Both the position numbers and the translations under genes were made by a program. Of a stretch of 64,000 bases of DNA, positions 1-64,000 are shown piece by piece (the stretch's first letter is position 1; every line of letters starts with the position of its first letter). The notes under the pieces are model-generated. The model saw nothing but the letters and a program-made list of their open reading frames with translations. It had not been told where the DNA came from and did not search any database. The DNA is from Pseudodesulfovibrio indicus (GTDB lineage Bacteria > Desulfobacterota > Desulfovibrionia > Desulfovibrionales > Desulfovibrionaceae), in contig NZ_CP014206.1 in NCBI RefSeq assembly GCF_001563225.1, positions 310,001 to 374,000 of the forward strand, read 5' to 3'.

Positions 1-2
1 AA

Positions 3-413
3 CAACACGCCGAAACCTACCTGCGCATGGTCGACATGCTCGACTTCGCCCACGCCTACCCCCACGAACTGTCCGGCGGCATGCGCCAACGGGTCGCCAT
101 CGCCCGCGCCCTGTGCAACGACCCGGACGTCCTGCTCATGGACGAACCCTTCGGCGCCCTGGACGCGCACACGCGCATCCTGCTCCAGCGCGAACTGCTC
201 AAGGTCTGGGAACTCACCCGCAAGACCATCGTCCTCGTCACCCACAGCGTGGACGAAGCCGTGTACCTGGCCGACCGCATCGTCATCATGACCAGCCGCC
301 CCGGACGCATCCGCTCCGTACTCGACGTCGACATGGAACGCCCCAGAAGCCGCGCCCTGCCGGAATTCGGCCGACTCACCGACCACATCCTCAAAGAGCT
401 CGAAGGAGCCTGA
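3..413 (+). CDS. ABC transporter ATP-binding protein, 5' end outside window
   Basis: This is the C-terminal part of an ATPase subunit that powers an ABC importer at the inner membrane. The reading frame is open from base 3, so the Walker A region and the true start lie outside the window. The signature LSGGMRQR, Walker [12 protein letters not shown] and the H-loop region [17 protein letters not shown] are visible. The sequence around them (DAHTR, TSRPGRI) is typical of the nitrate/sulfonate/taurine class (SsuB/TauB/NrtD-like). The substrate cannot be told without the missing permease and binding protein. A strong hairpin cassette begins 12 bases after the stop, so this is probably the last gene of its operon. 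Confidence 0.9.
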
Positions 414-425
414 CCGGGGGGAAAT

Positions 426-540
426 GCCTCCGGCGGCTGGGGGAAGGGGAGAGGGAAACTTTTGGGAAAAGTTTCCCTCTCCCCTTCCCCCAGACCCCCA
501 TTCCCTCACCCTTCCAAACTTTTTGGGTCGCTTCGCGAGG
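426..540 (+). terminator. Palindromic terminator cassette, copy 1
   Basis: The element opens with GCCTCCGGCGG (426-436). A perfect 27 bp stem follows (437-463 against 467-493, loop GGG), then a pyrimidine-rich tail ending in a CTTTTTGGGTCGCTTCGCGAGG-type motif. It starts 12 bases after the stop of the ABC ATPase, in the same direction. The same layout recurs at 4800, 14126, 28000 and 57421, so it is a repeat family as well as a probable terminator. Confidence 0.8.
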
Positions 541-671
541 TTGGGGGGGATATGGGTAAACGGCTTCCTTTACGGTAGTTTGTTCCCTCCGCCTATTCGC
601 CCGGACACAAGACGCAAGCAACCCCGCGCCCGCACGGACCTGCCGAAGGCACCCACAAAGTTTTGGAGATT

Positions 672-701
672 CTTAAGAACCTTTTTCAAAAGGTTCTTAA
701 G
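672..701 (-). terminator. Hairpin downstream of sppA
   Basis: A 14 bp perfect stem (672-685 against 688-701, loop TC) lies just past the sppA stop on the minus strand. It is preceded by a GC-rich segment at 701-724. There is no good U-tract, but its flank (CCAAAACTTTGTGGGTGCCTTCGG read on the minus strand, 636-662 region) resembles the tail of the palindromic cassettes. Bases 541-660 hold no supported gene. Confidence 0.5.
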
Positions 702-724
702 CGGGGTCCGGGGCAGCGCCCCGG

Positions 725-1627
725 CTATCTGTAATAGAAGGACCAGCCCTGGGGCAGGCTGGAGGAGAGGTCGATCTTGAGGGAGCCGACGATTTCCTGG
801 AGCAGGGTTCGTTCCTCGACGGGGCCTTCGAGGACCGGGGCCTTGCCCTCGATTCCGGCCAGCCGCTTGAGTTCGTCGATGGCGTCCGAGCGGGTGCCGA
901 TGCGGTCGATGAGCCCGAGGGACACGGCCTGGCGTCCGGTGACGGCCCGTCCGTCGGCCACGGCGGCCACGCGGGTGCGTTCCATGCCGCGCGCTTCGGC
1001 CACGTGGTCCACGAACTGGTCGTGGAGGTCGTGCATCAGGTCCAGGAGCTGTTCGCGCTGGGCGTCGGTCAGGTCGCGCAGCGGGGTTCCCGCGCCCTTG
1101 TATTTGCCGGTGGCCAGGACTTCGGGCTTGATGCCGAATTTTTCCAGCGCCTCGGCCACGGTGACGAATTCGGCGACCACGCCGATGGACGCGGTGAGCG
1201 AGCCCGGGTTGGCGAAGATGAGCCGCGCCGGGCAGGAGGCGTAGTAGCCGCCGCTGGCGGCCACGGTGCCGTAGGAGGCGACCACGGGCTTGACCTCGTC
1301 GAGCTTCTTGACGGCGGCGTAGATTTCCTGGGAGGGGGCGATGGCCCCGCCGGGGGAGTCCACGCGCAGCAGCACGCCCTTGACCGAGTCGTCGTCCTCA
1401 AGGGTCTTGATGAACGAGACGACCTTGGCCGAGTCGAAGATCATGCCCTCGATGTGGACGATGCCGATCTTGTCGCCGGACAGGGCGATGGCCCCGGGCG
1501 TCCAGCCCATGGAACGGAAAAAGGCCGCGACCCCCGAAAAGAGGGCCACGGCCAGTATGATCATCAACACCCCGAACAGAAGGGGGTGGCGCTGGGAGAA
1601 ACGGGTTTTGGTTCCTTCCAAACGCAT
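725..1627 (-). CDS. sppA: Signal peptide peptidase SppA (S49 family)
   Basis: This is a membrane-anchored serine protease that degrades signal peptides and other small membrane peptides. The 300 aa length matches the short single-domain SppA form. Residues about 17-37 form one N-terminal membrane segment. The Ser/Lys dyad is visible: Ser125 in VAASGGYYA, and Lys177 in KYKGAG, 52 residues later as in Bacillus SppA. The start at 1627 has AAGGA upstream. It lies 11 bases after the rpsA stop on the same strand, so the two genes are probably cotranscribed, as in many Gram-negatives. No disrupted motif is seen. Confidence 0.92.
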   Translation of the reverse strand: MRLEGTKTRFSQRHPLLFGVLMIILAVALFSGVAAFFRSMGWTPGAIALSGDKIGIVHIEGMIFDSAKVVSFIKTLEDDDSVKGVLLRVDSPGGAIAPSQEIYAAVKKLDEVKPVVASYGTVAASGGYYASCPARLIFANPGSLTASIGVVAEFVTVAEALEKFGIKPEVLATGKYKGAGTPLRDLTDAQREQLLDLMHDLHDQFVDHVAEARGMERTRVAAVADGRAVTGRQAVSLGLIDRIGTRSDAIDELKRLAGIEGKAPVLEGPVEERTLLQEIVGSLKIDLSSSLPQGWSFYYR

Positions 1628-1638
1628 GACGGATTTCC

Positions 1639-3456
1639 TTATTTGGACTCTTCTTCCTCGGCCGGAGCTTCGGTTTCGGGAGTTTCCTCGACAGCGGCTT
1701 CGGCCTCTTCCTCGGCAGCGGCCAGGGCGTCACCGGCGGCTTCCTCCAGCTTCTCGCGGAGCAGGTCGCCCAGGGTGGAGCCGGCGCTGACGCTGTCGCC
1801 ACCGAAGGACTTGGACTTGCCGCCACCAGCGGCGCGGGCGGGCTCTTCCTTGGTCTGCTTGATGGACAGGCCCAGGCGACGCTCGTCGGCGGACACGTGG
1901 ATGACCTTGGCTTCGATGGTGTCGCCTTCCTTGTACATCTCGGAGGGGGACTTGATCTTCTTGCGGCTGATCTCGGAGACGTGGACCAGACCCTCGATGC
2001 CTTCCTCGACCTCGACGAAGAGACCGAAGTCGGTGATGTTGGTGACCACGCCGGTGACCTTCTGGCCCACGGGGTACTTGGCCGGGACCTGGGTCCAGGG
2101 ATCTTCGGTCAGCTGCTTCACGCCCAGGGTGAACTTCTCGTTCTCCTTGTCCACGGTGAGGACCTTGGCCTGGACGGAGTCACCGACCTTGTAGACCTCG
2201 GAGGGGTGACGAATCTTCTTGGTCCAGGAGATGTCGGACACGTGGATCAGGCCGTCGATGCCCTCTTCGATGCCGATGAACACGCCGAACTCGGTGATGT
2301 TCTTGATGGCGCCTTCGAGGACGGTGCCCTCGGGGTACTTCTCGGCCACGACATCCCACGGGTTCGGGGAGATCTGCTTCATGCCGAGGGAGATGCGCTT
2401 CTTGTCCTGGTCGACGCCGAGGACGATGACCTCGACTTCCTCACCGACCTTGACCATCTGGGACGGGTGGCGGAGCTTGCGGGTCCAGGACATCTCGGAG
2501 ATGTGGACCAGTCCTTCCACGCCGTTCTCCAGCTCGACGAACGCGCCGTAGTCGGCCAGGTTGGTGATGGTGCCGGTGAAGCGGGAACCCTCGGGGTACT
2601 TCTCGGCGATGTTCTCCCACGGATCGGGGACGAGCTGCTTCAGGCCGAGGGAGACCTTCTGGCCCTCGCGGTCGAAGTTCAGGATCTTCAGCTCGAGATC
2701 GTCGCCCAGGTTGACCATCTCCTTGGGATGCTTGATGCGCTTCCAGGACATGTCGGTGATGTGCAGCAGGCCGTCGAGGCCGCCGAGGTCGATGAACACG
2801 CCGTACTCGGTGATGTTCTTGACCTTGCCCTGCACGACCTGACCCTCTTCGAGGGTGTCGAGCAGCTTGTCGCGCTGTTCGGAACGCATCTCTTCCAGCA
2901 GCACGCGGCGGGAGACGATGACGTTGGAACGGCGGCGGTTGATCTTCAGGATCTTGAAGTCGAATTCCTGGTTCACGAGGGCGTCCATGTCGGGGACCGG
3001 ACGCAGGTCGACGTGGGAGCCGGGCAGGAACGCCTCGACGCCGCCCAGGTCGACGGTGTAGCCGCCCTTGATGCGGCGGATGATGCGGCCGACGACTTCG
3101 CCGTCCTTCTCCTGGAGCTCTTCCAGTTTATCGAAAAGCTGCATCCGCTTGGCCTTGTCGCGGGACAAGTAGATGGTGCCTTCGGCTTCGTTCTTGCGGG
3201 CGACGAATACGTCGACCTTCTCACCGACCTTGATGGCGACGGTGCCGTCGGATTCGGTGAATTCGGAAACGGGAATCTGGCCTTCGGACTTGAAGTTCAC
3301 GTCAACCAGGACGTAGTCCTTGTCGACCTTGACGACTTCGCCGGAGACAATGGTCCCCTCGTCCAGATCGCCGAAATCGGAGTTCAGATACTCGTCAAGG
3401 GCGTCGGCAAAATTCATTTCCATGTCAATGGTTTCATCAGCTTTAGTGTTTTCCAT
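1639..3456 (-). CDS. rpsA: 30S ribosomal protein S1
   Basis: This protein binds mRNA on the 30S subunit and helps translation initiation on structured messages. The 605 aa carry about six S1 RNA-binding domains, seen as repeated GxV.. I..YGVFIDL / GLVHISEMSW / KISLGMKQL motifs from about residue 30 to 540. A short Ala/Glu-rich tail follows. The start is fixed by GGAGGTAACCC just before ATG. sppA follows 11 bases downstream. Upstream on this strand (3572-3656) is a tRNA-like structured segment that may belong to the leader. Family length and domain count are normal. Confidence 0.97.
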   Translation of the reverse strand: MENTKADETIDMEMNFADALDEYLNSDFGDLDEGTIVSGEVVKVDKDYVLVDVNFKSEGQIPVSEFTESDGTVAIKVGEKVDVFVARKNEAEGTIYLSRDKAKRMQLFDKLEELQEKDGEVVGRIIRRIKGGYTVDLGGVEAFLPGSHVDLRPVPDMDALVNQEFDFKILKINRRRSNVIVSRRVLLEEMRSEQRDKLLDTLEEGQVVQGKVKNITEYGVFIDLGGLDGLLHITDMSWKRIKHPKEMVNLGDDLELKILNFDREGQKVSLGLKQLVPDPWENIAEKYPEGSRFTGTITNLADYGAFVELENGVEGLVHISEMSWTRKLRHPSQMVKVGEEVEVIVLGVDQDKKRISLGMKQISPNPWDVVAEKYPEGTVLEGAIKNITEFGVFIGIEEGIDGLIHVSDISWTKKIRHPSEVYKVGDSVQAKVLTVDKENEKFTLGVKQLTEDPWTQVPAKYPVGQKVTGVVTNITDFGLFVEVEEGIEGLVHVSEISRKKIKSPSEMYKEGDTIEAKVIHVSADERRLGLSIKQTKEEPARAAGGGKSKSFGGDSVSAGSTLGDLLREKLEEAAGDALAAAEEEAEAAVEETPETEAPAEEEESK

Positions 3457-3571
3457 GGGTTACCTCCACAACGGACCTCGGACAATGGTGTTTTAACGTA
3501 TATTTTCAAGATGAGGGTTCCGCGCTCGCGGGTCATCGTTTCCGAGGCAGGCGAGCCCCGTCCGCGCGGTC

Positions 3572-3656
3572 GGTCCTAGGGATCGAACCCGACATCTTTA
3601 CGCTCCTTTTGGAGGAAGATAAGCAAATCAACCGGTTATGATTGAGCTATTCTCCC
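3572..3656 (-). other. tRNA-like or structured RNA segment upstream of rpsA
   Basis: Read on the minus strand it opens GGGAGAATAGCTC. It can form a 6 bp hairpin (TCAATC/GGTTGA), a CTCC/GGAG hairpin inside a longer ATCTT/AAGAT pairing, and a T-loop-like GGGTTCGATCCC. The ends do not pair into a 7 bp acceptor stem and no convincing anticodon loop is seen. It may be a decayed tRNA, an unusual tRNA-type RNA or a structured rpsA leader. Confidence 0.3.
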
Positions 3657-3759
3657 ATATAAAGAAGAGTAATGTGCATAACGAAATTCCCGCACCCTGT
3701 AAACCTTTTTCCGGCAAGGGTTCCGCCACGATTTCGGGCCGCTCCGCCCCACCCACCCT

Positions 3760-3788
3760 TTGCGTAACAATGCGGAGTTGTGTAGGGT
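3760..3788 (+). promoter_or_regulatory. Candidate sigma-70-type promoter for the gene at 3816
   Basis: TTGCGT (3760-3765) and TAGGGT (3783-3788) are 17 bases apart, about 27 bases before the start codon. The -10 box is weak. Assigned by eye only. Confidence 0.35.
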
Positions 3789-3815
3789 GCCTCAAACAGC
3801 GATCTGGAGGCGGGA

Positions 3816-4364
3816 ATGTCTGACGAACGTTTTGAAATCTACCTCACCGAAGCGCGTGCCGGATGGCTCGAAGCGCGCCTGGTGTCGGGCGATTCCCATT
3901 ACGATTTGAGCGTGCATTCCAATTTCTCGGAGCCGATCAAGGACCTGTTCCGCTGCCTGTGCGACGTCCGGGGACTGGACGCGCCCACGGACATGGAGAC
4001 CGACTATCGCCACATCGAGTTCGAATGGGGCGGCGAGGGCTGGCTCTACTACTGGTCCGTCATCCCCAGGCCCGACGGAGTCCTCGACATCGTCGTGGAT
4101 TTCAAGGGCAAGCGCGAGGTGGACGGCGACGAATATCCGGTCTGGAAGATCGAGACCTCGACCACCTGGGACGCCCTGGCCCGCCAGGTCTTCACCCAGG
4201 CGTCCGAAATGCTCTGGATGTACGGCTTCACCGGCTATTACGAGCGTTGGCAAAAGGATTTTCCCGCGGGCGACATGATGCGGCTGGGGCACCTCCTGCA
4301 CGGCTGCCCGGCCGAGACCCAGGACTTCGCGCGCGAGCTGGGCTACCTGGCCGAGACGAGGTAG
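3816..4364 (+). CDS. Hypothetical protein, 182 aa
   Basis: I do not recognise this family. The protein is acidic, rich in Trp and Tyr, and has no signal peptide or membrane segment, so it is probably cytosolic. Internal patterns such as IEFEWGGEGWLYYW and LDIVVDFKGKREVDG suggest a beta-rich middle, and the C-terminal third looks helical. The start has a good ribosome site (GGAGGCGGGA) and a possible promoter upstream. The downstream glycosylase-like gene starts four bases after this stop, so the two are probably cotranslated. A role beside that enzyme is inference only. Confidence 0.7.
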   Translation: MSDERFEIYLTEARAGWLEARLVSGDSHYDLSVHSNFSEPIKDLFRCLCDVRGLDAPTDMETDYRHIEFEWGGEGWLYYWSVIPRPDGVLDIVVDFKGKREVDGDEYPVWKIETSTTWDALARQVFTQASEMLWMYGFTGYYERWQKDFPAGDMMRLGHLLHGCPAETQDFARELGYLAETR

Positions 4365-4368
4365 CCGC

Positions 4369-4794
4369 ATGCGGCTCTGGACCGTGCACCCCCGATTTCT
4401 GGACACCAAGGGACTGACCGCGGTGTGGCGCGAGGGACTGCTCGCCCGCAAGGTCCTGCGCGGCGAAACCAAAGGGTACACCCGCCACCCCCAGCTGAAC
4501 CGGTTCCGCGATCACCCGGACCCGCTTTCGGCCATCGACGCCTACCTCGCCGCCGTGCTCCGCGAGGCCCGCAACCGGGGCTACAACTTCGACGGCTCAA
4601 AGATCGACGAACAGGCCAAGGCCGCGCCCATCCGCGAACACACAGGCCAGCTCGACTATGAATGGCGCCACCTGCTCGCCAAGCTCGAACAGCGCGCCCC
4701 CGACCGGTTCGAAGACTCCCGCGACCTCAAACCCGCACCCCATCCCCTGTTCGTTCTCGTCAAAGGCGACGTCCGGGACTGGGAGAAGCGATAG
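4369..4794 (+). CDS. Pyrimidine dimer DNA glycosylase-like protein (Pyr_excise family)
   Basis: The 141 aa begin MRLWTVHPRFLDTKGL and continue with VWREGLLARKVL and GETKGYTRHPQLNRF. This is the pattern of bacterial proteins assigned to the T4 endonuclease V-like family (PF03013). In T4 endonuclease V, Thr2 attacks the damaged nucleotide and Glu23 is catalytic. Here the Glu of WREGLL sits near the same place, but residue 2 is Arg, so the T4 mechanism cannot simply be assumed. The gene starts four bases after the previous stop and ends five bases before a terminator cassette. A DNA-repair role is likely by family, unproven here. Confidence 0.75.
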   Translation: MRLWTVHPRFLDTKGLTAVWREGLLARKVLRGETKGYTRHPQLNRFRDHPDPLSAIDAYLAAVLREARNRGYNFDGSKIDEQAKAAPIREHTGQLDYEWRHLLAKLEQRAPDRFEDSRDLKPAPHPLFVLVKGDVRDWEKR

Positions 4795-4799
4795 AACGC

Positions 4800-4912
4800 G
4801 CCTCCGGCGGCCGGGGGAAGGGGAGAGGGAAACTTTTGGAAAAGTTTCCCTCTCCCCTTCCCCCGGACCCCCATCCCCTCTCCCTTCCAAACTTTTTGTG
4901 TGGCTTCGCCAG
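4800..4912 (+). terminator. Palindromic terminator cassette, copy 2
   Basis: GCCTCCGGCGG at 4800-4810 is followed by a perfect 27 bp stem (4811-4837 against 4840-4866, loop GG). The shared tail ends CTTTTTGTGTGGCTTCGCCAGG. It starts 5 bases after the stop of the glycosylase-like gene, in the same orientation. Confidence 0.8.
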
Positions 4913-5042
4913 GGGCGTGCGGCCGCGCGTGTCCGTGTTTTTTCGCCTTTGTCCAAGAATCTGAAGCAGCACGGCCACCGACCACCGCCGACCTTCGCGG
5001 AACGACATAAAAGTTTGGAAGGGAGTCCAGAGGCATTCCTCC

Positions 5043-5084
5043 AAAAAAGCTCGGGCCGGGGATGCGTATGCGCATCCCCGGCCC
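5043..5084 (-). terminator. Rho-independent terminator of speE
   Basis: A 14 bp perfect stem (5053-5066 against 5071-5084) is followed on the minus strand by a run of T (5043-5048). It lies just past the speE stop. Confidence 0.85.
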
Positions 5085-5107
5085 GTTCATTGCGTATGCC
5101 GCCCCTG

Positions 5108-6049
5108 CTAGGACTTGACTCCGGAGCCGGTATATCGGGCGGGGTCGTCGAGGGTGGAGAGGCTTTCGCCATTGGCCACCTTGTCGCGCAGGTATTTGGG
5201 CGGGCTCATGAGTCCGCGCAGGGCGATGCCGTCGAAGAACTTCAGCTCCCCTTCCACGCTTTGGGCCAGGATGGCGTCCACCTTGGCGGGTTCCGGGTCG
5301 GTGTCCAGGGGCTTGAGGGAGCCCATGGCGAAGCCGAGCGGCACCACGTAGGTGGGAGTGCAGGAGAAGAAGTGGGTGGTGTGTTCGAACACGGTGCCGA
5401 GCGTGCGCACGATGCGCGCGTGGCCGTCGTCGAAGGGCGGCGTCACCGGTCCGGCCTGGATGACGAAGACGCCGCCGGGGGCCAGCGCTTCGCGGCAGGT
5501 GGTGAAGAACTCCCTGGTGAACAGGTCCATGGCCGGGCTGTCCTCCAGGGGGTCGGACAGGTCGCAGACGATGACGTCCCAGGAGCCGCCTTCCTTTTCC
5601 AGGACCTCGAAGGCGTCGCCGAAACGGATCTCGGCGCGCGAATTCTGGAAGCACCCCTGGTGGATCTCACCCAGGTGCTCCTGGCAGGCGTTGAACACGA
5701 CCTCGTCGATCTCGACCTGCACGGCGTTGGTCACGGACTTCCACTTGAGGACCTCGCGCACGGCGCCGCCGTCCGCGCCGCCCAGGACCAGGACGCGCTT
5801 TGGCGCGCCGTGCTGGTAGAGGGCGGTGTGGACCAGGGGCTCGTGGTACAGGAACTCGTCGCGCACCGTGGTCTGCCATTTGCCGTCCAGGACCAACCCC
5901 GTGCCGAAGGTCTTGGACCGGACAATGGACATCTCCTGGTACTCGGTCCGCTTGAATTCGAGCATTTCGGCCACCCCGTGGAGGTGGACGTCATCCTCGG
6001 TCATGTACTCGGTGATCCAGTAGTCGCAAGTTAGCTTCGAGCCTGCCAA
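5108..6049 (-). CDS. speE: Spermidine synthase
   Basis: The enzyme transfers aminopropyl from decarboxylated SAM to putrescine. Visible motifs are FGTGLVLDGKWQTTVRDEFLYHE, the SAM-binding VLVLGGADGGAVREVL with a following VEIDE, and VIVCDLSDP. The start is uncertain. A TTG at 6049 has GAGG 7 bases upstream and keeps the conserved WITEY segment; an ATG at 6004 would drop it and has no clear ribosome site; the frame stays open to an ATG at 6094 inside speD. With the TTG start the gene overlaps the end of speD. The speD-speE pair forms one operon ending in a strong terminator. Confidence 0.92.
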   Translation of the reverse strand: MAGSKLTCDYWITEYMTEDDVHLHGVAEMLEFKRTEYQEMSIVRSKTFGTGLVLDGKWQTTVRDEFLYHEPLVHTALYQHGAPKRVLVLGGADGGAVREVLKWKSVTNAVQVEIDEVVFNACQEHLGEIHQGCFQNSRAEIRFGDAFEVLEKEGGSWDVIVCDLSDPLEDSPAMDLFTREFFTTCREALAPGGVFVIQAGPVTPPFDDGHARIVRTLGTVFEHTTHFFSCTPTYVVPLGFAMGSLKPLDTDPEPAKVDAILAQSVEGELKFFDGIALRGLMSPPKYLRDKVANGESLSTLDDPARYTGSGVKS

Positions 6050-6438
6050 AGGTTGGCCTCCTCTGACGGCGCCATGGGCATGTGGCAGCCGCATCCGTTG
6101 CCGCGCGGGAGCACGGACAGGGTGTGGTCGGCGGCCTGGAGCTTTTCGATGAAGTACTCGCAGGCGACTCTGGGCCGGGCGGTTTCGCCGCAGGTGAAGA
6201 TATCCAGCGCGGCATAGCCGGACTCGGGCCAGGTATGGATGGAAATATGGGATTCAGCCAGCAGCGCCAGGGCGGTCACGCCTTGGGGCTCGAACTTGTG
6301 GCTCGTGATGTCGAGCAGGGTGGACATGGCCGTCGCAGCCGCGTTGACCATGGTTTCGAGAATGAGCTGCTCGTCGTCGAGCAGATGGGAAGGACAACCT
6401 TTGAGTTCAAGAATGCAATGCACACCGACAGTGTTCAT
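6031..6438 (-). CDS. speD: S-adenosylmethionine decarboxylase proenzyme
   Basis: This enzyme makes decarboxylated SAM, the aminopropyl donor for SpeE. It is a class 1B (bacterial/archaeal type) proenzyme of 135 aa that cleaves itself to create a pyruvoyl group. The cleavage site is LAES-HISIHTWPE, between Glu62 and Ser63, with His68 and Cys83 (DIFTCGE) as the expected processing and catalytic residues. The start has GAGGTG upstream. It is the first gene of the speD-speE operon. The C-terminal GNGCGCHMP stretch is Cys-rich. Confidence 0.95.
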   Translation of the reverse strand: MNTVGVHCILELKGCPSHLLDDEQLILETMVNAAATAMSTLLDITSHKFEPQGVTALALLAESHISIHTWPESGYAALDIFTCGETARPRVACEYFIEKLQAADHTLSVLPRGNGCGCHMPMAPSEEANLWQARS

Positions 6439-6677
6439 TCATCAACACCTCGTGATTAAAATGGGTTAGTGACCGAAGCACCTCCTTGCCAAACCGGCCG
6501 GCATTAAAGCACAGCCATCAACTGAACACATAAAACCCCCTTGGTACGGTTGGCCCGCGCCGAAATGACGCAAACCCGGCGGGAGCCGCATCCGGGTGTT
6601 GAATCCGGGGGCGTCCCGCTCCGTCCGCCGCTAATCGGACCGGTCAATCCTCATCGCGGCGAACCAATGGATGGAGC

Positions 6678-6687
6678 TTGTATACAA
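6678..6687. promoter_or_regulatory. Perfect 10 bp palindrome TTGTATACAA
   Basis: This site lies in the 426-base gap between speD (start 6438) and the radical SAM gene (stop 6865). TTGTATACAA resembles GntR-family half-site pairs, but no GntR gene is in the window. The rest of the gap (6439-6766) shows no gene. Confidence 0.25.
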
Positions 6688-6766
6688 TCATTGTGCGAAT
6701 GCAAGCATTATTTTGTGATCTTACACAATCGTAGCAAACCGCGCGGGCCGTGCGTTTTTCGGCAAC

Positions 6767-6798
6767 GAAAAGACCCGCACCGGTGGGCGCGGGTCTTT
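6767..6798 (-). terminator. Terminator of the radical SAM gene
   Basis: A 10 bp stem (6769-6778 against 6789-6798) ends in T residues on the minus strand, about 70 bases past the stop of the radical SAM gene. Confidence 0.75.
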
Positions 6799-6864
6799 CG
6801 CACGGAGTCGGAATCCCCCCCCGGCCGGAGCGGGCCGAAGGGAAGCGTTGGTCACCTTTCCCGT

Positions 6865-7707
6865 TTATTCGGGTTTGTTCAGGCACAATTTGCTGCATTC
6901 GTAGATAGCACCCAGCTTGCCCGCCTCGTTCAGCGCCTGCATGGATTGGTACACGACACCCCCCGCGATTTCGTCCAGGGACTGCTTGCGGATATTGCCC
7001 AGAGGCATGAAGCGGCTCATGCAGCACGGCATCACGTCGCCGTTTTGCAGGATCTTGAACGAATGGGGCTTCAACCGGGCGCAGGTCCCGTTGATGTCCG
7101 GGGTAAAGGTCCCTTCCTTCTGCCTGAAGATATCCTGGACGATGGCCACCATCACGACGTCACGGTACTCGGCCCACATCTTCCTGAATTTATGGATCTC
7201 GTGCCTGTTCTTTTCTGTCTCGACCAGGCTGAAGGTCACCCTCCGGGGCCGCTTCTCCGCCTTGCGGATCTTTTCGAGCAAGGAGCGGCAGTTGGAGAAA
7301 ATCCGTTCGGGATCGTTGAAGCCGCAGACTTCCCGATAGGTCTCCGGCGTGGCCGCGTTGATCGAGACGTTCAGCCCGAAGGTGATGTTCTCGATGACGA
7401 AGTCCGCCATCTCGTCCTTGAGCAGGATGCCGTTGGTGATGAGCTTGGTGTTGAAGCCGAGCTTCCGGACGTAAAGGAGCCCCTCCCGATAGTGCTTCCA
7501 GAGCAGGGGCTCGCCCGCTCCGTGCAGGATGCAGGTCTTTTCCAGCCCGTTTTTCTCCAGGTAGTCGTTCACGGAATGGATAGTCGTCAGGAAGTCGTCC
7601 CAGCCAAGCTCCGTGTTTATGGGGATCGCATCCTCATATTCCGGCTTGCTCCTGGCGCAGAAATGGCACTTCAGATTGCAGTGCGACGTGGTATCGATCT
7701 GGATCAT
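6865..7707 (-). CDS. Radical SAM/SPASM-type protein
   Basis: This is a 280 aa radical SAM enzyme. The CxxxCxxC motif for the 4Fe-4S cluster is at Cys10, Cys14 and Cys17 (CNLKCHFC), followed by HGAGEPLLW and KLITNGILL, the usual SAM-contacting strands. The C-terminal part has CARLKPHSFKI, MPCCMS and CSKLC, a SPASM-like set of cysteines for an auxiliary cluster. The substrate is unknown. It lies 209 bases downstream of the GSCFA-TPR gene on the same strand. SPASM proteins often modify peptides, but no small precursor peptide is evident nearby. Sugar or surface chemistry is equally possible given the neighbour. Confidence 0.85.
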   Translation of the reverse strand: MIQIDTTSHCNLKCHFCARSKPEYEDAIPINTELGWDDFLTTIHSVNDYLEKNGLEKTCILHGAGEPLLWKHYREGLLYVRKLGFNTKLITNGILLKDEMADFVIENITFGLNVSINAATPETYREVCGFNDPERIFSNCRSLLEKIRKAEKRPRRVTFSLVETEKNRHEIHKFRKMWAEYRDVVMVAIVQDIFRQKEGTFTPDINGTCARLKPHSFKILQNGDVMPCCMSRFMPLGNIRKQSLDEIAGGVVYQSMQALNEAGKLGAIYECSKLCLNKPE

Positions 7708-7916
7708 GTATCAGCCCTTTTGCCGCTCCCTGCCGGTAAAACCCGGCGGGAAACGGCCCTTGCATCAAGTCGCTCCCGCAACCCTCTGACGTTTCGGCAA
7801 CACAACGAGGGGACAACCGGATGACGCCCTCGGGGCTGTCAACCGCGGAACGCGCACCCTCGCCTTTCGGACATCGGCGCGTCAACCCCGCCGCATCCAT
7901 TTTCCGCAGAAATCCC

Positions 7917-9509
7917 TCATCGCTCGCGAAGTGTCGCGAGATGCGCCCGTATTTCAGAATCCCCGTTGTCCAGGGCCGCGGCTTTCTCTGCCTCGGCCAC
8001 GGCCTCGTCCAACCGGCCCGCATGCTCATGCGCGCGGCTGAGCAGCAGACGCGCCTGCGCCAGGCACCCGGCCTCACGGTGTGAATCAGGAATGGACAGA
8101 TTGTAGTTTATCACTTCATTCGCGACGAGAGCGGCCCTGTCGACCTGTTTCACCGACAACAGCACCTGGCCCTGCGAGAGCTTGTTCTTCATCAAGGACG
8201 GGTCGGCGTCCAGGGCGCGCTTCATGGACTCGACAGCTGCGGCGCGGTCATGGCTCTTGTTGCTCAGACGGCTTTGGATAAGGTGCAATTCGCCATTGCC
8301 GGTCGGCCAGTGTTCCTCCCCCCGGGCCAACCAGAGAAGGGCTTCCTTGAAACACCCCTTCTTTTCCTCGAGGATCGCCAGGTGCCTGTAGGTTTCCCAC
8401 TCTGCCGGGTCGAGCCGGTTGGCGTTCCGGAAGCTCTCGATCGCTTCGTCGAGCCTCCCGGCCAACCTATACAGCCCGCCCAACCGGCTGTGGTACTCGG
8501 CTTTTTCCTCCAACTCCAAGGCCGCCCGCATGAGCTCGACCGATTCCTCGTTGCTCTTGCAGCAGAAGGACCGTTGGTACAGTCTGGCGCTTTCACTCGA
8601 ATCGAAATATGCGTCGCACAACCTGTTGACGATCTCCCCGACAAAGAACCCTTCCACATGGCGAAGGTCGGGATACCAGATGTCCCAATCCTTGGTCAGC
8701 ATGACGGACTCGAAGCTCGGAAAATACTCGACCTCCTCCCTGGCCGCGAGTTCGCCGCACACGGACCGGAGCTTGGACTTGGAGTGCAGGTTGGCGACGA
8801 TGACGTCGTCATCGGTGAACGTCCTTCCGAGCGGGATCGGGGAGGTGGTCAGCAGGAAGCGGGCCTTGGGATTGCGCGCCCGCACCAGGGCGATGGCGTC
8901 CTCGACGAAGCCGAGGCATTCGCCGTGGGAGAGGAGATGGAACACGAACCGTTCCCTATCCCGGATCATTTCCTTGATGGACGGCGCCTGCTGGATGAAA
9001 AGCCCGGTTTTGGTGTCCCGCCAGGCCTCGATCAACCCCAGGGTCATGACGACCAGTCCGCAGGAAAAGATGTTCCGCACCACGTCGTACAACTGCTGCC
9101 GCCGCTCCAGCAGCCTGTCGAACCCCACGGGCACATATCCGCCCAGTTGCAGGTCCACGTAGCCGCCTTGGCAGGGATACGTCAGGTCGTGCAGGTCCTC
9201 GGCCACGACCACGCCGTCCCTGTCGTGGATGCGCGCGGCCCAGCTGATCTCCTGGAAAATGGACGGCGGAGTGTATTTATTCAACATGCCGTTGCCGCCA
9301 CCCATGGGAAACTCTTCCTTGGGGACGCTGAAGTCCAAGGTGGGAATGGCAAAGCCGAGCCTTTGGAGATGTTTTTCGATGTTGCGGGCGAAACAGCTCC
9401 CCATGGTAAAGACGGTTGACCCTTCGGGGATACGCCCCTTGGCCGTCACCGCGGGCCACACCTGGGGCTTGAGGCGCGGGGAAGCTTTGCTCCAATGAGA
9501 AATGTCCAT
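7917..9509 (-). CDS. GSCFA-domain protein with C-terminal TPR repeats
   Basis: The 530 aa protein begins at an ATG (9509) with GGAG six bases upstream; the frame is open further upstream but without a better site. Residues 37-41 are GSCFA, inside [14 protein letters not shown], the defining motif of the GSCFA family (PF08885). These are SGNH-like proteins probably acting on acyl or glycan groups. The region to about residue 330 includes [12 protein letters not shown] and a YPDLRHVE segment with a His suitable for the catalytic site. From about 340 to the end are TPR-type helical repeats ([37 protein letters not shown]). No signal peptide is seen. The fusion suggests an enzyme in a protein complex; the substrate is unknown. 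Confidence 0.85.
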
Positions 9510-9681
9510 GAATCTCCATCCGTCGAGGCTTAAACAGTGTAATTCTTTACTTGTATTCCATGCCCTGATTTTAGTAAAGGTGGAAACACGGAGCGCCCCC
9601 CGCCCCCGGCCCCTGGCCGGGGCGGTGAGGCAGGCGAGCGCCATCACCCGGCAACCCCGCCGCAACCCATGGGAGGCAATC

Positions 9682-10098
9682 GTGAAATCATACAGAAAAG
9701 AACTTTTTTACGAGGTCCCGACCCGGCGCGCGTTCGTGAACATCACCGACGACGTGGAGGCGTGCCTGCGGGAGTCCTCCATCCGCGAGGGGCTGTGCCT
9801 GGTGAACGCCATGCACATCACCGCGTCGGTGTTCATCAACGACGACGAATCCGGCCTGCACCACGACTACGAGGTCTGGCTGGAGAAGCTGGCCCCGCAC
9901 GAGCCGGTTTCGCAGTACCGGCACAACGGATACGAGGACAACGCGGACGCGCACATGAAACGGCAGGTCATGGGCCGCGAGGTGGTGGTCGCGGTCACGG
10001 ACGGCAAGCTCGACTTCGGCACCTGGGAACGCATCTTCTACGGCGAGTTCGACGGCCGCCGCCGCAAGCGCGTGCTGGTCAAGATCATCGGCGACTGA
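9682..10098 (+). CDS. YjbQ/UPF0047 family protein (secondary thiamine-phosphate synthase type)
   Basis: A compact 138 aa protein of the YjbQ family. The GTG start at 9682 has GGGAGG six bases upstream; the frame is open earlier without a ribosome site. Family motifs seen are [44 protein letters not shown] and [11 protein letters not shown], with the conserved His and Asp residues. Some members have weak thiamin-phosphate synthase activity in E. coli assays, but the physiological role is unsettled. It stands alone between the divergent GSCFA gene and tRNA-Arg. Confidence 0.9.
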
Positions 10099-10155
10099 CG
10101 GCCCGACGAATATCCTTGACCTCCGCCACCCGCCTTATTAATGAGACTCGCACGC

Positions 10156-10232
10156 GCGCCAGTAGCTCAGGTGGATAGAGCATCGGCCTTCTAAGCCGAC
10201 GGCCGTGGGTTCGAATCCTACCTGGCGCGCCA
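10156..10232 (+). tRNA. tRNA-Arg (anticodon UCU)
   Basis: The 7 bp acceptor GCGCCAG (10156-10162) pairs with CTGGCGC (10222-10228), followed by G73 and an encoded CCA. The D arm is GCTC..GAGC, the anticodon stem TCGGC/GCCGA, and the loop CTTCTAA with TCT at 10190-10192. The T loop is TTCGAAT. It reads AGA codons. A weak hairpin with a T-run follows at 10240-10275. Confidence 0.97.
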
Positions 10233-10239
10233 AAATTTC

Positions 10240-10275
10240 AAGGGACTTGCGGGGATGCCGTGGGTCCCTTTTTCG
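10240..10275 (+). terminator. Probable terminator of tRNA-Arg
   Basis: AAGGGAC (10240-10246) can pair with GTCCCTT (10264-10270), followed by a T-run. The 17-base loop makes it modest. Confidence 0.5.
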
Positions 10276-10402
10276 TTTATTGCGGGGGCTCTCCGCGCGG
10301 GACGGGGGACATCGTTGTACAGGCCGGGCAAAACAGGGCATAAACGGGCTGCCGGATGGGGAATCGGAATAATCGGACAACGGGAATCGGGAGGAGAGTG
10401 CA

Positions 10403-10816
10403 GTGAAACATGCGGGGTCGTGCCTGTGCGGCAAGGTGACGTTTACGGTCGAGGGGGATTTCGAGCGGTTTTACCTGTGCCACTGCGAGCGGTGCCGGAA
10501 GGACACGGGCACCGCCCACGCGGCCAACCTGTTCTCCTCCACGGCCCGCCTGACGTGGCTGTCGGGGGAGGAACTTGTCCGGACCTTTGATTTCAACAAC
10601 ACCGGGCACATCAAGAGCTTCTGCGTCCTCTGCGGCTCGGCCCTGCCCAACATCCAGATGGACGGAACCCTGCTGGTCGTCCCGGCGGGGAGCCTGGACA
10701 GCGACGTCCCGAACCGCCCCGACGGGCACATCTTTACGGCCAGGCGGGCCAACTGGGATGCGGGGCTGGAGAATATCGTCGGCTTCGACGGACTCCCGGA
10801 CGAGGACGTAAAGTAG
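10403..10816 (+). CDS. GFA-family (glutathione-dependent formaldehyde-activating-like) zinc protein
   Basis: The 137 aa protein carries the zinc-binding pattern of the GFA/CENP-V family (PF04828): GSCLCGKV near the start, CHCERCRKDTG around residue 27, and SFCVLCGSALP around residue 72. The family name comes from formaldehyde-glutathione adduct formation, but most members have no proven activity, so a metabolic role is not claimed. The GTG start is set by GGAGGAGAG. It is a single gene between tRNA-Arg and a terminator. Confidence 0.88.
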   Translation: MKHAGSCLCGKVTFTVEGDFERFYLCHCERCRKDTGTAHAANLFSSTARLTWLSGEELVRTFDFNNTGHIKSFCVLCGSALPNIQMDGTLLVVPAGSLDSDVPNRPDGHIFTARRANWDAGLENIVGFDGLPDEDVK

Positions 10817-10881
10817 AACGGATTGCCTGCCCCGGACGCGGTCAGGCCGCCTACCGCCCGGCGCGCCTTGGAATGGACAAC

Positions 10882-10919
10882 GGCTCCCCGACTTGCCTGT
10901 CCCGGGAGCCTTTTCTTTT
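10882..10919 (+). terminator. Terminator of the GFA-family gene
   Basis: GGCTCCC (10882-10888) pairs with GGGAGCC (10904-10910), followed by TTTTCTTTT. Confidence 0.75.
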
Positions 10920-11003
10920 CCCCCGGACGGACCGCCCCCCTGCACACGGCGCAACCAAGCCCTTTTCACGATGAGGAACGGGCGCGAATGGGCGGTGCGC
11001 GCG

Positions 11004-11037
11004 AAAAAGGGCCGCACCCCGAAGGATGCGGCCCTTT
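11004..11037 (-). terminator. Terminator of the chemoreceptor gene
   Basis: AAAGGGCCGCACC (11006-11018) pairs with ATGCGGCCCTTT (11026-11037), with T residues after the stem on the minus strand. Confidence 0.85.
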
Positions 11038-11056
11038 CGACTGCGTCGGCTGTTGG

Positions 11057-13126
11057 TTAGAAGCGCTCGAAGTCCTCTTCACCCATGTCCATGTCGATTC
11101 CGTTGTCGATTCCGCTGTCGATGCCCTTGGTGCCGGTGTCGGCGCCGGAAACGGTCTTGGGCGCACGGGTCGAACCGGCGGGCAGGGAGCGGGGCGCGGC
11201 GCGTTTGGCCACCACGCGCTTGTGCCCGCCCGACGTCGTTCCGCCGTGCGCCACCTTGAAGAAGGTCATGGCCTCGGCCAGGGCCTGGGCCTGGGCGGAA
11301 AGCTCCTCGGAGGTGGCGGCCATCTCTTCGGACGCGGAGGCGTTGCCCTGGATCACCTGGTCCAGCTGGGTGATGGCCTCACCGATCTGGGACACGCCCG
11401 TGTCCTGCTCGGCCGAGCTGGAGGCGATCTCCTGGACCAGTTCGGCGGTGCGCCCGATCTGGGGCACCAGTTCGGCCAGCATCTGCCCGGCCTTGTCGGC
11501 CACGCCCATGGAAGCCTCGGACAGCCCGCCGATCTCCTCGGCGGCCTTGCCGCTGCGCTCGGCCAGCTTGCGGACCTCGGCCGCGACCACCGCGAACCCC
11601 TTGCCGTGCTCGCCCGCGCGGGCGGCCTCGATGGCCGCGTTCAGGGCCAGCAGGTTGGTCTGGCGGGCGATCTCCTGGATGATGGTGATGCGCTCGGCGA
11701 TGGACTTGAGGGCGTCCATGGCCTCGCCCACGGCCGCGCCGCTGTCCTTGGCGCCCTGGGCCGCCTTCATGGCGATGGCTTCGGTCTCCTGCGCGCTGCG
11801 CGTGTTGGCGCGCACGCCCGCGCTCATCTCCTCCACCGAGGCGGAGACCTGCTCGATGGACGCCGCCTGCTCGACCACGGACTGGGACAGGGACTGGGCC
11901 GAGGCGGACAACTCCTCGCTGCCCGCCGAAACCGCGTCGGTGGCGGAGTTCACCTCGCCCACCACGCGATTGAGGTTTTTGGCCATGTCGCTCAGGGACC
12001 GGGCCAGCTGCCCCACCTCGTCGTTCTGGTTCAGGTCCACGGTGGCGGTCAGGTCGCCGGAAGAGACCTCCTGCGCGAAGTCCATGCCCCTGCGCAGCGG
12101 GCCGATGATGCCGCGCGCGATGAGCCAGGCCAGGAACACGCCCAGGACGATGGAGACCACGGCGAAAATCATCACCCCCACCCTGGTGCTGGTGGCCTCC
12201 TTGAGCATCTCGTCGTCGGTCATGATGTCGCGGGAAATGATCTCCATGCTCTTGTTCAGGATTTCCTGCACCTTGTTCAAGGCGGGCATGGTCTTGCCGG
12301 TATAGACGGCCTTGGCGGCTTCATACCCGACCACGCGGGAATCGTTGAGGGCCAGGACGTGGTCGATGGCTGAAAGGGTCTCTTCGGCCAGGGGGCCGGT
12401 GATGTCACGGAACCACTCCTGGGCCTTGGCGCGGTCACCGGCGCCAAGCTCCACGTCGATCTCCTTGGCGGATTCGTGCAGGGAGCGGTGCGGCTCGTAG
12501 ATCGCCTTGACCAGTTTGCCGAATTCGGGGTCCGCCTCCATGCGCTTGGCGGTCTCTTCGGAATAGAGCCACTTGCCCAGGCCGCACTGGTGGGGATCTG
12601 CCTGAACGCCGGTCTCGCGCGCGCTCGGATTGATGAGCGCGTCCTTGACTTGGCCCATCCAGATCAGGTGGTCCAGCTTCTTGTCGCGCAGAAAGGAGCC
12701 CAGCTCAACGTCGGCGGGGGCGTACTTCTCTCCGATCTCGATGGCCGAGCGGTGCAGGTCGTTGTGCACGCCCTCGATATCCGCCATCAACGGCCGGATG
12801 GCCGGGACCAGGGTCTCGGCCTCGGTCCGGGCGTCGCTGTAGTACCATTTGCCGAAGGCGCATTTGTGGGGGTCGGTCTGGACGTCCAGGGTGTGGACGT
12901 GGGAATCGGCCAGCAGTTCGTTGACCTTTTCCGCCCATTTCAGATGGTCCACTACCTTCTGGGTAAAATTGCCCCGCAGCTTGTTGCCCGTGATGACTTC
13001 TCCGGCATTCTTCACGATGCCGTCGATGCCGAACAGCGCCCATGCCCCCAGAACCACGAGCAGCAGGAGCACCGAGCCGAACCCAACGCCAAATTTTACG
13101 CACAGTTTACAGTTTTTCCATCCCAT
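11057..13126 (-). CDS. Methyl-accepting chemotaxis protein with two extracytoplasmic CZB-like domains
   Basis: A 689 aa transmembrane chemoreceptor. TM1 is about residues 12-33 and TM2 about 316-337. The sensing region between them holds two CZB-like (chemoreceptor zinc-binding) units: His61, Cys89 ([12 protein letters not shown]) and His121/125; then His153, Cys181 ([13 protein letters not shown]) and His213/217. After TM2 come a HAMP-like linker and the signalling hairpin, whose tip contains [19 protein letters not shown]. The last residues EEDFERF fit the pattern of a CheR/CheB docking tail (x-F/W-x-x-F). The start has GGGAGGAAGTT. No chemotaxis operon is adjacent. The probable ligand is zinc or a zinc-linked signal, by inference. 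Confidence 0.93.
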
Positions 13127-13261
13127 AACTTCCTCCCATGCCCTTCACATGACCGCCAAATTCGTCATTTCGCTCCCTCTCTCCTGTCCGGAGGTTTTTA
13201 GCAATTATAAATTTGTTAAAAATTCTACGGACCTTTCATGAACAAACACTGTTCTGCAAAC

Positions 13262-13291
13262 AAAAGCACGCACCTGAAGGGTGCGCGCTTT
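13262..13291 (-). terminator. Terminator downstream of cooC
   Basis: AAAGCACGCACC (13263-13274) pairs with GGTGCGCGCTTT (13280-13291) with T residues following on the minus strand. It separates cooC from the chemoreceptor gene. Confidence 0.75.
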
Positions 13292-13341
13292 CGGCTTCAA
13301 CAATGGTGCCCGACGAGACGGCCCTGTGAACAAACGTCGGT

Positions 13342-14118
13342 TCAGCTTGAAAGATGTTTCAGCAGGGTTTGCACCAACCCGTCCAGGCGGTCGCTTTCCG
13401 GCAGCCCCAGGACGCTGGCGTTCGTCAGTTGGCGGGCTCCGAGGCCGGGCAGCGGCGGTATGGACAGGGACCACTCGGGCAGCCCCTCCAGGGCCGGGGA
13501 ACCATCCCCCTCGTACCGGTTGAGGACCAGGGCCTGGTTGGTCAGCCCGAGGTCCGCGGCCATGCGCCCCACCTCGGCCCCGGTCTGCAACGAGCGCATG
13601 GACGGCTCGGAGACCACCACCAGCCCGTCCACATGGGCCACGGTGCCGCGACCCAGGTGTTCCACGCCCGCCTCCAGGTCCACCAGCACCCACTCGTCGC
13701 GGTCCATGACCACGTGCGCCAACAACGCCTTGAGCAGCGCGTTGGCGTCGCAGGCGCAACCGCCGCCCGCGTTGGTCACCGCGCCCATGACCAGCAGCCG
13801 CTTGCGGCCGGGCGTCACGCCCTCGACCGGGTCGCCGCCCAGCGGCAGGTCCACGGCCAGCTCTTCCGGCAGGTCGCCCACCTCGGGGTTCAGGTTCAGA
13901 AAGCCGCCCGCATGGATGCGCTCGCGCACCAGGTCGCCGCGCCGCACCAGCGGCTCCGGCAACTCGTCCACGCCGAGCCCCGACGCCTGGCCCAGGGAGA
14001 GCGCGGTGTCCGCGTCCACCAGCCAGACGTTCCTGCCGCTCCGGGCCAGCCAGTCCGCCACCCAGGCGCACAACGAGGTCTTGCCAACGCCGCCCTTGCC
14101 CGCAAACGCTATTTTCAT
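13342..14118 (-). CDS. cooC: CO dehydrogenase maturation ATPase CooC
   Basis: CooC is a MinD/ParA-type P-loop ATPase that helps insert nickel into the CooS C-cluster. The 258 aa protein begins MKIAFAGKGGVGKTS, with the deviant Walker A at residues 7-15, then WLVDADTALSLGQASG, the pattern of CooC rather than a partition ATPase. The CACD segment (GGGCACDANALLKALL) matches the CxC motif that binds nickel/zinc in CooC dimers. The start at 14118 uses a GGAGG that lies inside a palindromic repeat cassette. It lies 290 bases downstream of cooS, with two repeat cassettes in opposite orientation between them. Confidence 0.92.
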   Translation of the reverse strand: MKIAFAGKGGVGKTSLCAWVADWLARSGRNVWLVDADTALSLGQASGLGVDELPEPLVRRGDLVRERIHAGGFLNLNPEVGDLPEELAVDLPLGGDPVEGVTPGRKRLLVMGAVTNAGGGCACDANALLKALLAHVVMDRDEWVLVDLEAGVEHLGRGTVAHVDGLVVVSEPSMRSLQTGAEVGRMAADLGLTNQALVLNRYEGDGSPALEGLPEWSLSIPPLPGLGARQLTNASVLGLPESDRLDGLVQTLLKHLSS

Positions 14119-14125
14119 GATGGAT

Positions 14126-14240
14126 GCCTCCGGCGGCCGGGGGAAGGGGAGAGGGAAACTTTTGGGATAAGTTTCCCTCTCCCCTTCCCCCGGACCCCCA
14201 TCCCCTCTCCTTTCCAAACTTTTTGGGTCGCTTCGCGAGG
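14126..14240 (+). repeat. Palindromic terminator cassette, copy 3, between cooS and cooC
   Basis: GCCTCCGGCGG begins at 14126. The stem is 14137-14163 against 14167-14193 with one mismatch, followed by the shared tail to 14240. Unlike the other + copies it does not follow a + strand gene: it lies upstream of cooC, antisense to it, and its conserved end supplies the GGAGG of cooC. Confidence 0.8.
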
Positions 14241-14339
14241 GGTGTACGAAAGCGAGGGCTTGTCTTCTTGAACCGGAAAAACCGAGGTTGGCCCCGGCGC
14301 TCCCTCCCGCTCCCTGCCGCACCCGAAGGCGCGACAAGA

Positions 14340-14406
14340 AGTTGGGGAGGGGGGGCCAGGGGGGCACCCCTTTTCAAAGGGTGCCCCCCTGGCCGCCGGA
14401 GGCCTT
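14340..14406 (-). terminator. Related palindromic cassette after cooS
   Basis: On the minus strand GCCTCCGGCGGCC comes first, directly after the cooS stop. A GC-rich stem follows (14354-14373 against 14376-14394), then a CCCCTCCCCAAC tail. Layout is as in the + strand cassettes, with a different stem sequence. Confidence 0.7.
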
Positions 14407-14407
14407 C

Positions 14408-16285
14408 CTACTCGCTCAGGCCGAGCGCCTTGCGCTTGGCCTTGATGCGCTCATCGAAGATCTCGGCTGTCCTGACCGGATCGGGTTCGATGAAGAACGC
14501 CGCGCCGACGAGGTCTTCGAGGCCGGCGACGGCGAGATTGGTGACGGTCTTGGACCCCAGGATGTGGGGCGGGTGGCCCAGGTGGGTCTGGATGCCGGAG
14601 GCCACGGCGTAGAGGCCGATGGCTGCGGCCTTTTCCGAGTACCATTCGGGCGAGGACGCGCCCACGGGCAGGTCGGAGATGTCCACGTTCAGGGTGTTGG
14701 CCAGGGCCGCGCACAGCTGCATGATGCGGGAGTTGTCCACGCAGGAGCCGTAGTGCAGGACCGGCGGGATGCCCAGCGAGCCGCAGATCTTCTTGAGGCC
14801 GGGACCGGCCATCTCGATGGCTTCGGGCACGAGCAGCCCGGCCTTGCCCGCGGCGGTGGTCACGCAGCCGGTGGCGATGACCAGGATGTCGCGCTTGATC
14901 AGCTCCTTGGCCAGGCCGACGTTCAGGGAGTCCTGTTTGATCTTGGGGTTGTTGCAGCCCACGATGCCGACCGCGCCCCGGATGTCCCCGGCCACGATGG
15001 CCTGGACCAGCGGGTCGAGGGAGCCGCCGAGCGCCGCGATGACCGCTTCGTTGGAGAAGCCGGTCATGATGTCGATGGGCTCGCAGGGGATGTCAACGCG
15101 GCCCTTGTCGCGCTGGGCGAACCCTTCCACGGCCAGGGACACGATCTCCTTGGCCTGGGTCATGGCGGTGGCGGGCTGGAAGTCGTAGTGAATGCCGCCG
15201 GTGAAGCGCGCCTTGTTGGCGGTGTCGATGAATTTGGTGTGGTAGCAGCCGGATATCTGGACCAGGGAGGGCATGATGCACTGGTAGTCCACCACGATGG
15301 CCTCCACGGCCCCGGTGATGATGGCCAGCTCGGTCATCAGGTGGTTGCCCGCCATGGGGATGCCCTGGCGCATGAGCAGCTCGTTGCCGGTGCAGCACAG
15401 CCCGGCCACGTTGATGCCGGAAGCGCCCAGCTCCTTGGCGCGGGCCACCAGCTGGGGATCGCGCGCCGCAGCCAGGATCATCTCGGAGACCACGGGGTTG
15501 TGGCCGTGGACCAGGATGTTGACCTGGTCCTCCTTGATCACGCCGAGATTGGCCGTGGACATGCGCGGCGTGGGCGTGCCGAAGATGACGTCGGACAGCT
15601 CGGTGCCGATCATGGACCCGCCCCAGCCGTCGGCCAGAGCCGTCCGGGCCGCGTGGATCAGGGTGTTGGGCGCGTCGTTGTCGCAACCCATGTGGGTGCG
15701 GTGCATCATCTCGGCGATCTCGCGGTCGACGCCGCGCGGGGTCATGCCGAGCTTGGCCCAGACGTCCTTGCGCTTCTGCGGCACGCGCGCCAGGAAGGAG
15801 ACCTCCTTCCGGCGGGAACCGAAATCGGCGAAGAATTCGTCCATGACGTCGTGGGCGACCTCCTTCACGGTCCGGCCCTCGGTCTCGATGCCGATCTCGC
15901 CCGCAATGGTCCGGAGCTTGCCTTCCTCGGTGATCTTGTAGTCCGTGGTCTCGCCCTCGACGATGGCCTCCAGGACCTCGATCAGGTCGCGGCCGTGGTC
16001 GGAGTGCCCGGCCGCGCCGCCGGCCACGAACCGGCCGAAGTTGCGGGCCACGATGACGTCCGCGTCCGCGCCGCATACGCCCAGGGGTTTTTTCTCGCTG
16101 ACCCGGCACGGGCCCATGGTACAGTTGCGGCAGGACGTACCCAGCTCGCACATCTTGCAATGCGGGGTCTGCTGGTCCAGCCGCTCGTGGACGGTCTCGA
16201 TGCCCTCGGCGCGCGCTTTTTTGAGCATTGCCTTGGCGTCGTCCCAGATGGTCAGTTCATCGATCGGTCTCGGTTCCTTTGCCAT
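14408..16285 (-). CDS. cooS: Anaerobic Ni-CO dehydrogenase catalytic subunit
   Basis: CooS oxidises CO to CO2 at a Ni-Fe-S C-cluster. The 625 aa length fits the family. Cys motifs are HCKMCELGTSCRNCTMGPC near residue 40 (D and B clusters), then GHNPVVSEM, GINVAGLCCTGNELL, CNNPKIKQDS, CVTTAAGKAG and HYGSCVDNSRI, which carry C-cluster ligands. AGGAGGTATCTC sets the start at 16285; the frame runs ten codons further upstream without support. A CooA-type operator lies 103 bases upstream, and cooC follows. No CooF ferredoxin or CO-linked hydrogenase genes are in the window, so the electron acceptor is unknown. Confidence 0.96.
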   Translation of the reverse strand: MAKEPRPIDELTIWDDAKAMLKKARAEGIETVHERLDQQTPHCKMCELGTSCRNCTMGPCRVSEKKPLGVCGADADVIVARNFGRFVAGGAAGHSDHGRDLIEVLEAIVEGETTDYKITEEGKLRTIAGEIGIETEGRTVKEVAHDVMDEFFADFGSRRKEVSFLARVPQKRKDVWAKLGMTPRGVDREIAEMMHRTHMGCDNDAPNTLIHAARTALADGWGGSMIGTELSDVIFGTPTPRMSTANLGVIKEDQVNILVHGHNPVVSEMILAAARDPQLVARAKELGASGINVAGLCCTGNELLMRQGIPMAGNHLMTELAIITGAVEAIVVDYQCIMPSLVQISGCYHTKFIDTANKARFTGGIHYDFQPATAMTQAKEIVSLAVEGFAQRDKGRVDIPCEPIDIMTGFSNEAVIAALGGSLDPLVQAIVAGDIRGAVGIVGCNNPKIKQDSLNVGLAKELIKRDILVIATGCVTTAAGKAGLLVPEAIEMAGPGLKKICGSLGIPPVLHYGSCVDNSRIMQLCAALANTLNVDISDLPVGASSPEWYSEKAAAIGLYAVASGIQTHLGHPPHILGSKTVTNLAVAGLEDLVGAAFFIEPDPVRTAEIFDERIKAKRKALGLSE

Positions 16286-16387
16286 GAGATACCTCCTATC
16301 CCTTTCGCCGGACAACGTCGCAACCCGCCCGGCCGTGTCTAGAACCCTATATGGACCCCAACCCTACCAGATCCTGGCGGCGGCGTA

Positions 16388-16403
16388 TGTCGGCCAGCCG
16401 ACA
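16388..16403 (-). promoter_or_regulatory. CooA-type operator upstream of cooS
   Basis: TGTCGGCCAGCCGACA is a perfect 6-4-6 palindrome. It reads TGTCG-N6-CGACA, one base from the published CooA consensus TGTCA-N6-CGACA. It sits 103 bases before the cooS ATG. A weak -10 candidate (TAGGGT on the minus strand) lies 21 bases downstream, which would put the site near -41, a class II activator position. Confidence 0.75.
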
Positions 16404-16708
16404 AAAACGACGAAAAGTGGAAAAAAAGTGGCGAATCGGGCCGAAAAAACCCCTCTTCGTTAAAAACACAGACGAATTATATGGATAAAACGGCGTGTTG
16501 TGGAAATACGGCCACGACGGGTGATGAATTGTTCATGCGAGCTGACCGTGTTCCCGCCCGGCACGCTTCCTTTTTGGCCCACAGGGTGGACACATTCCGG
16601 GAAGCCACGTATGGGCAGGGGTAATATTCTCTAGGAAAACCGGCAGACGCGAACGAATACTCGAACCGCAAACAAGATGCCCTCTTCAGGCAACACCCGG
16701 GAGTAGAC

Positions 16709-16960
16709 ATGGTTAAACACAATGATCTCAAAGGCGCCCTGGACTTCATCAAGCAAGGTTATTCCAAGAGCGGGGACCCCTTCCGCTTCACCGTCTCCGA
16801 CATTGCCGATGCAATGAACCTGACCGAGACCAAGGCCAGGGACGTGGTCAGCACGATCAATACCCGCGCCCGTTTCTGGCGGGGGCATTTCCCGGCCGCG
16901 GCCGACGGTTTCGCCGTGGACGGCCCGGTCATCGAACGGCTCCAGGGCTGGTTCGAATAA
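16709..16960 (+). CDS. Small hypothetical protein, 83 aa, between cooS and cooA-like gene
   Basis: I do not recognise this family. It begins MVKHNDLKGALDFIKQGYSK and contains FRFTVSDIADAMNLTETKARDVVSTI, which looks like a helix-turn-helix, followed by RARFWRGHFPAA. It could be a small DNA-binding protein. A GGGAG ribosome site precedes the ATG. It is transcribed away from cooS and meets the cooA-like gene end to end (stop 16960, next stop 16961). Its upstream region (16404-16708) holds no other gene. A link to CO control is suggested only by position. Confidence 0.7.
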   Translation: MVKHNDLKGALDFIKQGYSKSGDPFRFTVSDIADAMNLTETKARDVVSTINTRARFWRGHFPAAADGFAVDGPVIERLQGWFE

Positions 16961-17620
16961 TTACGACGCCCCGGACCCGGCCGCCCGCTCCAGGGCGTCC
17001 AGGTCCGGGATGAAATACTCGCCCCGACCGCGCTTGTGCATCAGCCCGGCGCGCTCCATGTCGTTGAGCAGGGTGGACACGGTCTGGCGCGTGGCCCCCA
17101 TGAGCTGGGCCAGCTGCTCGATGGTCAGGTTCACCTTGAGCACGCAGCCGCCGTCCAGCGGTTCGCCCGAGGCGCGGGCCTCGCTCAGGATGTAGTCCAT
17201 GAGCCGGTTGTAGATGTCCTTGAAGGCCAGCCCGCCGATGATGGAGAACGAGTTCTTGAGGATGTGCCCGAGCACGCGGACCATGGTCCGGGTGAACAGG
17301 GGAATCTCGGCCATGCACCGCTTGACCGAGCGCACGTCCGTGAGCAGCAGCTCGACCTCCTCCAGGGCCTGGATGTAGCAGCCGGAGTGCGTGGAATAGG
17401 GGTCGCCGGGGTTGAGGATGGCCAGGGTGAACTCCTTGTCCTCGTAGGCCAGGTAGACCCGAACCCTTCCCGCCGCGACCACGAAGACCATGTCCTCCTC
17501 GCCTTCGGGCCGGAAGACGACCGTCCCCTTGGCGTAGGTCCGCCTGCGGAACACGGACCGCAGATCGGCCAGCTCTTGCCGCTCCAATTCGTCCAGAAGA
17601 TTGACGCCGGTGAATTTCAT
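16961..17620 (-). CDS. cooA: CooA-like CO-sensing CRP/FNR-family regulator
   Basis: This is a CRP/FNR-family regulator of 219 aa that resembles CooA, the heme-based CO sensor. Residues 45-57 (VFVVAAGRVRVYL) and the segment ending HSGC at 78-81 match CooA closely. The heme ligand His77 of Rhodospirillum CooA corresponds to His78 here; the Cys75 position is Ser76, as in several CooA homologues that use another ligand when oxidised. The HTH is LTIEQLAQLMGATRQTVSTLL, with the RQT recognition core of CooA. The start at 17620 follows a GGGGAG site. The matching operator upstream of cooS supports the assignment. A different CRP-family role cannot be excluded. Confidence 0.85.
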   Translation of the reverse strand: MKFTGVNLLDELERQELADLRSVFRRRTYAKGTVVFRPEGEEDMVFVVAAGRVRVYLAYEDKEFTLAILNPGDPYSTHSGCYIQALEEVELLLTDVRSVKRCMAEIPLFTRTMVRVLGHILKNSFSIIGGLAFKDIYNRLMDYILSEARASGEPLDGGCVLKVNLTIEQLAQLMGATRQTVSTLLNDMERAGLMHKRGRGEYFIPDLDALERAAGSGAS

Positions 17621-17742
17621 GTGATGGCTCCCCCCAGGTCCGACCAACCTAGCACGGCACGCGCCGCACCGTCCAACGGGCCCCACTCTTTTTTTCGACG
17701 GGGTGGATGACTTGGCTGTCCGGGGATGGTATCCATCTCACC

Positions 17743-18523
17743 ATGCCCCTCAGGAAAACGCTGCTGGCCGTCGTGGCCTTCCTCCTTCTGGCCTCGTCCG
17801 TCCAGGCCGCGCCCGCCGACGGCGACTGGACGGAACCGCCCACCTGCGTGTTCGGCATGCCCGTGGTCGGGACCGAGCTGCGAATGAGCAAGCAACGCGT
17901 GCTCACCGAGGTCCTGAAGGCCGTTTTCGAGCCCGAGGGGTACGACCTGGTCCACCGGGACCTGCCCTACGCGCGCGCCAAGGCCGAGGTGGCCGAAGGC
18001 AAGATCCAGTGCACCGTGTCCATCCGCGACAACGTCAAGGGCGTCACCCGCGCCAAATCGGTCATCGCCCTGTACTCCCCGGCCGTGGGCTACGTCCTGG
18101 CCGACGGCTTCCACGGGGTGGAGGATCTGGCCGGGCAGAAGGTCGCCCACCTCCACGGCTCCGACATCCAGATGCTGCTCCCCGTGGAGGTCCGCCCCCA
18201 GCCCACCTACGACCTGTCCTCGGCCATCCTCATGCTCGACCGTGGCCACGTGAAATATGTCGTCACCGACGACACGGTGATGCGGGAGGCCATCGCGGCC
18301 TCCGGGCTGCCCGACGTGGAGTTCGGCATCGTCCCGCTCATGACCCTGGAAGTGTTCCCGGTCTTCTCCCCGGACGACAACGGGCGGCGCCTGTGCGCCA
18401 TCTACGACCGCCGCATGCGGGAGCTCGCCTCCTCCGGCAGGCTGGAGGCCATCTACCATCTACCGCAGCTACGGATTTCCGGAAACCTTCATCCGGGAAG
18501 TCCTCAAGGCCAACGGGCGCTGA
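17743..18523 (+). pseudogene. Periplasmic solute-binding protein gene, frameshifted by a 7 bp duplication
   Basis: The N-terminus MPLRKTLLAVVAFLLLASSVQAA is a signal peptide, and the body resembles family 3 (amino-acid type) periplasmic binding proteins (LPYARAKAEVAEG, VTDDTVMREAIAASG). At 18451-18464 the 7-mer ATCTACC is repeated in tandem. Removing one copy restores a normal ending, YRSYGFPETFIREVLKANGR and stop at 18523. As it stands, the frame runs on out of register over the next gene to 18705. The gene is thus broken only in its last 23 residues. A second member of this type lies at 46753. A sequencing or assembly slip cannot be ruled out. Confidence 0.75.
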
Positions 18524-18530
18524 CCTCCAT

Positions 18531-19136
18531 ATGGACGAATACGGCCGCATCGCCCGACTCTACGACCCGCTGGTCGGTCCCGCCCTGCGCCCCATACATC
18601 AAGCCATGGCCGGACTGGCGGGCGCGCCCGGCTCCGCCCTGCTGGACCTGTGCTGCGGCACCGGGTTGCTGGCCGGAATCGGAGCACAACTCGGGCTGGA
18701 CGTGACCGGCGTGGACCTCTCCCCGCACATGCTCGCCGTGGCCGAAGCCAAACGGCCCGGACCCGCCTACCTGCTGGCCGACGCCGCCGCCCTGCCCCTG
18801 CCCGACAACCGGTTCGACGCCGTGGCCGTGAGCTTCGCCCTGCACGAAAAGCCCCTCCACATCGCGGCGGCCATCCTGGGTGAGGCGCGCCGGGTCCTCA
18901 AGGACGACGGGCGCATCCTGGTGGCCGACTATCTCGCGTCCGGGCCGGGCCGGGGCTGGTTCACCGGGCGCGCCATCCACCTGGTGGAGCGGCTGGCCGG
19001 GCAGGACCACCACGCCTGCTTCCGGCAATACTTGGCCGCCGGGGGCGCGGAACCCCTGTTCGCCCGCGCCGGACTGTCCGGCCGGATCAAACGAACTTTC
19101 CTGCACGGCTGGGCCGGGCTGTACGCGGTTCGGTGA
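18531..19136 (+). CDS. Class I SAM-dependent methyltransferase
   Basis: A 201 aa methyltransferase of the UbiE/MenG-like type. The SAM-binding motif LLDLCCGTGLLAGIGAQLG is at about residues 37-55, followed by VTGVDLSPHML, ADAAALPLPDNRFDAV and LKDDGRILVADYL. The substrate cannot be read from the sequence. The ATG at 18531 has no good ribosome site. It lies eight bases after the intended stop of the binding-protein gene, so translation may have been coupled to it. The current frameshift makes ribosomes overrun this start, which could lower its expression. Confidence 0.85.
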   Translation: MDEYGRIARLYDPLVGPALRPIHQAMAGLAGAPGSALLDLCCGTGLLAGIGAQLGLDVTGVDLSPHMLAVAEAKRPGPAYLLADAAALPLPDNRFDAVAVSFALHEKPLHIAAAILGEARRVLKDDGRILVADYLASGPGRGWFTGRAIHLVERLAGQDHHACFRQYLAAGGAEPLFARAGLSGRIKRTFLHGWAGLYAVR

Positions 19137-19197
19137 GTTGCCTCCGGCCCGGCCATCATCCATAGTACCGCCGTAAACCGCTGAAAAAGGGAGCGTC

Positions 19198-19920
19198 ATG
19201 TTCGAAGGATTGTGGACCCTGAACAACCTCATCGCCCTGGTCACCCTGTCCGGGCTGGAGATCGTGCTCGGCATCGACAACATCGTGTTCGTGGTGGTGG
19301 TCACCAACAAGCTGCCCGAGGCGTCGCGGGCCACGGCCCGTCGGCTCGGCATCGGGCTGGCCATGCTCACGCGCATCGCGCTGTTGCTGGCCATTTCGGC
19401 CATCATGGGGCTGACCGCGCCGCTGTTCACCGTGTTCGGGCATGTGGTCTCGGGCCGGGACCTGGTGCTGCTCTCGGGCGGCCTGTTCCTGCTGGCCAAG
19501 GCCACCCACGAGATTCACGATAAGCTGGAGGGGCCGCCGCCCGCGGCCGGGCTGGGCAAGGCGGTGCATTCCTACGCCGGGGCCATTGTCCAGATTCTGC
19601 TGCTCGACCTGGTCTTTTCGCTGGATTCGGTGATCACCGCCGTGGGCATGGCCCAGCACGTCACGGTGATGATCGCGGCCATCGTCATAGCGGTGGGGGT
19701 GATGCTGGTTTTCGCGGGGCCGGTTTCGAAATTTGTGTCGGCGCATCCGACGGTGCAGATGCTGGCGTTTTCGTTTTTGCTTTTGGTGGGGATTTTTCTC
19801 ATGGCCGAGGGGATGCATAGGCATATCGACCGGGGGTATATCTATTTTGCCATGGCGTTTTCGTTGTTTGTGGAGTTTTTGAATTTGAAGATTCGGAAGA
19901 AGGGGACGGTGGTTTCCTGA
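19198..19920 (+). CDS. TerC-family integral membrane protein
   Basis: A 240 aa polytopic membrane protein of the TerC family (PF03741), with about seven hydrophobic segments. Conserved acidic motifs lie in the membrane: SGLEIVLGIDNIVFV near residue 18 and LLDLVFSLDSVITAVGMA near residue 137. These are the hallmark of the family. TerC relatives are linked to tellurite resistance and, in several bacteria, to manganese export. The GGGAG before ATG is good. A long repeat region begins shortly after the stop. The exact substrate is not determinable. Confidence 0.92.
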   Translation: MFEGLWTLNNLIALVTLSGLEIVLGIDNIVFVVVVTNKLPEASRATARRLGIGLAMLTRIALLLAISAIMGLTAPLFTVFGHVVSGRDLVLLSGGLFLLAKATHEIHDKLEGPPPAAGLGKAVHSYAGAIVQILLLDLVFSLDSVITAVGMAQHVTVMIAAIVIAVGVMLVFAGPVSKFVSAHPTVQMLAFSFLLLVGIFLMAEGMHRHIDRGYIYFAMAFSLFVEFLNLKIRKKGTVVS

Positions 19921-19957
19921 TTTTTTCTTTGGGAAGAGAAGAGGAGGGAAGAGGAGA

Positions 19958-20463
19958 GCCGTCGCTGGCGCTCCTCCAAGTTTTTTTGGAGCCCTCCCGG
20001 CGGGGTTCTTTCTTTTCCGGGCGAAAAGAAAGAACCAAAGAAACGCCGGGGGGGGTCATCCCCGCCCGAAGTTTCACCGCCAAGAATCCGATCCGCTCGG
20101 TGCGGCTTCGCATAGCGGGCCATCTGCACATTTTTCGAGGGGAAATTTGATCCTCACGTAGTATTGCTACGCTGCGGTCAAATCCCCCCTCGAAAAATGC
20201 ACAGCTGACCCACTCTGCGAAGCCTTCCGGCTCCATCTGATGAAAAGTAAAGTGCGAGTCTCCACGGGAACGCCCCTTTTAAGGGATACCGAGGAGCAAC
20301 GTGAGCGGAGCCGCCGCCCCTTCGCGGTCGGCTTCTAGGCGTCCAGAACAGGGCTCGCTCCCTGCGTCCTGACGGAACGCCGTGCGAAGGAAGAGGGCCT
20401 TTGAACGGGACTTCGGGGTAGGAGAGCCACTGTTAGAGGCTGCGCCTCAAAGGTGTTCCAGGG
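19958..20463 (-). repeat. Long dispersed repeat, copy A
   Basis: This segment is the reverse complement of the repeats at about 28210-28660 and 49695-50090. Shared landmarks are a GGTTCTTTCTTTTC/GAAAAGAAAGAACC palindrome (about 20018-20040), the CTCCATCTGATGAAAAGTAAAGTG segment and GAGCCGCCGCCCCTTCGCGGTCGG. Copy A is split by a 119 bp palindrome (20105-20223) absent from the other two. Short ORFs cross it but none is preserved between copies. Further GAGGC-GCCTC modules follow to about 20600. Confidence 0.75.
20105..20223. repeat. 119 bp palindrome inserted in repeat copy A
   Basis: It begins GCTTCGCA and ends TGCGAAGC. The arms carry TGCACATTTTTCGAGGGG against its near complement CCCCTCGAAAAATGCA. 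Copies B and C lack it and read straight through, so it looks like an insertion of a small palindromic (REP/MITE-like) element. Confidence 0.65.
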
Positions 20464-20648
20464 GAAGGCCTTCGGACGAGAGGGCGGGGTATGAAAGCCG
20501 CTGTTGGGGCTGCGCCCCAAGGCGCTCCAGGGGTGTTAAGGGCGGTGGTTTGGGGGTGACGGCTTTTTGAGGCTGCGCCTCAAAGGCGCGAGAGGGGATG
20601 GTTTGGAGTTGATTTGCCCTTCCGCATTTGACCTCTTTTGCCATCCCC

Positions 20649-21656
20649 CTCACGCTCGGGCAGTCCTCGCCCGAAGAGCGGTCATTCGGAAACCGGGGCC
20701 TAGAGCCTGTTTCAAGCGCCGAAGCCCAGCCCGACTGAGTCTGCCCCGGCAGACATGCCGTCAGGGCAGCGAGAGGCGCTTACAGGCTCTTGGCCACTGT
20801 TTTCGCGCAGCCGCACCGCAGCGCACTTTTTGCTTACTTTTTGGGGCGCAAGCCAAAAAGTAAGGCGCTGTAAAAGCGCAAAACGGTCACCCGCAACAGA
20901 AGCACACCAGACGCGGACGCGCGGCCCAAATCCACCGCGCTTCTCCCTCTTCCTCCCACAATCCCAAAAGGCTTCTGTACGTACTCCCACCAAACCCACA
21001 ACCTCTCCGCGCCCCCCCCTTCCGCCATCCCTCCCACGCTCGGACGGTCCTCGTCCGAAGAGCGGTCATTCGGAAACCGGGGCCTAGAGCCTGTTTCAAG
21101 CGCCGAAGCGCAGCCCGACTGAGTCTGCCTCGGCAGACAATGCCGTCAGGGCAGCGAAAGGCGCTTACAGGCTCTTGGCCACTGTTTTCGCGCCGCCGCA
21201 CCGCAAGCGCACTTTTTGCTTACTTTTTGGGGCGCCAGCCAAAAAGTAAGGCGCTGTAAAAGCGCAAAACGGCTTCTCGCAACAGGGGTACATCAGACGC
21301 GGACGCGCGGCCAATTCTCCCGCGCTCCTCCCTCTTCCTCCATCCCCTCACGCTCGGACAATCCCGGCCCGAAGAGCGGTCATTCGGAAACCGGGGCCTA
21401 GAGCCTGTTTCAAGCGCCGAAGCGCAGCCCGACTGAGTCTGCCTCGGCAGACAATGCCGTCAGGGCAGCGAAAGGCGCTTACAGGCTCTTGGCCACTGTT
21501 TCCGCGCCGCCACACCGCAAGCGCACTTTTTGCTTACTTTTTGGGGCGCAAGCCAAAAAGTAAGGCGCTGTAAAAGCGCAAAACGACTCATCGCGACAGA
21601 GGTACACCAGACGCGAACGCGCGGCCCAAACCCACCGCGCTCCTCCCTCCTCCCCC
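20649..21656. repeat. Three tandem units of a structured repeat
   Basis: Three nearly identical units begin at about 20649, 21030 and 21345; the shared GAAGAGCGGTCATTCGG marker is at 20673, 21057 and 21371. Each unit has an outer inverted pair (GAGCCTGTTTCAAGCGCC against GGCGCTTACAGGCTC) and an inner 12 bp hairpin, CTTACTTTTTGG against CCAAAAAGTAAG. No gene is supported in 19921-21730. The units could be transcribed into structured RNA or be remnants of palindromic repeats. Confidence 0.75.
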
Positions 21657-21673
21657 CTCCTCCTTCCCACGAC

Positions 21674-21706
21674 AAAAAAAGGCGCGGCCCCTCGGGACCG
21701 CGCCTT
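21674..21706 (-). terminator. Terminator of hisG
   Basis: GGCGCGG..CCGCGCC stem (21681-21706) followed by seven T on the minus strand (21674-21680), just past the hisG stop. Confidence 0.9.
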
Positions 21707-21730
21707 GTTCTTGCTTTCGTGACCGCCGGA

Positions 21731-22609
21731 CTAGATGACCTTGTTCAGCGGATATTCGATGATGCCCTCGGCACCGAAGCTGACCAATCTCGGGATCAGC
21801 TCGCGGACGATCTTCTCCTCGACCATTACTTCCACGGACAACCAGTTGGGGTCCTGGAGCTCGGCCACGGTGGGGGAATTCAGGCTGGGTAGGGTGCCGT
21901 TCAGCTCCTTGAGCTTGTCCTTGGGCAGGTTCATTTTCAGCCCGACCATCTTGCCCGCGCGCAGCGCGCCCTGCAGGAGCATGTTGATCTCCTCGATGAG
22001 CTGGCGCTTCTTGGGGTCGGCCCAGGCGTCCTTGTTGGCGATGATCTGAGTGTTGGTCTGCATCAGCTCGGCGATGATCCGAAGCCCGTTGGCCTTGATG
22101 GTCGTGCCGGTCTCGGTGATCTCGACAATGCCGTCGCACAGCCCCTCGACCACCTTGGCCTCGGTGGTGCCCCAGGAAAAGGAAACGTCCACGTCGATGC
22201 CCTGGGAGGAGAAGTATTCCTTGGTGAAGCCCATGAGCTCGGTGGAGATCTTCTTGCCGTGCAGGTCCTCGGGCCGCTTGTACGGGGAATCGCCGCGCAC
22301 GCAGAGCACCCAGCGGGCCTTGCGGTTGGAGACCTTGGAGTAGATCAGGTCATCCACGACCACGACGTCGGACTTGTTCTCGCGAATCCAGTCCATGCCG
22401 GTCAGGCCGACATCGAAGGTGCCGTTCTCGACGTACATGGACATCTCCTGGGCGCGGGCCAGGGAGCACTTGATGCGGTCGTCGTCGATGTCGGGGAAGT
22501 AGTTGCGCTCGTGCAGCTTGATCTTCCAGCCGGCCTTCTCGAACAGTTTGATGGTCGCATCCTGGAGGGAGCCTTTGGGAACGCCGAGTCTGAGGAATTG
22601 TTCGCTCAT
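21731..22609 (-). CDS. hisG: ATP phosphoribosyltransferase, long form
   Basis: This enzyme catalyses the first step of histidine synthesis, joining ATP and PRPP. The 292 aa length, with a C-terminal domain after about residue 215 ([20 protein letters not shown]), marks the long HisG form that binds histidine itself and needs no HisZ. Motifs include [21 protein letters not shown] and the PRPP-loop region [14 protein letters not shown]. The ATG at 22609 overlaps the hisI stop by four bases (ATGA), so the two are translationally coupled. A strong terminator follows. No other his genes are near. Confidence 0.95.
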
Positions 22610-22983
22610 TTCTTGTAAACCTCTTTGGGGTCGAAGACGTACGGGGAGCATTCGCTCACCGCGCCATCCTTGAGTTCGCGGTAGAAGCAGGAGCGGTAGC
22701 CCTTGTGGCAGGCCGCGCCGCCGATCTGCTCGATCAGAAGTACCAAGGTGTCGTCGTCGCAGTCAATGCGGATGGACTTCACCTTCTGAGTATGGCCCGA
22801 GGTACCGCCCTTATGCCATAACTCCTGTCGGCTGCGGCTCCAATAATGGACCTCGCCGGTCTCAAGGGTCTTTTCCCATGACTCTTCGTTCATGTAGGCC
22901 ATCATCAGGACTTCGCCGGTCTCGGCGTCCTGGGCGATGGCGGGCACCAGCCCGTTCATCTTTTCGAAATCTGGTCTGATCAC
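22606..22983 (-). CDS. hisI: Phosphoribosyl-AMP cyclohydrolase
   Basis: This enzyme opens the purine ring of phosphoribosyl-AMP, the third step in histidine synthesis. The 125 aa correspond to the HisI domain alone, without the HisE part. Zn and Mg ligands are visible in [16 protein letters not shown] and in [15 protein letters not shown] (Cys, Cys and acidic residues). The GTG start has GAGGTACCGCAA upstream. It is the first gene of a two-gene operon with hisG. Confidence 0.95.
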
Positions 22984-23131
22984 TTGCGGTACCTCGTATC
23001 AGATGTCTTTCACCGGTCCGGGATTGGGCCGGGGCAGGCTATATAGCCAATGCCGTGCCAAAGCGCAACCCGCGCCCGGCCGCGTCACCCGATTGTCATG
23101 GGCCGGTCCGGGGACGATCCCGGACGGAAGA

Positions 23132-24178
23132 TCAGCGGGAGCCGTCGGTCCCCTTGCGCTCGCGGACCATCCGGGCGGTGAGCTTGCCCATGCCCCGGGC
23201 CGCGAACCCGATGCCGTAGACGAAAAAGAACACGGCGGCGGCCAGGGAAAGCCGCGACAGGGGATCGCCCGGCGACCCCATGCGGGCCGCACCCGCCAGG
23301 GCGCAGAACACGCCCATCAGGCAGAGCGCGGCAAAGAGCAGATCCATGGGGCCGGACTCCTCCCGGTACGCCTTCATCCACCGCTTGAGCCGGCTGCGCC
23401 GCAGCTCGTGGTCCACGCGCACGCGGGCCGCCATGACCCGGCTGAACCCGAACCCCGGCGACTTGCCTTCGCGCTGCTGGGCCTTCATCCGCCGGGTGAT
23501 GGAGGCCACGTAGCGAACCATGACGAAGATCACCGCGCCGAAGAGCACGTTCAGGCCGATGGCCGTGGGGCCGGGGATGGCCGTGCCGATGCGCTCGGCC
23601 ATGCGGAAGCTCATGGGCGGGAAATCATACAGCGCGTGGAACAGGATGGGCAGCAGGAGCGCCTTGAGGTACAGCGCGGTGCGCTCCTTGCGGGCAAAGG
23701 CGGCCCGGCCCACGTAGTAACCCATGATCGCCCCGACCAGGGCGTGGCACGGCACGGCCAGGAAGGCACGGCCAACGGCCACGCCCATGCCCCCCTCCAT
23801 GACGAAGAGCAGGTTCTCGGCCGTGGCGAAGCCCAGCGACACGGTCACGCCGTAGACGATGCCGTCCATGGGCTCGTCGAACGCCCGGAGGTTGACGCAG
23901 TACCGCCGGAGGACGATCAGCTTGAAGCATTCCTCCGGGATGGCGGCCATGAGCAGGGCGTGGCCCAGGCCGAGCAGGTAGGGATTGTCGGGCGGCAGCG
24001 CGGACTCCACCAGGGACAAGAAGGGGTACACCAGGTAGATGCACAGGACGATGAGCACGCCGAGCAGGAACGAGGAGATCAGCGCCCCTGCCGGTTCGGG
24101 ATACTTGTCGCTCGAAACGAACAGCCACAGCAGGACGGCGGACGGGACGAGCGCCATGAGGATGAGAGCTATATCCAC
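23132..24178 (-). CDS. PrsW-family intramembrane metalloprotease
   Basis: A 348 aa polytopic membrane protein with the PrsW pattern: PEECFKLIVL (Glu82-Glu83), DEPMDGIVYGVTVSLGFATAENL, VPCHALVGAIMGYYVG and FHALYDF. These Glu and His residues are the presumed zinc site. PrsW in Bacillus cleaves an anti-sigma factor; the substrate here is unknown, and no anti-sigma gene is adjacent. The GTG start has AAGGGGATTTC upstream. The C-terminal third is a basic cytoplasmic segment followed by two more membrane helices, so it is longer than minimal PrsW proteins. It is divergent from the DegT aminotransferase gene. Confidence 0.85.
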   Translation of the reverse strand: MDIALILMALVPSAVLLWLFVSSDKYPEPAGALISSFLLGVLIVLCIYLVYPFLSLVESALPPDNPYLLGLGHALLMAAIPEECFKLIVLRRYCVNLRAFDEPMDGIVYGVTVSLGFATAENLLFVMEGGMGVAVGRAFLAVPCHALVGAIMGYYVGRAAFARKERTALYLKALLLPILFHALYDFPPMSFRMAERIGTAIPGPTAIGLNVLFGAVIFVMVRYVASITRRMKAQQREGKSPGFGFSRVMAARVRVDHELRRSRLKRWMKAYREESGPMDLLFAALCLMGVFCALAGAARMGSPGDPLSRLSLAAAVFFFVYGIGFAARGMGKLTARMVRERKGTDGSR

Positions 24179-24308
24179 GAAATCCCCTTGTCTGGTTTGG
24201 GTCCGGTCCGTATTCGATAGCCGCCGGGGAACGCGCGGTCAACGTTTACCGCCCGCACATTATCTGCTAAACCTCGCCTCACTCAACCCGTAAAAGGAGA
24301 ACGCGAAC

Positions 24309-25472
24309 ATGCCCGTTCGTACCAAGGATAATTTTCTGGTTTTCGGCGCTCCCCGCATCGAGCAGGACGAGATAGACGAGGTCGTGGCCTCCATGAAGTC
24401 CGGCTGGCTCGGCACCGGCCCCAAGGTGGCCCGGTTCGAGAAGGACTTCTCCGCCTACGTGGGCGCGTCCCACGCCGCGGCCTGCAACTCCTGCACCGCG
24501 GCCCTGCACCTCTCGCTGGTGGCGCTCGGCCTCAAGCCCGGCGACGAGGTCATCACCACCCCGCTGACGTTCTGCGCCTCGGTCAACGCCATCATCCACG
24601 CCGGAGGCACGCCCGTGCTGGCCGACGTGGACCCCGTGACCCAGAACATCGACCCGGACCGCGTCCGCGAGAAGATCACCCCGCGCACCAAGGCGATCCT
24701 GCCCGTACACTTCGCCGGGCGCTCCTGCGACATGGACCGCTTGATGGCCCTGGCCGACGAACACGGCCTGAAGGTCGTGGAGGACTGCGCACACGCCATC
24801 GAGACCACCTGGAAGGGACAACACGCCGGGACCTTCGGCGACTTCGGCTGCTTCTCCTTCTACGTCACCAAGAACGTCTGCACCGGCGAGGGCGGCATGG
24901 TCATCGCCCGCGACGAGGAGGCCATCCGCGACGTCAAGGTGCTCGGTCTGCACGGCATGTCCGCCGACGCCTGGAAGCGGTTCTCGGACGAGGGATACAA
25001 GCATTACCAGGTGGTCCACGCCGGGTTCAAATACAACATGATGGACATTCAGGCCGCCATCGGCATCCATCAGTTGAAGCGGATCGAGGAATATTTCGTG
25101 CGCCGCTGCGAGATCTGGGACCGGTACCAGGAGGCGTTCCGGCCCCTGCCGGTGGGCACCCCGGCCCCGGAGGAACCCGGCACCCGCCACGCGCGGCACC
25201 TCTACACCCTGATGGTCGACCCCGTGGCCTGCGGCATCGATCGCGACCAGTTCCTGGTCCGGCTGACCAGGGAAGGGATCGGCGCGGGCGTCCACTACCT
25301 GGCCGTCCCAGAGCATCCCTACTACCGGGAGCGGTACGGCTGGAAGCTCGAAGACACGCCGCACGCCGTGGCGCTCGGCCGCGAGACCATCAGTCTGCCC
25401 CTGTCCGCCAAGCTGACGGACAAGGACGTGGACGACGTTATCAGGGCCGTGAATATCTGCCTGGAGGGATAG
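24309..25472 (+). CDS. DegT/DnrJ/EryC1/StrS-family PLP aminotransferase
   Basis: The 387 aa enzyme belongs to the sugar aminotransferase family that transfers an amino group to nucleotide-linked keto sugars. Visible features are GWLGTGPKVARFEKDFSAYVG, ACNSCTAALHLSL (PLP phosphate contact), VVEDCAHAIE (Asp159, PLP nitrogen) and SFYVTKNVCTGEGGM with the Schiff-base Lys188. AAAGGAG precedes the ATG. It is a lone gene here, ending just before the convergent diguanylate cyclase gene. It may supply an aminosugar for surface polysaccharide, but the substrate is not determinable. Confidence 0.92.
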   Translation: MPVRTKDNFLVFGAPRIEQDEIDEVVASMKSGWLGTGPKVARFEKDFSAYVGASHAAACNSCTAALHLSLVALGLKPGDEVITTPLTFCASVNAIIHAGGTPVLADVDPVTQNIDPDRVREKITPRTKAILPVHFAGRSCDMDRLMALADEHGLKVVEDCAHAIETTWKGQHAGTFGDFGCFSFYVTKNVCTGEGGMVIARDEEAIRDVKVLGLHGMSADAWKRFSDEGYKHYQVVHAGFKYNMMDIQAAIGIHQLKRIEEYFVRRCEIWDRYQEAFRPLPVGTPAPEEPGTRHARHLYTLMVDPVACGIDRDQFLVRLTREGIGAGVHYLAVPEHPYYRERYGWKLEDTPHAVALGRETISLPLSAKLTDKDVDDVIRAVNICLEG

Positions 25473-25476
25473 CGGG

Positions 25477-26679
25477 CTACTCCGCTCCGGCCAGCCGGTT
25501 GCGGCCGCCCGCCTTGGCCGCGGACAGGTACTGGTCCGCCCGGGTCAGCATGGAACCGGTGCTGCTCAGGTCCGTATTGTCCGCCAGCCCGATGGAAATG
25601 GTCACGGCCAGTCCCGGATGGTACTGCTCCCAGTCGAAGGATTCCACCGCCCTGCGGATGTTTTCGCAGGCGATGGCCGCCTTGTCGCGCGAGGTGTTGG
25701 TGTACAGGACCACGAACTCCTCGCCGCCGTACCGCGCCACCACGTCGCTCTTGCGCGAGTTCTCCAGAATGAGCTTGGCGACCTGCTCCAGGACGAGATC
25801 GCCCACCTCGTGGGAAAATGTCTCATTGAGAACCCGGAAATGGTCGAGGTCGCCCATCATCACCGACATGGACTGTCCGTACCGCTTGCAGCTCTCGAAG
25901 AAAGTGGACGCCTGTTCCTCGAAGGCACGCCGGTTGTACAGTCCGGTCAGCGGGTCGCGGACGGACAGCTCGCGCACGTCCACCCTGGCCTGGGCCAGCT
26001 CGCGGCTCATGGCGTTGTACGCCTCGGCCAGGTCGCCGGTCTCGTCACCCGGAACCACTTCCATCTGAAACAGCTCTTCCGGGCTGCGGCGCATGGCCCG
26101 GACCGCGTTCGCCAGGTCGCGCAGCCGGACGGTCATGCCCCGGCCCAGTCCCACCGCCAGCAGCAACGAGGCCGCCACGGCCGCCAACGCGCCCCAGGCC
26201 AGGCTCCCGGTCACCACGGACATGAGCCCGCCGTCCCCCCGGCCCAGAATCTCGTCCCCGATGGGCACGGCGTAGGCCTCGATGCCGTTTGCGGTACGCA
26301 CCGGCTCGGACGCGGCCAGGACCTCCTCGGGCAACACGTCTCCGATCTTGTAGCCGCCCGCCGGGAAGACCACCACGCCCTTTCCGTCCAGCCCCAGGAA
26401 CCTGTAGGCCGGGGCGTCCGTCGCCAGGGCGGGCAGCGTGCCGGCCGTCCGCATGCGTTCGACGTATTCCTCGAACGGCTCGGTCGCCAGGGCGTTGTTC
26501 AGGGAACCGTGCGCGAGCACGTATCCGGCCAGCTCGGTCTTGAAAGCATCGTAGCCCCTGCGCAGGGAGCGCGTCTCGTATTCGCCCTTGATGAGCTGGT
26601 AGGCGACGCCCCCGGCCAGCACACAGCTGAGGAGCCCGACGATGAGGTGGCTGAGGGTGAACTTGGACTGTATTCGCAT
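25477..26679 (-). CDS. Membrane diguanylate cyclase (GGDEF domain)
   Basis: A 400 aa protein that should make c-di-GMP. The start at 26679 gives MRIQSKFTLSHLIVGLLSCVLAGG, an N-terminal membrane segment. A periplasmic sensing region follows (about 35-160), then a second membrane helix, a HAMP-like linker (about 195-235) and a GGDEF domain from about 245. The active site is GGEEF at about residues 318-322, and RKSD five residues earlier fits the product-inhibition I-site. The signal sensed is unknown. The PilZ gene at 45464 is a possible downstream effector but is far away. Confidence 0.92.
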   Translation of the reverse strand: MRIQSKFTLSHLIVGLLSCVLAGGVAYQLIKGEYETRSLRRGYDAFKTELAGYVLAHGSLNNALATEPFEEYVERMRTAGTLPALATDAPAYRFLGLDGKGVVVFPAGGYKIGDVLPEEVLAASEPVRTANGIEAYAVPIGDEILGRGDGGLMSVVTGSLAWGALAAVAASLLLAVGLGRGMTVRLRDLANAVRAMRRSPEELFQMEVVPGDETGDLAEAYNAMSRELAQARVDVRELSVRDPLTGLYNRRAFEEQASTFFESCKRYGQSMSVMMGDLDHFRVLNETFSHEVGDLVLEQVAKLILENSRKSDVVARYGGEEFVVLYTNTSRDKAAIACENIRRAVESFDWEQYHPGLAVTISIGLADNTDLSSTGSMLTRADQYLSAAKAGGRNRLAGAE

Positions 26680-26779
26680 GATGCCGATCCTTATAAAAGA
26701 ACGAAAACTTTTCCGGTTATTGGCATCCTTGCCCAAAACCGACCGGCGAGTCAATGATAAGCCCTCTCCCTGAAACACG

Positions 26780-26804
26780 AAAAGGCCCGGACAATCCGGG
26801 CCTT
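26780..26804 (-). terminator. Terminator of the 71 aa gene
   Basis: AAGGCCCGG (26782-26790) pairs with CCGGGCCTT (26796-26804), with T residues after it on the minus strand. Confidence 0.7.
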
Positions 26805-26835
26805 CCGCAAAATGGATATGTGATCGAACGACGGC

Positions 26836-27051
26836 TCAGCAGTCGTGAAAATCCTTGTTGATGTAGAAACAGAGGTCGAACAGGTTCTGGACCATTTCGT
26901 CCACCATCTCCTCGGCGTCGGCCCCGGACTGCTCCACGCTGACCGTCTTGTTCACGATCTTGGAAAAGAGCATGCCGATGAGCTGGTCGTCGTACATCGT
27001 CCAGTATTTGCTGCCGGAGGGGAACTTCTTGTCGAATCCGTGGTAATACAT
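26836..27051 (-). CDS. Small hypothetical protein, 71 aa
   Basis: I do not recognise this protein. It begins MYYHGFDKKFPSGSKYWTMYDDQL and ends NLFDLCFYINKDFHDC. It is acidic and helical in the second half, with two Cys near the C-terminus. No signal peptide is seen. It has its own terminator downstream and lies in a monocistronic position between the diguanylate cyclase and the divergent response regulator. GGAG lies 11 bases before the ATG. Coding status is supported by the intact frame, the ribosome site and the terminator. Confidence 0.6.
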   Translation of the reverse strand: MYYHGFDKKFPSGSKYWTMYDDQLIGMLFSKIVNKTVSVEQSGADAEEMVDEMVQNLFDLCFYINKDFHDC

Positions 27052-27245
27052 GACTTCTTGGCTCCAAGGTCGGGGTTGTCGTCTGCCGCTGCCTATACTA
27101 TCGGCAGCCCGGGCCAGACTCTTTATGCATCAGATGCAGAATGTTGACGCATAAATTCAAAGCGTTATCCTCGCCCATGAGACCGGACCGATGACGCCCC
27201 CCCGCAGATCGCCGAAGCCGTCGTGTTGCGAAATTGTCGCTCACA

Positions 27246-27264
27246 TGTAACACTCAATGTTACA
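27246..27264. promoter_or_regulatory. Inverted repeat upstream of the response regulator
   Basis: TGTAACACTCAATGTTACA is a 6-7-6 inverted repeat ending 45 bases before the GTG start at 27310. It may be an operator, perhaps for autoregulation; there is no direct evidence. Confidence 0.35.
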
Positions 27265-27309
27265 GACATGGGGTATAGCAGTCCCAACCTCACTCATAAG
27301 GAGCGTACA

Positions 27310-27996
27310 GTGTCAGCCCAGAAAATCCTGGTGGTCGAAGACCACAGAGACACGCGTGAACTGCTGAAATACAATCTCACCGCCGCCGGGTTCGACGTCG
27401 CCGCCGCAGAGGACGGCCAGCTCGGCCTCAATCTCGCCCACGCCTTCAAGCCCGACATCATCCTCCTCGACCTCATGATGCCCGGCACCGACGGCCTGGA
27501 GGTCTGCCGCCAGCTCAAAGGCGATCCCGGCACCGCCCGCATCCCGGTGGTCATGCTCACCGCCAAGGGCGAGGAAGTGGACAAGATCGTCGGCCTGGAA
27601 CTCGGCGCGGACGACTACGTGGTCAAACCGTTCTCCCCGCGCGAACTGATCCTGCGCATCAAGGCCATCCTCCGCCGTTACGGCGCACCCGAACCCAACG
27701 CCCCCAAACTCTGGGAACGCGAAGGGCTGCGCATCGACTTCGAGGCGCACCAAATCACCATCGACAACGAGGAGACCGCCCTCACCGCCACCGAGTTCAA
27801 GCTCCTCACCGTGCTCGTCTCCGGCGCGGGCAAGGTCCAGACCCGGGACAACCTCCTCGACACCGTCTGGGATACCCACTTCGAAGGCTACTCCCGAACC
27901 GTGGACACCCATGTCCGCCGCCTGCGCCAGAAACTCGGCCCCTACGCCGCCTGGATCGAAACCATCCGAGGCGTCGGCTACCGCTTCAAGGCGTAA
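27310..27996 (+). CDS. OmpR/PhoB-family response regulator
   Basis: A 228 aa two-domain response regulator. The receiver domain (1-120) has the acidic pocket at VVEDH and the phosphorylation site Asp54 in IILLDLMMPG, with Lys103 in VVKPFSP. The C-terminal winged helix (about 130-228) has TATEFKLLTVL and RTVDTHVRRLRQKLG, typical of PhoB. The GTG start follows AAGGAG. No histidine kinase lies next to it, so it is either an orphan or served by a distant kinase. An inverted repeat upstream may be its own operator. A terminator cassette starts four bases after the stop. Confidence 0.93.
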   Translation: MSAQKILVVEDHRDTRELLKYNLTAAGFDVAAAEDGQLGLNLAHAFKPDIILLDLMMPGTDGLEVCRQLKGDPGTARIPVVMLTAKGEEVDKIVGLELGADDYVVKPFSPRELILRIKAILRRYGAPEPNAPKLWEREGLRIDFEAHQITIDNEETALTATEFKLLTVLVSGAGKVQTRDNLLDTVWDTHFEGYSRTVDTHVRRLRQKLGPYAAWIETIRGVGYRFKA

Positions 27997-27999
27997 AGA

Positions 28000-28125
28000 G
28001 CCTCCGGCGGCCAGGGGGAAGGGGAAGAGGGGGAACCCTTTGCAAAGGGCTTCCCCCTCTTCCCCTTCCCCCTGGACCCCCATCCCCATCTCCCCCTCCG
28101 AAACTCTTTGGCGCCGCTTCGCGGG
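28000..28125 (+). terminator. Palindromic terminator cassette, copy 4 (divergent stem)
   Basis: GCCTCCGGCGG at 28000-28010 is followed by a stem of about 31 bp (28011-28041 against 28044-28075) with one bulge, then a tail with CTCTTTGGCGCCGCTTCGCGGGG. The stem sequence differs from copies 1-3 but keeps the layout. It starts four bases after the response regulator stop. Confidence 0.75.
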
Positions 28126-28209
28126 GACGGGTATAGTTCAGCTTACTCATAAAGCGCCTTTTAGCAGTCAGTTCTGAACAGCGATTCTCAACTCAAAGGC
28201 ACTCCTGGA

Positions 28210-28660
28210 ACACCTTTGAGGCGTCAGCCTCAAACAGTGCTTTCCTGCCCCCAATCCGGGTCTCAATGCCCTCGTCGGGAGCGTCTTTGAGGCAACGCCT
28301 CAAACAGTGGCTCTCATTCTCCCAAGTCTCGTCAGGAGGCCCCGCTTCTTTCGCCCTGCGTCCCGTCAAGCAGCACGGAGCGAGCCCTGTTCTGGACGCC
28401 TAGAAGCCGACCGCGAAGGGGCGGCGGCTCCGCTCCCGTGACACCTCGGTATTCCATAAAAGGGGCGTTCCCGTGGAGGCTCGCACGTTACTTTTCATCA
28501 GATGGAGCCGCCCCGAGCGGATCGGATTCTCAGCGGCCAAACTCCGGACGGGGATGCACCCCCCCGGCGTTTCTTTGGTTCTTTCTTTTCGCCCGGAAAA
28601 GAAAGAACCCCGCCGGGAGGGCTCCAAAAAAACATGGAGGAGCGCCAGCGACGGCTCTCA
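28210..28660 (+). repeat. Long dispersed repeat, copy B
   Basis: It matches copy C in direct and copy A in inverse orientation, including GACGCCTAGAAGCCGACCGC, CATCAGATGGAGCCG and the GGTTCTTTCTTTTC palindrome. Upstream modules at about 28218 and 28288 carry TTGAGGC..GCCTCAAACAGTG. No gene is supported between 28126 and 28700. Confidence 0.75.
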
Positions 28661-28700
28661 CTCACTTCTTCGTGCCTCTCTCTTCCCTTCCGCTACAACA

Positions 28701-28740
28701 AAAAAAGATGCCCGCTCCGTTCTCCGGAGCGGGCATCTTT
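28701..28740 (-). terminator. Terminator of rex
   Basis: AAAGATGCCCGCTCCG (28704-28719) pairs with its complement (28725-28740), followed on the minus strand by a T-run. Confidence 0.9.
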
Positions 28741-28764
28741 AAAAATTTCAGCCAACACCAATCC

Positions 28765-29397
28765 CTAATCATTCCCCAACGTGATCTGAAACGCGATCGA
28801 GTACAAATGGTCGAAAAAGTCCACGTACTCAACGGGAATATGCTTCGGCACATTGATCCGCGAAGGCGCGAAATTGATAATCCCCCGGATGTTCGCCTCG
28901 ACAAGGTGATTGGCCGCCCGCTGCGCCCTGTCCGGCGGCGTGGCGATAATCCCGATCTCCAGGTTCAGCTCCGGGGCCTGCTCCTTCAAATGCGTGGGGC
29001 AGACGATCTCCATGCCCTCGAACTCCAACCCGATCTTGTCCGGGTCGCAGTCGAACGCCGCGCAGATCTTGAACCCGCGCTTCTCGAAGTCGTGGTGCCT
29101 GAGCAGCGCGCTGCCCATGTTGCCCACGCCGATGAGCGCGCATTTCCACAGCCGGTCGATGCCGAGCGACTGCTTGATGGAGGTGATCAGCTCCTGGACG
29201 TAGTACCCCACGCCCCGGACGCCGAACTCGCCAAAATACGCCAGATCCTTGCGGATCTGAGAAGAGTTCACCGAGCAGGCGCGGGCCAGCCTCTCGGAGG
29301 AGATGACTTCGTTGCCGTCGCGCAGCAGATTCTCCAGAACCTGGATGTACACGGCGAGCCTGCCGATGGTGGCTTTTGGAATGTGTTCGCTTTTCAT
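28765..29397 (-). CDS. rex: Redox-sensing transcriptional repressor Rex
   Basis: Rex represses fermentation and energy genes at low NADH/NAD+ and is released by NADH. The 210 aa protein has an N-terminal winged helix (residues 1-75, with VNSSQIRKDLAYFGEFGVRGVGY) and a Rossmann fold with GVGNMGSALL at about 90-99. The C-terminal YVDFFDHLYSIAFQ helix is the domain-swapped one. It lies about 115 bases beyond the Fo genes, after the atpE terminator, so it probably has its own promoter or is expressed by read-through. In Desulfovibrio the rex-atp neighbourhood is known; here only half-sites of a Rex operator are seen upstream of atpZ. Confidence 0.95.
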   Translation of the reverse strand: MKSEHIPKATIGRLAVYIQVLENLLRDGNEVISSERLARACSVNSSQIRKDLAYFGEFGVRGVGYYVQELITSIKQSLGIDRLWKCALIGVGNMGSALLRHHDFEKRGFKICAAFDCDPDKIGLEFEGMEIVCPTHLKEQAPELNLEIGIIATPPDRAQRAANHLVEANIRGIINFAPSRINVPKHIPVEYVDFFDHLYSIAFQITLGND

Positions 29398-29462
29398 ATC
29401 TCGGGTCTCTTTCGGGTCAAGAGCGGCCTAGCCATGTGAAAATCTTAACATGAAAGAGGCTG

Positions 29463-29487
29463 AAAAAGGGAGGCCGAAGCCTCCCCT
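29463..29487 (-). terminator. Terminator of atpE
   Basis: GGGAGGC (29468-29474) pairs with GCCTCCC (29479-29485) with T residues after the stem on the minus strand. Confidence 0.8.
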
Positions 29488-29512
29488 TCAAAAGCATTTC
29501 GACGGTCTGAAA

Positions 29513-29821
29513 CTAGACGACGAAGAGCAGGATCAGGTTGACGACCAGGGCGTAAATGGCCAGGGACTCGATGAAGGCCAGGCCCAGGATCAGGGTGGTG
29601 GACAGCTGGCCACCGGCTTCGGGGTTGCGGGCGATGCCTTCGCAGGCGCCCTTCACGCCCATGCCCTGACCGATACCGCACAGGCCGGCGGCGATGCCCA
29701 TGCCGATGGCGGTGGCGTAGGCTTTGGCGGACATGACGGGGTCGGCACCTTCGGAAGCGAAAGCGACGGAAGCAACCAGAACCATAGCCAGGGTGGTGAA
29801 CAGAATCTTAGCGATTTTCAT
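29513..29821 (-). CDS. atpE: ATP synthase Fo subunit c
   Basis: The c ring carries ions through Fo. The 102 aa precursor has an N-terminal signal-like segment ([22 protein letters not shown]) before two membrane helices. The ion site is Glu85 in FIESLAIY. Gln52, 33 residues earlier, and Ser86 and Tyr90 occupy positions that coordinate Na+ in the Ilyobacter c ring (Gln32, Glu65, Ser66, Tyr70), but Thr67 is Leu here. GGAGGAGTTAC sets the start. It follows atpB and ends with its own terminator. F1 genes are not in the window. Confidence 0.94.
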
Positions 29822-29895
29822 TGTAACTCCTCCAAACGGATTCGTAATATTGTTGTGGTCCAAGGACCATTTCCCCAAAGTTGATCAGCCTTCTT

Positions 29896-30618
29896 CTAGT
29901 GAGCGTGCTCGACTGCGCCCTGCAGGTACAGCATGGTCAGCATGAAGAAGATGAAGGCCTGAATGGTCTTCGCCAGGACGAACAGGAAGTACATCGGCAG
30001 GGAGCCGAGGATCGGCGCCAGGAAGAACATCAGGATCAGAACGATTTCCTCGCCGCGGATGTTGCCGAAGAGACGAAGCGTCAGGCTGAGCGGACGAGCA
30101 AGGTGAGAGATGGGCTCAAGGATGAGCATGAGCGGGGCCAGGAAGCCGACCGGGCCCATGAAGTGCTTGATGTACCCGAATCCCCATTTCTTCATGCCCA
30201 CGAACTGGTAGAAACAGAACACGATGATGGCCATGGCCGCCGGCGTGTTGATGTTCGCGGTCGGGGCGTCGCAACCCGGAACGAGACCGATCCAGTTCAT
30301 GCCCAGGATGAAGATGAAGATGGTGATCAGCAGCGGCATGAACTGACGTCCTTCCTCGCCGAGGTTGGCGACGACGAAGTCCTCAAGACCGCCGATGATG
30401 GTTTCGAAAACATTCTGGAGGCCGCCGGGAACCAGCTGAAGGCGGCTGCGGACCATGAGGCCCAGAGACAGGATGATGAGCATCACCAGCCACATGTAGA
30501 GAACGTGGTTGATGCTGTCCACGCCCAGAGCGTGCTCAACGCTGGCGCCCCAGTGACCGATGCTTTTCAGCATGTCCATGTACAAGAGAGGATGCGGCAA
30601 ACCGCCCGAAAAACCCAT
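29896..30618 (-). CDS. atpB: ATP synthase Fo subunit a
   Basis: Subunit a forms the ion half-channels next to the c ring in the inner membrane. The 240 aa protein has five to six membrane helices. The essential Arg is in SLTLRLFGN near residue 178, and the last helix carries KTIQAFIFFMLTMLYL with the conserved Gln. AAGGAGGCTTTAAT precedes the ATG. It lies 26 bases after the subunit I gene and 74 bases before atpE, in one operon. Confidence 0.95.
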   Translation of the reverse strand: MGFSGGLPHPLLYMDMLKSIGHWGASVEHALGVDSINHVLYMWLVMLIILSLGLMVRSRLQLVPGGLQNVFETIIGGLEDFVVANLGEEGRQFMPLLITIFIFILGMNWIGLVPGCDAPTANINTPAAMAIIVFCFYQFVGMKKWGFGYIKHFMGPVGFLAPLMLILEPISHLARPLSLTLRLFGNIRGEEIVLILMFFLAPILGSLPMYFLFVLAKTIQAFIFFMLTMLYLQGAVEHAH

Positions 30619-30644
30619 ATTAAAGCCTCCTTACAGCAGCTCGG

Positions 30645-31046
30645 CTATTTCTTCCCCAGCTGACTCAGGCCGGTAGCGGTGATGTTGACCACCACGGTTC
30701 CCAGACCCGTAATCAACCCCCAGTGGGGAACACGTTCGACTCCGATCAACCACCAGAGGGCCAGCCCGCTCAGAGTCATTTTTCCCATGAATATAACAAA
30801 CAGCAAAAATGGTCCCCGTTTCTGGTCGTATACCAACGACTGGGTGACGCGGGCGAGCGTCCAGAAGTTGACGAGGGCGATGACCGCCCCGGCCAGATAG
30901 GCCAGAGACCACTGGGAAAAAGATGTTACCAGCATGATCACTAGAGAGGTCCCCAGCGACACATAGATCTGGTTGCGGACGACAATGCGCACGTCCGGCT
31001 TGGTGAAACCGCTCCTGACGAGCAGCCGCTCAAGCCTTTGGTTCAT
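30645..31046 (-). CDS. atpI: ATP synthase subunit I (AtpI-like)
   Basis: A small membrane protein of the ATP synthase I family (PF03899), thought to help assemble the c ring. About four membrane helices are seen: SLVIMLVTSFSQW, SLAYLAGAVIALVNF, FLLFVIFMGKMTLSGLALWW and LITGLGTVVVNITATGL. The start is uncertain: ATG at 31046 (MNQRL) or at 31070 (MEKRV). Either start overlaps the end of the AtpZ-like gene, so translation is coupled. Position first in the Fo operon matches other bacteria. Confidence 0.88.
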   Translation of the reverse strand: MNQRLERLLVRSGFTKPDVRIVVRNQIYVSLGTSLVIMLVTSFSQWSLAYLAGAVIALVNFWTLARVTQSLVYDQKRGPFLLFVIFMGKMTLSGLALWWLIGVERVPHWGLITGLGTVVVNITATGLSQLGKK

Positions 31047-31332
31047 CGCGCCCAGCACCCTTTTCTCCATCCTGTTTCAAAGAACCGTTCCGTTTTGCTT
31101 CTTCACGCCTTTGCAGCCGCCTGAAATCCTCGAAGACCATCTTGAACCCGGCTATGACCCCCAGAAAGAAGAAGATCATGATCAGCCAGGGCCTGGTTCC
31201 GAAGTACTCGTCCAGGAAATACCCGAAGGTCAGCCCGACGACGGTGGCGGACACGATGTGCAGTCCCATCGTTCCCGCGGTGCCACCCAACTGGGTGATT
31301 GTTACCCACCGATCGTCTTTTGAAAAGAGCAT
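31030..31332 (-). CDS. atpZ: AtpZ/AtpI-family membrane protein
   Basis: A 100 aa protein with two membrane helices (about 17-37 and 45-65) and a charged C-terminal tail (QRREEAKRNGSLKQ). The pattern GTAGTMGLHIVSATVVGLTFGYFLDEYFGTRPW fits the AtpZ/putative F0F1-ATPase subunit family (PF09527). It is the first gene of the Fo operon, overlapping the next gene by 17 or 41 bases. AAGGTG lies seven bases before the ATG. Its role may be Mg/Ca handling or complex assembly, known only in a few species. Confidence 0.85.
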   Translation of the reverse strand: MLFSKDDRWVTITQLGGTAGTMGLHIVSATVVGLTFGYFLDEYFGTRPWLIMIFFFLGVIAGFKMVFEDFRRLQRREEAKRNGSLKQDGEKGAGRDEPKA

Positions 31333-31341
31333 GTTCGCACC

Positions 31342-31414
31342 TTGTGAATCCGGTTATCACGCACATCGATTCGTTTTGCACCAGGCAAACGGCATTTCGT
31401 GCATTCCTTCACAA
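31342..31414. promoter_or_regulatory. Two Rex-like half-sites upstream of the Fo operon
   Basis: TTGTGAA (31342-31348) and TTCACAA (31408-31414) are perfect halves of the Rex operator TTGTGAA-N4-TTCACAA, but each lacks its correctly spaced partner. A neighbouring rex gene makes them worth testing; the evidence is weak. The rest of the gap (31415-31581) shows nothing else. Confidence 0.25.
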
Positions 31415-31581
31415 GTGGAGGAGAAGTAGCACAGGCCGCCAATTCCCGTCAATGCATTTTTCCCTGACACCGGCTCTTTTCCGTCATTTTAACGCCGCCC
31501 GCAAATCCACTGGTTCCGGGGGGTTAGACCGAAAAATAAGCCATCATGTGAAAAATATCCCTTTTTTATACCGTCCGCCCG

Positions 31582-31613
31582 AAAAAAGCGGGTGGATGCC
31601 GCCATCCACCCGC
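31582..31613 (-). terminator. Terminator of the zinc-ribbon gene
   Basis: GCGGGTGGATG (31588-31598) pairs with CATCCACCCGC (31603-31613), followed by six T on the minus strand. Confidence 0.88.
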
Positions 31614-31644
31614 CGGAATTCCATGCAACCGGGCCGCGAGTCCC

Positions 31645-32862
31645 CTATTCCGGGTCGCCCACGTCCACGACCTTGACCATGAACTCCTTGACCCCTGCCG
31701 GGGGCTGGAAGAACACGGCCATGAACGGGGTGGACGAGCCGGGCCGGATGAAGGTGTTGTTGGACAGGATGCCCACGTCCGAGGCCAGGCCGTCGGTGAT
31801 CTCCTTCTCGGTCTGGACCTGCAGCTGGAACTGCGAGAGCACGTTGCCGCACAGGAAGGACTGGGAGGTCAGCACGTTGTTGGCCTCGTCGTAGAGGATG
31901 ACCTCGACCTTGATCCGCTCCTTGGGCTTGGAGAACTTGTTCACCGCCTTGCCCTCGACCACGAACAGGTTGCCCGTCTTCTCGTTGGCCACGTAGTACT
32001 GCTTGACGTTCTTCAGCTCGATCTTGCGCACCCGCTCGGCCGGGGATTCGCCCGGAGCGGCCTCGTCGGCCCCGCCGGTCTCCTCCATGAAGAGCTGGCC
32101 CACGAACGGCACGTTCTTGAGCATGTCGCCCAGGTCGATGCCCGCGTAGGTCCACGCCTTGAAATACACCGCCGCGCCCACGGCCACCGCCAGGACGAGC
32201 AGGATGATCAGGCAACCCAGGGGCTTGCGTCCGCCCTTGGCCGGTTCTTCGTCCAGCTCCAGGGTGCCGCCCAGGCCGGACTCGGCCCTTTCGTCGTCCG
32301 CGAAGATCGAGTCGACATCGTCCGCCTCGGCGTCATCGCTGTCCTCGAAGAGATCGCCGTCGTCCTCGTCGCCGCTGTCGGCGAACAGGTTTTCGCCCGG
32401 CTCGTCCCCGTCGCTTCCGAGGTCGGCGAACAGGTCTTCCTCGGCCTCGTCCCCTGCCTGGGGAGCGGCCCCGGCGCGCGGGCCCTCCTCGGGTTCGGGC
32501 GCCTCTTCGCTCTCGTCGAAGAGGTCGTCCATGTCCGGCATCTCCTCCACGACCTCGTCGGCCGGATCGGGAACCGGGGGTTCCGCGGGCTCCTCGGCAA
32601 CGGCGTCCTCGGCGGTCTCGCCGCCGACGCCTGCGGCGGCCACATCCTCGAAGGTCTCGTCGAATTCGTCCCCCGCCCGGGTGTCCATGTCGGTGCTCTC
32701 GTCTTCGAGGAGCGCCTCGACCTCCTCCTCCGGGGTCGCCGGAGGCAGTTCGGCCTTGAACACGTGCGCGCACTTGGAACACTTGACCTTGGCACCCCCC
32801 GCCGGGATCTTTTCATCCGGCAGATTGTAGCTGGTCTCGCAATTCGGGCAGGTGACGATCAT
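31645..32862 (-). CDS. MJ0042 zinc-ribbon and DUF3426 membrane protein
   Basis: A 405 aa protein of unknown function. Residues 1-38 form a zinc ribbon (CPNCETSYNLPDEKIP..VKCSKCAHVF) of the MJ0042 type. An extremely acidic, low-complexity linker follows (about 39-205, many EE, DD and DDGD runs). Residues about 222-242 are one membrane helix (LGCLIILLVLAVAVGAAVYF), and the C-terminal 150 residues are a DUF3426-like extracytoplasmic domain (VEGKAVNKFSKPKERIKVEV). GGAG precedes the ATG. The gene follows hpt on the same strand by 33 bases. Confidence 0.88.
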   Translation of the reverse strand: MIVTCPNCETSYNLPDEKIPAGGAKVKCSKCAHVFKAELPPATPEEEVEALLEDESTDMDTRAGDEFDETFEDVAAAGVGGETAEDAVAEEPAEPPVPDPADEVVEEMPDMDDLFDESEEAPEPEEGPRAGAAPQAGDEAEEDLFADLGSDGDEPGENLFADSGDEDDGDLFEDSDDAEADDVDSIFADDERAESGLGGTLELDEEPAKGGRKPLGCLIILLVLAVAVGAAVYFKAWTYAGIDLGDMLKNVPFVGQLFMEETGGADEAAPGESPAERVRKIELKNVKQYYVANEKTGNLFVVEGKAVNKFSKPKERIKVEVILYDEANNVLTSQSFLCGNVLSQFQLQVQTEKEITDGLASDVGILSNNTFIRPGSSTPFMAVFFQPPAGVKEFMVKVVDVGDPE

Positions 32863-32895
32863 ATCTTGATCTCCAGAAATTCCGGTTGGTTGGCT

Positions 32896-33426
32896 CTAAG
32901 ATTCGTTGGACAGCTCATAGATGCCGTCCAGCTCCCTGTACCGCTCGGCATAGTCCAGGCCGTAGCCGACTATGAACCCGTCGCTCAGCTTGAACCCGGC
33001 GAAATCCACGGTCACGTCCTGTTCCCGTCGCTCATGCTTATCAATAAGTGCACAAATTTTCAAACTCTTTGGATTTCTGCGCCGGAGCACGTGGAGCAGG
33101 AAGTCCATGGAGTGGCCGGTGTCCACGATATCTTCGATGACCAGGACGTCCTTGCCCTCGATGGAAATTTCGAGGTCCTTGGAGAAGACGATGTCCTCGG
33201 AGCGGGCCGTGGCCGTGCCGTAGCTGGCCAGGCGGACGAAATCGACCTCGATCTCGCGGCCGATCTTGCGGATGATGTCCGCGTAGAAGAGGAACGCGCC
33301 CTTGAGCACGCAGATGCAGACCAGGGGGCCGTCGCCCGCATAGGACTCGGTGATTTCCCGGCCCAGTTCCCGGACGCGGTCGGATATCTGTTCGGCGGTG
33401 ATGAACGGTGTGAGTTTATGAGCCAT
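32896..33426 (-). CDS. hpt: Hypoxanthine phosphoribosyltransferase
   Basis: A 176 aa purine salvage enzyme that converts hypoxanthine (and often guanine) to the nucleotide using PRPP. The PRPP-binding motif is VLVIEDIVDTGHS near residue 94. GLDYAERYRELDGIYEL at the end, with VGYGLDYAE, is the characteristic C-terminal base-binding region. LKGAFLFYADIIRKI is also conserved. It lies 12 bases after the GNAT gene and is probably part of a tlpA-GNAT-hpt-zinc-ribbon operon. Confidence 0.95.
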   Translation of the reverse strand: MAHKLTPFITAEQISDRVRELGREITESYAGDGPLVCICVLKGAFLFYADIIRKIGREIEVDFVRLASYGTATARSEDIVFSKDLEISIEGKDVLVIEDIVDTGHSMDFLLHVLRRRNPKSLKICALIDKHERREQDVTVDFAGFKLSDGFIVGYGLDYAERYRELDGIYELSNES

Positions 33427-33438
33427 CTTGCTTCGGGG

Positions 33439-33897
33439 TTACAGGTTGATGATCATGGCCACTTCGTTGCAGTGGTCGGGGAATCTGGGGCAGTTGAGAC
33501 AGTCGATGAAGATCTTCTGGTTGAGATTCTCCATCTCCTCTTCCACGAACCCGACCCTGGCGAAGAACTTGGGGACCTCGGTCAGGGTATACACCTTGTA
33601 TATGCCCAAAGTCACGGCCTCGCTCAGGCAGGTCTCGACCAGCTTGCGGCCGAGGTTCCTGCCCCGGTGCGAGGACTCGACGACCAGGGAGCGGATTTCG
33701 GCCAGGTTGTCCCAGATGATGTTCAGGGCGCAGCAGCCGATGACCTTGCCGGAGTCGTCCAGGGCGACCACGAAGTCGCGCAGGTGGGAGTAGAGCTGGC
33801 TGACGGAACGGGGCAGGACCAGGCCGTCGTGCTGGTCCGTGAGCATGAGCAGGCCGTGGATGGCCTTGACGTCCCCTATGCGGGCTTTGCGTATCAT
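33439..33897 (-). CDS. GNAT-family N-acetyltransferase, ArgA-like short form
   Basis: The 152 aa protein starts MIRKARIGDVKAIHGLL and has the acetyl-CoA loop SSHRGRNLGRKLV near residue 76. KVYTLTEVPKFFARVGF and the C-terminal CLNCPRFPDHCNEVAM resemble the short N-acetylglutamate synthases of deltaproteobacteria that lack the kinase-like domain. If so, it would start arginine synthesis; a general N-acetyltransferase is also possible. The start is five bases after the tlpA-like stop with no good ribosome site, so coupling is likely. Confidence 0.8.
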   Translation of the reverse strand: MIRKARIGDVKAIHGLLMLTDQHDGLVLPRSVSQLYSHLRDFVVALDDSGKVIGCCALNIIWDNLAEIRSLVVESSHRGRNLGRKLVETCLSEAVTLGIYKVYTLTEVPKFFARVGFVEEEMENLNQKIFIDCLNCPRFPDHCNEVAMIINL

Positions 33898-33902
33898 GGC
33901 GG

Positions 33903-34439
33903 CTACTGGTTCAGTTTGTCGGCCATGGCGCCGAGCATGGAGTGGGGGTAGACCCCGGCCTGGCCGAAGATCTGCTTTCCGGTCTTGTCGAAGATGACCA
34001 GGGTGGGGATGGCCTCCACCCGGAACTTGCGCGCCAGGTTCTGGTCGCCCCAGTACACGGGCAGGTCCATGGGCTTCTTCTCCAGGTACTTCTCCAGGGC
34101 CTCGCGGTTCTCGTCCACGGACAGGGCGATGATGTTCACCTTGTCGCCGTGGCTCTCCTGGAGGGCGACCAGCTCGGGAATCTCCTGCTTGCAGGAGGGG
34201 CACCAGGTGGCCCAGAAAAAGAGCATGGTCGGACGGCCCGCATTATCCTTCAGGTATTTGTCCAGCCCGGCCTCGTCGAGGAACGGGATACCGTCCTGCG
34301 CAGGGGCGTGGGACGGGGCGGCCGAGGTTTCGGCGGAAGCGGCCCCGGACTTTTCGGGCGCGGTCCCGGACTCGCCGGAACAGGCCCCCATGACCAGAAC
34401 GAATATCGCCAGGGCGAAAATGCGCCACATTTTTATCAT
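33903..34439 (-). CDS. TlpA-like thioredoxin-fold lipoprotein
   Basis: A 178 aa lipoprotein: the signal peptide ends LVMGAC with Cys20 as the lipid-modified residue. A Ser/Ala/Pro linker follows to about residue 50. The thioredoxin fold has the active-site WATWCPSC (Cys80, Cys83) and the cis-Pro in VEAIPTLVIFD. It probably reduces disulfides in the cell envelope (TlpA/ResA-like), with the partner unknown. GAGGTATGTATT precedes ATG. An internal Met (34430) could also start it. Confidence 0.9.
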   Translation of the reverse strand: MIKMWRIFALAIFVLVMGACSGESGTAPEKSGAASAETSAAPSHAPAQDGIPFLDEAGLDKYLKDNAGRPTMLFFWATWCPSCKQEIPELVALQESHGDKVNIIALSVDENREALEKYLEKKPMDLPVYWGDQNLARKFRVEAIPTLVIFDKTGKQIFGQAGVYPHSMLGAMADKLNQ

Positions 34440-34719
34440 AATACATACCTCTTGGACGAGTTTCGGGCAGAATAGCAGACTTGCCCGGCAAATAAAAGTC
34501 GCCGGAACCGGCGGCGGCCTCCAAAAGCGGTCAATTCCGCCTTCCTGTCAAGTTGATTTTTCATGCCTGTCGCCCGCTTTCAGGCGACATTCCTCGACAA
34601 ACCGGGGTGTTGGAGAAAACCAAAGCAAGGGCAAGTCATGCGTCGTGCCGGAAAGGGGCAACCCGCTCCCATGTCAAACCGCGTCCGCACGGACCCGCCG
34701 AAGGCACCCAAAAAGATCT

Positions 34720-34780
34720 GGGGGGGGGCCAGGGGGGAAACCTCTCTCAAGCGATTTCCCCCCTGGCCGCCGGAGGCATC
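34720..34780 (-). repeat. Related palindromic cassette in minus orientation
   Basis: On the minus strand GCCTCCGGCGGCC (about 34766-34778) comes first. A GGGGGGAAA-type stem follows (34728-34740 against 34755-34769), then a tail ending in the CTTTTTGGGTGCCTTCGGCGGG-type motif. It does not directly follow an intact gene. Confidence 0.65.
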
Positions 34781-34936
34781 CCAGTGGCTCGATTTCGTCC
34801 GCTTCGGCTGGCGGGACAAATCCGCAGGACAGCGGATTTGGCATTAGCTCTTAGGCCGAGTCCCCTGGGTCTTAGAGCCAACGACAGCAGCGATGACGTT
34901 GCGGTCTTTCCGCAACGCCCCGAAGGGGTGAAGGCC

Positions 34937-35083
34937 ATGGACGGCCCGAATCACTACGACGTCAAGACCGGCAGATAGACCGCGCCCGACCCCATCGGGG
35001 AGAAAGGCGGCGACCCGGACTGGTACGGGGACTGTCTCGACGATCCGGTGAACGGGGGGGACCCTGCGGGAATAGTTCGGGAA
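34937..35083 (+). pseudogene. RHS-repeat core remnant
   Basis: Read in one frame from 34937, the sequence encodes NHYDVKTGR, a stop codon (TAG), then TAPDPIGEKGGDPDWYG and CLDDPVNGGDPAG. This is the C-terminal core hallmark of RHS/YD-repeat proteins (YDPxTGRFTxPDPIG...NPVNxxDPxG). A TAG takes the place of the conserved Phe of GRF. Nothing resembling the rest of an RHS gene is seen upstream, so this is a short fragment left from a much larger polymorphic-toxin-type gene. The remainder of the gap 34440-35152 holds a repeat cassette and a terminator but no intact gene. Confidence 0.7.
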
Positions 35084-35095
35084 GGAAGAGAGAAT

Positions 35096-35154
35096 CCGGG
35101 GGACGGGGAAGGAGCATCCAGTGGAAGGGCTCCCTCCCCGTCCCCCGGTTTTTT
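35096..35154. terminator. Strong hairpin at the end of metH
   Basis: A 20 bp stem (35096-35115 against 35129-35148) with a T-run on the + strand (35149-35154) that overlaps the metH stop. It can stop transcription from the + side and, as a hairpin, may also mark the metH 3' end. Confidence 0.75.
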
Positions 35155-37564
35155 ACTGCGTCAGACGCTGGGCGAGCTTGACCGCGGCCACGGCGTCCGT
35201 GGACCAGCCGTGCGCGCCGATGGCGTTGCAGAACTTTTCGGTGACCACGGCCCCGCCGATGATGACCTTGGCGGGCAGCCCGCGTTCGGCCACCAGCCGC
35301 ACGGTGTCCTCCATGCGGACCATGGTCGTGGTCATGAGCGCGGACAGGCCGATGACCGAGGCGTTGTGCTCGGCGGCGGCGTCCACGATCTTCGCGGCAG
35401 GCACGTCCTTGCCCAGGTCCACCACCTCGAACCCGTAGTTCTTGAGCATCAGGCAGACGATGTTCTTGCCGATGTCGTGGATGTCGCCCTCCACGGTGGC
35501 CATAACCACCACGGGCCGGTTTCCGGCCGCGCCGTCCTCCTCCAGCAGCGGCTTGAGCCGCGCGAAGGCGGTCTGCATGGTCTCGGCGGACTGCAGCAGC
35601 TGGGGCAGGAAGTATTCCTTGGTCTCGTACTTGTCGCCCACCACCAGGATGCCGGGGATGAGCAGGTCGTTGACGATCTCCATGGCGGACATGCCTCCGG
35701 CCAGCTCGGCCTCCACCAGCCCGACCACGTTGTCCTTGTCGCCCTTGACCACGGCGGCCTGCACCGGCGGCATGGGCGCGGTCCCGGACGGCGCGGCCTG
35801 GGTGGACGCGGCCTGGACCCCGCCGCCCCCGGTCCAGCCGGAGAACTTGTCGATGTACCGGGCGGCCTGCGGGTCGCGGCCCAGCAGGACCTCGGCGGCG
35901 TGCAGGGTCTCCTGGATGCGCGCCGAGTTGGGGTTGCTGATGAACGAACACAGCCCGGACGCCATGGACAGGGAGAGGAAGGTGGAGTTCAGCAGCTCGC
36001 GCGCGGGCAGGCCGAAGGAGATGTTGGACAGCCCGATGGTAGTGGGCAGCCCCCAGCGGTCGCGGCACTGGCGCATGACTTCCAGGGAATGGCGGGCGGC
36101 CTCGGGCTTGGACGAGACGGTCAGGGCCAGGGCGTCGACCATGATCAGGCGGCGCGGGATGCCCAGCTCGTCCGCCTGCTTGAGCAGTCCCTCGATGACC
36201 TCCAACCGCTCGGCGGCGGTGACCGGGAGCTTGCGGCCCACGATGGGCAGCAGGATGAACGGCGCGCCGAACAGTTTGCACAGCGGGCCGAGGGTCTCCA
36301 TCTTGCCCGGTTCGCCGGAGATGGAGTTGACCAGCGGCGAGCCGGGATAGGCCCACAGCCCGGCCTCCACCGCGGCCGGATCGTTGGAGTCGATGGACAG
36401 CGGCGTGGTCACCCGCCCCAGCAGGGAGGTGATCAGCTCCGGCAGCAGCGCGACCTCGTCCACCAGGGGCGCGCCCACGTTGACGTCGAGCACCGGCGCG
36501 CCCAGCTCCACCTGTTCGGCGGCCAGCCGCTGGGCCTCGGTGAAGACCGAGTCCTGCAGCTCGGCGGTGAGCTGTTTCTTGCCCGTGGGGTTGATGCGCT
36601 CGCCGATGATCACGCCGGGGTGGTCGAAGCCCACGGGCACGGAGACCGCGCGGGAGGTCAGGACCAGCTGGGCGTTGTCCGTCTTGTTGGGGCGGTTCCA
36701 GCGCGCGTCGCCGACCTTGGCGCGCAGGGCGCGGATGTGGTCCGGGGTGGTGCCGCAGCAGCCGCCGATGAATTTCGCGCCGAGCTCCGCGAAGGTCGCG
36801 GCCTGCTCGGCAAAGGACTCGGGGGCCAGCCGGAAGGCGGTGTTGCCGTTCTCGTCCAGCTCCGGCAGCCCCGCGTTGGCCTCGGCAAAGGTCGGGGTGG
36901 ACAGGCGGGAGGCCCAGGAGCGCAGGGTGTCGCGCATCTGCTCCGGCCCGGCGGAACAGTTGGTGCCGATCAGCTCCACGCCCATGTTCTGCATGGTGTC
37001 CACGAAGGTCAGGGGCGAGGTGCCGGTCAGGGAGGCCGCGCCCTCGAAGGTCATGGAGACGGCCACGGGCAGGTCGCAGACCATGCGCGCGGCGACGACC
37101 ACGGCCTTGGCCTCGGCCAGGTCGAAATGGGTCTCGCCCAGGATCAGGTCGGCCCCGCCGTCCACGCAGCCGCGGATCTGCTCCTTGTAGATGTCCACCA
37201 GCTCGCGGAAGGTCATGTCGCCCAGCGGTTTGACGAAATGCCCGGTGGGCCCGATGGAGGCGGCGACAAAGGCCTTGTCCCCGGCCACTTCGCGGGCAAT
37301 GGCGGTCATGGCCTTGTTCAGCTCGTAGGGGTCGGCGTCCAGGCCGAGCTTGGGCCGCGAGCCGCCGAAGGTGTTGGTGGTCAGGATGTCCGCCCCGGCC
37401 TCCAGATATTCCCGGTGCACGGACCGGATGACGTCGGGCGCCTTGAGCCCCCACAGCTCGGGCGACAGCCCGGCGGGCAACCCCCTGCCCTGGAGCAGCG
37501 TGCCGTAGCCGCCGTCGAAATAGTATATTCTGTCGTCGTCGAGTATTGACCTGAAATCGGGCAC
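35153..37564 (-). CDS. metH: Cobalamin-dependent methionine synthase, short form without reactivation domain
   Basis: The enzyme transfers the methyl group of methyl-tetrahydrofolate to homocysteine through cobalamin. Domains in order: homocysteine-binding (about 1-290, with the zinc Cys pair GGCCGTTPDH and a further Cys in GTNCSAGPEQM), pterin-binding (about 315-570, GERINPTGKK and SLSIDSNDPAAVEAGL-like motif), B12 cap (about 600-690) and B12 Rossmann domain with EGDIHDIGKNI carrying the lower-ligand His. At 803 aa it lacks the C-terminal SAM-binding reactivation domain of E. coli MetH (1227 aa). A possible operator lies about 60 bases upstream. Confidence 0.95.
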   Translation of the reverse strand: MPDFRSILDDDRIYYFDGGYGTLLQGRGLPAGLSPELWGLKAPDVIRSVHREYLEAGADILTTNTFGGSRPKLGLDADPYELNKAMTAIAREVAGDKAFVAASIGPTGHFVKPLGDMTFRELVDIYKEQIRGCVDGGADLILGETHFDLAEAKAVVVAARMVCDLPVAVSMTFEGAASLTGTSPLTFVDTMQNMGVELIGTNCSAGPEQMRDTLRSWASRLSTPTFAEANAGLPELDENGNTAFRLAPESFAEQAATFAELGAKFIGGCCGTTPDHIRALRAKVGDARWNRPNKTDNAQLVLTSRAVSVPVGFDHPGVIIGERINPTGKKQLTAELQDSVFTEAQRLAAEQVELGAPVLDVNVGAPLVDEVALLPELITSLLGRVTTPLSIDSNDPAAVEAGLWAYPGSPLVNSISGEPGKMETLGPLCKLFGAPFILLPIVGRKLPVTAAERLEVIEGLLKQADELGIPRRLIMVDALALTVSSKPEAARHSLEVMRQCRDRWGLPTTIGLSNISFGLPARELLNSTFLSLSMASGLCSFISNPNSARIQETLHAAEVLLGRDPQAARYIDKFSGWTGGGGVQAASTQAAPSGTAPMPPVQAAVVKGDKDNVVGLVEAELAGGMSAMEIVNDLLIPGILVVGDKYETKEYFLPQLLQSAETMQTAFARLKPLLEEDGAAGNRPVVVMATVEGDIHDIGKNIVCLMLKNYGFEVVDLGKDVPAAKIVDAAAEHNASVIGLSALMTTTMVRMEDTVRLVAERGLPAKVIIGGAVVTEKFCNAIGAHGWSTDAVAAVKLAQRLTQ

Positions 37565-37626
37565 TGGTATCCTCCCTGTGGCGCGCGCCTTTTACGGGCT
37601 TGCCGGGCGCGTGTCGTATTCGTATA

Positions 37627-37650
37627 TCAAGATATTTCAATATAGCTTGA
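37627..37650 (-). promoter_or_regulatory. Imperfect palindrome upstream of metH, ArsR-type operator candidate
   Basis: The sequence TCAAGATATTTCAATATAGC-TTGA has arms TCAAG..CTTGA and inner ATATT/AATAT. It lies about 60 bases before the metH start. ArsR-family regulators bind such sites, and SahR of that family controls the SAM/methionine cycle in Desulfovibrio, so it may be a SahR site. No sahR gene is in the window. Confidence 0.4.
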
Positions 37651-37840
37651 CTTCTGCCGGAAATCAAGCCTTTTGTCCCCCTCCGCAAGCGAGCCGCCGC
37701 GGATGGGCGCACGGTTTTGCACAAGTTGGGGTTGCCCGAAAATTATTGATAAGCACGAATAAAATCTATAGTGTGGCTTTCTTGCTCTATTATATTAAGT
37801 ATTGAACCGGGCGCCCGAGCGCCGCATCCGCACATACACA

Positions 37841-38950
37841 ATGACATCTGAAAAAACGACCACCGTGGTCGAGCCGGAGATCCTCGAAAATGATGAGGAC
37901 GGCTTCGAGGACACGGATCTTGACGACACTGACTTCGACGATGATTTTGCCGACGACGACCTGGACGGCGACGTTTTCGACGGCTCTTCGGACGACGACT
38001 CCGAGGACGACGCGCCGCGGATTCCGGCCAAGGCACGCGGGCTGGAGGACAAGCTTCCGGCCCTGAGCACGCCCTCGTCCAAGGCGGTGCGGGTTAGGGA
38101 CCCGCTCCAGCTCTATCTCAAGGAGATCGCCCGCTTCCCCATGCTCGAACCCGAAGAGGAGTACGCGCTGGCCAAGCGGGTGCAGGAGGAGAACGACCAG
38201 GACGCGGCCTTCAAGCTGGTGTCCTCGCACCTCCGGCTGGTGGTCAAGATCGCCATGGACTTTCAGCGCCGCTGGATGCAGAACGGACTCGACCTCATCC
38301 AGGAAGGCAACGTCGGCCTGCTCAAGGCCGTGACCAAGTTCGACCCCGAGAAGGGAATCAAGTTCTCCTACTACGCGGCGTTCTGGATCAAGGCGTACAT
38401 CCTGAAGTACATCATGGACAACTGGCGGATGGTCAAGATAGGCACCACCCAGACCCAGCGGAAGCTCTTTTACAATCTGAACAAGGAGCGGCAGCGCCTC
38501 CAGACCATGGGTTTCGACCCGTCCACCGAGGTGCTGAGCGAGCGGCTCGGCGTGACCGAGGCCGAGATCGACGAGATGGACCAGCGGCTGTCCAAGAACG
38601 ACATGTCGCTGAACACCCCGCTGGGCGAGGACTCCGACGCCACCAGGATGGACTTCCTGCCGTCGCTGGCCCCCGGCGTGGAGGAATCCATCGCCAACGG
38701 CCAGATCGTGGACCTGCTGCTGGACAACATCCGGGAGATCCGCCCCTTGCTGAACGACAAGGAACTGGCCATCCTCGACCAGCGGCTGCTGTCCGACGAC
38801 CCCGTGACCCTGCGCGAAATCGGCGAGGAGTACGGCGTCACCAGGGAGCGCGTGCGCCAGATCGAGGCCCGGCTGCTGTCCAAGATCCGCGATCACCTGA
38901 CCGACAGGGTCAAGGATTTCTCCAAGGACTGGGTTCTGGAACAGGAATAA
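37841..38950 (+). CDS. rpoH: RNA polymerase sigma-32 factor with an acidic N-terminal extension
   Basis: This is a heat-shock-type sigma factor of 369 aa. Sigma regions 2 and 4 are present: DLIQEGNVGLLKAVTKFDPEKGIKFSYYAAFWIKAYI, and TLREIGEEYGVTRERVRQIEARLL. The segment QRKLFYNLNKE fits the RpoH box. Before region 2, about 60 residues are very rich in Asp and Glu, not seen in E. coli RpoH. The ATG at 37841 lacks a ribosome site; a TTG at 37802 is the other option, also without one. A TATTAT/TATATT-like -10 lies just before it, so the leader may be very short. It begins a long run of + strand genes. Confidence 0.9.
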   Translation: MTSEKTTTVVEPEILENDEDGFEDTDLDDTDFDDDFADDDLDGDVFDGSSDDDSEDDAPRIPAKARGLEDKLPALSTPSSKAVRVRDPLQLYLKEIARFPMLEPEEEYALAKRVQEENDQDAAFKLVSSHLRLVVKIAMDFQRRWMQNGLDLIQEGNVGLLKAVTKFDPEKGIKFSYYAAFWIKAYILKYIMDNWRMVKIGTTQTQRKLFYNLNKERQRLQTMGFDPSTEVLSERLGVTEAEIDEMDQRLSKNDMSLNTPLGEDSDATRMDFLPSLAPGVEESIANGQIVDLLLDNIREIRPLLNDKELAILDQRLLSDDPVTLREIGEEYGVTRERVRQIEARLLSKIRDHLTDRVKDFSKDWVLEQE

Positions 38951-38980
38951 ACGGCTGCGAAACGTCATCGGGACGAACGG

Positions 38981-40735
38981 ATGAAACATTTCTCAAGGGT
39001 TGAAACTCACACCGCCTTGGCGGTTCTCGCGCTGCTGGCGCTCTTCGCCATGACCGGCTGCGCCGCCCGGACCGGCACTCCCGAGCTGCCGCCCGCGTCG
39101 CCCATGACCGAAACGGCCCGGCTGGACTACGACTACCTGGTCTACCAGGATCTCATCCACCAGTTGCAGCGCCACATCCAGGAGGGCGAGAGCAGCAAGC
39201 TGACCGTGGAGCAGGTCAACGATCTCCACGCCCGCGCGGTGGAGGCCCTGGACCGCGTCATCGCGGCCGCGCCCTCCCCGCAGCTCTATGCGGACAAGGC
39301 GGCCATGTTCTGGAACCACCCCGACGGCACCGGGCAGTCCCGGAACGCCCTCAAGGAGGGGCTGGAGCGGTTCCCGGACAACCGCATGCTGACCGTGTAC
39401 CTGGCCAATTCCTACGTGGCCGACAACCGGGTGGACGACGCCATCTCGGTCATGGACAACTACCTGGACCGCCACCAGGACGACCTTGAGGCCCGCGAGC
39501 GGCTGGGCCAGATGCTCATGGACGCTGGCCGGGACGCCGAGGCCCTGGACGTGCTCAAGCAGATCCCGGAGAAGGACCGAACCGCCGACGCCCTCTATGC
39601 CATGGGCAGGGTCCAGGGCAACCTGGGCATGCGCAAGGCGGCCATCGCCAACCTCAAGAAGGCCGTGGCCATCGACCCGGAGTACACCGAGGCCATGGTC
39701 GAGCTGGCCTACCAGTACGAGCTGGCCAAGGACTACGTGGCCGCAGAGGAGATCTACTCCACCATCCTGGACCAGAGCGAATCCTTCCCCGAGGCGCGGC
39801 TGCGGCTCATCAACCTGAACCTGAAGCTGAACGACCCCGGCAAGGCGCTTGACCTGGCCCTGTCCGGGCCGCCCACCAAGTCCTTCATCCTCGACGCGGT
39901 GCTCATGTTCATCAACGACGGGTTCTTCGCCCAGGGGTCAACGGTCCTCGACATGCTGACCTCCGGCGGTGCGGTGCCCGCGGAATACTATTTCTACAAG
40001 GCGGTCATCGCCGACGAGGGCGAGAATGACCCGGCCAAGGCCATGGGCTTCCTCGACCAGGTGGACAAGACCGACCGCCTCTATCCCCACGCCCTGCGCT
40101 TCAAGGCGCAGCTCCTGGCCGCCCAGGGCAAGGACGCCGAGGCCCTGGCCATGGCGGCCGAGGGCAAGCGGCTCTACCCCGACGCCTCCATCTTCTACAT
40201 CCTGGAGGCCGGACTGCTGAAGCAGACGGGCGACCTGTCCGGGGCCGAGCTCTCGCTCAGGCAGGGACTGGCGCGGCTGCCCAACGATCCGGAGCTGACC
40301 TACGAGCTGGCCATGGTCTACGAGGCCCTGGGCCGCCGCCCCGAGGGGCTGGCCCTGATGGAGACGGTCATCCGCGCCCATCCGGACCACGCCAACGCGC
40401 TCAACTACGTGGGCTACACCCTGGCCGAGGAGAACCGAGAGCTGGACCGCGCCCTGGTCCTGGTCACCAAGGCCTCGGCCCTGGACCCGGAGAACGGCTA
40501 CATCCTCGACTCCGTGGCCTGGGTCCACTTCAAGAAGAACGACCTGGCCAAGGCGTGGGAGTACATCCGCTACGCCGTGGACGTGGTCGAAAAGGACCCG
40601 ACCATCTGGGAGCACTACGGCGACATCGCCGCCGCCCTGGGCAAGGTCAAGGAGGCCCGCAAGGGGTACAACTTCTCCCTGAAGTTCCAATCCCCGCAGG
40701 CTGACGAGGTCCGGGAGAAGCTGAAGCAGTTATGA
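38981..40735 (+). CDS. TPR-repeat lipoprotein
   Basis: A 584 aa lipoprotein with a signal peptide ending AMTGC (Cys27). The rest is nearly all tetratricopeptide repeats, for example LYAMGRVQGNLGMRKAAIANLKKAV and ALNYVGYTLAEENRELDRALVLV, down to the C-terminus. It should be attached to a membrane and act as a scaffold for protein complexes. It overlaps the next gene by four bases (ATGA) and lies 30 bases after rpoH, so the two lipoprotein genes are probably cotranscribed and may work together. Confidence 0.92.
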   Translation: MKHFSRVETHTALAVLALLALFAMTGCAARTGTPELPPASPMTETARLDYDYLVYQDLIHQLQRHIQEGESSKLTVEQVNDLHARAVEALDRVIAAAPSPQLYADKAAMFWNHPDGTGQSRNALKEGLERFPDNRMLTVYLANSYVADNRVDDAISVMDNYLDRHQDDLEARERLGQMLMDAGRDAEALDVLKQIPEKDRTADALYAMGRVQGNLGMRKAAIANLKKAVAIDPEYTEAMVELAYQYELAKDYVAAEEIYSTILDQSESFPEARLRLINLNLKLNDPGKALDLALSGPPTKSFILDAVLMFINDGFFAQGSTVLDMLTSGGAVPAEYYFYKAVIADEGENDPAKAMGFLDQVDKTDRLYPHALRFKAQLLAAQGKDAEALAMAAEGKRLYPDASIFYILEAGLLKQTGDLSGAELSLRQGLARLPNDPELTYELAMVYEALGRRPEGLALMETVIRAHPDHANALNYVGYTLAEENRELDRALVLVTKASALDPENGYILDSVAWVHFKKNDLAKAWEYIRYAVDVVEKDPTIWEHYGDIAAALGKVKEARKGYNFSLKFQSPQADEVREKLKQL

Positions 40736-41598
40736 GCCGCCGCAGACCGATGCCTGCACTGGCGGCAATGGCGGCCGCCCTGCTCCTGGCCGTCCTCTCC
40801 GGCTGCGCCACCAGGATTCCGCCCGACACCGTGCTGACCACGCCCCGGGACGCCTGGACCGCCTTCCGGCAGAACTATTGCGACCGCCCGGACGGCAAGG
40901 GCGTGCGCGTCAAGGCCTCGCTCCAGTATTCGCGCACCAAACCCGCCCGGCGCACCAACCGCACCCTGGTCTCCCTGTGGGGCGACTTCAACGGGCCCAT
41001 GCGGCTCGACGTGTCCGCCTCCATAGGCCGGCTCCTGGCCCACATCCGCGAGGACAAGAAGGGGCTGCTGGTCTTCTATCCCGAGGACAACAAGGCCTAC
41101 GCCCACAAGAACGCGGTGCTCGGCGCCACCCGGCTCGGCATGCCCTTCCCCTTTTCCCTGTCCGTGCTGGCCTCCGCCCTGGCGGGCGACTTCTCGGGCC
41201 TGGCCCCCCGGCGCTACGCCGAGGCCGGACAGGCGGGCGAAAACTTCGCCTTCACGCTCAAGGGCGGGCCGGTCTCGCGCATCGTCCTGGACCGCTGGGG
41301 CCGCCCTGTGCGGTTCGAGGGAACAACCCGGGCCTTGACCGGCTGGACCTTCGACATGGACCGTTACGAGGACGCGGTGAACGGCGTCCCGCCCCTGCCC
41401 GACAAGCTGACCCTGGCCCTGGACAACGGGGAACAGGGCGTCTTGCACATAAAGTCCCTGGAGCTTATGCTGGCCCCCTGGCCCGCGCAATCCCTGGAGC
41501 TCGCGCTTCCGGAGGACGTCACCCCCATCCGCCTGGACAACGGCTACGTGGATGAAAAAACCGGGGAGATCCCCGTGGTATACGAGGAAAAGCAATGA
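40732..41598 (+). CDS. LolB-like outer-membrane-type lipoprotein
   Basis: A 288 aa lipoprotein with signal peptide ending VLSGC (Cys25). The body has a beta-rich pattern (VRVKASLQYSRT, LVSLWGDFNGPMRLDVSASIGRLLAHI, GLLVFYPEDNKAYAH), like the open barrel of LolA/LolB or the related DUF4292 lipoproteins. LolB receives lipoproteins at the outer membrane; sequence similarity here is weak, so the role is provisional. Its start overlaps the TPR lipoprotein stop and its end overlaps the coiled-coil gene, so all are coupled. Confidence 0.75.
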   Translation: MSRRRPMPALAAMAAALLLAVLSGCATRIPPDTVLTTPRDAWTAFRQNYCDRPDGKGVRVKASLQYSRTKPARRTNRTLVSLWGDFNGPMRLDVSASIGRLLAHIREDKKGLLVFYPEDNKAYAHKNAVLGATRLGMPFPFSLSVLASALAGDFSGLAPRRYAEAGQAGENFAFTLKGGPVSRIVLDRWGRPVRFEGTTRALTGWTFDMDRYEDAVNGVPPLPDKLTLALDNGEQGVLHIKSLELMLAPWPAQSLELALPEDVTPIRLDNGYVDEKTGEIPVVYEEKQ

Positions 41599-41930
41599 GC
41601 ACGCAGTCCCGCGACGAAACGGTCATGGACGTGGTCGTCCTCGGCCTGAAGACCTGGCTCGCCGAAGTCAAGTGGCTGACCCGGTCCCTGGCCGGGCGGT
41701 TCGAGATCGGCAGGCTTGAAAAAGAACTCGATCGGGAATATGGCATCCTCGGCCGCATCGCGGAGGCCCCCAGGGGCCGGATGGAGGAAAAGGAACTCTG
41801 CCTGAAGCAGATCGCCTTCCTCAGGGAGGAGATCGCCCATCTCAAGGAAGAGCTGGCCAACGACCGGGAGGCGCGCATGCGCCGCGTACGGGGCCAGGAC
41901 CCCGCTCAATCTCAAGGGGAGGAACAGTGA
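41595..41930 (+). CDS. Small coiled-coil protein, 111 aa
   Basis: I do not recognise this family. It is charged and strongly helical. MDVVVLGLKTWLAEVKWLTRSLAGRFEIGRLEKELDREYGIL and EEKELCLKQIAFLREEIAHLKEELANDREARM look like two coiled-coil stretches. No membrane segment is seen. Its start overlaps the preceding stop by four bases (ATGA) and its end overlaps rpiB (GTGA), so it is firmly part of the operon. A structural or scaffold role is a guess. Confidence 0.75.
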   Translation: MSTQSRDETVMDVVVLGLKTWLAEVKWLTRSLAGRFEIGRLEKELDREYGILGRIAEAPRGRMEEKELCLKQIAFLREEIAHLKEELANDREARMRRVRGQDPAQSQGEEQ

Positions 41931-42367
41931 GCAAGACCATCGTCATCGGCTCCGATCACGGGGGCTACAATCTCAAGAAGGTGTGCATCAAGGCCCTGAC
42001 CGACTGGGGCTATACCGTGGAGGACCAGGGGCCGGACTGCCTCGACTCCTGCGACTACCCGGTCTACGCGGCCAAGGTCTGCGAACGGCTCAAGGACGAC
42101 CCCGCCAAGCTCGGCGTGCTCATCTGCGGCACGGGCCAGGGCATGACCATGACCGCCAACCGCATGGGCGTCCGGGCGGCCCTGTGCACCAACGAATTCA
42201 TGGCCCGCATGGCCCGCGGACACAACGACGCCCGCTGCCTGTGCATGGGCGAGCGCGTCACCGGCCAGGGAGTGGCCCTGGACATCCTCAAGGTGTTCCT
42301 CGAAACGCAGTTCGAGGGCGACCGGCACCAGCGGCGCATCGACCTGATCGACACCGTCTCCAAATAA
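41927..42367 (+). CDS. rpiB: Ribose-5-phosphate isomerase B
   Basis: RpiB interconverts ribose 5-phosphate and ribulose 5-phosphate. The 146 aa protein has GSDHGGYNLKK near the start, the catalytic Cys67 in LICGTGQGM, and MARGHNDARCLCMGERV with the conserved His. The GTG start overlaps the stop of the coiled-coil gene. tkt begins 25 bases after the stop, placing the two pentose phosphate enzymes together. Confidence 0.95.
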   Translation: MSKTIVIGSDHGGYNLKKVCIKALTDWGYTVEDQGPDCLDSCDYPVYAAKVCERLKDDPAKLGVLICGTGQGMTMTANRMGVRAALCTNEFMARMARGHNDARCLCMGERVTGQGVALDILKVFLETQFEGDRHQRRIDLIDTVSK

Positions 42368-42392
42368 CCTCAGCAACCAAGGGTATAGACAC

Positions 42393-44354
42393 ATGACACA
42401 GACGGACAAGACCATCGCCGTGGTCAAGGGGCTGATCATGGACGGCGTGGCCAAGGCCAACTCCGGGCATCCGGGCGGGGCCATGTCCTCGTCGGACTAC
42501 GCCACCATCCTCTTCTCCGAGTTCCTGAATTTCAACCCGGACGACCCGCAGTGGTTCAACCGCGACCGGTTCATCCTCTCGGCCGGGCACGAGTCCATGC
42601 TTCTCTACAGCCTGTTGCACCTCAACGGCTTCATCTCCATTGACGACATCAAGAATTTCCGCCAGTTCGGGTCCCTGACCCCGGGCCACCCGGAGGTCCA
42701 CCTGACCCCGGGCGTGGAGGCCACCACCGGCCCCCTGGGCCAGGGCTTCGCCATGTCCGTGGGCTTTGCCTCGGCCGAGGCGTACCTGCGCGACAAGCTC
42801 GGCGCGGACGTCATGGACCACTACACCTACGCACTCGCCTCGGACGGCGACCTGCAGGAGCCCATCGCGCTCGGCGCGGCCTCCCTGGCCGGGCTGTGGA
42901 ACCTTGGCAAACTGATCGTCTACTACGATTCCAACCAGATCCAGCTGGCCGGTCCGACCTGCAAGGCGGACTGCACCGACCACCGCAAGGTGTTCGAGGG
43001 GCTGTGCTGGCAGGTCATCGAGGTGGACGGCCACAACCACGACGAGATCCGCAAGGCGATCACCGACGCGCAACTCGAGACCGGCAAGCCGACCCTGATC
43101 ATCGGCCACACCGTCATGGCCAAGGGTTGCGCCTCCATGGAGGGCAGCCACAAGACCCACGGCGAGCCGCTCAAGGCGGACGAGATCGCGGCCACCAAGA
43201 AGAAGCTCGGCCTGCCCGCCGAGGACTTCTACGTCCCCGAGGACGTGGTCGCCGCCTACCGCTCGCGGTTCGACGGCATGCGCAAGAACGCCGCCGACTG
43301 GCAGGCCATGGTGGACGAGAAGCTCAAGGACGCCGCCTTTGCCGAGATGTGGGGCCACGTGACCCTGCCCCGGTCCGAGCGGAAGATCGACTGGCCCGAA
43401 TTCACCCCCGGCGAGACCATGGCCACCCGCCAGGCCTGGGGCAAATGCCTGAACGCGGTCATGGACTCCCTGCCCACCCTGGTGGGCGGCTCCGCCGACC
43501 TCGACCCGTCCAACCAGACCGCCACCTTCCGCTCCACCTACGGCGACTTCGCCGTGGACGGGTTTGGCGCGCGCAACCTGGCCTTCGGCGTGCGCGAGTT
43601 CCCCATGGCGGCGATCATGAACGGCATGCAGCTGCACGGCGGCCTGCTCCCCTTCGGGGCCACCTTCCTGACCTTTGCCGACTACTGCCGCAACGCCATC
43701 CGCATGTCCGCGCTCCAGGAGCTGCCGGTGCTCTACGTCTTCACCCACGACTCCTTCTGGGTCGGCGAGGACGGCCCCACCCACCAGCCCATCGAGCACG
43801 TCAGCTCGCTCAGGCTCATCCCGGACCTCATCGACCTGCGCCCGGCGGACGCCAACGAAACCAAGGTCTGCCTGGACATCGCCCTGACCCAGGAGAAGAT
43901 GCCCTCGACCATCTTCCTGACCCGCCAGGGACTGCCGGTCCTCGACCCGGCCGAATACCCGTCCCTGTTCACCGGCCCGCGCAAGGGCGGCTACGTGATC
44001 AAGGACTGCGACGGCACCCCGGACCTGATCCTGGTGGGTTCCGGTTCCGAGGTCTCCCTGTGCCTGGAGACCGCCAAGCTGTTCAAGCGCAAGGTCCGCG
44101 TGGTCTCCATGCCGTCGGCCAAACTGTTTGACGATCAGCCCGAATCGTATAAAAATGAAGTATTGCCGCCCGAAGTGACAGCGCGGGCCGCCGCCGAGGC
44201 GGGACGCACGACCCTCTGGCACAAATATGTCGGCATAAACGGCGTCATCCTCGGCGTGGACCACTTCGGCGCCAGCGCGCCCGGCAAGGTCCTGTCCGAC
44301 AAGTACGGATTCACGCCGGAGAACTTCGCCCGGATGATCCGGGAGAAATACTAG
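42393..44354 (+). CDS. tkt: Transketolase
   Basis: A 653 aa thiamine-diphosphate enzyme of the pentose phosphate pathway that moves two-carbon units between sugar phosphates. Motifs are VAKANSGHPGGAMSSSDYA, the GHP..LTPGVEATTGPLGQGF segment, YALASDGDLQEPIALGAASL with the ThDP-binding GDxx..N-type motif, and the PYR-domain region VFTHDSFWVGEDGPTHQPIEH. A normal length and intact motifs support function. AAGGG lies 12 bases before ATG. It is followed by glpX after nine bases. Confidence 0.96.
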   Translation: MTQTDKTIAVVKGLIMDGVAKANSGHPGGAMSSSDYATILFSEFLNFNPDDPQWFNRDRFILSAGHESMLLYSLLHLNGFISIDDIKNFRQFGSLTPGHPEVHLTPGVEATTGPLGQGFAMSVGFASAEAYLRDKLGADVMDHYTYALASDGDLQEPIALGAASLAGLWNLGKLIVYYDSNQIQLAGPTCKADCTDHRKVFEGLCWQVIEVDGHNHDEIRKAITDAQLETGKPTLIIGHTVMAKGCASMEGSHKTHGEPLKADEIAATKKKLGLPAEDFYVPEDVVAAYRSRFDGMRKNAADWQAMVDEKLKDAAFAEMWGHVTLPRSERKIDWPEFTPGETMATRQAWGKCLNAVMDSLPTLVGGSADLDPSNQTATFRSTYGDFAVDGFGARNLAFGVREFPMAAIMNGMQLHGGLLPFGATFLTFADYCRNAIRMSALQELPVLYVFTHDSFWVGEDGPTHQPIEHVSSLRLIPDLIDLRPADANETKVCLDIALTQEKMPSTIFLTRQGLPVLDPAEYPSLFTGPRKGGYVIKDCDGTPDLILVGSGSEVSLCLETAKLFKRKVRVVSMPSAKLFDDQPESYKNEVLPPEVTARAAAEAGRTTLWHKYVGINGVILGVDHFGASAPGKVLSDKYGFTPENFARMIREKY

Positions 44355-44363
44355 GAGTTGCCA

Positions 44364-45347
44364 ATGGAAGCCCCACAGAAAAACCTCGCACTGGACCTGG
44401 TCCGAGTGACCGAAGCCGCCGCCCTGGCCTGCGCCCGCTGGCTCGGCAAGGGAGACAAGATCTCCGCCGACCAGGCCGCCGTGGACGCCATGCGGCTGTG
44501 CTTCAACACCCTGGAAATCCAGGGGCAGATCAGGATTGGCGAAGGCGAGAAAGACGACGCCCCCATGCTCTACGCCGGCGAAAAGCTCGGCCTGGGCTCC
44601 GGCCCCAAGGTGGACATCGCCGTGGACCCGCTGGAGGGCACCAACCTGCTGGCCAACGGCCGCCCCAACGCCATCTCCGTGGTCGGCGTCTGCCCCGCCG
44701 GGGCCATGTTCGACCCGGGCCCGAGCTACTACATGCAGAAACTCGTGGTCCCGGCCAACGCCAAGGACGTGGTGGACATCGAAGCCCCCACCGGCCACAA
44801 CCTGAAACTCATCGCCCGCGCCCTGGACAAGGACGTGGACGACCTGGTGGTCTTCGTCCTGGACAAGCCGCGCCACAAAAAGCTCATCTCCGAGATCCGC
44901 GAGGCGGGCGCGCGCATCCAGCTGCATACCGACGGCGACATCACCGGCTCGCTCATGGCCATTGACCCGCGCTGCGAGGTGGACGTCATGATGGGTACCG
45001 GCGGCACCCCCGAGGGCGTGCTCTCGGCCATCGCCATCCGGATCATGGGCGGCGAGATGTTCGCCAAGCTCGACCCCCAGAAGCAGAAGGAAAAGAACGC
45101 CCTGGCCGAGTTCGGCATGGACATCCGCCGGGTGCTCACCGTGGCCGACCTGGTCAAGTCCGACGACCTGTTCTTCGCGGCCACCGGCATCTCCGGCGGC
45201 ACCTTCCTGAAGGGCGTGACCTACCACGGCCACGGCGCGGAGACCTCCTCCCTGGTCATGCGCGGCAAGACCGGGACCATCCGCTACGTGGAGGCCATCC
45301 ACAACTGGGATACCCTGATGCGCTTCAGCGCCGTGGAATACGACTAG
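44364..45347 (+). CDS. glpX: Class II fructose-1,6-bisphosphatase
   Basis: A GlpX-type metal-dependent phosphatase that removes a phosphate from fructose 1,6-bisphosphate (and often sedoheptulose bisphosphate). The 327 aa protein has RIGEGEKDDAPMLYAGEKLG, the metal site DPLEGTNLLA, DVMMGTGGTPEGVLSAIAI and TGISGG. The ATG at 44364 has TAGGAG upstream; a TTG two codons earlier is inside the ribosome site and less likely. Cotranscribed with rpiB and tkt, it fits a sugar-phosphate rearrangement operon. A terminator follows. Confidence 0.95.
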   Translation: MEAPQKNLALDLVRVTEAAALACARWLGKGDKISADQAAVDAMRLCFNTLEIQGQIRIGEGEKDDAPMLYAGEKLGLGSGPKVDIAVDPLEGTNLLANGRPNAISVVGVCPAGAMFDPGPSYYMQKLVVPANAKDVVDIEAPTGHNLKLIARALDKDVDDLVVFVLDKPRHKKLISEIREAGARIQLHTDGDITGSLMAIDPRCEVDVMMGTGGTPEGVLSAIAIRIMGGEMFAKLDPQKQKEKNALAEFGMDIRRVLTVADLVKSDDLFFAATGISGGTFLKGVTYHGHGAETSSLVMRGKTGTIRYVEAIHNWDTLMRFSAVEYD

Positions 45348-45373
45348 GCCGTCACCGATTGATGAAAATGCAC

Positions 45374-45410
45374 CGGGCCGGGTCGCGAAAGCGTCCCGGC
45401 CCGTTTTCTT
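45374..45410 (+). terminator. Terminator of the rpiB-tkt-glpX operon
   Basis: CGGGCCGGGTCGC (45374-45386) pairs with GCGTCCCGGCCCG (45391-45403) with one T-T mismatch, followed by TTTTCTTTTC. Confidence 0.88.
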
Positions 45411-45463
45411 TTCTTTGAGCCGCCCGTGGAATGTGGTAGGAACAAAGTAAGGAGGATTGCGCC

Positions 45464-45820
45464 ATGACCAGCGATCAGCGACGCGGCACCAGAGTTTCCG
45501 CCGACTTCGAGGCCTATGTGACCATAGACGACGTGGTCACCCCGGTGGCCACCCGCAACCTGAGCCTCAAGGGCGCGCTCCTGTCCGGATGCGAGGACTG
45601 TCAGAGCGGGATCACCTGCGAGCTGCACCTGCCGCTGTCGCCGGGCGTGCGCATCGTTGTCACCGGCGAGATCGTGCGCATCAAGGGCGACTATGCCGCC
45701 ATGTCGTTCAAGGAGATGGACGAGTTGAGCTTCACCTTCCTGCACCGGCTGGTGACGCTGAACGCCGACGATCCCGAAGAGGTCGATGAGGAATTGATGC
45801 GGATTTTCGAGAAGTTCTGA
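45464..45820 (+). CDS. PilZ-domain protein
   Basis: A 118 aa single PilZ domain that should bind c-di-GMP. The RxxxR motif is DQRRGTR at the N-terminus, and the second motif is NLSLKG (N/DxSxxG). No effector domain is fused. AAGGAGG lies before the ATG. It is separated from glpX by the terminator, so it is monocistronic, and ends just before the convergent EamA gene. Partner proteins are unknown; the cyclase at 25477 is a possible source of signal in the window. Confidence 0.9.
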   Translation: MTSDQRRGTRVSADFEAYVTIDDVVTPVATRNLSLKGALLSGCEDCQSGITCELHLPLSPGVRIVVTGEIVRIKGDYAAMSFKEMDELSFTFLHRLVTLNADDPEEVDEELMRIFEKF

Positions 45821-45830
45821 TCGACCGGCG

Positions 45831-46708
45831 TCACGCCTGGGCCAGCCGCTCTCTGCGGGCGCTGCGGCCCAGGGCCAGGATGCCCAGCACGATGAGCGAA
45901 CCGCCCCCGATGGTCCAGGCGTCGGGGACTTCCCCCAAAAACATCAGGCCCCACATGGCCGCGAACACGATCTCCAGCGTGGAGACGCCGCTGATGCGCG
46001 CCGCGGACTCGATGGCGTATCCCTTGGTCATGAAGAACTGGCCCGCGTTCATGAACAGCCCCACGCCCACCAGCACGCCCCACTCGGCCGGGGTCGGCAT
46101 GACCCAGCCCTCGGCGAAGAGCGGCGAGAGCAGGGATATGGCGATGGGCGGATAGAGCATGACCACGGCCGGGCGCTCGGTCTTGGCCAGCACGCGCACG
46201 GCCAGAATCGCCCAGGAGGTCAGGAACACGCTGACCATGGCCGCGAGCAGCCCCATGGGGTCCAGCTCCGGGCCGCCCAGTCCGAACAGGAAGCCCGGCC
46301 TGCACACCAGGGTCACCCCGGCCAGGGAGGTGACGATGGCCAGCATCGCGCCCTTGGACAGGGTCTCGCCCATGATCAGCCAGGCCAGCAGGGCCACGGT
46401 GATGGGGTGGGAGAAGATGAGCACCAATGCGTCAGCCAGGGGCAGGTGCACGATGGTGTAGAAATCCGCAAACATGGCCCCGAACCCCAGCAGCCCGCGC
46501 GCGGCCAGCAGCAGCTTGCGCTTGCCGAACATGTCCCGCCCGGAACCGCGCAGCATGACCCAGCACATGACCAGCCCGATGACGCCCCGCACGAAGAGAA
46601 TTTCCATTGCGGGCAGACGGGTTCCGGCGAGCTTCACGAACAGGGAGCCGATGGAAAAAAGAAGGTGCCGAACAGCATGAAACGCATGCCGGGGGTCAGG
46701 ATGTCCAT
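45831..46708 (-). pseudogene. EamA-family transporter gene with a one-base frameshift near its start
   Basis: The body encodes an EamA/DMT transporter with about ten membrane helices (for example ALVLIFSHPITVALLAWLIMGE). The natural start at 46708 gives MDILTPGMRFMLFGTFFF, which then goes out of frame at a run of six A on the + strand (46655-46660). Adding one base restores FFFSIGSLFVKLAGTRLPAM, a proper first helix. In the present sequence translation from 46708 stops after a few codons. A shorter protein from an internal start remains possible. A homopolymer sequencing error is an alternative. Confidence 0.75.
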
Positions 46709-46752
46709 GGGCGGAGACTATGCCTTTCGGTCTCCGAGTCAAGCGGAATCAG

Positions 46753-47559
46753 CTAGTTGTGGGCCTCCAGCATGGGGCAGGGCGAGAGGCTTTCGCCGAG
46801 GAACTCGTGCATCATCGAATGGGCGATTTCCTCCATCCTCCCCTCGTCGGCCATCCGGCTCAGCACGCGGTTCACGGCAGGGACGAGGTCCGCATGTTTC
46901 CGGTTCAGGTAATGGTACATGGGGTTGACCGCCAGCGGCTTGTCCAGAATCCTGATCCCCTCCAGCTTGACCTTGGCCAGGGTGGGCAGGATGTCGAAAT
47001 ACTCGGCCAGACCGAATTCAACGCGATCGTTTTGCAGCAGGGCCAGCATGTTCTCGTAGGAGGCGACCGTGTGCCGGTCCATGCCCGTGGTGGCCTTTTC
47101 CAGGAATTTGTAACCGTTGCAGATGCATACCGGGCGGTCGCCCATGCCTCGGAAACCCGACTCCGGGTCATAGTCCGACCGCTTGGTAAAGACCGCAATG
47201 CGGTTGAAGTAGAGCGGCGTGGGGACGCGGATCAAATTCGGGTAGTCCTTTTCGATCACCGCCACGCGCGCCGCCTCACCGTCCACAAAGCCCTCGTTGG
47301 CCATGATCAGGGCACGCTCGGGAGGCAGTCTCCAGATGACGACCTCGTATCCCAACTCGGTATAGGCCTCACTCAAGATGCGGCCGAAGAGCTCGCTCAT
47401 GCCGTTGCTGGAAAAGGAGGAAAAGACCATCTGCGGGCGCAGGTCTGGGGGCGCGGCAAGACACGCCCCCGGAAGCGCCAACGCGCACAGGGCCAACGCC
47501 AGAAGGAAGGGGAGTCTGAATGGCGCGGCGATCCCGCGCCCGCTCGATCCCAAGGTCAT
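46753..47559 (-). CDS. Periplasmic solute-binding protein (family 3 type)
   Basis: A 268 aa secreted protein. The signal peptide is MTLGSSGRGIAAPFRLPFLLALALCALALPGACLA, set by AGGAAAG before the ATG at 47559. The body has ELFGRILSEAYTELGYEV and LPPERALIMANEG, typical of family 3 extracellular binding proteins, and ends with HSMMHEFLGESLSP. No permease or ATPase gene is next to it, so it may be an orphan receptor or feed a distant transporter. The frameshifted gene at 17743 belongs to the same type. Confidence 0.88.
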   Translation of the reverse strand: MTLGSSGRGIAAPFRLPFLLALALCALALPGACLAAPPDLRPQMVFSSFSSNGMSELFGRILSEAYTELGYEVVIWRLPPERALIMANEGFVDGEAARVAVIEKDYPNLIRVPTPLYFNRIAVFTKRSDYDPESGFRGMGDRPVCICNGYKFLEKATTGMDRHTVASYENMLALLQNDRVEFGLAEYFDILPTLAKVKLEGIRILDKPLAVNPMYHYLNRKHADLVPAVNRVLSRMADEGRMEEIAHSMMHEFLGESLSPCPMLEAHN

Positions 47560-47679
47560 GCCGACTTTCCTCGTTACTGGATGATTCCGCCTCGGCAACA
47601 CCTATCATTTTTCAAGAGAATAGAAAAATCAATATTCGGCATTTCCCGTCTTGGCGGCCATGCCGCCCGCGCAAGGACC

Positions 47680-48498
47680 CTACAGGGAGAAGAAGCGCCG
47701 CGCGTTGTCGCCCGCCGTGCGCCACACGTCCTCCAGGGGACGGCCCTTGATCTGGGCCACGCGCCGGGCGGTGAACACGCTGAGCGCCGGGTGGTTGCGC
47801 TTCCCCCGCCAGGGCTCGGGCGCGAGGTAGGGGCAGTCGGTCTCCAGCAGCAGTCGCTCGAAGGGGATGCGCGCCACCGCCGCCTGGAGGTCGTCGGAAT
47901 TCTTTCGGAAAGTCACTGGTCCGGGGATGGATATGTGCCAGCCGTTGGCCACCAGCCGCTCGGCCAGCTCGATGCCCGCGCCGAAGCAGTGCCAGAGCAC
48001 CGGATAGTCCCGGAACCCCTCGGCCTCCAGGATCTCCACGGCGTCGTCGTTGGCGTCGCGGGAGTGGATGATCACCGGCAGGGCCAGCTCGCGGGCCAGG
48101 TGGAGCTGGCGGACGAAAGCTGCCTGCTGCACGTCGTGGTCCACGCGCTCCCAGTAATAGTCCAGGCCGATCTCGCCCACGCCCTTGAGGCGCGGGTCGG
48201 CCTTGAACTGCTCGCGCATGCGGCCTACTGCCGCGTCATCAAGCTGGTCCGCGTCGTTGGGATGAACGCCCATGATGAAGGATATCTCAGGGTGGGAATC
48301 GAACAGGGCACGCCCCCGCTCGTAGGCCTCGGGGCCGAGAAAGACGTTGACGATGTGGCCCACGCCGGAGGCCCTGGCGCGGCCTATGATCGTCTCGCGG
48401 TCCTCGTCGAAGTCGTCGAGGTCGAGGTGGGCGTGGGAATCAACGCCGACAGGCGGCAATTCCAGGGATTCGGGTTCGGGTCGTTTGCTCTTGGACAT
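47680..48498 (-). CDS. tatD: TatD-family metal-dependent hydrolase
   Basis: A 272 aa TIM-barrel hydrolase of the TatD family (metal-dependent DNase/phosphoesterase in characterised members). Metal ligands appear in VDSHAHLDLDDF, GVGEIGLDYYW, PVIIHSRDA and LWHCFGAG, and LLLETDCPYL carries the last Asp. The start is 19 bases after the glycosyltransferase stop, on the same strand. The N-terminal 15 residues precede the usual core start. Its role may be DNA or RNA quality control. Confidence 0.93.
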   Translation of the reverse strand: MSKSKRPEPESLELPPVGVDSHAHLDLDDFDEDRETIIGRARASGVGHIVNVFLGPEAYERGRALFDSHPEISFIMGVHPNDADQLDDAAVGRMREQFKADPRLKGVGEIGLDYYWERVDHDVQQAAFVRQLHLARELALPVIIHSRDANDDAVEILEAEGFRDYPVLWHCFGAGIELAERLVANGWHISIPGPVTFRKNSDDLQAAVARIPFERLLLETDCPYLAPEPWRGKRNHPALSVFTARRVAQIKGRPLEDVWRTAGDNARRFFSL

Positions 48499-48517
48499 GG
48501 TCGCGGATGTTCCTGGC

Positions 48518-49504
48518 TTACAGGGAATCCCAGAGGGCGAGCACGGCCAGCCGCTGCTCCTCCAGGGAATAGGCGTCCGCCGTGGCCTGGCCGGCGGCCA
48601 GCGCTTCGTCCAGGCTCGGGTCGTTCGAGTTGAACAGGTCCACGGCCTCGCCCAGGCTCATGGCCGCGTCCAGCACGTCGCCGTCGGCGCACCACATGCC
48701 GTTGCCGGACCAGGGAACCTCGCGCAGGGGAACCCACGGCGTAAAGCGGGGGGTCGACCGCATGGACCGCATGTAGTCCCAGCCGCCGAAGCCGGTGAAC
48801 CCCACGGGCAGGCAGCCGCACCCCATGGCCTCCAGGGGCGGCAAAGGACACCCTTCCGGAAACCCGGTGACCAGGAAGATGTGCGCGGAGCGCAGGACCT
48901 CGGCCACTCCGTGAGCGTCCAGCCCTTCGATGGGCAGCCAGTTGACCTCGCACCCGCCGCAGCGGTGGTCGAAGATGGCCCTGATCTGCTCGGCCAGTGC
49001 CTTGTTCTTGCGCGGCATGTAGGCCACGTTGACCTTGCCGCGCGGTTTGGCGGCCGGGGCGTGAAAGATGGTCCGGTCGATGCCGGGCCGCAGCACGGGC
49101 GCGTCCTTACAGGTGGATTCCTTGATGAACCGGGCCACGGGATCGGACACGGCCAGAAACTCTACGGGCAGGCTGTGCCAGTCCACGCCATCGGGCATGG
49201 AGGAAAAGAGATAGGCCCAGTTCTGGACGTAGCTCAGACACTGCGACCCGGCGTACAGGCCGGGCGACAGGGCGTTTACCCACCCTTCGGGCACCAGCCA
49301 GAGGTCGGCCCCGGTCAGTCGAAGGTCCTGCCACTCGATGACCGGCGCGGCATCGGCCAGGCCGGCAGGCCGCCAGCCGCCCTTGTCCCTGGCCACGAGA
49401 AAGGTTTCCCGCCCCGCCTGGTGGAGGATGTCGGCCAACTGCCGCAACACGGTGACGCCACCGGTCGGCTTGGAGACCGGCGGCAAGAAGATGAACGTTT
49501 TCAT
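48518..49504 (-). CDS. Glycosyltransferase (GT4-like)
   Basis: A 328 aa protein with FIFLPPVSKPTGGVTVLRQLADIL at the N-terminus and VNVAYMPRKNKALAEQI and LVTGFPEGCPLPPLEAMGCGCLPVGF in the C-terminal half. FPEGCPLPPLEAMGCG is the donor-binding pattern of GT4-type retaining glycosyltransferases (E-x7-E-like). The acceptor is unknown. The ATG at 49504 is used; a TTG seven codons earlier is possible. tatD follows in the same direction. Confidence 0.82.
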   Translation of the reverse strand: MKTFIFLPPVSKPTGGVTVLRQLADILHQAGRETFLVARDKGGWRPAGLADAAPVIEWQDLRLTGADLWLVPEGWVNALSPGLYAGSQCLSYVQNWAYLFSSMPDGVDWHSLPVEFLAVSDPVARFIKESTCKDAPVLRPGIDRTIFHAPAAKPRGKVNVAYMPRKNKALAEQIRAIFDHRCGGCEVNWLPIEGLDAHGVAEVLRSAHIFLVTGFPEGCPLPPLEAMGCGCLPVGFTGFGGWDYMRSMRSTPRFTPWVPLREVPWSGNGMWCADGDVLDAAMSLGEAVDLFNSNDPSLDEALAAGQATADAYSLEEQRLAVLALWDSL

Positions 49505-49552
49505 GGTCTTTTCTGTGAACCACAAACCGGCATGTTTGGCAAGGAGAGGCTG

Positions 49553-49593
49553 CGGGGCGGGTGTGCAAGGGAGGCCCGCCCCGCAGTGGAGGG
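49553..49593. repeat. GC-rich inverted repeat
   Basis: CTGCGGGGCGGG (about 49555-49566) pairs with CCCGCCCCGCAG (about 49577-49592). There is no T-run on either side, so a terminator role is doubtful. It lies just upstream of the glycosyltransferase gene. Confidence 0.45.
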
Positions 49594-49694
49594 AAGGAGT
49601 TCCATCTTACGTGCTGGCTGAACAATATCTAACCATTCCCGTTCCGGCCCGCCCGTCATTCCCATAACGACCAGGCAACAATCCGGTAACAACG

Positions 49695-50090
49695 CAAGAT
49701 CCCAAGGAGCGCCTTCAAGGCGCAGCACAATGGCTCTCCTGCACCGGAGTCCCGCTCAAAGGCCTTCTTCCATCGCCCTTCGTACCGTCAAGCCGCCCGC
49801 AGCGAGCCCTGTTCCGGACGCCTAGAACCCGACCGCGAAGGGGCGGCGGCTCCGTTCCCGTGACCCGGAGGTATTCCATGAAAGGGGCGTTCCCGTGGAG
49901 GCTCGCACTTTACTTATGATCAGATGGAGCCGGAAGGCTTCGCAGAGCGGATCGGGTTCTTGGCGGTGAAACTCGGGCGGGGATGCCCCCCCGGCGTTTC
50001 TTTGGTTCTTTCCTTTCGCCCGGGAAAGGAAAACCCCGCCGGGAAGGTCCCAAAAAACATGGAGGAGCGACAGCCACGGCTCTCCCTCCT
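49695..50090 (+). repeat. Long dispersed repeat, copy C
   Basis: It matches copy B in direct and copy A in inverse orientation: GACGCCTAGAACCCGACCGC, the GGGGCGTTCCCGTGGAGGCTCGCAC stretch, CAGATGGAGCCGGAAGGCTTCGCAGAGCGG and the diverged GGTTCTTTCCTTTCGCCCGG palindrome. It lacks the 119 bp insert of copy A. The gap 49526-50141 has no supported gene. Confidence 0.75.
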
Positions 50091-50141
50091 CCATAAAAAC
50101 ACCGGAAGCAGGAGTCCCCTCCCCCCCCAAAAAAAAGAAAA

Positions 50142-51053
50142 CTACGGTCTCAACTGACTCAAGACCATCCCCGCCAGCATCAACCCGCACCCCACCAATC
50201 CCCTGGTGGTCAGCACCTCCCCGAGCATGATCCACCCGCCGATGGCGGCGAACACCGACTCCAGGCTGAGGATGATGGCCGCGTGCGCGGGCTGCGCGTC
50301 CCGCTGGGCCACCACCTGCAGGGTATAGGCCACCCCCACGGACATGAGGCCGCCGTAGGCGATGGCCGGGGCCGCGCCCATGATTCCCGCCAGGGAAATC
50401 TCCTCGGTGACCACCGCGCCGAAGAGCGAGAGCACCGCGCAGGCCGCGAACTGCACCGTGGACAGCTTGATGGCGTCCACCCCGTCCAGGCCGGGGGACA
50501 GCTTGCCCACCAGCAGGACGTGGCCCGCCCAGAAAAACGCGCCCACGAGCACGAGCAGGTCGCCGAAGGAGATGGTCAGGTCCGCGGTGACGGAGAGCAG
50601 GTACATGCCGACCACGGCGAGCCCAGCGCCCACCCAGGTCCCCCAGCCGGGCCGCTGGGCCAGGAGGAGGCCGAAGAGGGGCACCAGGACCACGTACAGC
50701 CCGGTGATGAATCCGGCCTTGCCCGCGGTGGAGGCCTCCAGGCCGAACTCGGCCAGCTGCGGACCGGCCAACCCGACCTGTTGCAGGGTCGCGCCCGCGA
50801 ACAGGGCCAGCCCGAGCAGGAGCCCGCCCACGGCCATGCCCTTGCGGTCCGCGCCCGCGAAACCGGGCGCGCGCCTCTTTTCCAGAACCATGATCAGGGG
50901 GGTCAGGGCGAGTGCGCCCAGGGCGAAACGGATGCCGTTGAAGGTCAGGGGGCCGACGTGCTCCATGCCCACGCGCTGGGCCACGAAAGCCAACCCCCAG
51001 ATGGCGGCGGTCAGGAAGAGGAGGACGTCGGCGCGGAGGGCGCGGGTATTCAC
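50142..51053 (-). CDS. EamA-family drug/metabolite transporter
   Basis: A 303 aa inner-membrane protein with two EamA halves and about ten membrane helices. The first is LLFLTAAIWGLAFVAQRVGMEHVGPLTFNGIRF, the usual family opening. The second half includes SLESVFAAIGGWIMLGEVLTTRG, the conserved ESxxAxxxGxxxxGE pattern. The substrate is unknown. The GTG start has GGAG upstream. It lies 72 bases after the WbuC-like gene on the same strand. It is intact, unlike the related gene at 45831. Confidence 0.92.
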   Translation of the reverse strand: MNTRALRADVLLFLTAAIWGLAFVAQRVGMEHVGPLTFNGIRFALGALALTPLIMVLEKRRAPGFAGADRKGMAVGGLLLGLALFAGATLQQVGLAGPQLAEFGLEASTAGKAGFITGLYVVLVPLFGLLLAQRPGWGTWVGAGLAVVGMYLLSVTADLTISFGDLLVLVGAFFWAGHVLLVGKLSPGLDGVDAIKLSTVQFAACAVLSLFGAVVTEEISLAGIMGAAPAIAYGGLMSVGVAYTLQVVAQRDAQPAHAAIILSLESVFAAIGGWIMLGEVLTTRGLVGCGLMLAGMVLSQLRP

Positions 51054-51124
51054 GGGGAGAGCTCCTTACGAAAATAGATCATCCCCTGTACGCGATTCGA
51101 TGCCGGGGGGCAAGGAAAGCCGGG

Positions 51125-51703
51125 CTACTGGTCCGGTTCCTCGCCCCGCTCCGCCCGGACGGCCTCGGCCTCGGCGCTCGCCTTGGCGGCCAGGCTCCGC
51201 AGCAGCTCCAGCAGGTACGCCTCGGCCTCCGGGGTCCCTTCACGTGGCGCCCAGGACGGCACGTCCTTGTCCGATTCCTCGGCGTAGGGGCCGGTCTTGC
51301 ATTCGAAGACCAGGGTGTCCGGCTTGAGCGGGATGTAGGTGTGGTAGATGTGCGGGGCCACGTCCACACCGAATATCTCGGTGCCGGGCTGGAGCAGGGT
51401 CTGCTCCGCGATCTCGCCGTCGTCGGTGAAGCGGATGAAGAGCATGGAACCGGCCATGACCAGCAGGGTCTCGTCCTTGGGCGGGTCGAGGTGCCGGTGG
51501 GGCATGACGTAGGTGCCGGGCTGCATGGCGTTGAACATGCGGTGCGCCGGGGCCTCGACGGATTTGTGGAGTTTCTGCAGCAGCCGCTTGCGCGGGCTCT
51601 GCCGCGAACGCGCCAGCAGCTCGCCCACCAGGGTCAGGGTCAGGTGGGTGACGTCGGACCGGGGCGCTTCCAGGGCGGTGGGGTAGGTTTTCTCTTCGCT
51701 CAT
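51125..51703 (-). CDS. WbuC-family cupin-fold metalloprotein
   Basis: A 192 aa cupin protein. RMFNAMQPGTYVMPHRHLDPPKDETLLVMAGSMLFIRFTDDG is the signature of the WbuC family, with the metal-binding HRH and Glu. WbuC proteins are usually encoded in O-antigen or surface polysaccharide clusters, and the function is unknown. The C-terminal tail is charged and Ala/Glu-rich, beyond the usual fold. GGAGTAGGGC precedes the ATG. The neighbours (deacetylase-like, glycosyltransferases) fit a polysaccharide setting. Confidence 0.85.
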   Translation of the reverse strand: MSEEKTYPTALEAPRSDVTHLTLTLVGELLARSRQSPRKRLLQKLHKSVEAPAHRMFNAMQPGTYVMPHRHLDPPKDETLLVMAGSMLFIRFTDDGEIAEQTLLQPGTEIFGVDVAPHIYHTYIPLKPDTLVFECKTGPYAEESDKDVPSWAPREGTPEAEAYLLELLRSLAAKASAEAEAVRAERGEEPDQ

Positions 51704-51886
51704 GCCCTACTCCGTACCCTTCCGGCACGTTTTGGGCAAGGGCGGTATACTGTTTTGCTGGAACGTCGAGGCCGCAGTCCGCGCAAAAACGAGGCGGCGC
51801 AAGGCCCAACCTCAGCCCGGGGCCGAAGCGCGCTCCGGTTTGCACCGTTTGCCGCCGCAAGGCGGGTTGCCGTTGAAAACGGCCTG

Positions 51887-52744
51887 CTAATCGAGCTTGA
51901 GTCCCAGCAGGGGGATCTCGGAGTAGGCCAGGTCGATGTCCTTGGGCTGCACGCGGCTGGACTTGAAGAAGCGCGGGGACTTGATGGTCTCGATCTCGCC
52001 GCCCGCGTCGCCCTCCACGAACCGGCGGTCGGCCGCCAGCACGCACTCGTCGTCGGGCAGCAGGGCCTCGGCGATGTCCTGGACCCGCTCGGTGAAGAGC
52101 TTGGGGTTGGAGCGGTAGAGCACGTCGTAGTAGATCACGCCGCCGTGCTTGACCGCGCGGGACAGGAACAGCAGGCACTGGGTGCACTTGGTCATGACCA
52201 GCACCGGGATGACCGGCAGGTCCTTGTGGTCGTCGAAGACGCGGATGTCGCCCAGGTCGCAGCACTGCCGGATCTTGACCGGGTCGGAGACCAGCTCCAG
52301 GTTTTCATAGGCCTTGCCGGTCTTGCGCCAGAGCAGCCGGTCCTCTTCGAGCACGCTCATGCCCAGGGTCTTGAAGAACTCGGTCTGCCGGGGGGAGAGG
52401 GAGAAGACCGTGCAGGTCACCTCCGGGTCGGCGGTGGCCATGGACAGCATGCCGGAGCCCAGCCCCTGCCTGCGGTACTCCTTGAGGATGTACCAGGAGG
52501 TGAAATTGAGGAACCGCTCGCGGCGGCCGTCGATGACCCGATAGGAACAGACGTGGCCGTGCACGCCCACGATGCGTCCGTTGTCTTCGGCCACTATCCC
52601 CAGATCCGGCTTGCCGCCGCACCAGGAGGGGGAGAAGAGCGCGCGCCAGCGCGCCACGGAAAACTTGGAGTTCATGTTCTCATGCAGCAGGGCGCAGACA
52701 TCGTCGATGTCGGCGGGGGTCATACGACGCAAGATGGCGGTCAT
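51887..52744 (-). CDS. GNAT-family N-acetyltransferase
   Basis: A 285 aa protein whose first 130 residues are a GNAT domain: LRRMTPADIDDVCALL and the acetyl-CoA loop LKEYRRQGLGSGML. The second half (about 130-285) does not match a family I recognise; it has FDDHKDLPVIPVLVMTKCTQCLLF and FVEGDAGGEIETIKSPRFFKS, so it is longer than a plain GNAT. GAGGATTGCC precedes the ATG at 52744. An acyl-transfer step on an envelope sugar is plausible from context, not shown. Confidence 0.82.
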   Translation of the reverse strand: MTAILRRMTPADIDDVCALLHENMNSKFSVARWRALFSPSWCGGKPDLGIVAEDNGRIVGVHGHVCSYRVIDGRRERFLNFTSWYILKEYRRQGLGSGMLSMATADPEVTCTVFSLSPRQTEFFKTLGMSVLEEDRLLWRKTGKAYENLELVSDPVKIRQCCDLGDIRVFDDHKDLPVIPVLVMTKCTQCLLFLSRAVKHGGVIYYDVLYRSNPKLFTERVQDIAEALLPDDECVLAADRRFVEGDAGGEIETIKSPRFFKSSRVQPKDIDLAYSEIPLLGLKLD

Positions 52745-52859
52745 GGCAATCCTCTCGGAAAAGGTTCGAGAGGGACGGTAGATCGTTCGCCTGCGGTGTG
52801 CAAGCAGAAAGCGGTCATTTTGTTCGGAAAACCATGCTGGGCGTGGGTTCGCCCCCTGC

Positions 52860-53639
52860 CTACGCCTTTGGCGGCCAGATTTCGGCCGGGGTGATCCAGG
52901 CCGCTGCGGGGTGTTCCGAGGTGGCGGCAAAGAGCGCTTCCACAAATTCCCAGGCGTCGTCGTCCATGACCATATGGTGCGTCAAAAGGCAGGTCGGTTC
53001 GCTGGCGTCGACCTCGCCCGTGCGTTTGTCGCGCAGGTGATCCACCAGCAATTTCACGCACTTCTCGGCCCCGGAAAAACGCACGGCGGGCTTGTCCTTC
53101 CAGTGCAGCACGTCGCAGTGGGCGTCGGCCACGCGCAGTTCGACGGACGGATTGGGCCGCCCCTTCTTGTAACTGGTGGACAACCCCCGGTACCCCATCA
53201 CCGGCAGGTACGGGAACAACTCCGGGTCGATGCGGTTCCACGGCGGCACCAGCACGGGCACGAAACGGCCCTTGAACAGCTGGGTCAGCTTGCCCATGCC
53301 CTGGCGGAGCTCCTCCAGGACCTCGGACTTGGGCCGGTGGGCCCCCAGTTCCCAGGCGCCGCCGCCGGACTGGGCGCGGTTCTTGTGGGCGTAGCCGTGC
53401 TGCAGAATCCAGATGTGGCTGGCATGGGACAGCCCCTTGCGCAGGGGTTCGCCCGCCAGGGCCGGAACCGTGGCCAGGCCGCAGGGCACGCCGAACCGGT
53501 CGCTCAACCGGATCAGCCGGTCGAGTTCCACCGAGGGTTCGGCCGCGTCGTCGTCGCGCCACCAGAATTCGGCGGTCCGGCCCGCGTCCTTCCAGGCGTC
53601 CAATTCGTGGAGCAGCGTTTTCATATAGTCGATAGTCAT
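52860..53639 (-). CDS. Polysaccharide deacetylase-like protein
   Basis: A 259 aa protein with FWWRDDDAAEPS near residue 26 (catalytic/metal Asp of the NodB-type fold), ILQHGYAHKN (metal His) and PVLVPPWNRIDPEL (the PPW motif). CLLTHHMVMDD near the end supplies the second His. This is the carbohydrate esterase 4-like pattern, related to DUF2334. No signal peptide is apparent from the start at 53639, so it may act in the cytosol on a precursor sugar. It is divergent from the radical SAM gene (53738), with 98 bases between. Confidence 0.85.
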   Translation of the reverse strand: MTIDYMKTLLHELDAWKDAGRTAEFWWRDDDAAEPSVELDRLIRLSDRFGVPCGLATVPALAGEPLRKGLSHASHIWILQHGYAHKNRAQSGGGAWELGAHRPKSEVLEELRQGMGKLTQLFKGRFVPVLVPPWNRIDPELFPYLPVMGYRGLSTSYKKGRPNPSVELRVADAHCDVLHWKDKPAVRFSGAEKCVKLLVDHLRDKRTGEVDASEPTCLLTHHMVMDDDAWEFVEALFAATSEHPAAAWITPAEIWPPKA

Positions 53640-53737
53640 GGGATGGCTGTTGTAGCAGAGGAACAAAATAAAAGCCACTACCCGCGCTGGCATTTTCACG
53701 GACAATGTGGCACGACCGTGCACGGAGGCCGAAAGTC

Positions 53738-54850
53738 ATGAACGTCCCGTCCAACAGAATGATCTGGAACATGACGCGGAAATGCAATTTCCGCTGCGAA
53801 TACTGTTATTTTCCCCACGACAACACCCCGGTCACCGAGACCCTGGACGCGGAGCGCATCAGCGGTTTCCTCGACGCGACCGGCAAGCCCTGGAAGGTCG
53901 GCCTGACCGGCGGCGAGCCGTTCATCTATCCCGGCATCATCGACATCTGCGAGACCCTGACCCGCAACCACGTCATCGGCATCGACACCAACCTGTCCGT
54001 GTCCTCCAAGGTGCGCGAGTTCGCCGAGCGCATCGACCCGGCCCGGGTCCACAACCTCTACGTGGCCCTGCACATCGAGGAGCGCGAGCGGATCAAGGGC
54101 GTGGACGCCTTCATCAGGAACGCGCGGCTGCTCCTGGACAAGGGGTTCGAAGTCATCGTCAACTACGTGGTCCACCCCTCCCTGGAGGAACGGTTCGCCC
54201 GCGACCGCGCCTTCTTCGCCGAGCACGGCATCGCCATCACCCCGCGCCCCTTCCGGGGCGAGCACGAGGGGCGGCGCTATCCCGAGGCCTACGGAGACCG
54301 GGCCGATAAGGTCTTCGGCGGCCACCCGGAGCAGGGCAAGAAGGTGGCCTTCAATTTCCAGGGGCTGCCCTGTTCGGCGGGCCGCACCCTGCTGCGTCTG
54401 GAGCCGGACGGGACCGTGTTCCGCTGCCCCGGCGACAAGACGGTGCTCGGCAACGTCATGGACAAGGTGCACCTCTACGAGGGATTCCCGCCGTGCACCA
54501 AGAAACGGTGCCCGTGCCGGGGACTGGACCACGTCCGGCTGACCTATGCCCAGGCCGACCTGGTGCGCGGGGTGCAGTACGCGGTGGTGGCCGCCAACGA
54601 GGATTCGCGCCTCGCCTTCGAGCAGGCCCTGGCCGGTTCCCCCGGCAACCCCTGCGCCGAGAACAACCTCGGCGTGCTCGCCTGGCGGCGCGGCGAAAGG
54701 GACGAGGCCAGGCAATGGTTCGAGTCCGCCCTGAAACTGGTCCCGGACAACCGGCTCTACGTCGCGAACCTCGACGGGGCGCGCTCGCAACACCCCGATT
54801 TCGATCCGCAAATCTGCCTGGATGTGAACGCGAACGCCCGCCCCGACTAA
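53738..54850 (+). CDS. Radical SAM/SPASM protein with C-terminal TPR-like repeats
   Basis: A 370 aa radical SAM enzyme. The cluster motif is CNFRCEYC (Cys16, Cys20, Cys23), followed by VGLTGGEPFIYPGI and a TIM-barrel fold. A SPASM-type cysteine set lies between about 230 and 280 (LPCSAGRTL, VFRCPGDK, PPCTKKRCPCRG). The last 70 residues (ENNLGVLAWRRGERDEARQWFESALKLVPD) form a TPR-like repeat, unusual for this enzyme class. GGAGG eight bases before ATG sets the start. The substrate is unknown; the gene cluster (deacetylase, glycosyltransferases) suggests surface glycan chemistry. Confidence 0.85.
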   Translation: MNVPSNRMIWNMTRKCNFRCEYCYFPHDNTPVTETLDAERISGFLDATGKPWKVGLTGGEPFIYPGIIDICETLTRNHVIGIDTNLSVSSKVREFAERIDPARVHNLYVALHIEERERIKGVDAFIRNARLLLDKGFEVIVNYVVHPSLEERFARDRAFFAEHGIAITPRPFRGEHEGRRYPEAYGDRADKVFGGHPEQGKKVAFNFQGLPCSAGRTLLRLEPDGTVFRCPGDKTVLGNVMDKVHLYEGFPPCTKKRCPCRGLDHVRLTYAQADLVRGVQYAVVAANEDSRLAFEQALAGSPGNPCAENNLGVLAWRRGERDEARQWFESALKLVPDNRLYVANLDGARSQHPDFDPQICLDVNANARPD

Positions 54851-54924
54851 AGTTCGGGGAAATCTCCCCTTTTGACGGCCCTGTTCTGGACAGAACCTTC
54901 ACAAGCCGATAAAGTCCTGCCATT

Positions 54925-54956
54925 GCCGGAGTAGATGGTATGTCCGGCTTTTTTTT
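54925..54956 (+). terminator. Terminator of the radical SAM-TPR gene
   Basis: GCCGGA (54925-54930) pairs with TCCGGC (54943-54948), followed by eight T. Confidence 0.75.
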
Positions 54957-54973
54957 GTGACACGCGCATAATC

Positions 54974-56137
54974 ATGGAATCGCACAACTACAACATCCTG
55001 ATGTACTCCCACGACACTTACGGTCTGGGACACATCCGCCGCACCATGGCCATCGCCAGGAACCTGGTGGGGCCGGAAGTGAACATCCTCATCGTCACCG
55101 GCTCCCCCATAGTCGGCCGCTATTCCTTCCCCAAGGGTATCGATTTCGTGCGCATGCCCGGCATGATCAAGAAAACCAACGTGATCTACGTCCCCCACTC
55201 CATCAAGGTGGACCCCAAGATCGCCATCTCCATCCGCAAGAACATCATTTTGTCCACGGCCAAGGCGTTCAAGCCGGACCTCTTCGTGGTGGACAAGGTC
55301 CCCACCGGCCTCAAGGGCGAGGTCCTGCCGACCCTCAAGTGGATGAACAAGAAGCTGCCCTGCTCCCGCGTGGTCCTCGGCCTGCGCGACATCCTGGACG
55401 ACGCCGCGTCCACCCGCGCCGACTGGAAGCGCAAGAAATTTCCCGAGGTCCTGCGCGAGCTGTACTCCGAGATATGGGTCTACGGCACCAAGGAGATGTA
55501 CGACCCCATCACCGAGTACGCCTTCCCGGCGGACATCGCGGCCAAGACCGTGTTCACCGGCTACATCCCGCGCATGATCCCGACCGCGCGCAAGGCCAAG
55601 CGCAAGCACAAGCAGGTGGTGGTCACCATCGGCGGCGGCGGCGACGGCTACACCGTGCTCGACACCTACCTGCGCATGCTGGAGACCAACGGCACCGTGG
55701 ACTTCAAGACCCTGATGATCACCGGCCCGTTCCTCTCCCCGGAGCGCCTGGACGAGCTGGCGGACCGCGCCCGCGCCCTCAAGGTCCAGATCAAGCCGTT
55801 CGTGCGCAACATGGAGAAGCGGATGGCCAAGGCGGACCTGGTGGTCTCCATGGGCGGCTACAACACCATGTGCGAAATCCTGTCGCTCAAGAAGCCCGCC
55901 CTCGTCATCCCGCGCGACAACCCGCGCCAGGAACAGCTCCTCCGCGCCGAGGCGTTCAAGAAACGCGGGCTGTGCGACTACATCGAATGGGGCCGGGTCA
56001 CGCCCGAAACCATGCGCGAAAAGATCAACGCCCTGCTCGCCGACCCCGCGCCCTACACCGCCGAACTCGACTCCTTCGCCATGACCGGACTCGACGTCAT
56101 GCGCGAACGGCTCCAATTCTTCCGCGAGAACTGCTGA
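54974..56137 (+). CDS. MurG-like (GT28-type) glycosyltransferase family protein
   Basis: A 387 aa protein that begins NILMYSHDTYGLGHIRRTMAIAR, the N-terminal pattern of GT-B glycosyltransferases of the MurG/GT28 kind. The C-terminal half has VVTIGGGGDGYTVLDTYLRML and MAKADLVVSMGGYNTMCEILSLKKPALVIPRDNPRQEQLLRA, the donor-binding region. It should transfer a sugar at the cytoplasmic face of the membrane. The ATG at 54974 has a weak ribosome site. The stop overlaps the next glycosyltransferase start by one base (TGATG). Confidence 0.88.
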   Translation: MESHNYNILMYSHDTYGLGHIRRTMAIARNLVGPEVNILIVTGSPIVGRYSFPKGIDFVRMPGMIKKTNVIYVPHSIKVDPKIAISIRKNIILSTAKAFKPDLFVVDKVPTGLKGEVLPTLKWMNKKLPCSRVVLGLRDILDDAASTRADWKRKKFPEVLRELYSEIWVYGTKEMYDPITEYAFPADIAAKTVFTGYIPRMIPTARKAKRKHKQVVVTIGGGGDGYTVLDTYLRMLETNGTVDFKTLMITGPFLSPERLDELADRARALKVQIKPFVRNMEKRMAKADLVVSMGGYNTMCEILSLKKPALVIPRDNPRQEQLLRAEAFKKRGLCDYIEWGRVTPETMREKINALLADPAPYTAELDSFAMTGLDVMRERLQFFRENC

Positions 56138-57408
56138 TGACCGCCAACACAGGCCAGCGAACCCTGGGCATGGTGCTCAAGGGGTATCCACGCATTTCCG
56201 AGACCTTCATCTCCAACGAAATTCGCCTCCTGGAAGAGATGGGGTTCAAGATCCACATCTACTCCATGCGCGCCCCGCGCGAAAATTTCTCCCACGAGTC
56301 CATCGCGGCCATCAAGGCGGGCGTCACCTACCTGCCCTCGTCCATGCTCCTCGGCCTGCCCGCGCTGCTCTACCACAACGCCCGGCTGTTCGCGCGCATG
56401 CCCCGGCGCTACCTGGACTGCCTCAAGCTGATGAAGCAGCGGTTCCGCCTGGCGCCCAAGAAACACACCTGGGTCAAGCACATGCTCCAGGCCGGGTACA
56501 TCATGCAGAAGTCCGTGCTCGACGACGGCGTGGACCTCGGCCACCTGCACGGACACTTCGCCCATACCCCGACCACGGTGACCATGTACGCCGCCTTCCT
56601 CGCGGACGTCCCCTTTTCCTTCACCGCCCACGCCAAGGACATCTACACCCAGGACCCGCGCCGCATCGAGGACAAGGTGGAACGCGCCCGGTTCGTGGTC
56701 ACCTGCACCCGGTACAACGAGCAGTACCTGCGCGAGCACGTGGCCAACGGCAACCCCATCCACTGCGTGTACCACGGCATCAACCTCGACCTGTTCTCGC
56801 CGGGCGACCGCCGGCCCGAGGCCGAACCGCCCTACCACATCCTGACCGTGGCCCGGTTCGTGGAGAAGAAGGGGCTGGACACCGTGCTTCGAGCCCTGGC
56901 CAAGCTCCGGGCCGAAGGGCTTGAGTTCCGCTACACCCTGGTGGGCGAGGGCAAGGCCAAGTTCAACCGCAGGATCAGAAATCTCATCAACGAGCTGGGG
57001 CTGGACGACGTCACCACCCTGCCCGGCACCATCACCCACGACGAGGTCATCCGGCTCCTGAACGACGCCGACTGCTTCACGCTCGGCTGCCGCAAGGCCA
57101 AGGACGGGGACCGCGACGGCATCCCCAACGTGGTGGCCGAAGCCATGGCCACCGGCGTGCCCGTGGCCGCCACCGACGTGTCCGGCGTGCCCGAGCTGGT
57201 GACCCACGAACAGACCGGCCTGCTCTGCCCGTCCAACGATCCCGACGCCCTGGCCGCGATCATCCGCCGCATCCTGACCGACGACGAACTGCGCCGGGCC
57301 ATCATCCCCGCCGCCGTCGACCGCGCCCACGCGGTCTTTAACAACAAGAAACTCATCCGCGACCTCGGCGCCATCTACAAGAGCCACGGCGTGCCCTGCG
57401 GGGAGTAG
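56137..57408 (+). CDS. GT4-type glycosyltransferase
   Basis: A 423 aa glycosyltransferase of the exopolysaccharide type. N-terminal LKGYPRISETFISNEIRLLEEMGF and HGHFAHTPTTVTMYAAFLADVPFSFTAHAKDIY are typical of GT4 colanic-acid-type enzymes. The C-terminal domain has ILTVARFVEKKGLDTVLRAL and DGIPNVVAEAMATGVPVAATDVSGVPELV, the E-x7-E donor-binding signature. It shares a start/stop base with the upstream transferase, so the two are coupled and probably add consecutive sugars. A terminator cassette starts 12 bases after the stop. Confidence 0.92.
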   Translation: MTANTGQRTLGMVLKGYPRISETFISNEIRLLEEMGFKIHIYSMRAPRENFSHESIAAIKAGVTYLPSSMLLGLPALLYHNARLFARMPRRYLDCLKLMKQRFRLAPKKHTWVKHMLQAGYIMQKSVLDDGVDLGHLHGHFAHTPTTVTMYAAFLADVPFSFTAHAKDIYTQDPRRIEDKVERARFVVTCTRYNEQYLREHVANGNPIHCVYHGINLDLFSPGDRRPEAEPPYHILTVARFVEKKGLDTVLRALAKLRAEGLEFRYTLVGEGKAKFNRRIRNLINELGLDDVTTLPGTITHDEVIRLLNDADCFTLGCRKAKDGDRDGIPNVVAEAMATGVPVAATDVSGVPELVTHEQTGLLCPSNDPDALAAIIRRILTDDELRRAIIPAAVDRAHAVFNNKKLIRDLGAIYKSHGVPCGE

Positions 57409-57420
57409 GCGGAGGAGAGC

Positions 57421-57537
57421 GCCTCCGGCGGCCGGGGGAAGGGGAGAGGGGAAACTTTTGTAAAAGTTTCCCCTCTCCCCTTCCCCCGGACCCCCATCCC
57501 CTCTTCCCTTCCAAACTTTTTGGGTCGCTTTGCGAGG
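57421..57537 (+). terminator. Palindromic terminator cassette, copy 5
   Basis: GCCTCCGGCGG at 57421-57431 is followed by a perfect 28 bp stem (57432-57459 against 57462-57489, loop GT) and the shared tail ending CTTTTTGGGTCGCTTTGCGAGG. Confidence 0.8.
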
Positions 57538-57612
57538 GCTTTCCGGTAGGGTAAGTTTCCCTTCGTTTCGTGTTTCTTCGAAAACAATCCCGCGATTTGC
57601 GGCAGCCCGGGC

Positions 57613-58215
57613 CTAGCGGGCCTGGCCGAGCATGAAGATGCCGAAGGTGGCAAAGAGATTGGGCAGGAAGGTGATGACCTTGCCCTGCTCGTCGTGATGG
57701 TGGGTGGAGATGGCGACTTCCTTGACGATGGGCACGCCCAGGTGTTTGCAGAACCGGCGGAAGTCGATGATCGGGATGACCCGCAGGTTGGGCGTGTTGT
57801 ACCACTCGTATGGCAGCTCCTTGGACATGGGCGCGCGCCCGGTGAAAAGCATCTGGAGCCGGTTTCGGTAGTGGGTGAAGTTGGGGAAGGAGACGATGCC
57901 CAAGCGCCCCACGCGGAGCATCTCGCGGAGGATGGTCTCGGGATCCAGGACCTGCATCAGCGCCTGGGAGAGGATGACGTAGTCGAAGGCGTTGTCCGGG
58001 TAATCCTCTATCTCCTCGTAGATGTCGCCGTGGATCACCGAGAGGCCCTTGGCGATGGCCTGGCCCGCGGCGTCCTCGTCGATCTCGATGCCGGTGCCGT
58101 CGATGTGCTTCTCCTCGGTCAGGTGGGCCAGCAGCGAGCCGGTGCGGCAGCCGAGGTCGAGCACGCGGCTCTCCGGCTCTATCCAGGAAGCGATGACTTG
58201 AAGGTCGAATCTCAT
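57613..58215 (-). CDS. metW: Methionine biosynthesis protein MetW
   Basis: A 200 aa methyltransferase-fold protein: SRVLDLGCRTGSLLAHL, IDGTGIEIDED, and NAFDYVILSQALMQVLDPETILREMLRVG. In other bacteria MetW pairs with MetX to give full homoserine acyltransferase activity. The ATG (58215) overlaps the metX stop by four bases, and AGGAGGG sits just before it. The length is normal for the family. Confidence 0.93.
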   Translation of the reverse strand: MRFDLQVIASWIEPESRVLDLGCRTGSLLAHLTEEKHIDGTGIEIDEDAAGQAIAKGLSVIHGDIYEEIEDYPDNAFDYVILSQALMQVLDPETILREMLRVGRLGIVSFPNFTHYRNRLQMLFTGRAPMSKELPYEWYNTPNLRVIPIIDFRRFCKHLGVPIVKEVAISTHHHDEQGKVITFLPNLFATFGIFMLGQAR

Positions 58216-59393
58216 GAACACCCTCCTATGCCGCAGCGGGCGCAGACCTTGTTCAGGAACCCGGAGAGCAGGTCGGACAGCCGGGTGTTGGGCAGCAGGA
58301 AGGCGTCGTGGCCCCAGGGGGCCTCGATCTCGCAGAACGAGACGTCCAGCCCGTTCTTCTTCAGGGCCTTGACCATGGTCTTGGACTGGTAGGTGGGATA
58401 GAGCCAGTCCGAGGTGAAGGAGACCACCAGGTAGCGGCACTGGGCGCGGGAAAACGCGGCCACCAGGGAGCCGTCCCCGTACTGGTTCTCCAGGTTGAAA
58501 TAGTCGGCGGCCTTGGTCAGGTAGAGGAAGGAGTTGGCGTCGAACCGCTCCACGAACTTGTTGCCCTGGTAGCGCAGGTAGGACTCCACCTGGAAGTCGG
58601 CCTCGAAATCGAAGGACAGCTCCACGCGGTCCTGAAGCCTGCGGTCGAACTTGTGGCGCATGGATTCGTCGGACAGATAGGTGATGTGCCCGACCATGCG
58701 GGCCACGGCCAGGCCGTGTTCGGGCCGCCCGGTCTCGTAGTAGTCGCCCCGGTTCCACTTGGGGTCGGCCATGATCGCCTGGCGGGCGACCTCGTTGAAG
58801 GCGATGGCCTGGGCCGAGTGCTTGGTGGTGGTGGCCAGGGGCACGGCGGCGCGGACCATGTGCGGATAGCGCACGGACCACTCCAGGACCTGCATGCCGC
58901 CCACGGACCCGCCGACCACGGCGAGCAGCGTCCCGATGCCCAGGGACTCGACCAGCCGCCGCTGGCAGCGGACCATGTCGCCGATGGTGACCACCGGGAA
59001 AGACGCGCCGTAGGGTTTGCCCGCGGCCGGGTCGGGGGACTGCGGCCCGGTGGACCCCATGCACCCGCCGATGACGTTGGAGCAGATGACGAAGAATTTG
59101 TCGGTGTCGATGGGCTTGCCCGGCCCGACCATGATGTCCCACCAGCCGGGCTTGGGATCGTCTTCGGCGTAGAACCCGGCCACGTGCGAGTCCCCGGTCA
59201 GGGCGTGGCAGACCAGGATGGCGTTGGATTTGTCGGCGTTGAGGGTCCCGCAGGTTTCATAGGCCAGGGTCACCGGCCCGAGGCTGCGCCCGGATTCGAG
59301 GACCAGCGGCTCGTCCCCGGCAAAGGTGAAGAGACGCTTCTCCACCAGCCCCACGGACGCCCCTGTCTCGATCTGATCGATGTATTCGCTCAT
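58212..59393 (-). CDS. metX: Homoserine O-acetyltransferase
   Basis: An alpha/beta-hydrolase-fold acyltransferase that activates homoserine for methionine synthesis. The 393 aa protein has the nucleophile Ser163 in VVGGSVGGMQVLEW, SDWLYPTYQSKTM, and the catalytic His in APWGHDAFLLP. GGCMGSTGPQSPDP is also conserved. The start at 59393 (MSEYIDQIETGA) is the family start; the frame runs 16 codons further without support. The acyl donor (acetyl or succinyl) cannot be told by eye. It forms an operon with metW. Confidence 0.94.
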   Translation of the reverse strand: MSEYIDQIETGASVGLVEKRLFTFAGDEPLVLESGRSLGPVTLAYETCGTLNADKSNAILVCHALTGDSHVAGFYAEDDPKPGWWDIMVGPGKPIDTDKFFVICSNVIGGCMGSTGPQSPDPAAGKPYGASFPVVTIGDMVRCQRRLVESLGIGTLLAVVGGSVGGMQVLEWSVRYPHMVRAAVPLATTTKHSAQAIAFNEVARQAIMADPKWNRGDYYETGRPEHGLAVARMVGHITYLSDESMRHKFDRRLQDRVELSFDFEADFQVESYLRYQGNKFVERFDANSFLYLTKAADYFNLENQYGDGSLVAAFSRAQCRYLVVSFTSDWLYPTYQSKTMVKALKKNGLDVSFCEIEAPWGHDAFLLPNTRLSDLLSGFLNKVCARCGIGGCS

Positions 59394-59484
59394 GCCGCCG
59401 AAAGTAAGACAGGCGGCGGGTTCGGTCAATGGCGCGGTCAAGGGTGAACCCGGCGCGATGCGCGACCGGGGAGACGGTCCGGAC

Positions 59485-59895
59485 CTAGAACTGGCTGTTC
59501 ATGCTGGTCAGGCAGCGCAGGAGCGCCTCGCGGTCCTCGGCGGGGCAGGCGGCCACCAGGTCCTCGGTGAGGCGCTGGTGCAGCCGGTCGTGCTCCTCGA
59601 AGAGCTTGCGCCCTTCCTCGGCCAGCTCCACGTTGATGGACCGGCGGTCCGTGTCGTGGGGCACGCGGCGCACGCACCCCTTGTCCTCCAGCCGGTCCAC
59701 CAGCACGGTCAGGGTGCCGGTGGTGATGCCCATGGCCTCGGCCAGCTCCTTCATGCGCATGGAGCCGTGGATGCCGAGCACCTCCAGGGTGTGCATCTGC
59801 GGCAGGGTCATGCCCTTCTCGCGGACCACGTCGTGCTCCCAGGACGAGAGCTTCTCGAAGAACTCCACTATGGCGTGATTGATTTTGCCGATCAT
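59485..59895 (-). CDS. MarR-family transcriptional regulator
   Basis: A 136 aa winged-helix regulator. The DNA-binding core is MRMKELAEAMGITTGTLTVLVDRLEDKGCVRRVPHDTDRRSINVELAEEG, with the MarR wing DTDRR. GGGAGGGATGG sets the start. It lies 12 bases after the exporter gene on the same strand, so it is cotranscribed. Two 19 bp palindromes upstream of the exporter have the typical MarR layout. It may sense a metal or the substrate of the exporter; the effector is unknown. Confidence 0.9.
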   Translation of the reverse strand: MIGKINHAIVEFFEKLSSWEHDVVREKGMTLPQMHTLEVLGIHGSMRMKELAEAMGITTGTLTVLVDRLEDKGCVRRVPHDTDRRSINVELAEEGRKLFEEHDRLHQRLTEDLVAACPAEDREALLRCLTSMNSQF

Positions 59896-59907
59896 CCATC
59901 CCTCCCT

Positions 59908-60705
59908 CTACAAAGACGTATACAGGCTGTACGCCCCGAAGGCTATGGTCATGACCCCGGCGGTGCGCATGACCAGCGGCTCCACCCATTCCTGGGTCAG
60001 GGTGCGGACCATGGAGGCCGCCCGGTAGATGGCGTAGATCACCGCGCCCAGCGCGATGCCCGTGCCCACGGCATAGACCCCGAAGACCGCCGTACCCTTG
60101 AACACGCTGCCGGAATCCAGGGCGTAGCCGTACATCAACGCCACGGTCGGGCAGGGCACGATCATGTTCACGAACCCGATGGTGAACAGCCCCCAGACGG
60201 TCATGGACCGCGCCGACCGGACGGAGCCGCCGCGGCCGGTGCAGCCGCAGGCCGCGCCGTGCTCGTGCTCGTGGCCGTGGTCATGATCGTCATGGTGGTC
60301 GTGATCGTGGTCGTGATCGTGGTCATGGGCGTGGTGATGGTGGCCGTGATCGTGGTCATGGTCATGGCCATGATCGTGGTCGTGGCTGTGCAGCAAATGC
60401 GGCCTGAAAATCAGGATCAGCCCCAGGACCAGCAGGACGGCGAAGGTCGCCACATCCACGTACAGGGTGAAGGATTCCGGGATGGCCAGGGAGACCGACC
60501 CCAGGGTCAGGCCGATGAGCAGGCAGGCCAGGGTGGTGCCGGAGATGAACGCCAGGGTCAGGGCCAGCACCCTCCGGCCACGCTTCTCGCCGTAGACGAA
60601 GGGGGCCAGGACCAGCCAGGAATGCCCGCACGGATTGACCCCGTGCACCAGGCCGAGGATCAGGCTCGACTGAAGCGCCACCCAGAATATCGAATCGAAT
60701 TCCAT
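59908..60705 (-). CDS. NicO/RcnA-like nickel/cobalt-type exporter with His/Asp-rich loop
   Basis: A 265 aa membrane protein with about six helices. Motifs are HGVNPCGH (residues 21-28, an HxxxPxGH pattern as in NicO/RcnA) and MIVPCPTVALMYGYA, as in RcnA VPCPAAL. Between them a cytoplasmic loop (about 106-150) is almost only His, Asp and Gly, a presumed metal-binding region. By family it should move Ni, Co or a related divalent metal out of the cell. It is cotranscribed with marR and has two palindromic operators upstream. Nickel is relevant because CooS needs it, but the link is inference. Confidence 0.82.
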   Translation of the reverse strand: MEFDSIFWVALQSSLILGLVHGVNPCGHSWLVLAPFVYGEKRGRRVLALTLAFISGTTLACLLIGLTLGSVSLAIPESFTLYVDVATFAVLLVLGLILIFRPHLLHSHDHDHGHDHDHDHGHHHHAHDHDHDHDHDHHDDHDHGHEHEHGAACGCTGRGGSVRSARSMTVWGLFTIGFVNMIVPCPTVALMYGYALDSGSVFKGTAVFGVYAVGTGIALGAVIYAIYRAASMVRTLTQEWVEPLVMRTAGVMTIAFGAYSLYTSL

Positions 60706-60733
60706 GTTCCGTCCAATTTGTTTGAAGTGGGTA

Positions 60734-60752
60734 TAGTTTGACTTTCAAACCT
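60734..60752 (-). promoter_or_regulatory. MarR-type operator 1 upstream of the exporter
   Basis: TAGTTTGA-CTT-TCAAACCT is a near-perfect palindrome (7 of 8 pairs) about 29 bases before the exporter ATG. Its centre is 32 bases, about three helical turns, from operator 2. Confidence 0.65.
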
Positions 60753-60765
60753 TCTAGGCGGAGAT

Positions 60766-60784
60766 TAGTTTGAGTGTCAAGCTA
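60766..60784 (-). promoter_or_regulatory. MarR-type operator 2, overlapping a TTGACA -35 box
   Basis: TAGTTTGA-GTG-TCAAGCTA, 7 of 8 pairs. On the minus strand a TTGACA lies inside it and could be the -35 of the exporter promoter. Binding here would block polymerase. Confidence 0.65.
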
Positions 60785-60826
60785 AAATCCCGGCACTGTC
60801 CGAACGCGGCGGCGCGGGGGTCGGAA

Positions 60827-61987
60827 TCAGGCCGCCAGGGGACGAAGGGCGTGGAGGAAGGCGCGCAGATCGGCCTCGTCGATGGTCGGGGCCGGGTCCA
60901 TGCGCAGCACGCAGGTCCCGGGCCGCAGGCCGCAGACGTACCCGGAGCGGACCAGCTCCCGGTGGAGTTCGGCCGCGTCCGCCGGGTCCATGGCCAGGTC
61001 CATGACCGCCATGAGCCCGCGCCCGCGCACCGCGACATCCCGAGGGCAGGCTTCGGCGATGGCCCGCAAACCGGGGAGCAGTATGTCCGAGAGGTATCCG
61101 GCCCGTTCGATGAGCCGCCGTTCCCTGATCTCGCCCACCACGGACCGGACCACCGCCGCGCCCAGCGGATCGTTGAGATGGGACTGTCCGTAGGGGATGG
61201 GCGTCTGGCCCAGCCGATCGGCCACGCCCGCGCTCAGGGACGCGACCGACACCGGATAGCCGTTGCCCACGCCCTTGCCCAGGGCCGCGATATCCGGCTG
61301 CACACCGTAGTGCTGGTAGCCGAACCATTTGCCTGTGCGGCCCATGCCGGTGGTCACTTCGTTGACCATGAACAGGCCGCCCTTGGCCGACAGGGTCCGA
61401 GCGATGGACTCGACGAGCTGCGCGGGCGGAAAGCGGACCAGGCCGGACGAGCTGCCCGGCTCGAAGAGGAAGCCGCCGACGGAGTTAAAGGGGATGGCCG
61501 CCCAACGGGCGCAGTCCTGGGAGCACGTCTTGCGCCCGCACCCGTCGCAATCGAACCAGTCGAACGCGAACCACCCTTCCCCGCGCCGGGATGCGTCGCC
61601 GTAGGCCCCGCAATAGGAATCGCTCAGGATCATCACCTCGGCCCCGTCCAGCACGGACCGCATGACCCGCATCCCGTACTCCACGGCCTCGCTGCCCGAG
61701 CAGAGAAAGGCGCACCGCCCGCCCTCATGGCCGAGCAGTTCCAGGACCGCTCCGGCGGCCTCCTCGACCACGCCGGAGCCGTAGTTGAACCCCACGTGGG
61801 CCACGGACTCCAACTGCTCGACCAGGGCCCGCTTCACCGCCGGATTGCCGTGGCCCACCGACGTGCACCACACCCCGGACTCCAGGTCCACGTAGCGTTT
61901 GCCCCCGGCGTCGTACAGGGAGCAGTTGTCGGCCCGGACGATGTCGGGCAGCAGCGGTTCGTAGCCGGGAAAGGGAAAGGTCTTCAT
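60827..61987 (-). CDS. Class III PLP-dependent aminotransferase with a Cys cluster
   Basis: A 386 aa fold-type I aminotransferase. The PLP Lys228 is in AALGKGVGNGYP, and NEVTTGMGRTGKWFG is the family motif normally starting with Asp. Here that residue is Asn199, which would weaken the contact to the PLP nitrogen. Residues 147-159 (CDGCGRKTCSQDC) hold four Cys in C-x2-C-x4-C-x3-C spacing, absent from typical members. GAGGCATGGT precedes the ATG. It follows the FosX-like gene and precedes the exporter. The substrate is unknown. Confidence 0.87.
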   Translation of the reverse strand: MKTFPFPGYEPLLPDIVRADNCSLYDAGGKRYVDLESGVWCTSVGHGNPAVKRALVEQLESVAHVGFNYGSGVVEEAAGAVLELLGHEGGRCAFLCSGSEAVEYGMRVMRSVLDGAEVMILSDSYCGAYGDASRRGEGWFAFDWFDCDGCGRKTCSQDCARWAAIPFNSVGGFLFEPGSSSGLVRFPPAQLVESIARTLSAKGGLFMVNEVTTGMGRTGKWFGYQHYGVQPDIAALGKGVGNGYPVSVASLSAGVADRLGQTPIPYGQSHLNDPLGAAVVRSVVGEIRERRLIERAGYLSDILLPGLRAIAEACPRDVAVRGRGLMAVMDLAMDPADAAELHRELVRSGYVCGLRPGTCVLRMDPAPTIDEADLRAFLHALRPLAA

Positions 61988-61998
61988 ACCATGCCTCG

Positions 61999-62415
61999 TC
62001 AGGGTGTCGGTTTCGCCTGCGCATAGGCGGCCAGGCGTTCCTCCAGGGTGCCGGTGTGCAGCTCGAAGAGATGGTTGTCGTGATCGTGAAAATAGAGGGA
62101 GCGCCCCTCGCCCGCCACCCGGGGGCGGGCAGCGCGGACCTCGACCCCGCAACCGCGCACGCGCGCCTCGTAGGCGTCGAATTCGCTCTCCGGGATCTTG
62201 AAGGCCACGTGGTTGTAGGTCGGCTCGGGCAGCGGGTCGCCTTCCATCACGGCCACCCAGACCCCGGCGATGCGGAAGAACCGCTCGCGGGAGAGGGAAA
62301 AGGTTGCGTCGCCGCTGTCGTAGACCTGGTCCGCGTCGAACACGGCGGCCAGGAACGCGGTCATGCGATCCAGGTCGCGGACGATAAAGGTGATGTGGCT
62401 CAGCCCCTCGATCAT
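61999..62415 (-). CDS. fosX: FosX-like VOC-family protein (fosfomycin epoxide hydrolase type)
   Basis: A 138 aa vicinal-oxygen-chelate protein. The opening MIEGLSHITFIVRDLDRM, then FSLSRERFFRIAGVWVAVMEGDPLPE, YNHVAFKIPESEFD and RSLYFHDHDNHLFELHTGTLEERL match FosX proteins closely. In FosX, two His and one Glu bind Mn2+, and an extra Glu activates water on fosfomycin. Metal ligands in SHITF, YNHVAF and FELHTG are visible. Related chromosomal FosX may have other roles. Its ATG overlaps the rhodanese stop. Confidence 0.88.
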   Translation of the reverse strand: MIEGLSHITFIVRDLDRMTAFLAAVFDADQVYDSGDATFSLSRERFFRIAGVWVAVMEGDPLPEPTYNHVAFKIPESEFDAYEARVRGCGVEVRAARPRVAGEGRSLYFHDHDNHLFELHTGTLEERLAAYAQAKPTP

Positions 62416-62840
62416 TCGCCCGGCTCCGGGGGGCCGGAATCCGTTTCGCCCGAGACGGTCGGGCCGCCGAAGAGCTTCCAGACGAGCATGCCGCCCGTGA
62501 GGTTGCGCACGTTGGTGTACCCGCCCCGCTGCATCTGCCTGACCGTGGGCGGCGAGCGGTGGCCGGTCATGCAGACCACGACCACGGGCGCGGACGGGTC
62601 CGGGGCCACCCGGGCCAGGTCGATGAGGTCCGCCGGGTACGGCACGTTGACCGCGCCGGGGATGCGGAAGAACTCGAACTCCGCCGGGGTGCGCACGTCG
62701 ATGACCGTGGGCGGGGTGTCTCCCGCCAGGGCGCGCTTCAGGGCCGGGGGCGACATGGGGGGGACGCCTGCCAGCCACCACCCCGCATCCCACAGCAGCA
62801 CGAAGGCGGCCAGGACGAGGAGGAAGACGGCGAGGCGCAC
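62412..62840 (-). CDS. Membrane-anchored rhodanese-like protein
   Basis: A 142 aa protein with one N-terminal membrane segment (about 3-27) and a rhodanese domain with VIDVRTPAEFEFFRIPGAVNVPYP and the active-site Cys in VVCMTGHRSP. The loop CMTGHRS is typical for sulfurtransferases. The domain probably faces the periplasm. The GTG start is three bases after the MscS-type stop, and the stop overlaps fosX (ATGA), so expression is coupled. Sulfur donor and acceptor are unknown. Confidence 0.88.
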   Translation of the reverse strand: MRLAVFLLVLAAFVLLWDAGWWLAGVPPMSPPALKRALAGDTPPTVIDVRTPAEFEFFRIPGAVNVPYPADLIDLARVAPDPSAPVVVVCMTGHRSPPTVRQMQRGGYTNVRNLTGGMLVWKLFGGPTVSGETDSGPPEPGE

Positions 62841-62843
62841 GGC

Positions 62844-63998
62844 CTATTCTCCGGGGTTGGGGTTCTTGAGGGGCTTCGGGGCGTCGCCGTCCCCGCCCTT
62901 GTCCAGGGTCACGGACAGGGCCGAGCCGGGCTTGAGCAGCACGTCGCGCTGCGGGAACGGGAACTCGATGCCGTTCTCGTGGAACAGGTTCCAGATGCGC
63001 AGCAGCAGGTCGCTCTTGATGTTGCCCACGCCGTCCTTGGTGTCCGCTATCCAGATCCGAAGCTCCAGGTTCACGGAGCTGTCGCCGAATTCCACGAGCA
63101 GGGCGCGCGGCTCGGGCGAGGCCAGGATGCGGTTCAACCCCTTGGGGGCCTCCTCCATGAGTTCGAGCGCCCTGTTCACGTCGGATTCATAGGCGATGCC
63201 CACCGGCACGCGGATGCGCACGTCGGCGTCGGAGTAGGTCCAGTTGACCACCTCGTTGGTCACGAAGTGCTCGTTGGGGATCAGGTACTCCTTGCCGTCA
63301 CGGGTGCGGACCGAGGAAAACCGCCCGAACACCCCGGTGACCACGCCGTAGACCGTGCCGACCTCGATGGTGTCGCCCGGCTTGATGGACCGGTCCATGA
63401 GCAGGATGATGCCCGCCACGTAGTTGGAAAATATGGTCCGCAGCCCGAAGCCGATGCCCACGCCGAGCGCGCTGGAGAAGATGGCCAGGCTGGTCAGGTC
63501 GATGCCCACGCTGGACAGGGCCATAAGGATGGCCACGGTGAACAGGACCACCTTCACGGTCTTGCCGAGGAGCACCTGGACCGAGGGCGACACGTCGCGC
63601 ATGGCCGTGATGCGGCCCACCGCGATGCGTGAGAGGATGACCGCCGCCTGGAGGAAGATCGTGGCCAGGATCAGCCCCTTGAACCCATCCAGGGCCGAGA
63701 ACCGGGTTTCGCCGATGGTGAACGAAAGGTTGTTCAGGAACGAGGTAAGCGGGGTGAGCAGGCCGAGGATATGGAGACTGACGAAGACCCAGACCACGGT
63801 GGCCGTGCTGCGCGCCAGCGCCTTGTTGGGCATGCCCAGGGCGAGCAGCCGCAGGGCCATGCCGGCCAGGGCGAGCTGGCTCACGGCGTCCAGGACCCAC
63901 GGGACGTATTCGAGCTCCTCGAAGACCTGCACGCCCGCCTGGGCCAGCCCCAGGAAGAGCAGCAGCCAGCCGATGTTCAGCACCCCGGAGAGCACGGC
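62844..63998 (-). CDS. MscS-family mechanosensitive channel, N-terminus outside window
   Basis: The frame is open to the window edge, so the N-terminus is missing. The visible part has several membrane helices, then the pore helix region SALGVGIGFGLRTIFSNYVAGIILLMDRSIKPGD, the MscS-type beta domain (EVGTVYGVVTGVFGRFSSVRTRDGKEYLIPNEHFV) and an alpha/beta C-terminal domain. It should open under membrane tension and release solutes. It leads the downstream rhodanese, fosX-like and aminotransferase genes on the same strand, spaced by 3, -4 and 11 bases, so they form one operon. Confidence 0.9.
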   Translation of the reverse strand, partial: AVLSGVLNIGWLLLFLGLAQAGVQVFEELEYVPWVLDAVSQLALAGMALRLLALGMPNKALARSTATVVWVFVSLHILGLLTPLTSFLNNLSFTIGETRFSALDGFKGLILATIFLQAAVILSRIAVGRITAMRDVSPSVQVLLGKTVKVVLFTVAILMALSSVGIDLTSLAIFSSALGVGIGFGLRTIFSNYVAGIILLMDRSIKPGDTIEVGTVYGVVTGVFGRFSSVRTRDGKEYLIPNEHFVTNEVVNWTYSDADVRIRVPVGIAYESDVNRALELMEEAPKGLNRILASPEPRALLVEFGDSSVNLELRIWIADTKDGVGNIKSDLLLRIWNLFHENGIEFPFPQRDVLLKPGSALSVTLDKGGDGDAPKPLKNPNPGE

Positions 63999-64000
63999 CC

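Follow-up and report, generated by a model that had tools for sequence, protein, structure and literature searches.

A predicted CooA-controlled carbon monoxide dehydrogenase operon with a probable class II promoter and ferredoxin-like electron exit in a Pseudodesulfovibrio-group sulfate reducer

A stretch of 64,000 nucleotides from Pseudodesulfovibrio indicus (hereafter the window; G000:C1:310001-374000 of the closed 3.97 Mb genome) contains three minus-strand genes that we interpret, with a probability of roughly 0.88, as an operon for CO dehydrogenase under CooA control in a sulfate reducer of the Pseudodesulfovibrio group, with a class II promoter and a ferredoxin-like electron exit. The first-pass annotation had described a CO-sensing and CO-oxidising module with an operator; the core of that description is supported by homology, gene order and phylogenetic footprinting, and two of its details, an off-consensus operator and a peculiar serine in the regulator, are not. 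CooA-controlled CO oxidation is a well-supported prediction. The type of operon is ordinary, having already been described in relatives of the source organism, and our small additions to what is known, the spacing of the promoter and a stem-loop after cooS, are worth a test. The features discussed below are as follows:

13342..14118, minus strand: cooC, MinD-type ATPase for Ni insertion, with P-loop GKGGVGKT and CxC (best match 3kje; Pfam CbiA)
14132..14198, no strand assigned: second stem-loop between cooS and cooC, 30-nt arms (-63.6 kcal/mol, z -6.2)
14351..14397, no strand assigned: stem-loop with 22-nt arms, immediately following the cooS stop (-50.3 kcal/mol, z -4.8)
14408..16285, minus strand: cooS, Ni-CODH catalytic subunit, structural group E-2 type (TIGR01702; 6b6v family; ligand motifs; group definition)
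16361..16366, minus strand: predicted -10 element TAGGGT (ungapped footprint; first T 29.5 bp downstream of the operator centre; implied start ~16354)
16388..16403, centre 16395.5, minus strand: predicted CooA operator TGTCGGCTGGCCGACA, an exact TGTCGGCNNGCCGACA (pattern search, published consensus, comparative footprint)
16413..16416, minus strand: possible alpha-CTD contact, a T-tract lying ~20 bp 5' of the operator centre (three columns, with T in 26, 27 and 28 of the 29 loci)
16709..16960, plus strand: small divergent ORF (83 aa) with a predicted winged-helix-like fold, a lineage-specific insertion in the cooA-cooS interval (genus-set search, alignment, AlphaFold)
16961..17620, minus strand: cooA, CRP/FNR-family heme CO sensor, 219 aa (phmmer to 2fmy, 2hkx and 1ft9; Pfam cNMP_binding and HTH_Crp_2; motif across relatives)

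In the direction of transcription the minus strand thus reads cooA (17620-16961), operator, cooS (16285-14408) and cooC (14118-13342); position 13342, where the annotated region had been made to begin, is the end of cooC. That the three genes belong together, as the first-pass annotation stated, is borne out by homology and by conserved gene order. For Desulfovibrio, both the gene order cooA-cooS-cooC and TGTCGGCNNGCCGACA as operator consensus have been published (PMC545781, PMC2901600), and a 2010 review describes the Desulfovibrio CODH gene context as conserved, with cooA 5' and cooC 3' of cooS (PMC2901600). Consistent with this description, cooC lies 3' of cooS in seven of ten genus-like named loci, these being all that are long enough to show it (L103, L105, L107, L109, L110, L111 and L151). 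The cooA/cooSC systems reported for D. vulgaris Hildenborough and D. desulfuricans (alaskensis) G20 share the three genes, their order and the operator consensus with the system described here (Rodionov 2004, PMC545781; PMC2901600). Strain G20 reportedly has the CODH operon only, like the source genome, whereas D. vulgaris additionally has cooMKLXUHF. The small divergent ORF between cooA and cooS and the two strong stem-loops between cooS and cooC are further characters of this locus. The coo system of R. rubrum has a homologous regulator, and its published sites formed part of the same operator consensus; it differs in having Cys75, CooF and an associated hydrogenase, whereas here we find a serine and neither CooF nor a Coo-type hydrogenase.

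CooS scores 684 bits against TIGR01702 (cut-off 478), and its closest solved relative, matched over residues 7-624 of 625, is the CODH 6b6v, which we take to be the D. vulgaris enzyme. The Cys-x2-Cys-x5-Cys motif of a type III D-cluster is present as CKMCELGTSC at residue 43 (C43-x2-C46-x5-C52), and the C-cluster motifs (His and five Cys, plus Lys) are complete: HGHNPV, GLCCTG, YQCIMPS, GCNNPK, TGCVTTA, GSCVDN and SPEWYSEKA, with ligand roles that we assume from the literature on C. hydrogenoformans CODH-II. CooC matches the solved CooC 3kje over residues 1-203 and has the MinD-type P-loop GKGGVGKT and a CAC aligned to the CYC of 3kje, presumably the metal site. Counting against our reading, NCBIfam has no equivalog for CooA or CooC among their matches, which are to other or generic models only (for CooC, curated families of other MinD/ArsA-type proteins), all below cut-off. 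A type III D-cluster, a complete C-cluster motif and an association with CooC are also the characters given for Ni-CODH group E-2, which includes D. vulgaris CooS (PMC6344411), and at the level of motifs we found no difference between the source CooS and this group.

The closest solved structure to the regulator is 2fmy (CooA-1), with 186 bits and an E of 5e-54 over residues 1-212 in phmmer; R. rubrum CooA (1ft9) scores 144 bits, against 71 bits for the best match outside CooA (4k8f, residues 23-128) and 55 bits for the next full-length one. Homology to the solved CooA proteins thus extends over the full length. R178, Q179 and S182, which we take to be the DNA contacts of the CooA recognition helix, are invariant in nine of nine aligned CooAs. 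Searching 36 genus-set genomes (four of them <90% complete), and keeping one locus per genome with a best match of at least 42% identity, gave 30 CooA loci (L028-L057, counting that of the window), 27 with an identity of 63% or more. Genome G027 has a CooA at 45% that is not among the 30 loci, and G012 and G028 each carry a second CooA. In a CooA search of named sequences that may leave out the source genome itself, its nearest relatives are Pseudodesulfovibrio records, in line with a place in or beside this genus. Five of the 36 genomes lack a CooA of at least 42% identity, which counts against our reading.

The first-pass annotation had noted that the heme histidine is kept and that a serine occupies the position of Cys75. 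Both are correct, His78 and Ser76 here aligning with His77 and Cys75 of R. rubrum CooA, but the serine is no special feature. All 30 genus-set loci and all 54 named ones keep the histidine; the Cys75 position is Ser, Ala or Thr in every one of the former and Ser (44), Ala (7) or Thr (3), never Cys, in the latter, a set that was picked by a peptide pattern of this CooA subfamily, overlaps the genus set and is not a sample of all CooAs. The record titles of the named loci span Geomonas to Spirochaetes and Firmicutes. Given that no cysteine stands at this position, the ferric Cys75 thiolate ligand of the R. rubrum type is unavailable in the source CooA. For C. hydrogenoformans CooA the heme ligands are reported to be Ala2 and His82, with no ligand swap and no need of a Cys ligand (PMC6955866), so that Cys75 is not a defining trait of the whole CooA family and a serine is to be expected and is no argument against CO sensing. 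CooA-1 of that species (2fmy), the closest solved relative, shares the histidine position with the source CooA and has a Cys at the 75 position (FCTH) even though Ala2 and His82 are reported as its ligands; the source CooA has Ser. That none of the CooAs examined in this group has the Cys75 ligand of R. rubrum bears on whether redox state gates their CO sensing.

The TGTCG-N6-CGACA palindrome noted upstream of cooS is there and perfect (TGTCGGCCAGCCGACA, 16388-16403), its centre lying 110 bp upstream of cooS. This pattern occurs once in the window against 0.11 copies expected, and at least once in 10 of 100 shuffled windows; taken alone, the palindrome is modest evidence. The statement that it is one base off the CooA consensus, which must presumably refer to the R. 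rubrum site, does not hold for this group: the site has 0 mismatches to the Desulfovibrio consensus TGTCGGCNNGCCGACA. Rodionov et al. (2004, PMC545781) published that consensus for coo operons from R. rubrum and from two species of Desulfovibrio. Comparison across the genus set is more informative: the cooA-cooS interval holds a site with 0-3 mismatches in all 29 loci in which cooS is visible, with 74.5-124.5 bp from the operator centre to the start of the cooS match, and the thirtieth locus (L055) shows no cooS within its 3.65 kb. Places with at most three mismatches to the full consensus number 170 in the 3.97 Mb source genome, the exact one included. Well under 0.1 chance sites are therefore expected per cooA-cooS gap, and a chance origin of sites in 29 of 29 gaps is very unlikely.

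We aligned the 29 genus-set loci without gaps on the operator; these loci are related and the columns of the resulting footprint are not independent. The footprint consists of a T-tract, the palindrome, TAC directly after it, and a poorly conserved stretch broken by TA. Counted from the operator centre, T is found in 29 of 29 loci at +29.5, A in 27 of 29 at +30.5 and T in 20 of 29 at +34.5, and the columns neighbouring the TA carry little information. Of the three T-tract columns, the first is a C in the window. Read as part of a -10 hexamer (TAGGGT in the window), the TA, with its T always 29.5 bp from the operator centre, puts that centre at ~-41.5, the class II position of CRP-type activators, and class II activation is implied. 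Counting against this promoter, TAGGGT is a weak -10 element. The spacing was also checked in 25 named loci with a cooS start in reach, ten genus-like loci having been left out beforehand; six were dropped (more than three mismatches) and 19 kept. TAnnnT stands at the same offset in 7 of these 19 and within 1 bp of it in 11, compared with 9 occurrences at the other 49 offsets together, and 8 of the 19 have none within 1 bp. One of the loci, L120, is identical in sequence to the genus-set locus L056, and another two, L136 and L137, look like twins; leaving out L120 and one twin gives 5 of 17 at the same offset and 9 of 17 within 1 bp. This check is supportive, not decisive. A fixed operator-to-TA spacing was not met in the coo-operon literature consulted, short of a dedicated search, and the footprint provides a precise promoter model for CooA in sulfate reducers that is open to testing.

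Based on these features, we propose that CooA would bind heme via its histidine and that CO would displace the other axial ligand. The CO-bound protein would then bind the 16-bp palindrome 5' of cooS and recruit RNA polymerase in class II fashion, from an operator centred at ~-41.5 relative to a transcription start near 16354. CooC would help to insert nickel into CooS, and CooS would oxidise CO to CO2. The electrons would leave CooS by way of its type III D-cluster for ferredoxin-like carriers, which may hand them on to an Ech-type hydrogenase or to the electron pool of sulfate reduction. Detoxification of CO, or scavenging of CO made by the cell, seems to us more likely as the main role than growth on CO.

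Further targets of CooA were sought in the genome, as the first-pass annotation had suggested, with little return. The source genome has TGTCG-N6-CGACA at two places and the full TGTCGGCNNGCCGACA at one, the cooS site; the other place, G000:C1:1329316, is near a TetR-like gene (identity read from the ORF), with no CO gene seen in the 5 kb inspected. A strict motif, TGTCGGNNNNCCGACA, yields 22 sites across the genus set of 36 genomes; 18 of these lie at cooA-cooS and the remaining 4 at other places. The reversed pattern yields 12, so the 4 are no more than chance, and inspection of all four contexts revealed no coherent target. The 170 places with at most three mismatches in the source genome, only part of which were inspected, are fewer than the 271 of the reversed control, and weak sites are therefore uninformative. 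CooA control of the genome's two extra CODHs was considered and rejected, their best sites having 5 mismatches, as was control of its Ech-type operon, where the best site within 500 bp also has 5. No site with fewer than 4 mismatches was found near the second CooA and coo hydrogenase operon of G028 and G012.

Two alternatives concern the regulation. Some heme proteins of the CRP/FNR family sense redox state, NO or O2, and the regulator could be a CooA relative of this kind, with CO control of cooS only indirect. The R. rubrum-like Cys/His ligand switch is impossible in the overlapping sets of 30 and 54 loci, where position 75 is never Cys, and a CooA-related heme protein with another proposed signal exists (PMC6955866); however, the heme histidine stands in every locus read, the best solved match is a CooA, C. 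hydrogenoformans CooA reportedly works without a Cys ligand, and the CO dehydrogenase operon is the only clear conserved target that we found, so that we regard another signal as quite improbable. That the palindrome is unrelated or a product of chance and cooS constitutive is hardly credible: a tenth of the shuffled windows do contain such a pattern, but they do not account for the near-consensus site that all 29 loci have in the same interval, equally distant in each from a near-invariant TA, nor for a consensus that was already published.

The absence of CooF and hydrogenase genes from the neighborhood, as stated in the first-pass annotation, fits the annotated stretch around the operon, and the genome search that it called for extends this result to the closed genome, in which no CooH or CooF orthologue was found. 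Our queries were the proteins of the coo hydrogenase operon of G028, named from their order and motifs. In the source genome the best match to CooF has 32% identity (E up to 1e-15), and the best match to CooH, at 40%, is an Ech-type large subunit; CooF with CooMKLXUH, the set typical of an R. rubrum-type CODH/Coo hydrogenase, was thus not found. Orthologues of CooH (82-100%) and CooF (67-100%) occur in only three of the 36 genus-set genomes, G012, G027 and G028, which are also the genomes with a CooA of 44-45%, and matches to the CooF query in the other genomes reach at most 49%. These counts indicate that members of the genus set usually sense and oxidise CO with no Coo hydrogenase of their own. 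It is plausible that electrons from CO go to a carrier other than CooF and the Coo hydrogenase. The D-cluster of CODHs is described as the electron exit to ferredoxin-like proteins, and in our reading electrons from CooS would enter the general ferredoxin pool.

These electrons might instead serve a split system, in which CooS and a distant Ech-type hydrogenase together make H2 from CO and the module is hydrogenogenic. An operon at G000:C1:3697174-3702224 looks complete, with six frames in the expected order and of the expected size and a large subunit matching Pfam PF00346/PF00374 (the name Ech is our reading of its architecture), and distal coupling has been stated for C. pertinax (PMC6557876). 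The lack of a CooF orthologue and of a CooA site 5' of this operon makes such coupling rather unlikely in our view, as does the distribution of Ech-type large subunits (38-41% to CooH), which 34 of the 36 genomes encode, the five that lack a CooA of at least 42% among them. Beside the Ech-type enzyme, the source genome encodes two other [NiFe] hydrogenase large subunits. For the CooA-controlled operon that we prefer, two reports on relatives count on the other side: CooS and CooH of D. vulgaris were neither co-expressed nor co-purified without added CO, and the CODH of D. alaskensis G20 made no important contribution to fitness under the conditions of that study, so that expression of the operon and its role under CO stand as predictions here.

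Both stem-loops between cooS and cooC are near-perfect inverted repeats, and the core of the one at 14132-14198 has a sister copy at window positions 451-479. We surveyed 22 loci with cooS and cooC in reach (the window included). The gap measures at least 50 bp in 16 loci and 8-34 bp in the other 6; in L142 and L149 it includes a likely coding extension of cooC and the real gap is shorter. In the 16 long gaps the first 75 nt after the cooS stop are on average more stably folded than shuffled sequence (mean z -3.4), with 9 values below -3 and 7 weaker than that (weakest -0.9, L114), compared with a mean of -0.26 and none of 16 control means below -3 for controls taken from cooS coding sequence, not from the stops of other genes. 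The post-cooS sequences themselves differ between loci. A run of at least four T directly after the stem is present in L124 and L114 only; L130 has a broken run, L155 has one inside the folded stretch, and the window has none. Our guess is that folding after cooS may set the CooS:CooC ratio by lowering the dose of CooC; these may possibly be ordinary post-stop hairpins placed there by chance. Since post-stop hairpins are common, we keep control by the stem-loop as a hypothesis. Tentatively, and leaning against rather than toward it, we consider a joint reading in which a strictly spaced class II CooA promoter is combined with a post-cooS stem-loop that recurs across families in position, not in sequence: many transcripts would end or be stabilised after cooS, CooC would be sub-stoichiometric, translation would determine the ratio in the short-gap loci (6 of 22), and CO sensing by the CooAs of this large group would lack the Cys/His redox gate known from R. 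rubrum.

Nothing ties the small divergent ORF to CO. We rejected it as a CooA target, given that its start is 305 bp from the operator and direct control is therefore unlikely. A fold search gave no match at E up to 0.001, the best being Rex-type winged helices (E 0.037), and its AlphaFold model has a pLDDT of 81.5. The ORF occurs in 8 of the 36 genus-set genomes, in 7 of which it lies between cooA and cooS, and 26 of its 83 columns are invariant across seven sequences.

Beyond the cooA–cooS–cooC module, the genome of P. indicus (G000) encodes a pair of additional CODH-like proteins, close together at G000:C1:1416255-1421827 and covered by stretch L097:
L097:5256-7298, first extra CODH-like protein
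L097:8837-10828, second extra CODH-like protein
In both, the N-terminus is His-rich and Glu replaces the second Cys of the C-cluster; their neighbors are a putative formate dehydrogenase and a DUF169 gene. The pair fits the published structural group B-1. A search upstream of these two genes found no CooA site. The second exact TGTCG-N6-CGACA of the genome (G000:C1:1329316-1329331, TGTCGCATTTGCGACA) lies near a TetR-like gene and is probably a chance occurrence.

CooH and CooF orthologs occur in 3 of the 36 genus-set genomes. A coo hydrogenase operon adjoins a second CooA (44–45%) in two relatives, at L101 (G028:C6) and L102 (G012), and the former locus also encodes CooF and a second CooS-like protein:
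L101:10004-12001, second CooS-like protein of G028, assigned by eye

Two further window features flank genes of the module:
16709-16960, 83-aa ORF, winged-helix-like by prediction
11057-13126, same strand as cooC and immediately 3′ of it, methyl-accepting chemotaxis protein
The ORF, which matches no Pfam or NCBIfam model, is an insert separating cooA from cooS in part of the genus; it is also present in the relative G020, where the search gave no CooA at or above 42%. The chemotaxis protein carries two CZB zinc-binding stretches.

The core of the larger cooS–cooC hairpin (window 14132-14198) is repeated near-identically 13.7 kb away, at window 451-479, with no further copies genome-wide at up to three mismatches. 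In L142 (a Deltaproteobacteria MAG) and L149 (Geomonas limicola), the sequence immediately upstream of the cooC match reads as His-rich; CooC may there carry an N-terminal extension that binds nickel in the manner of CooJ.
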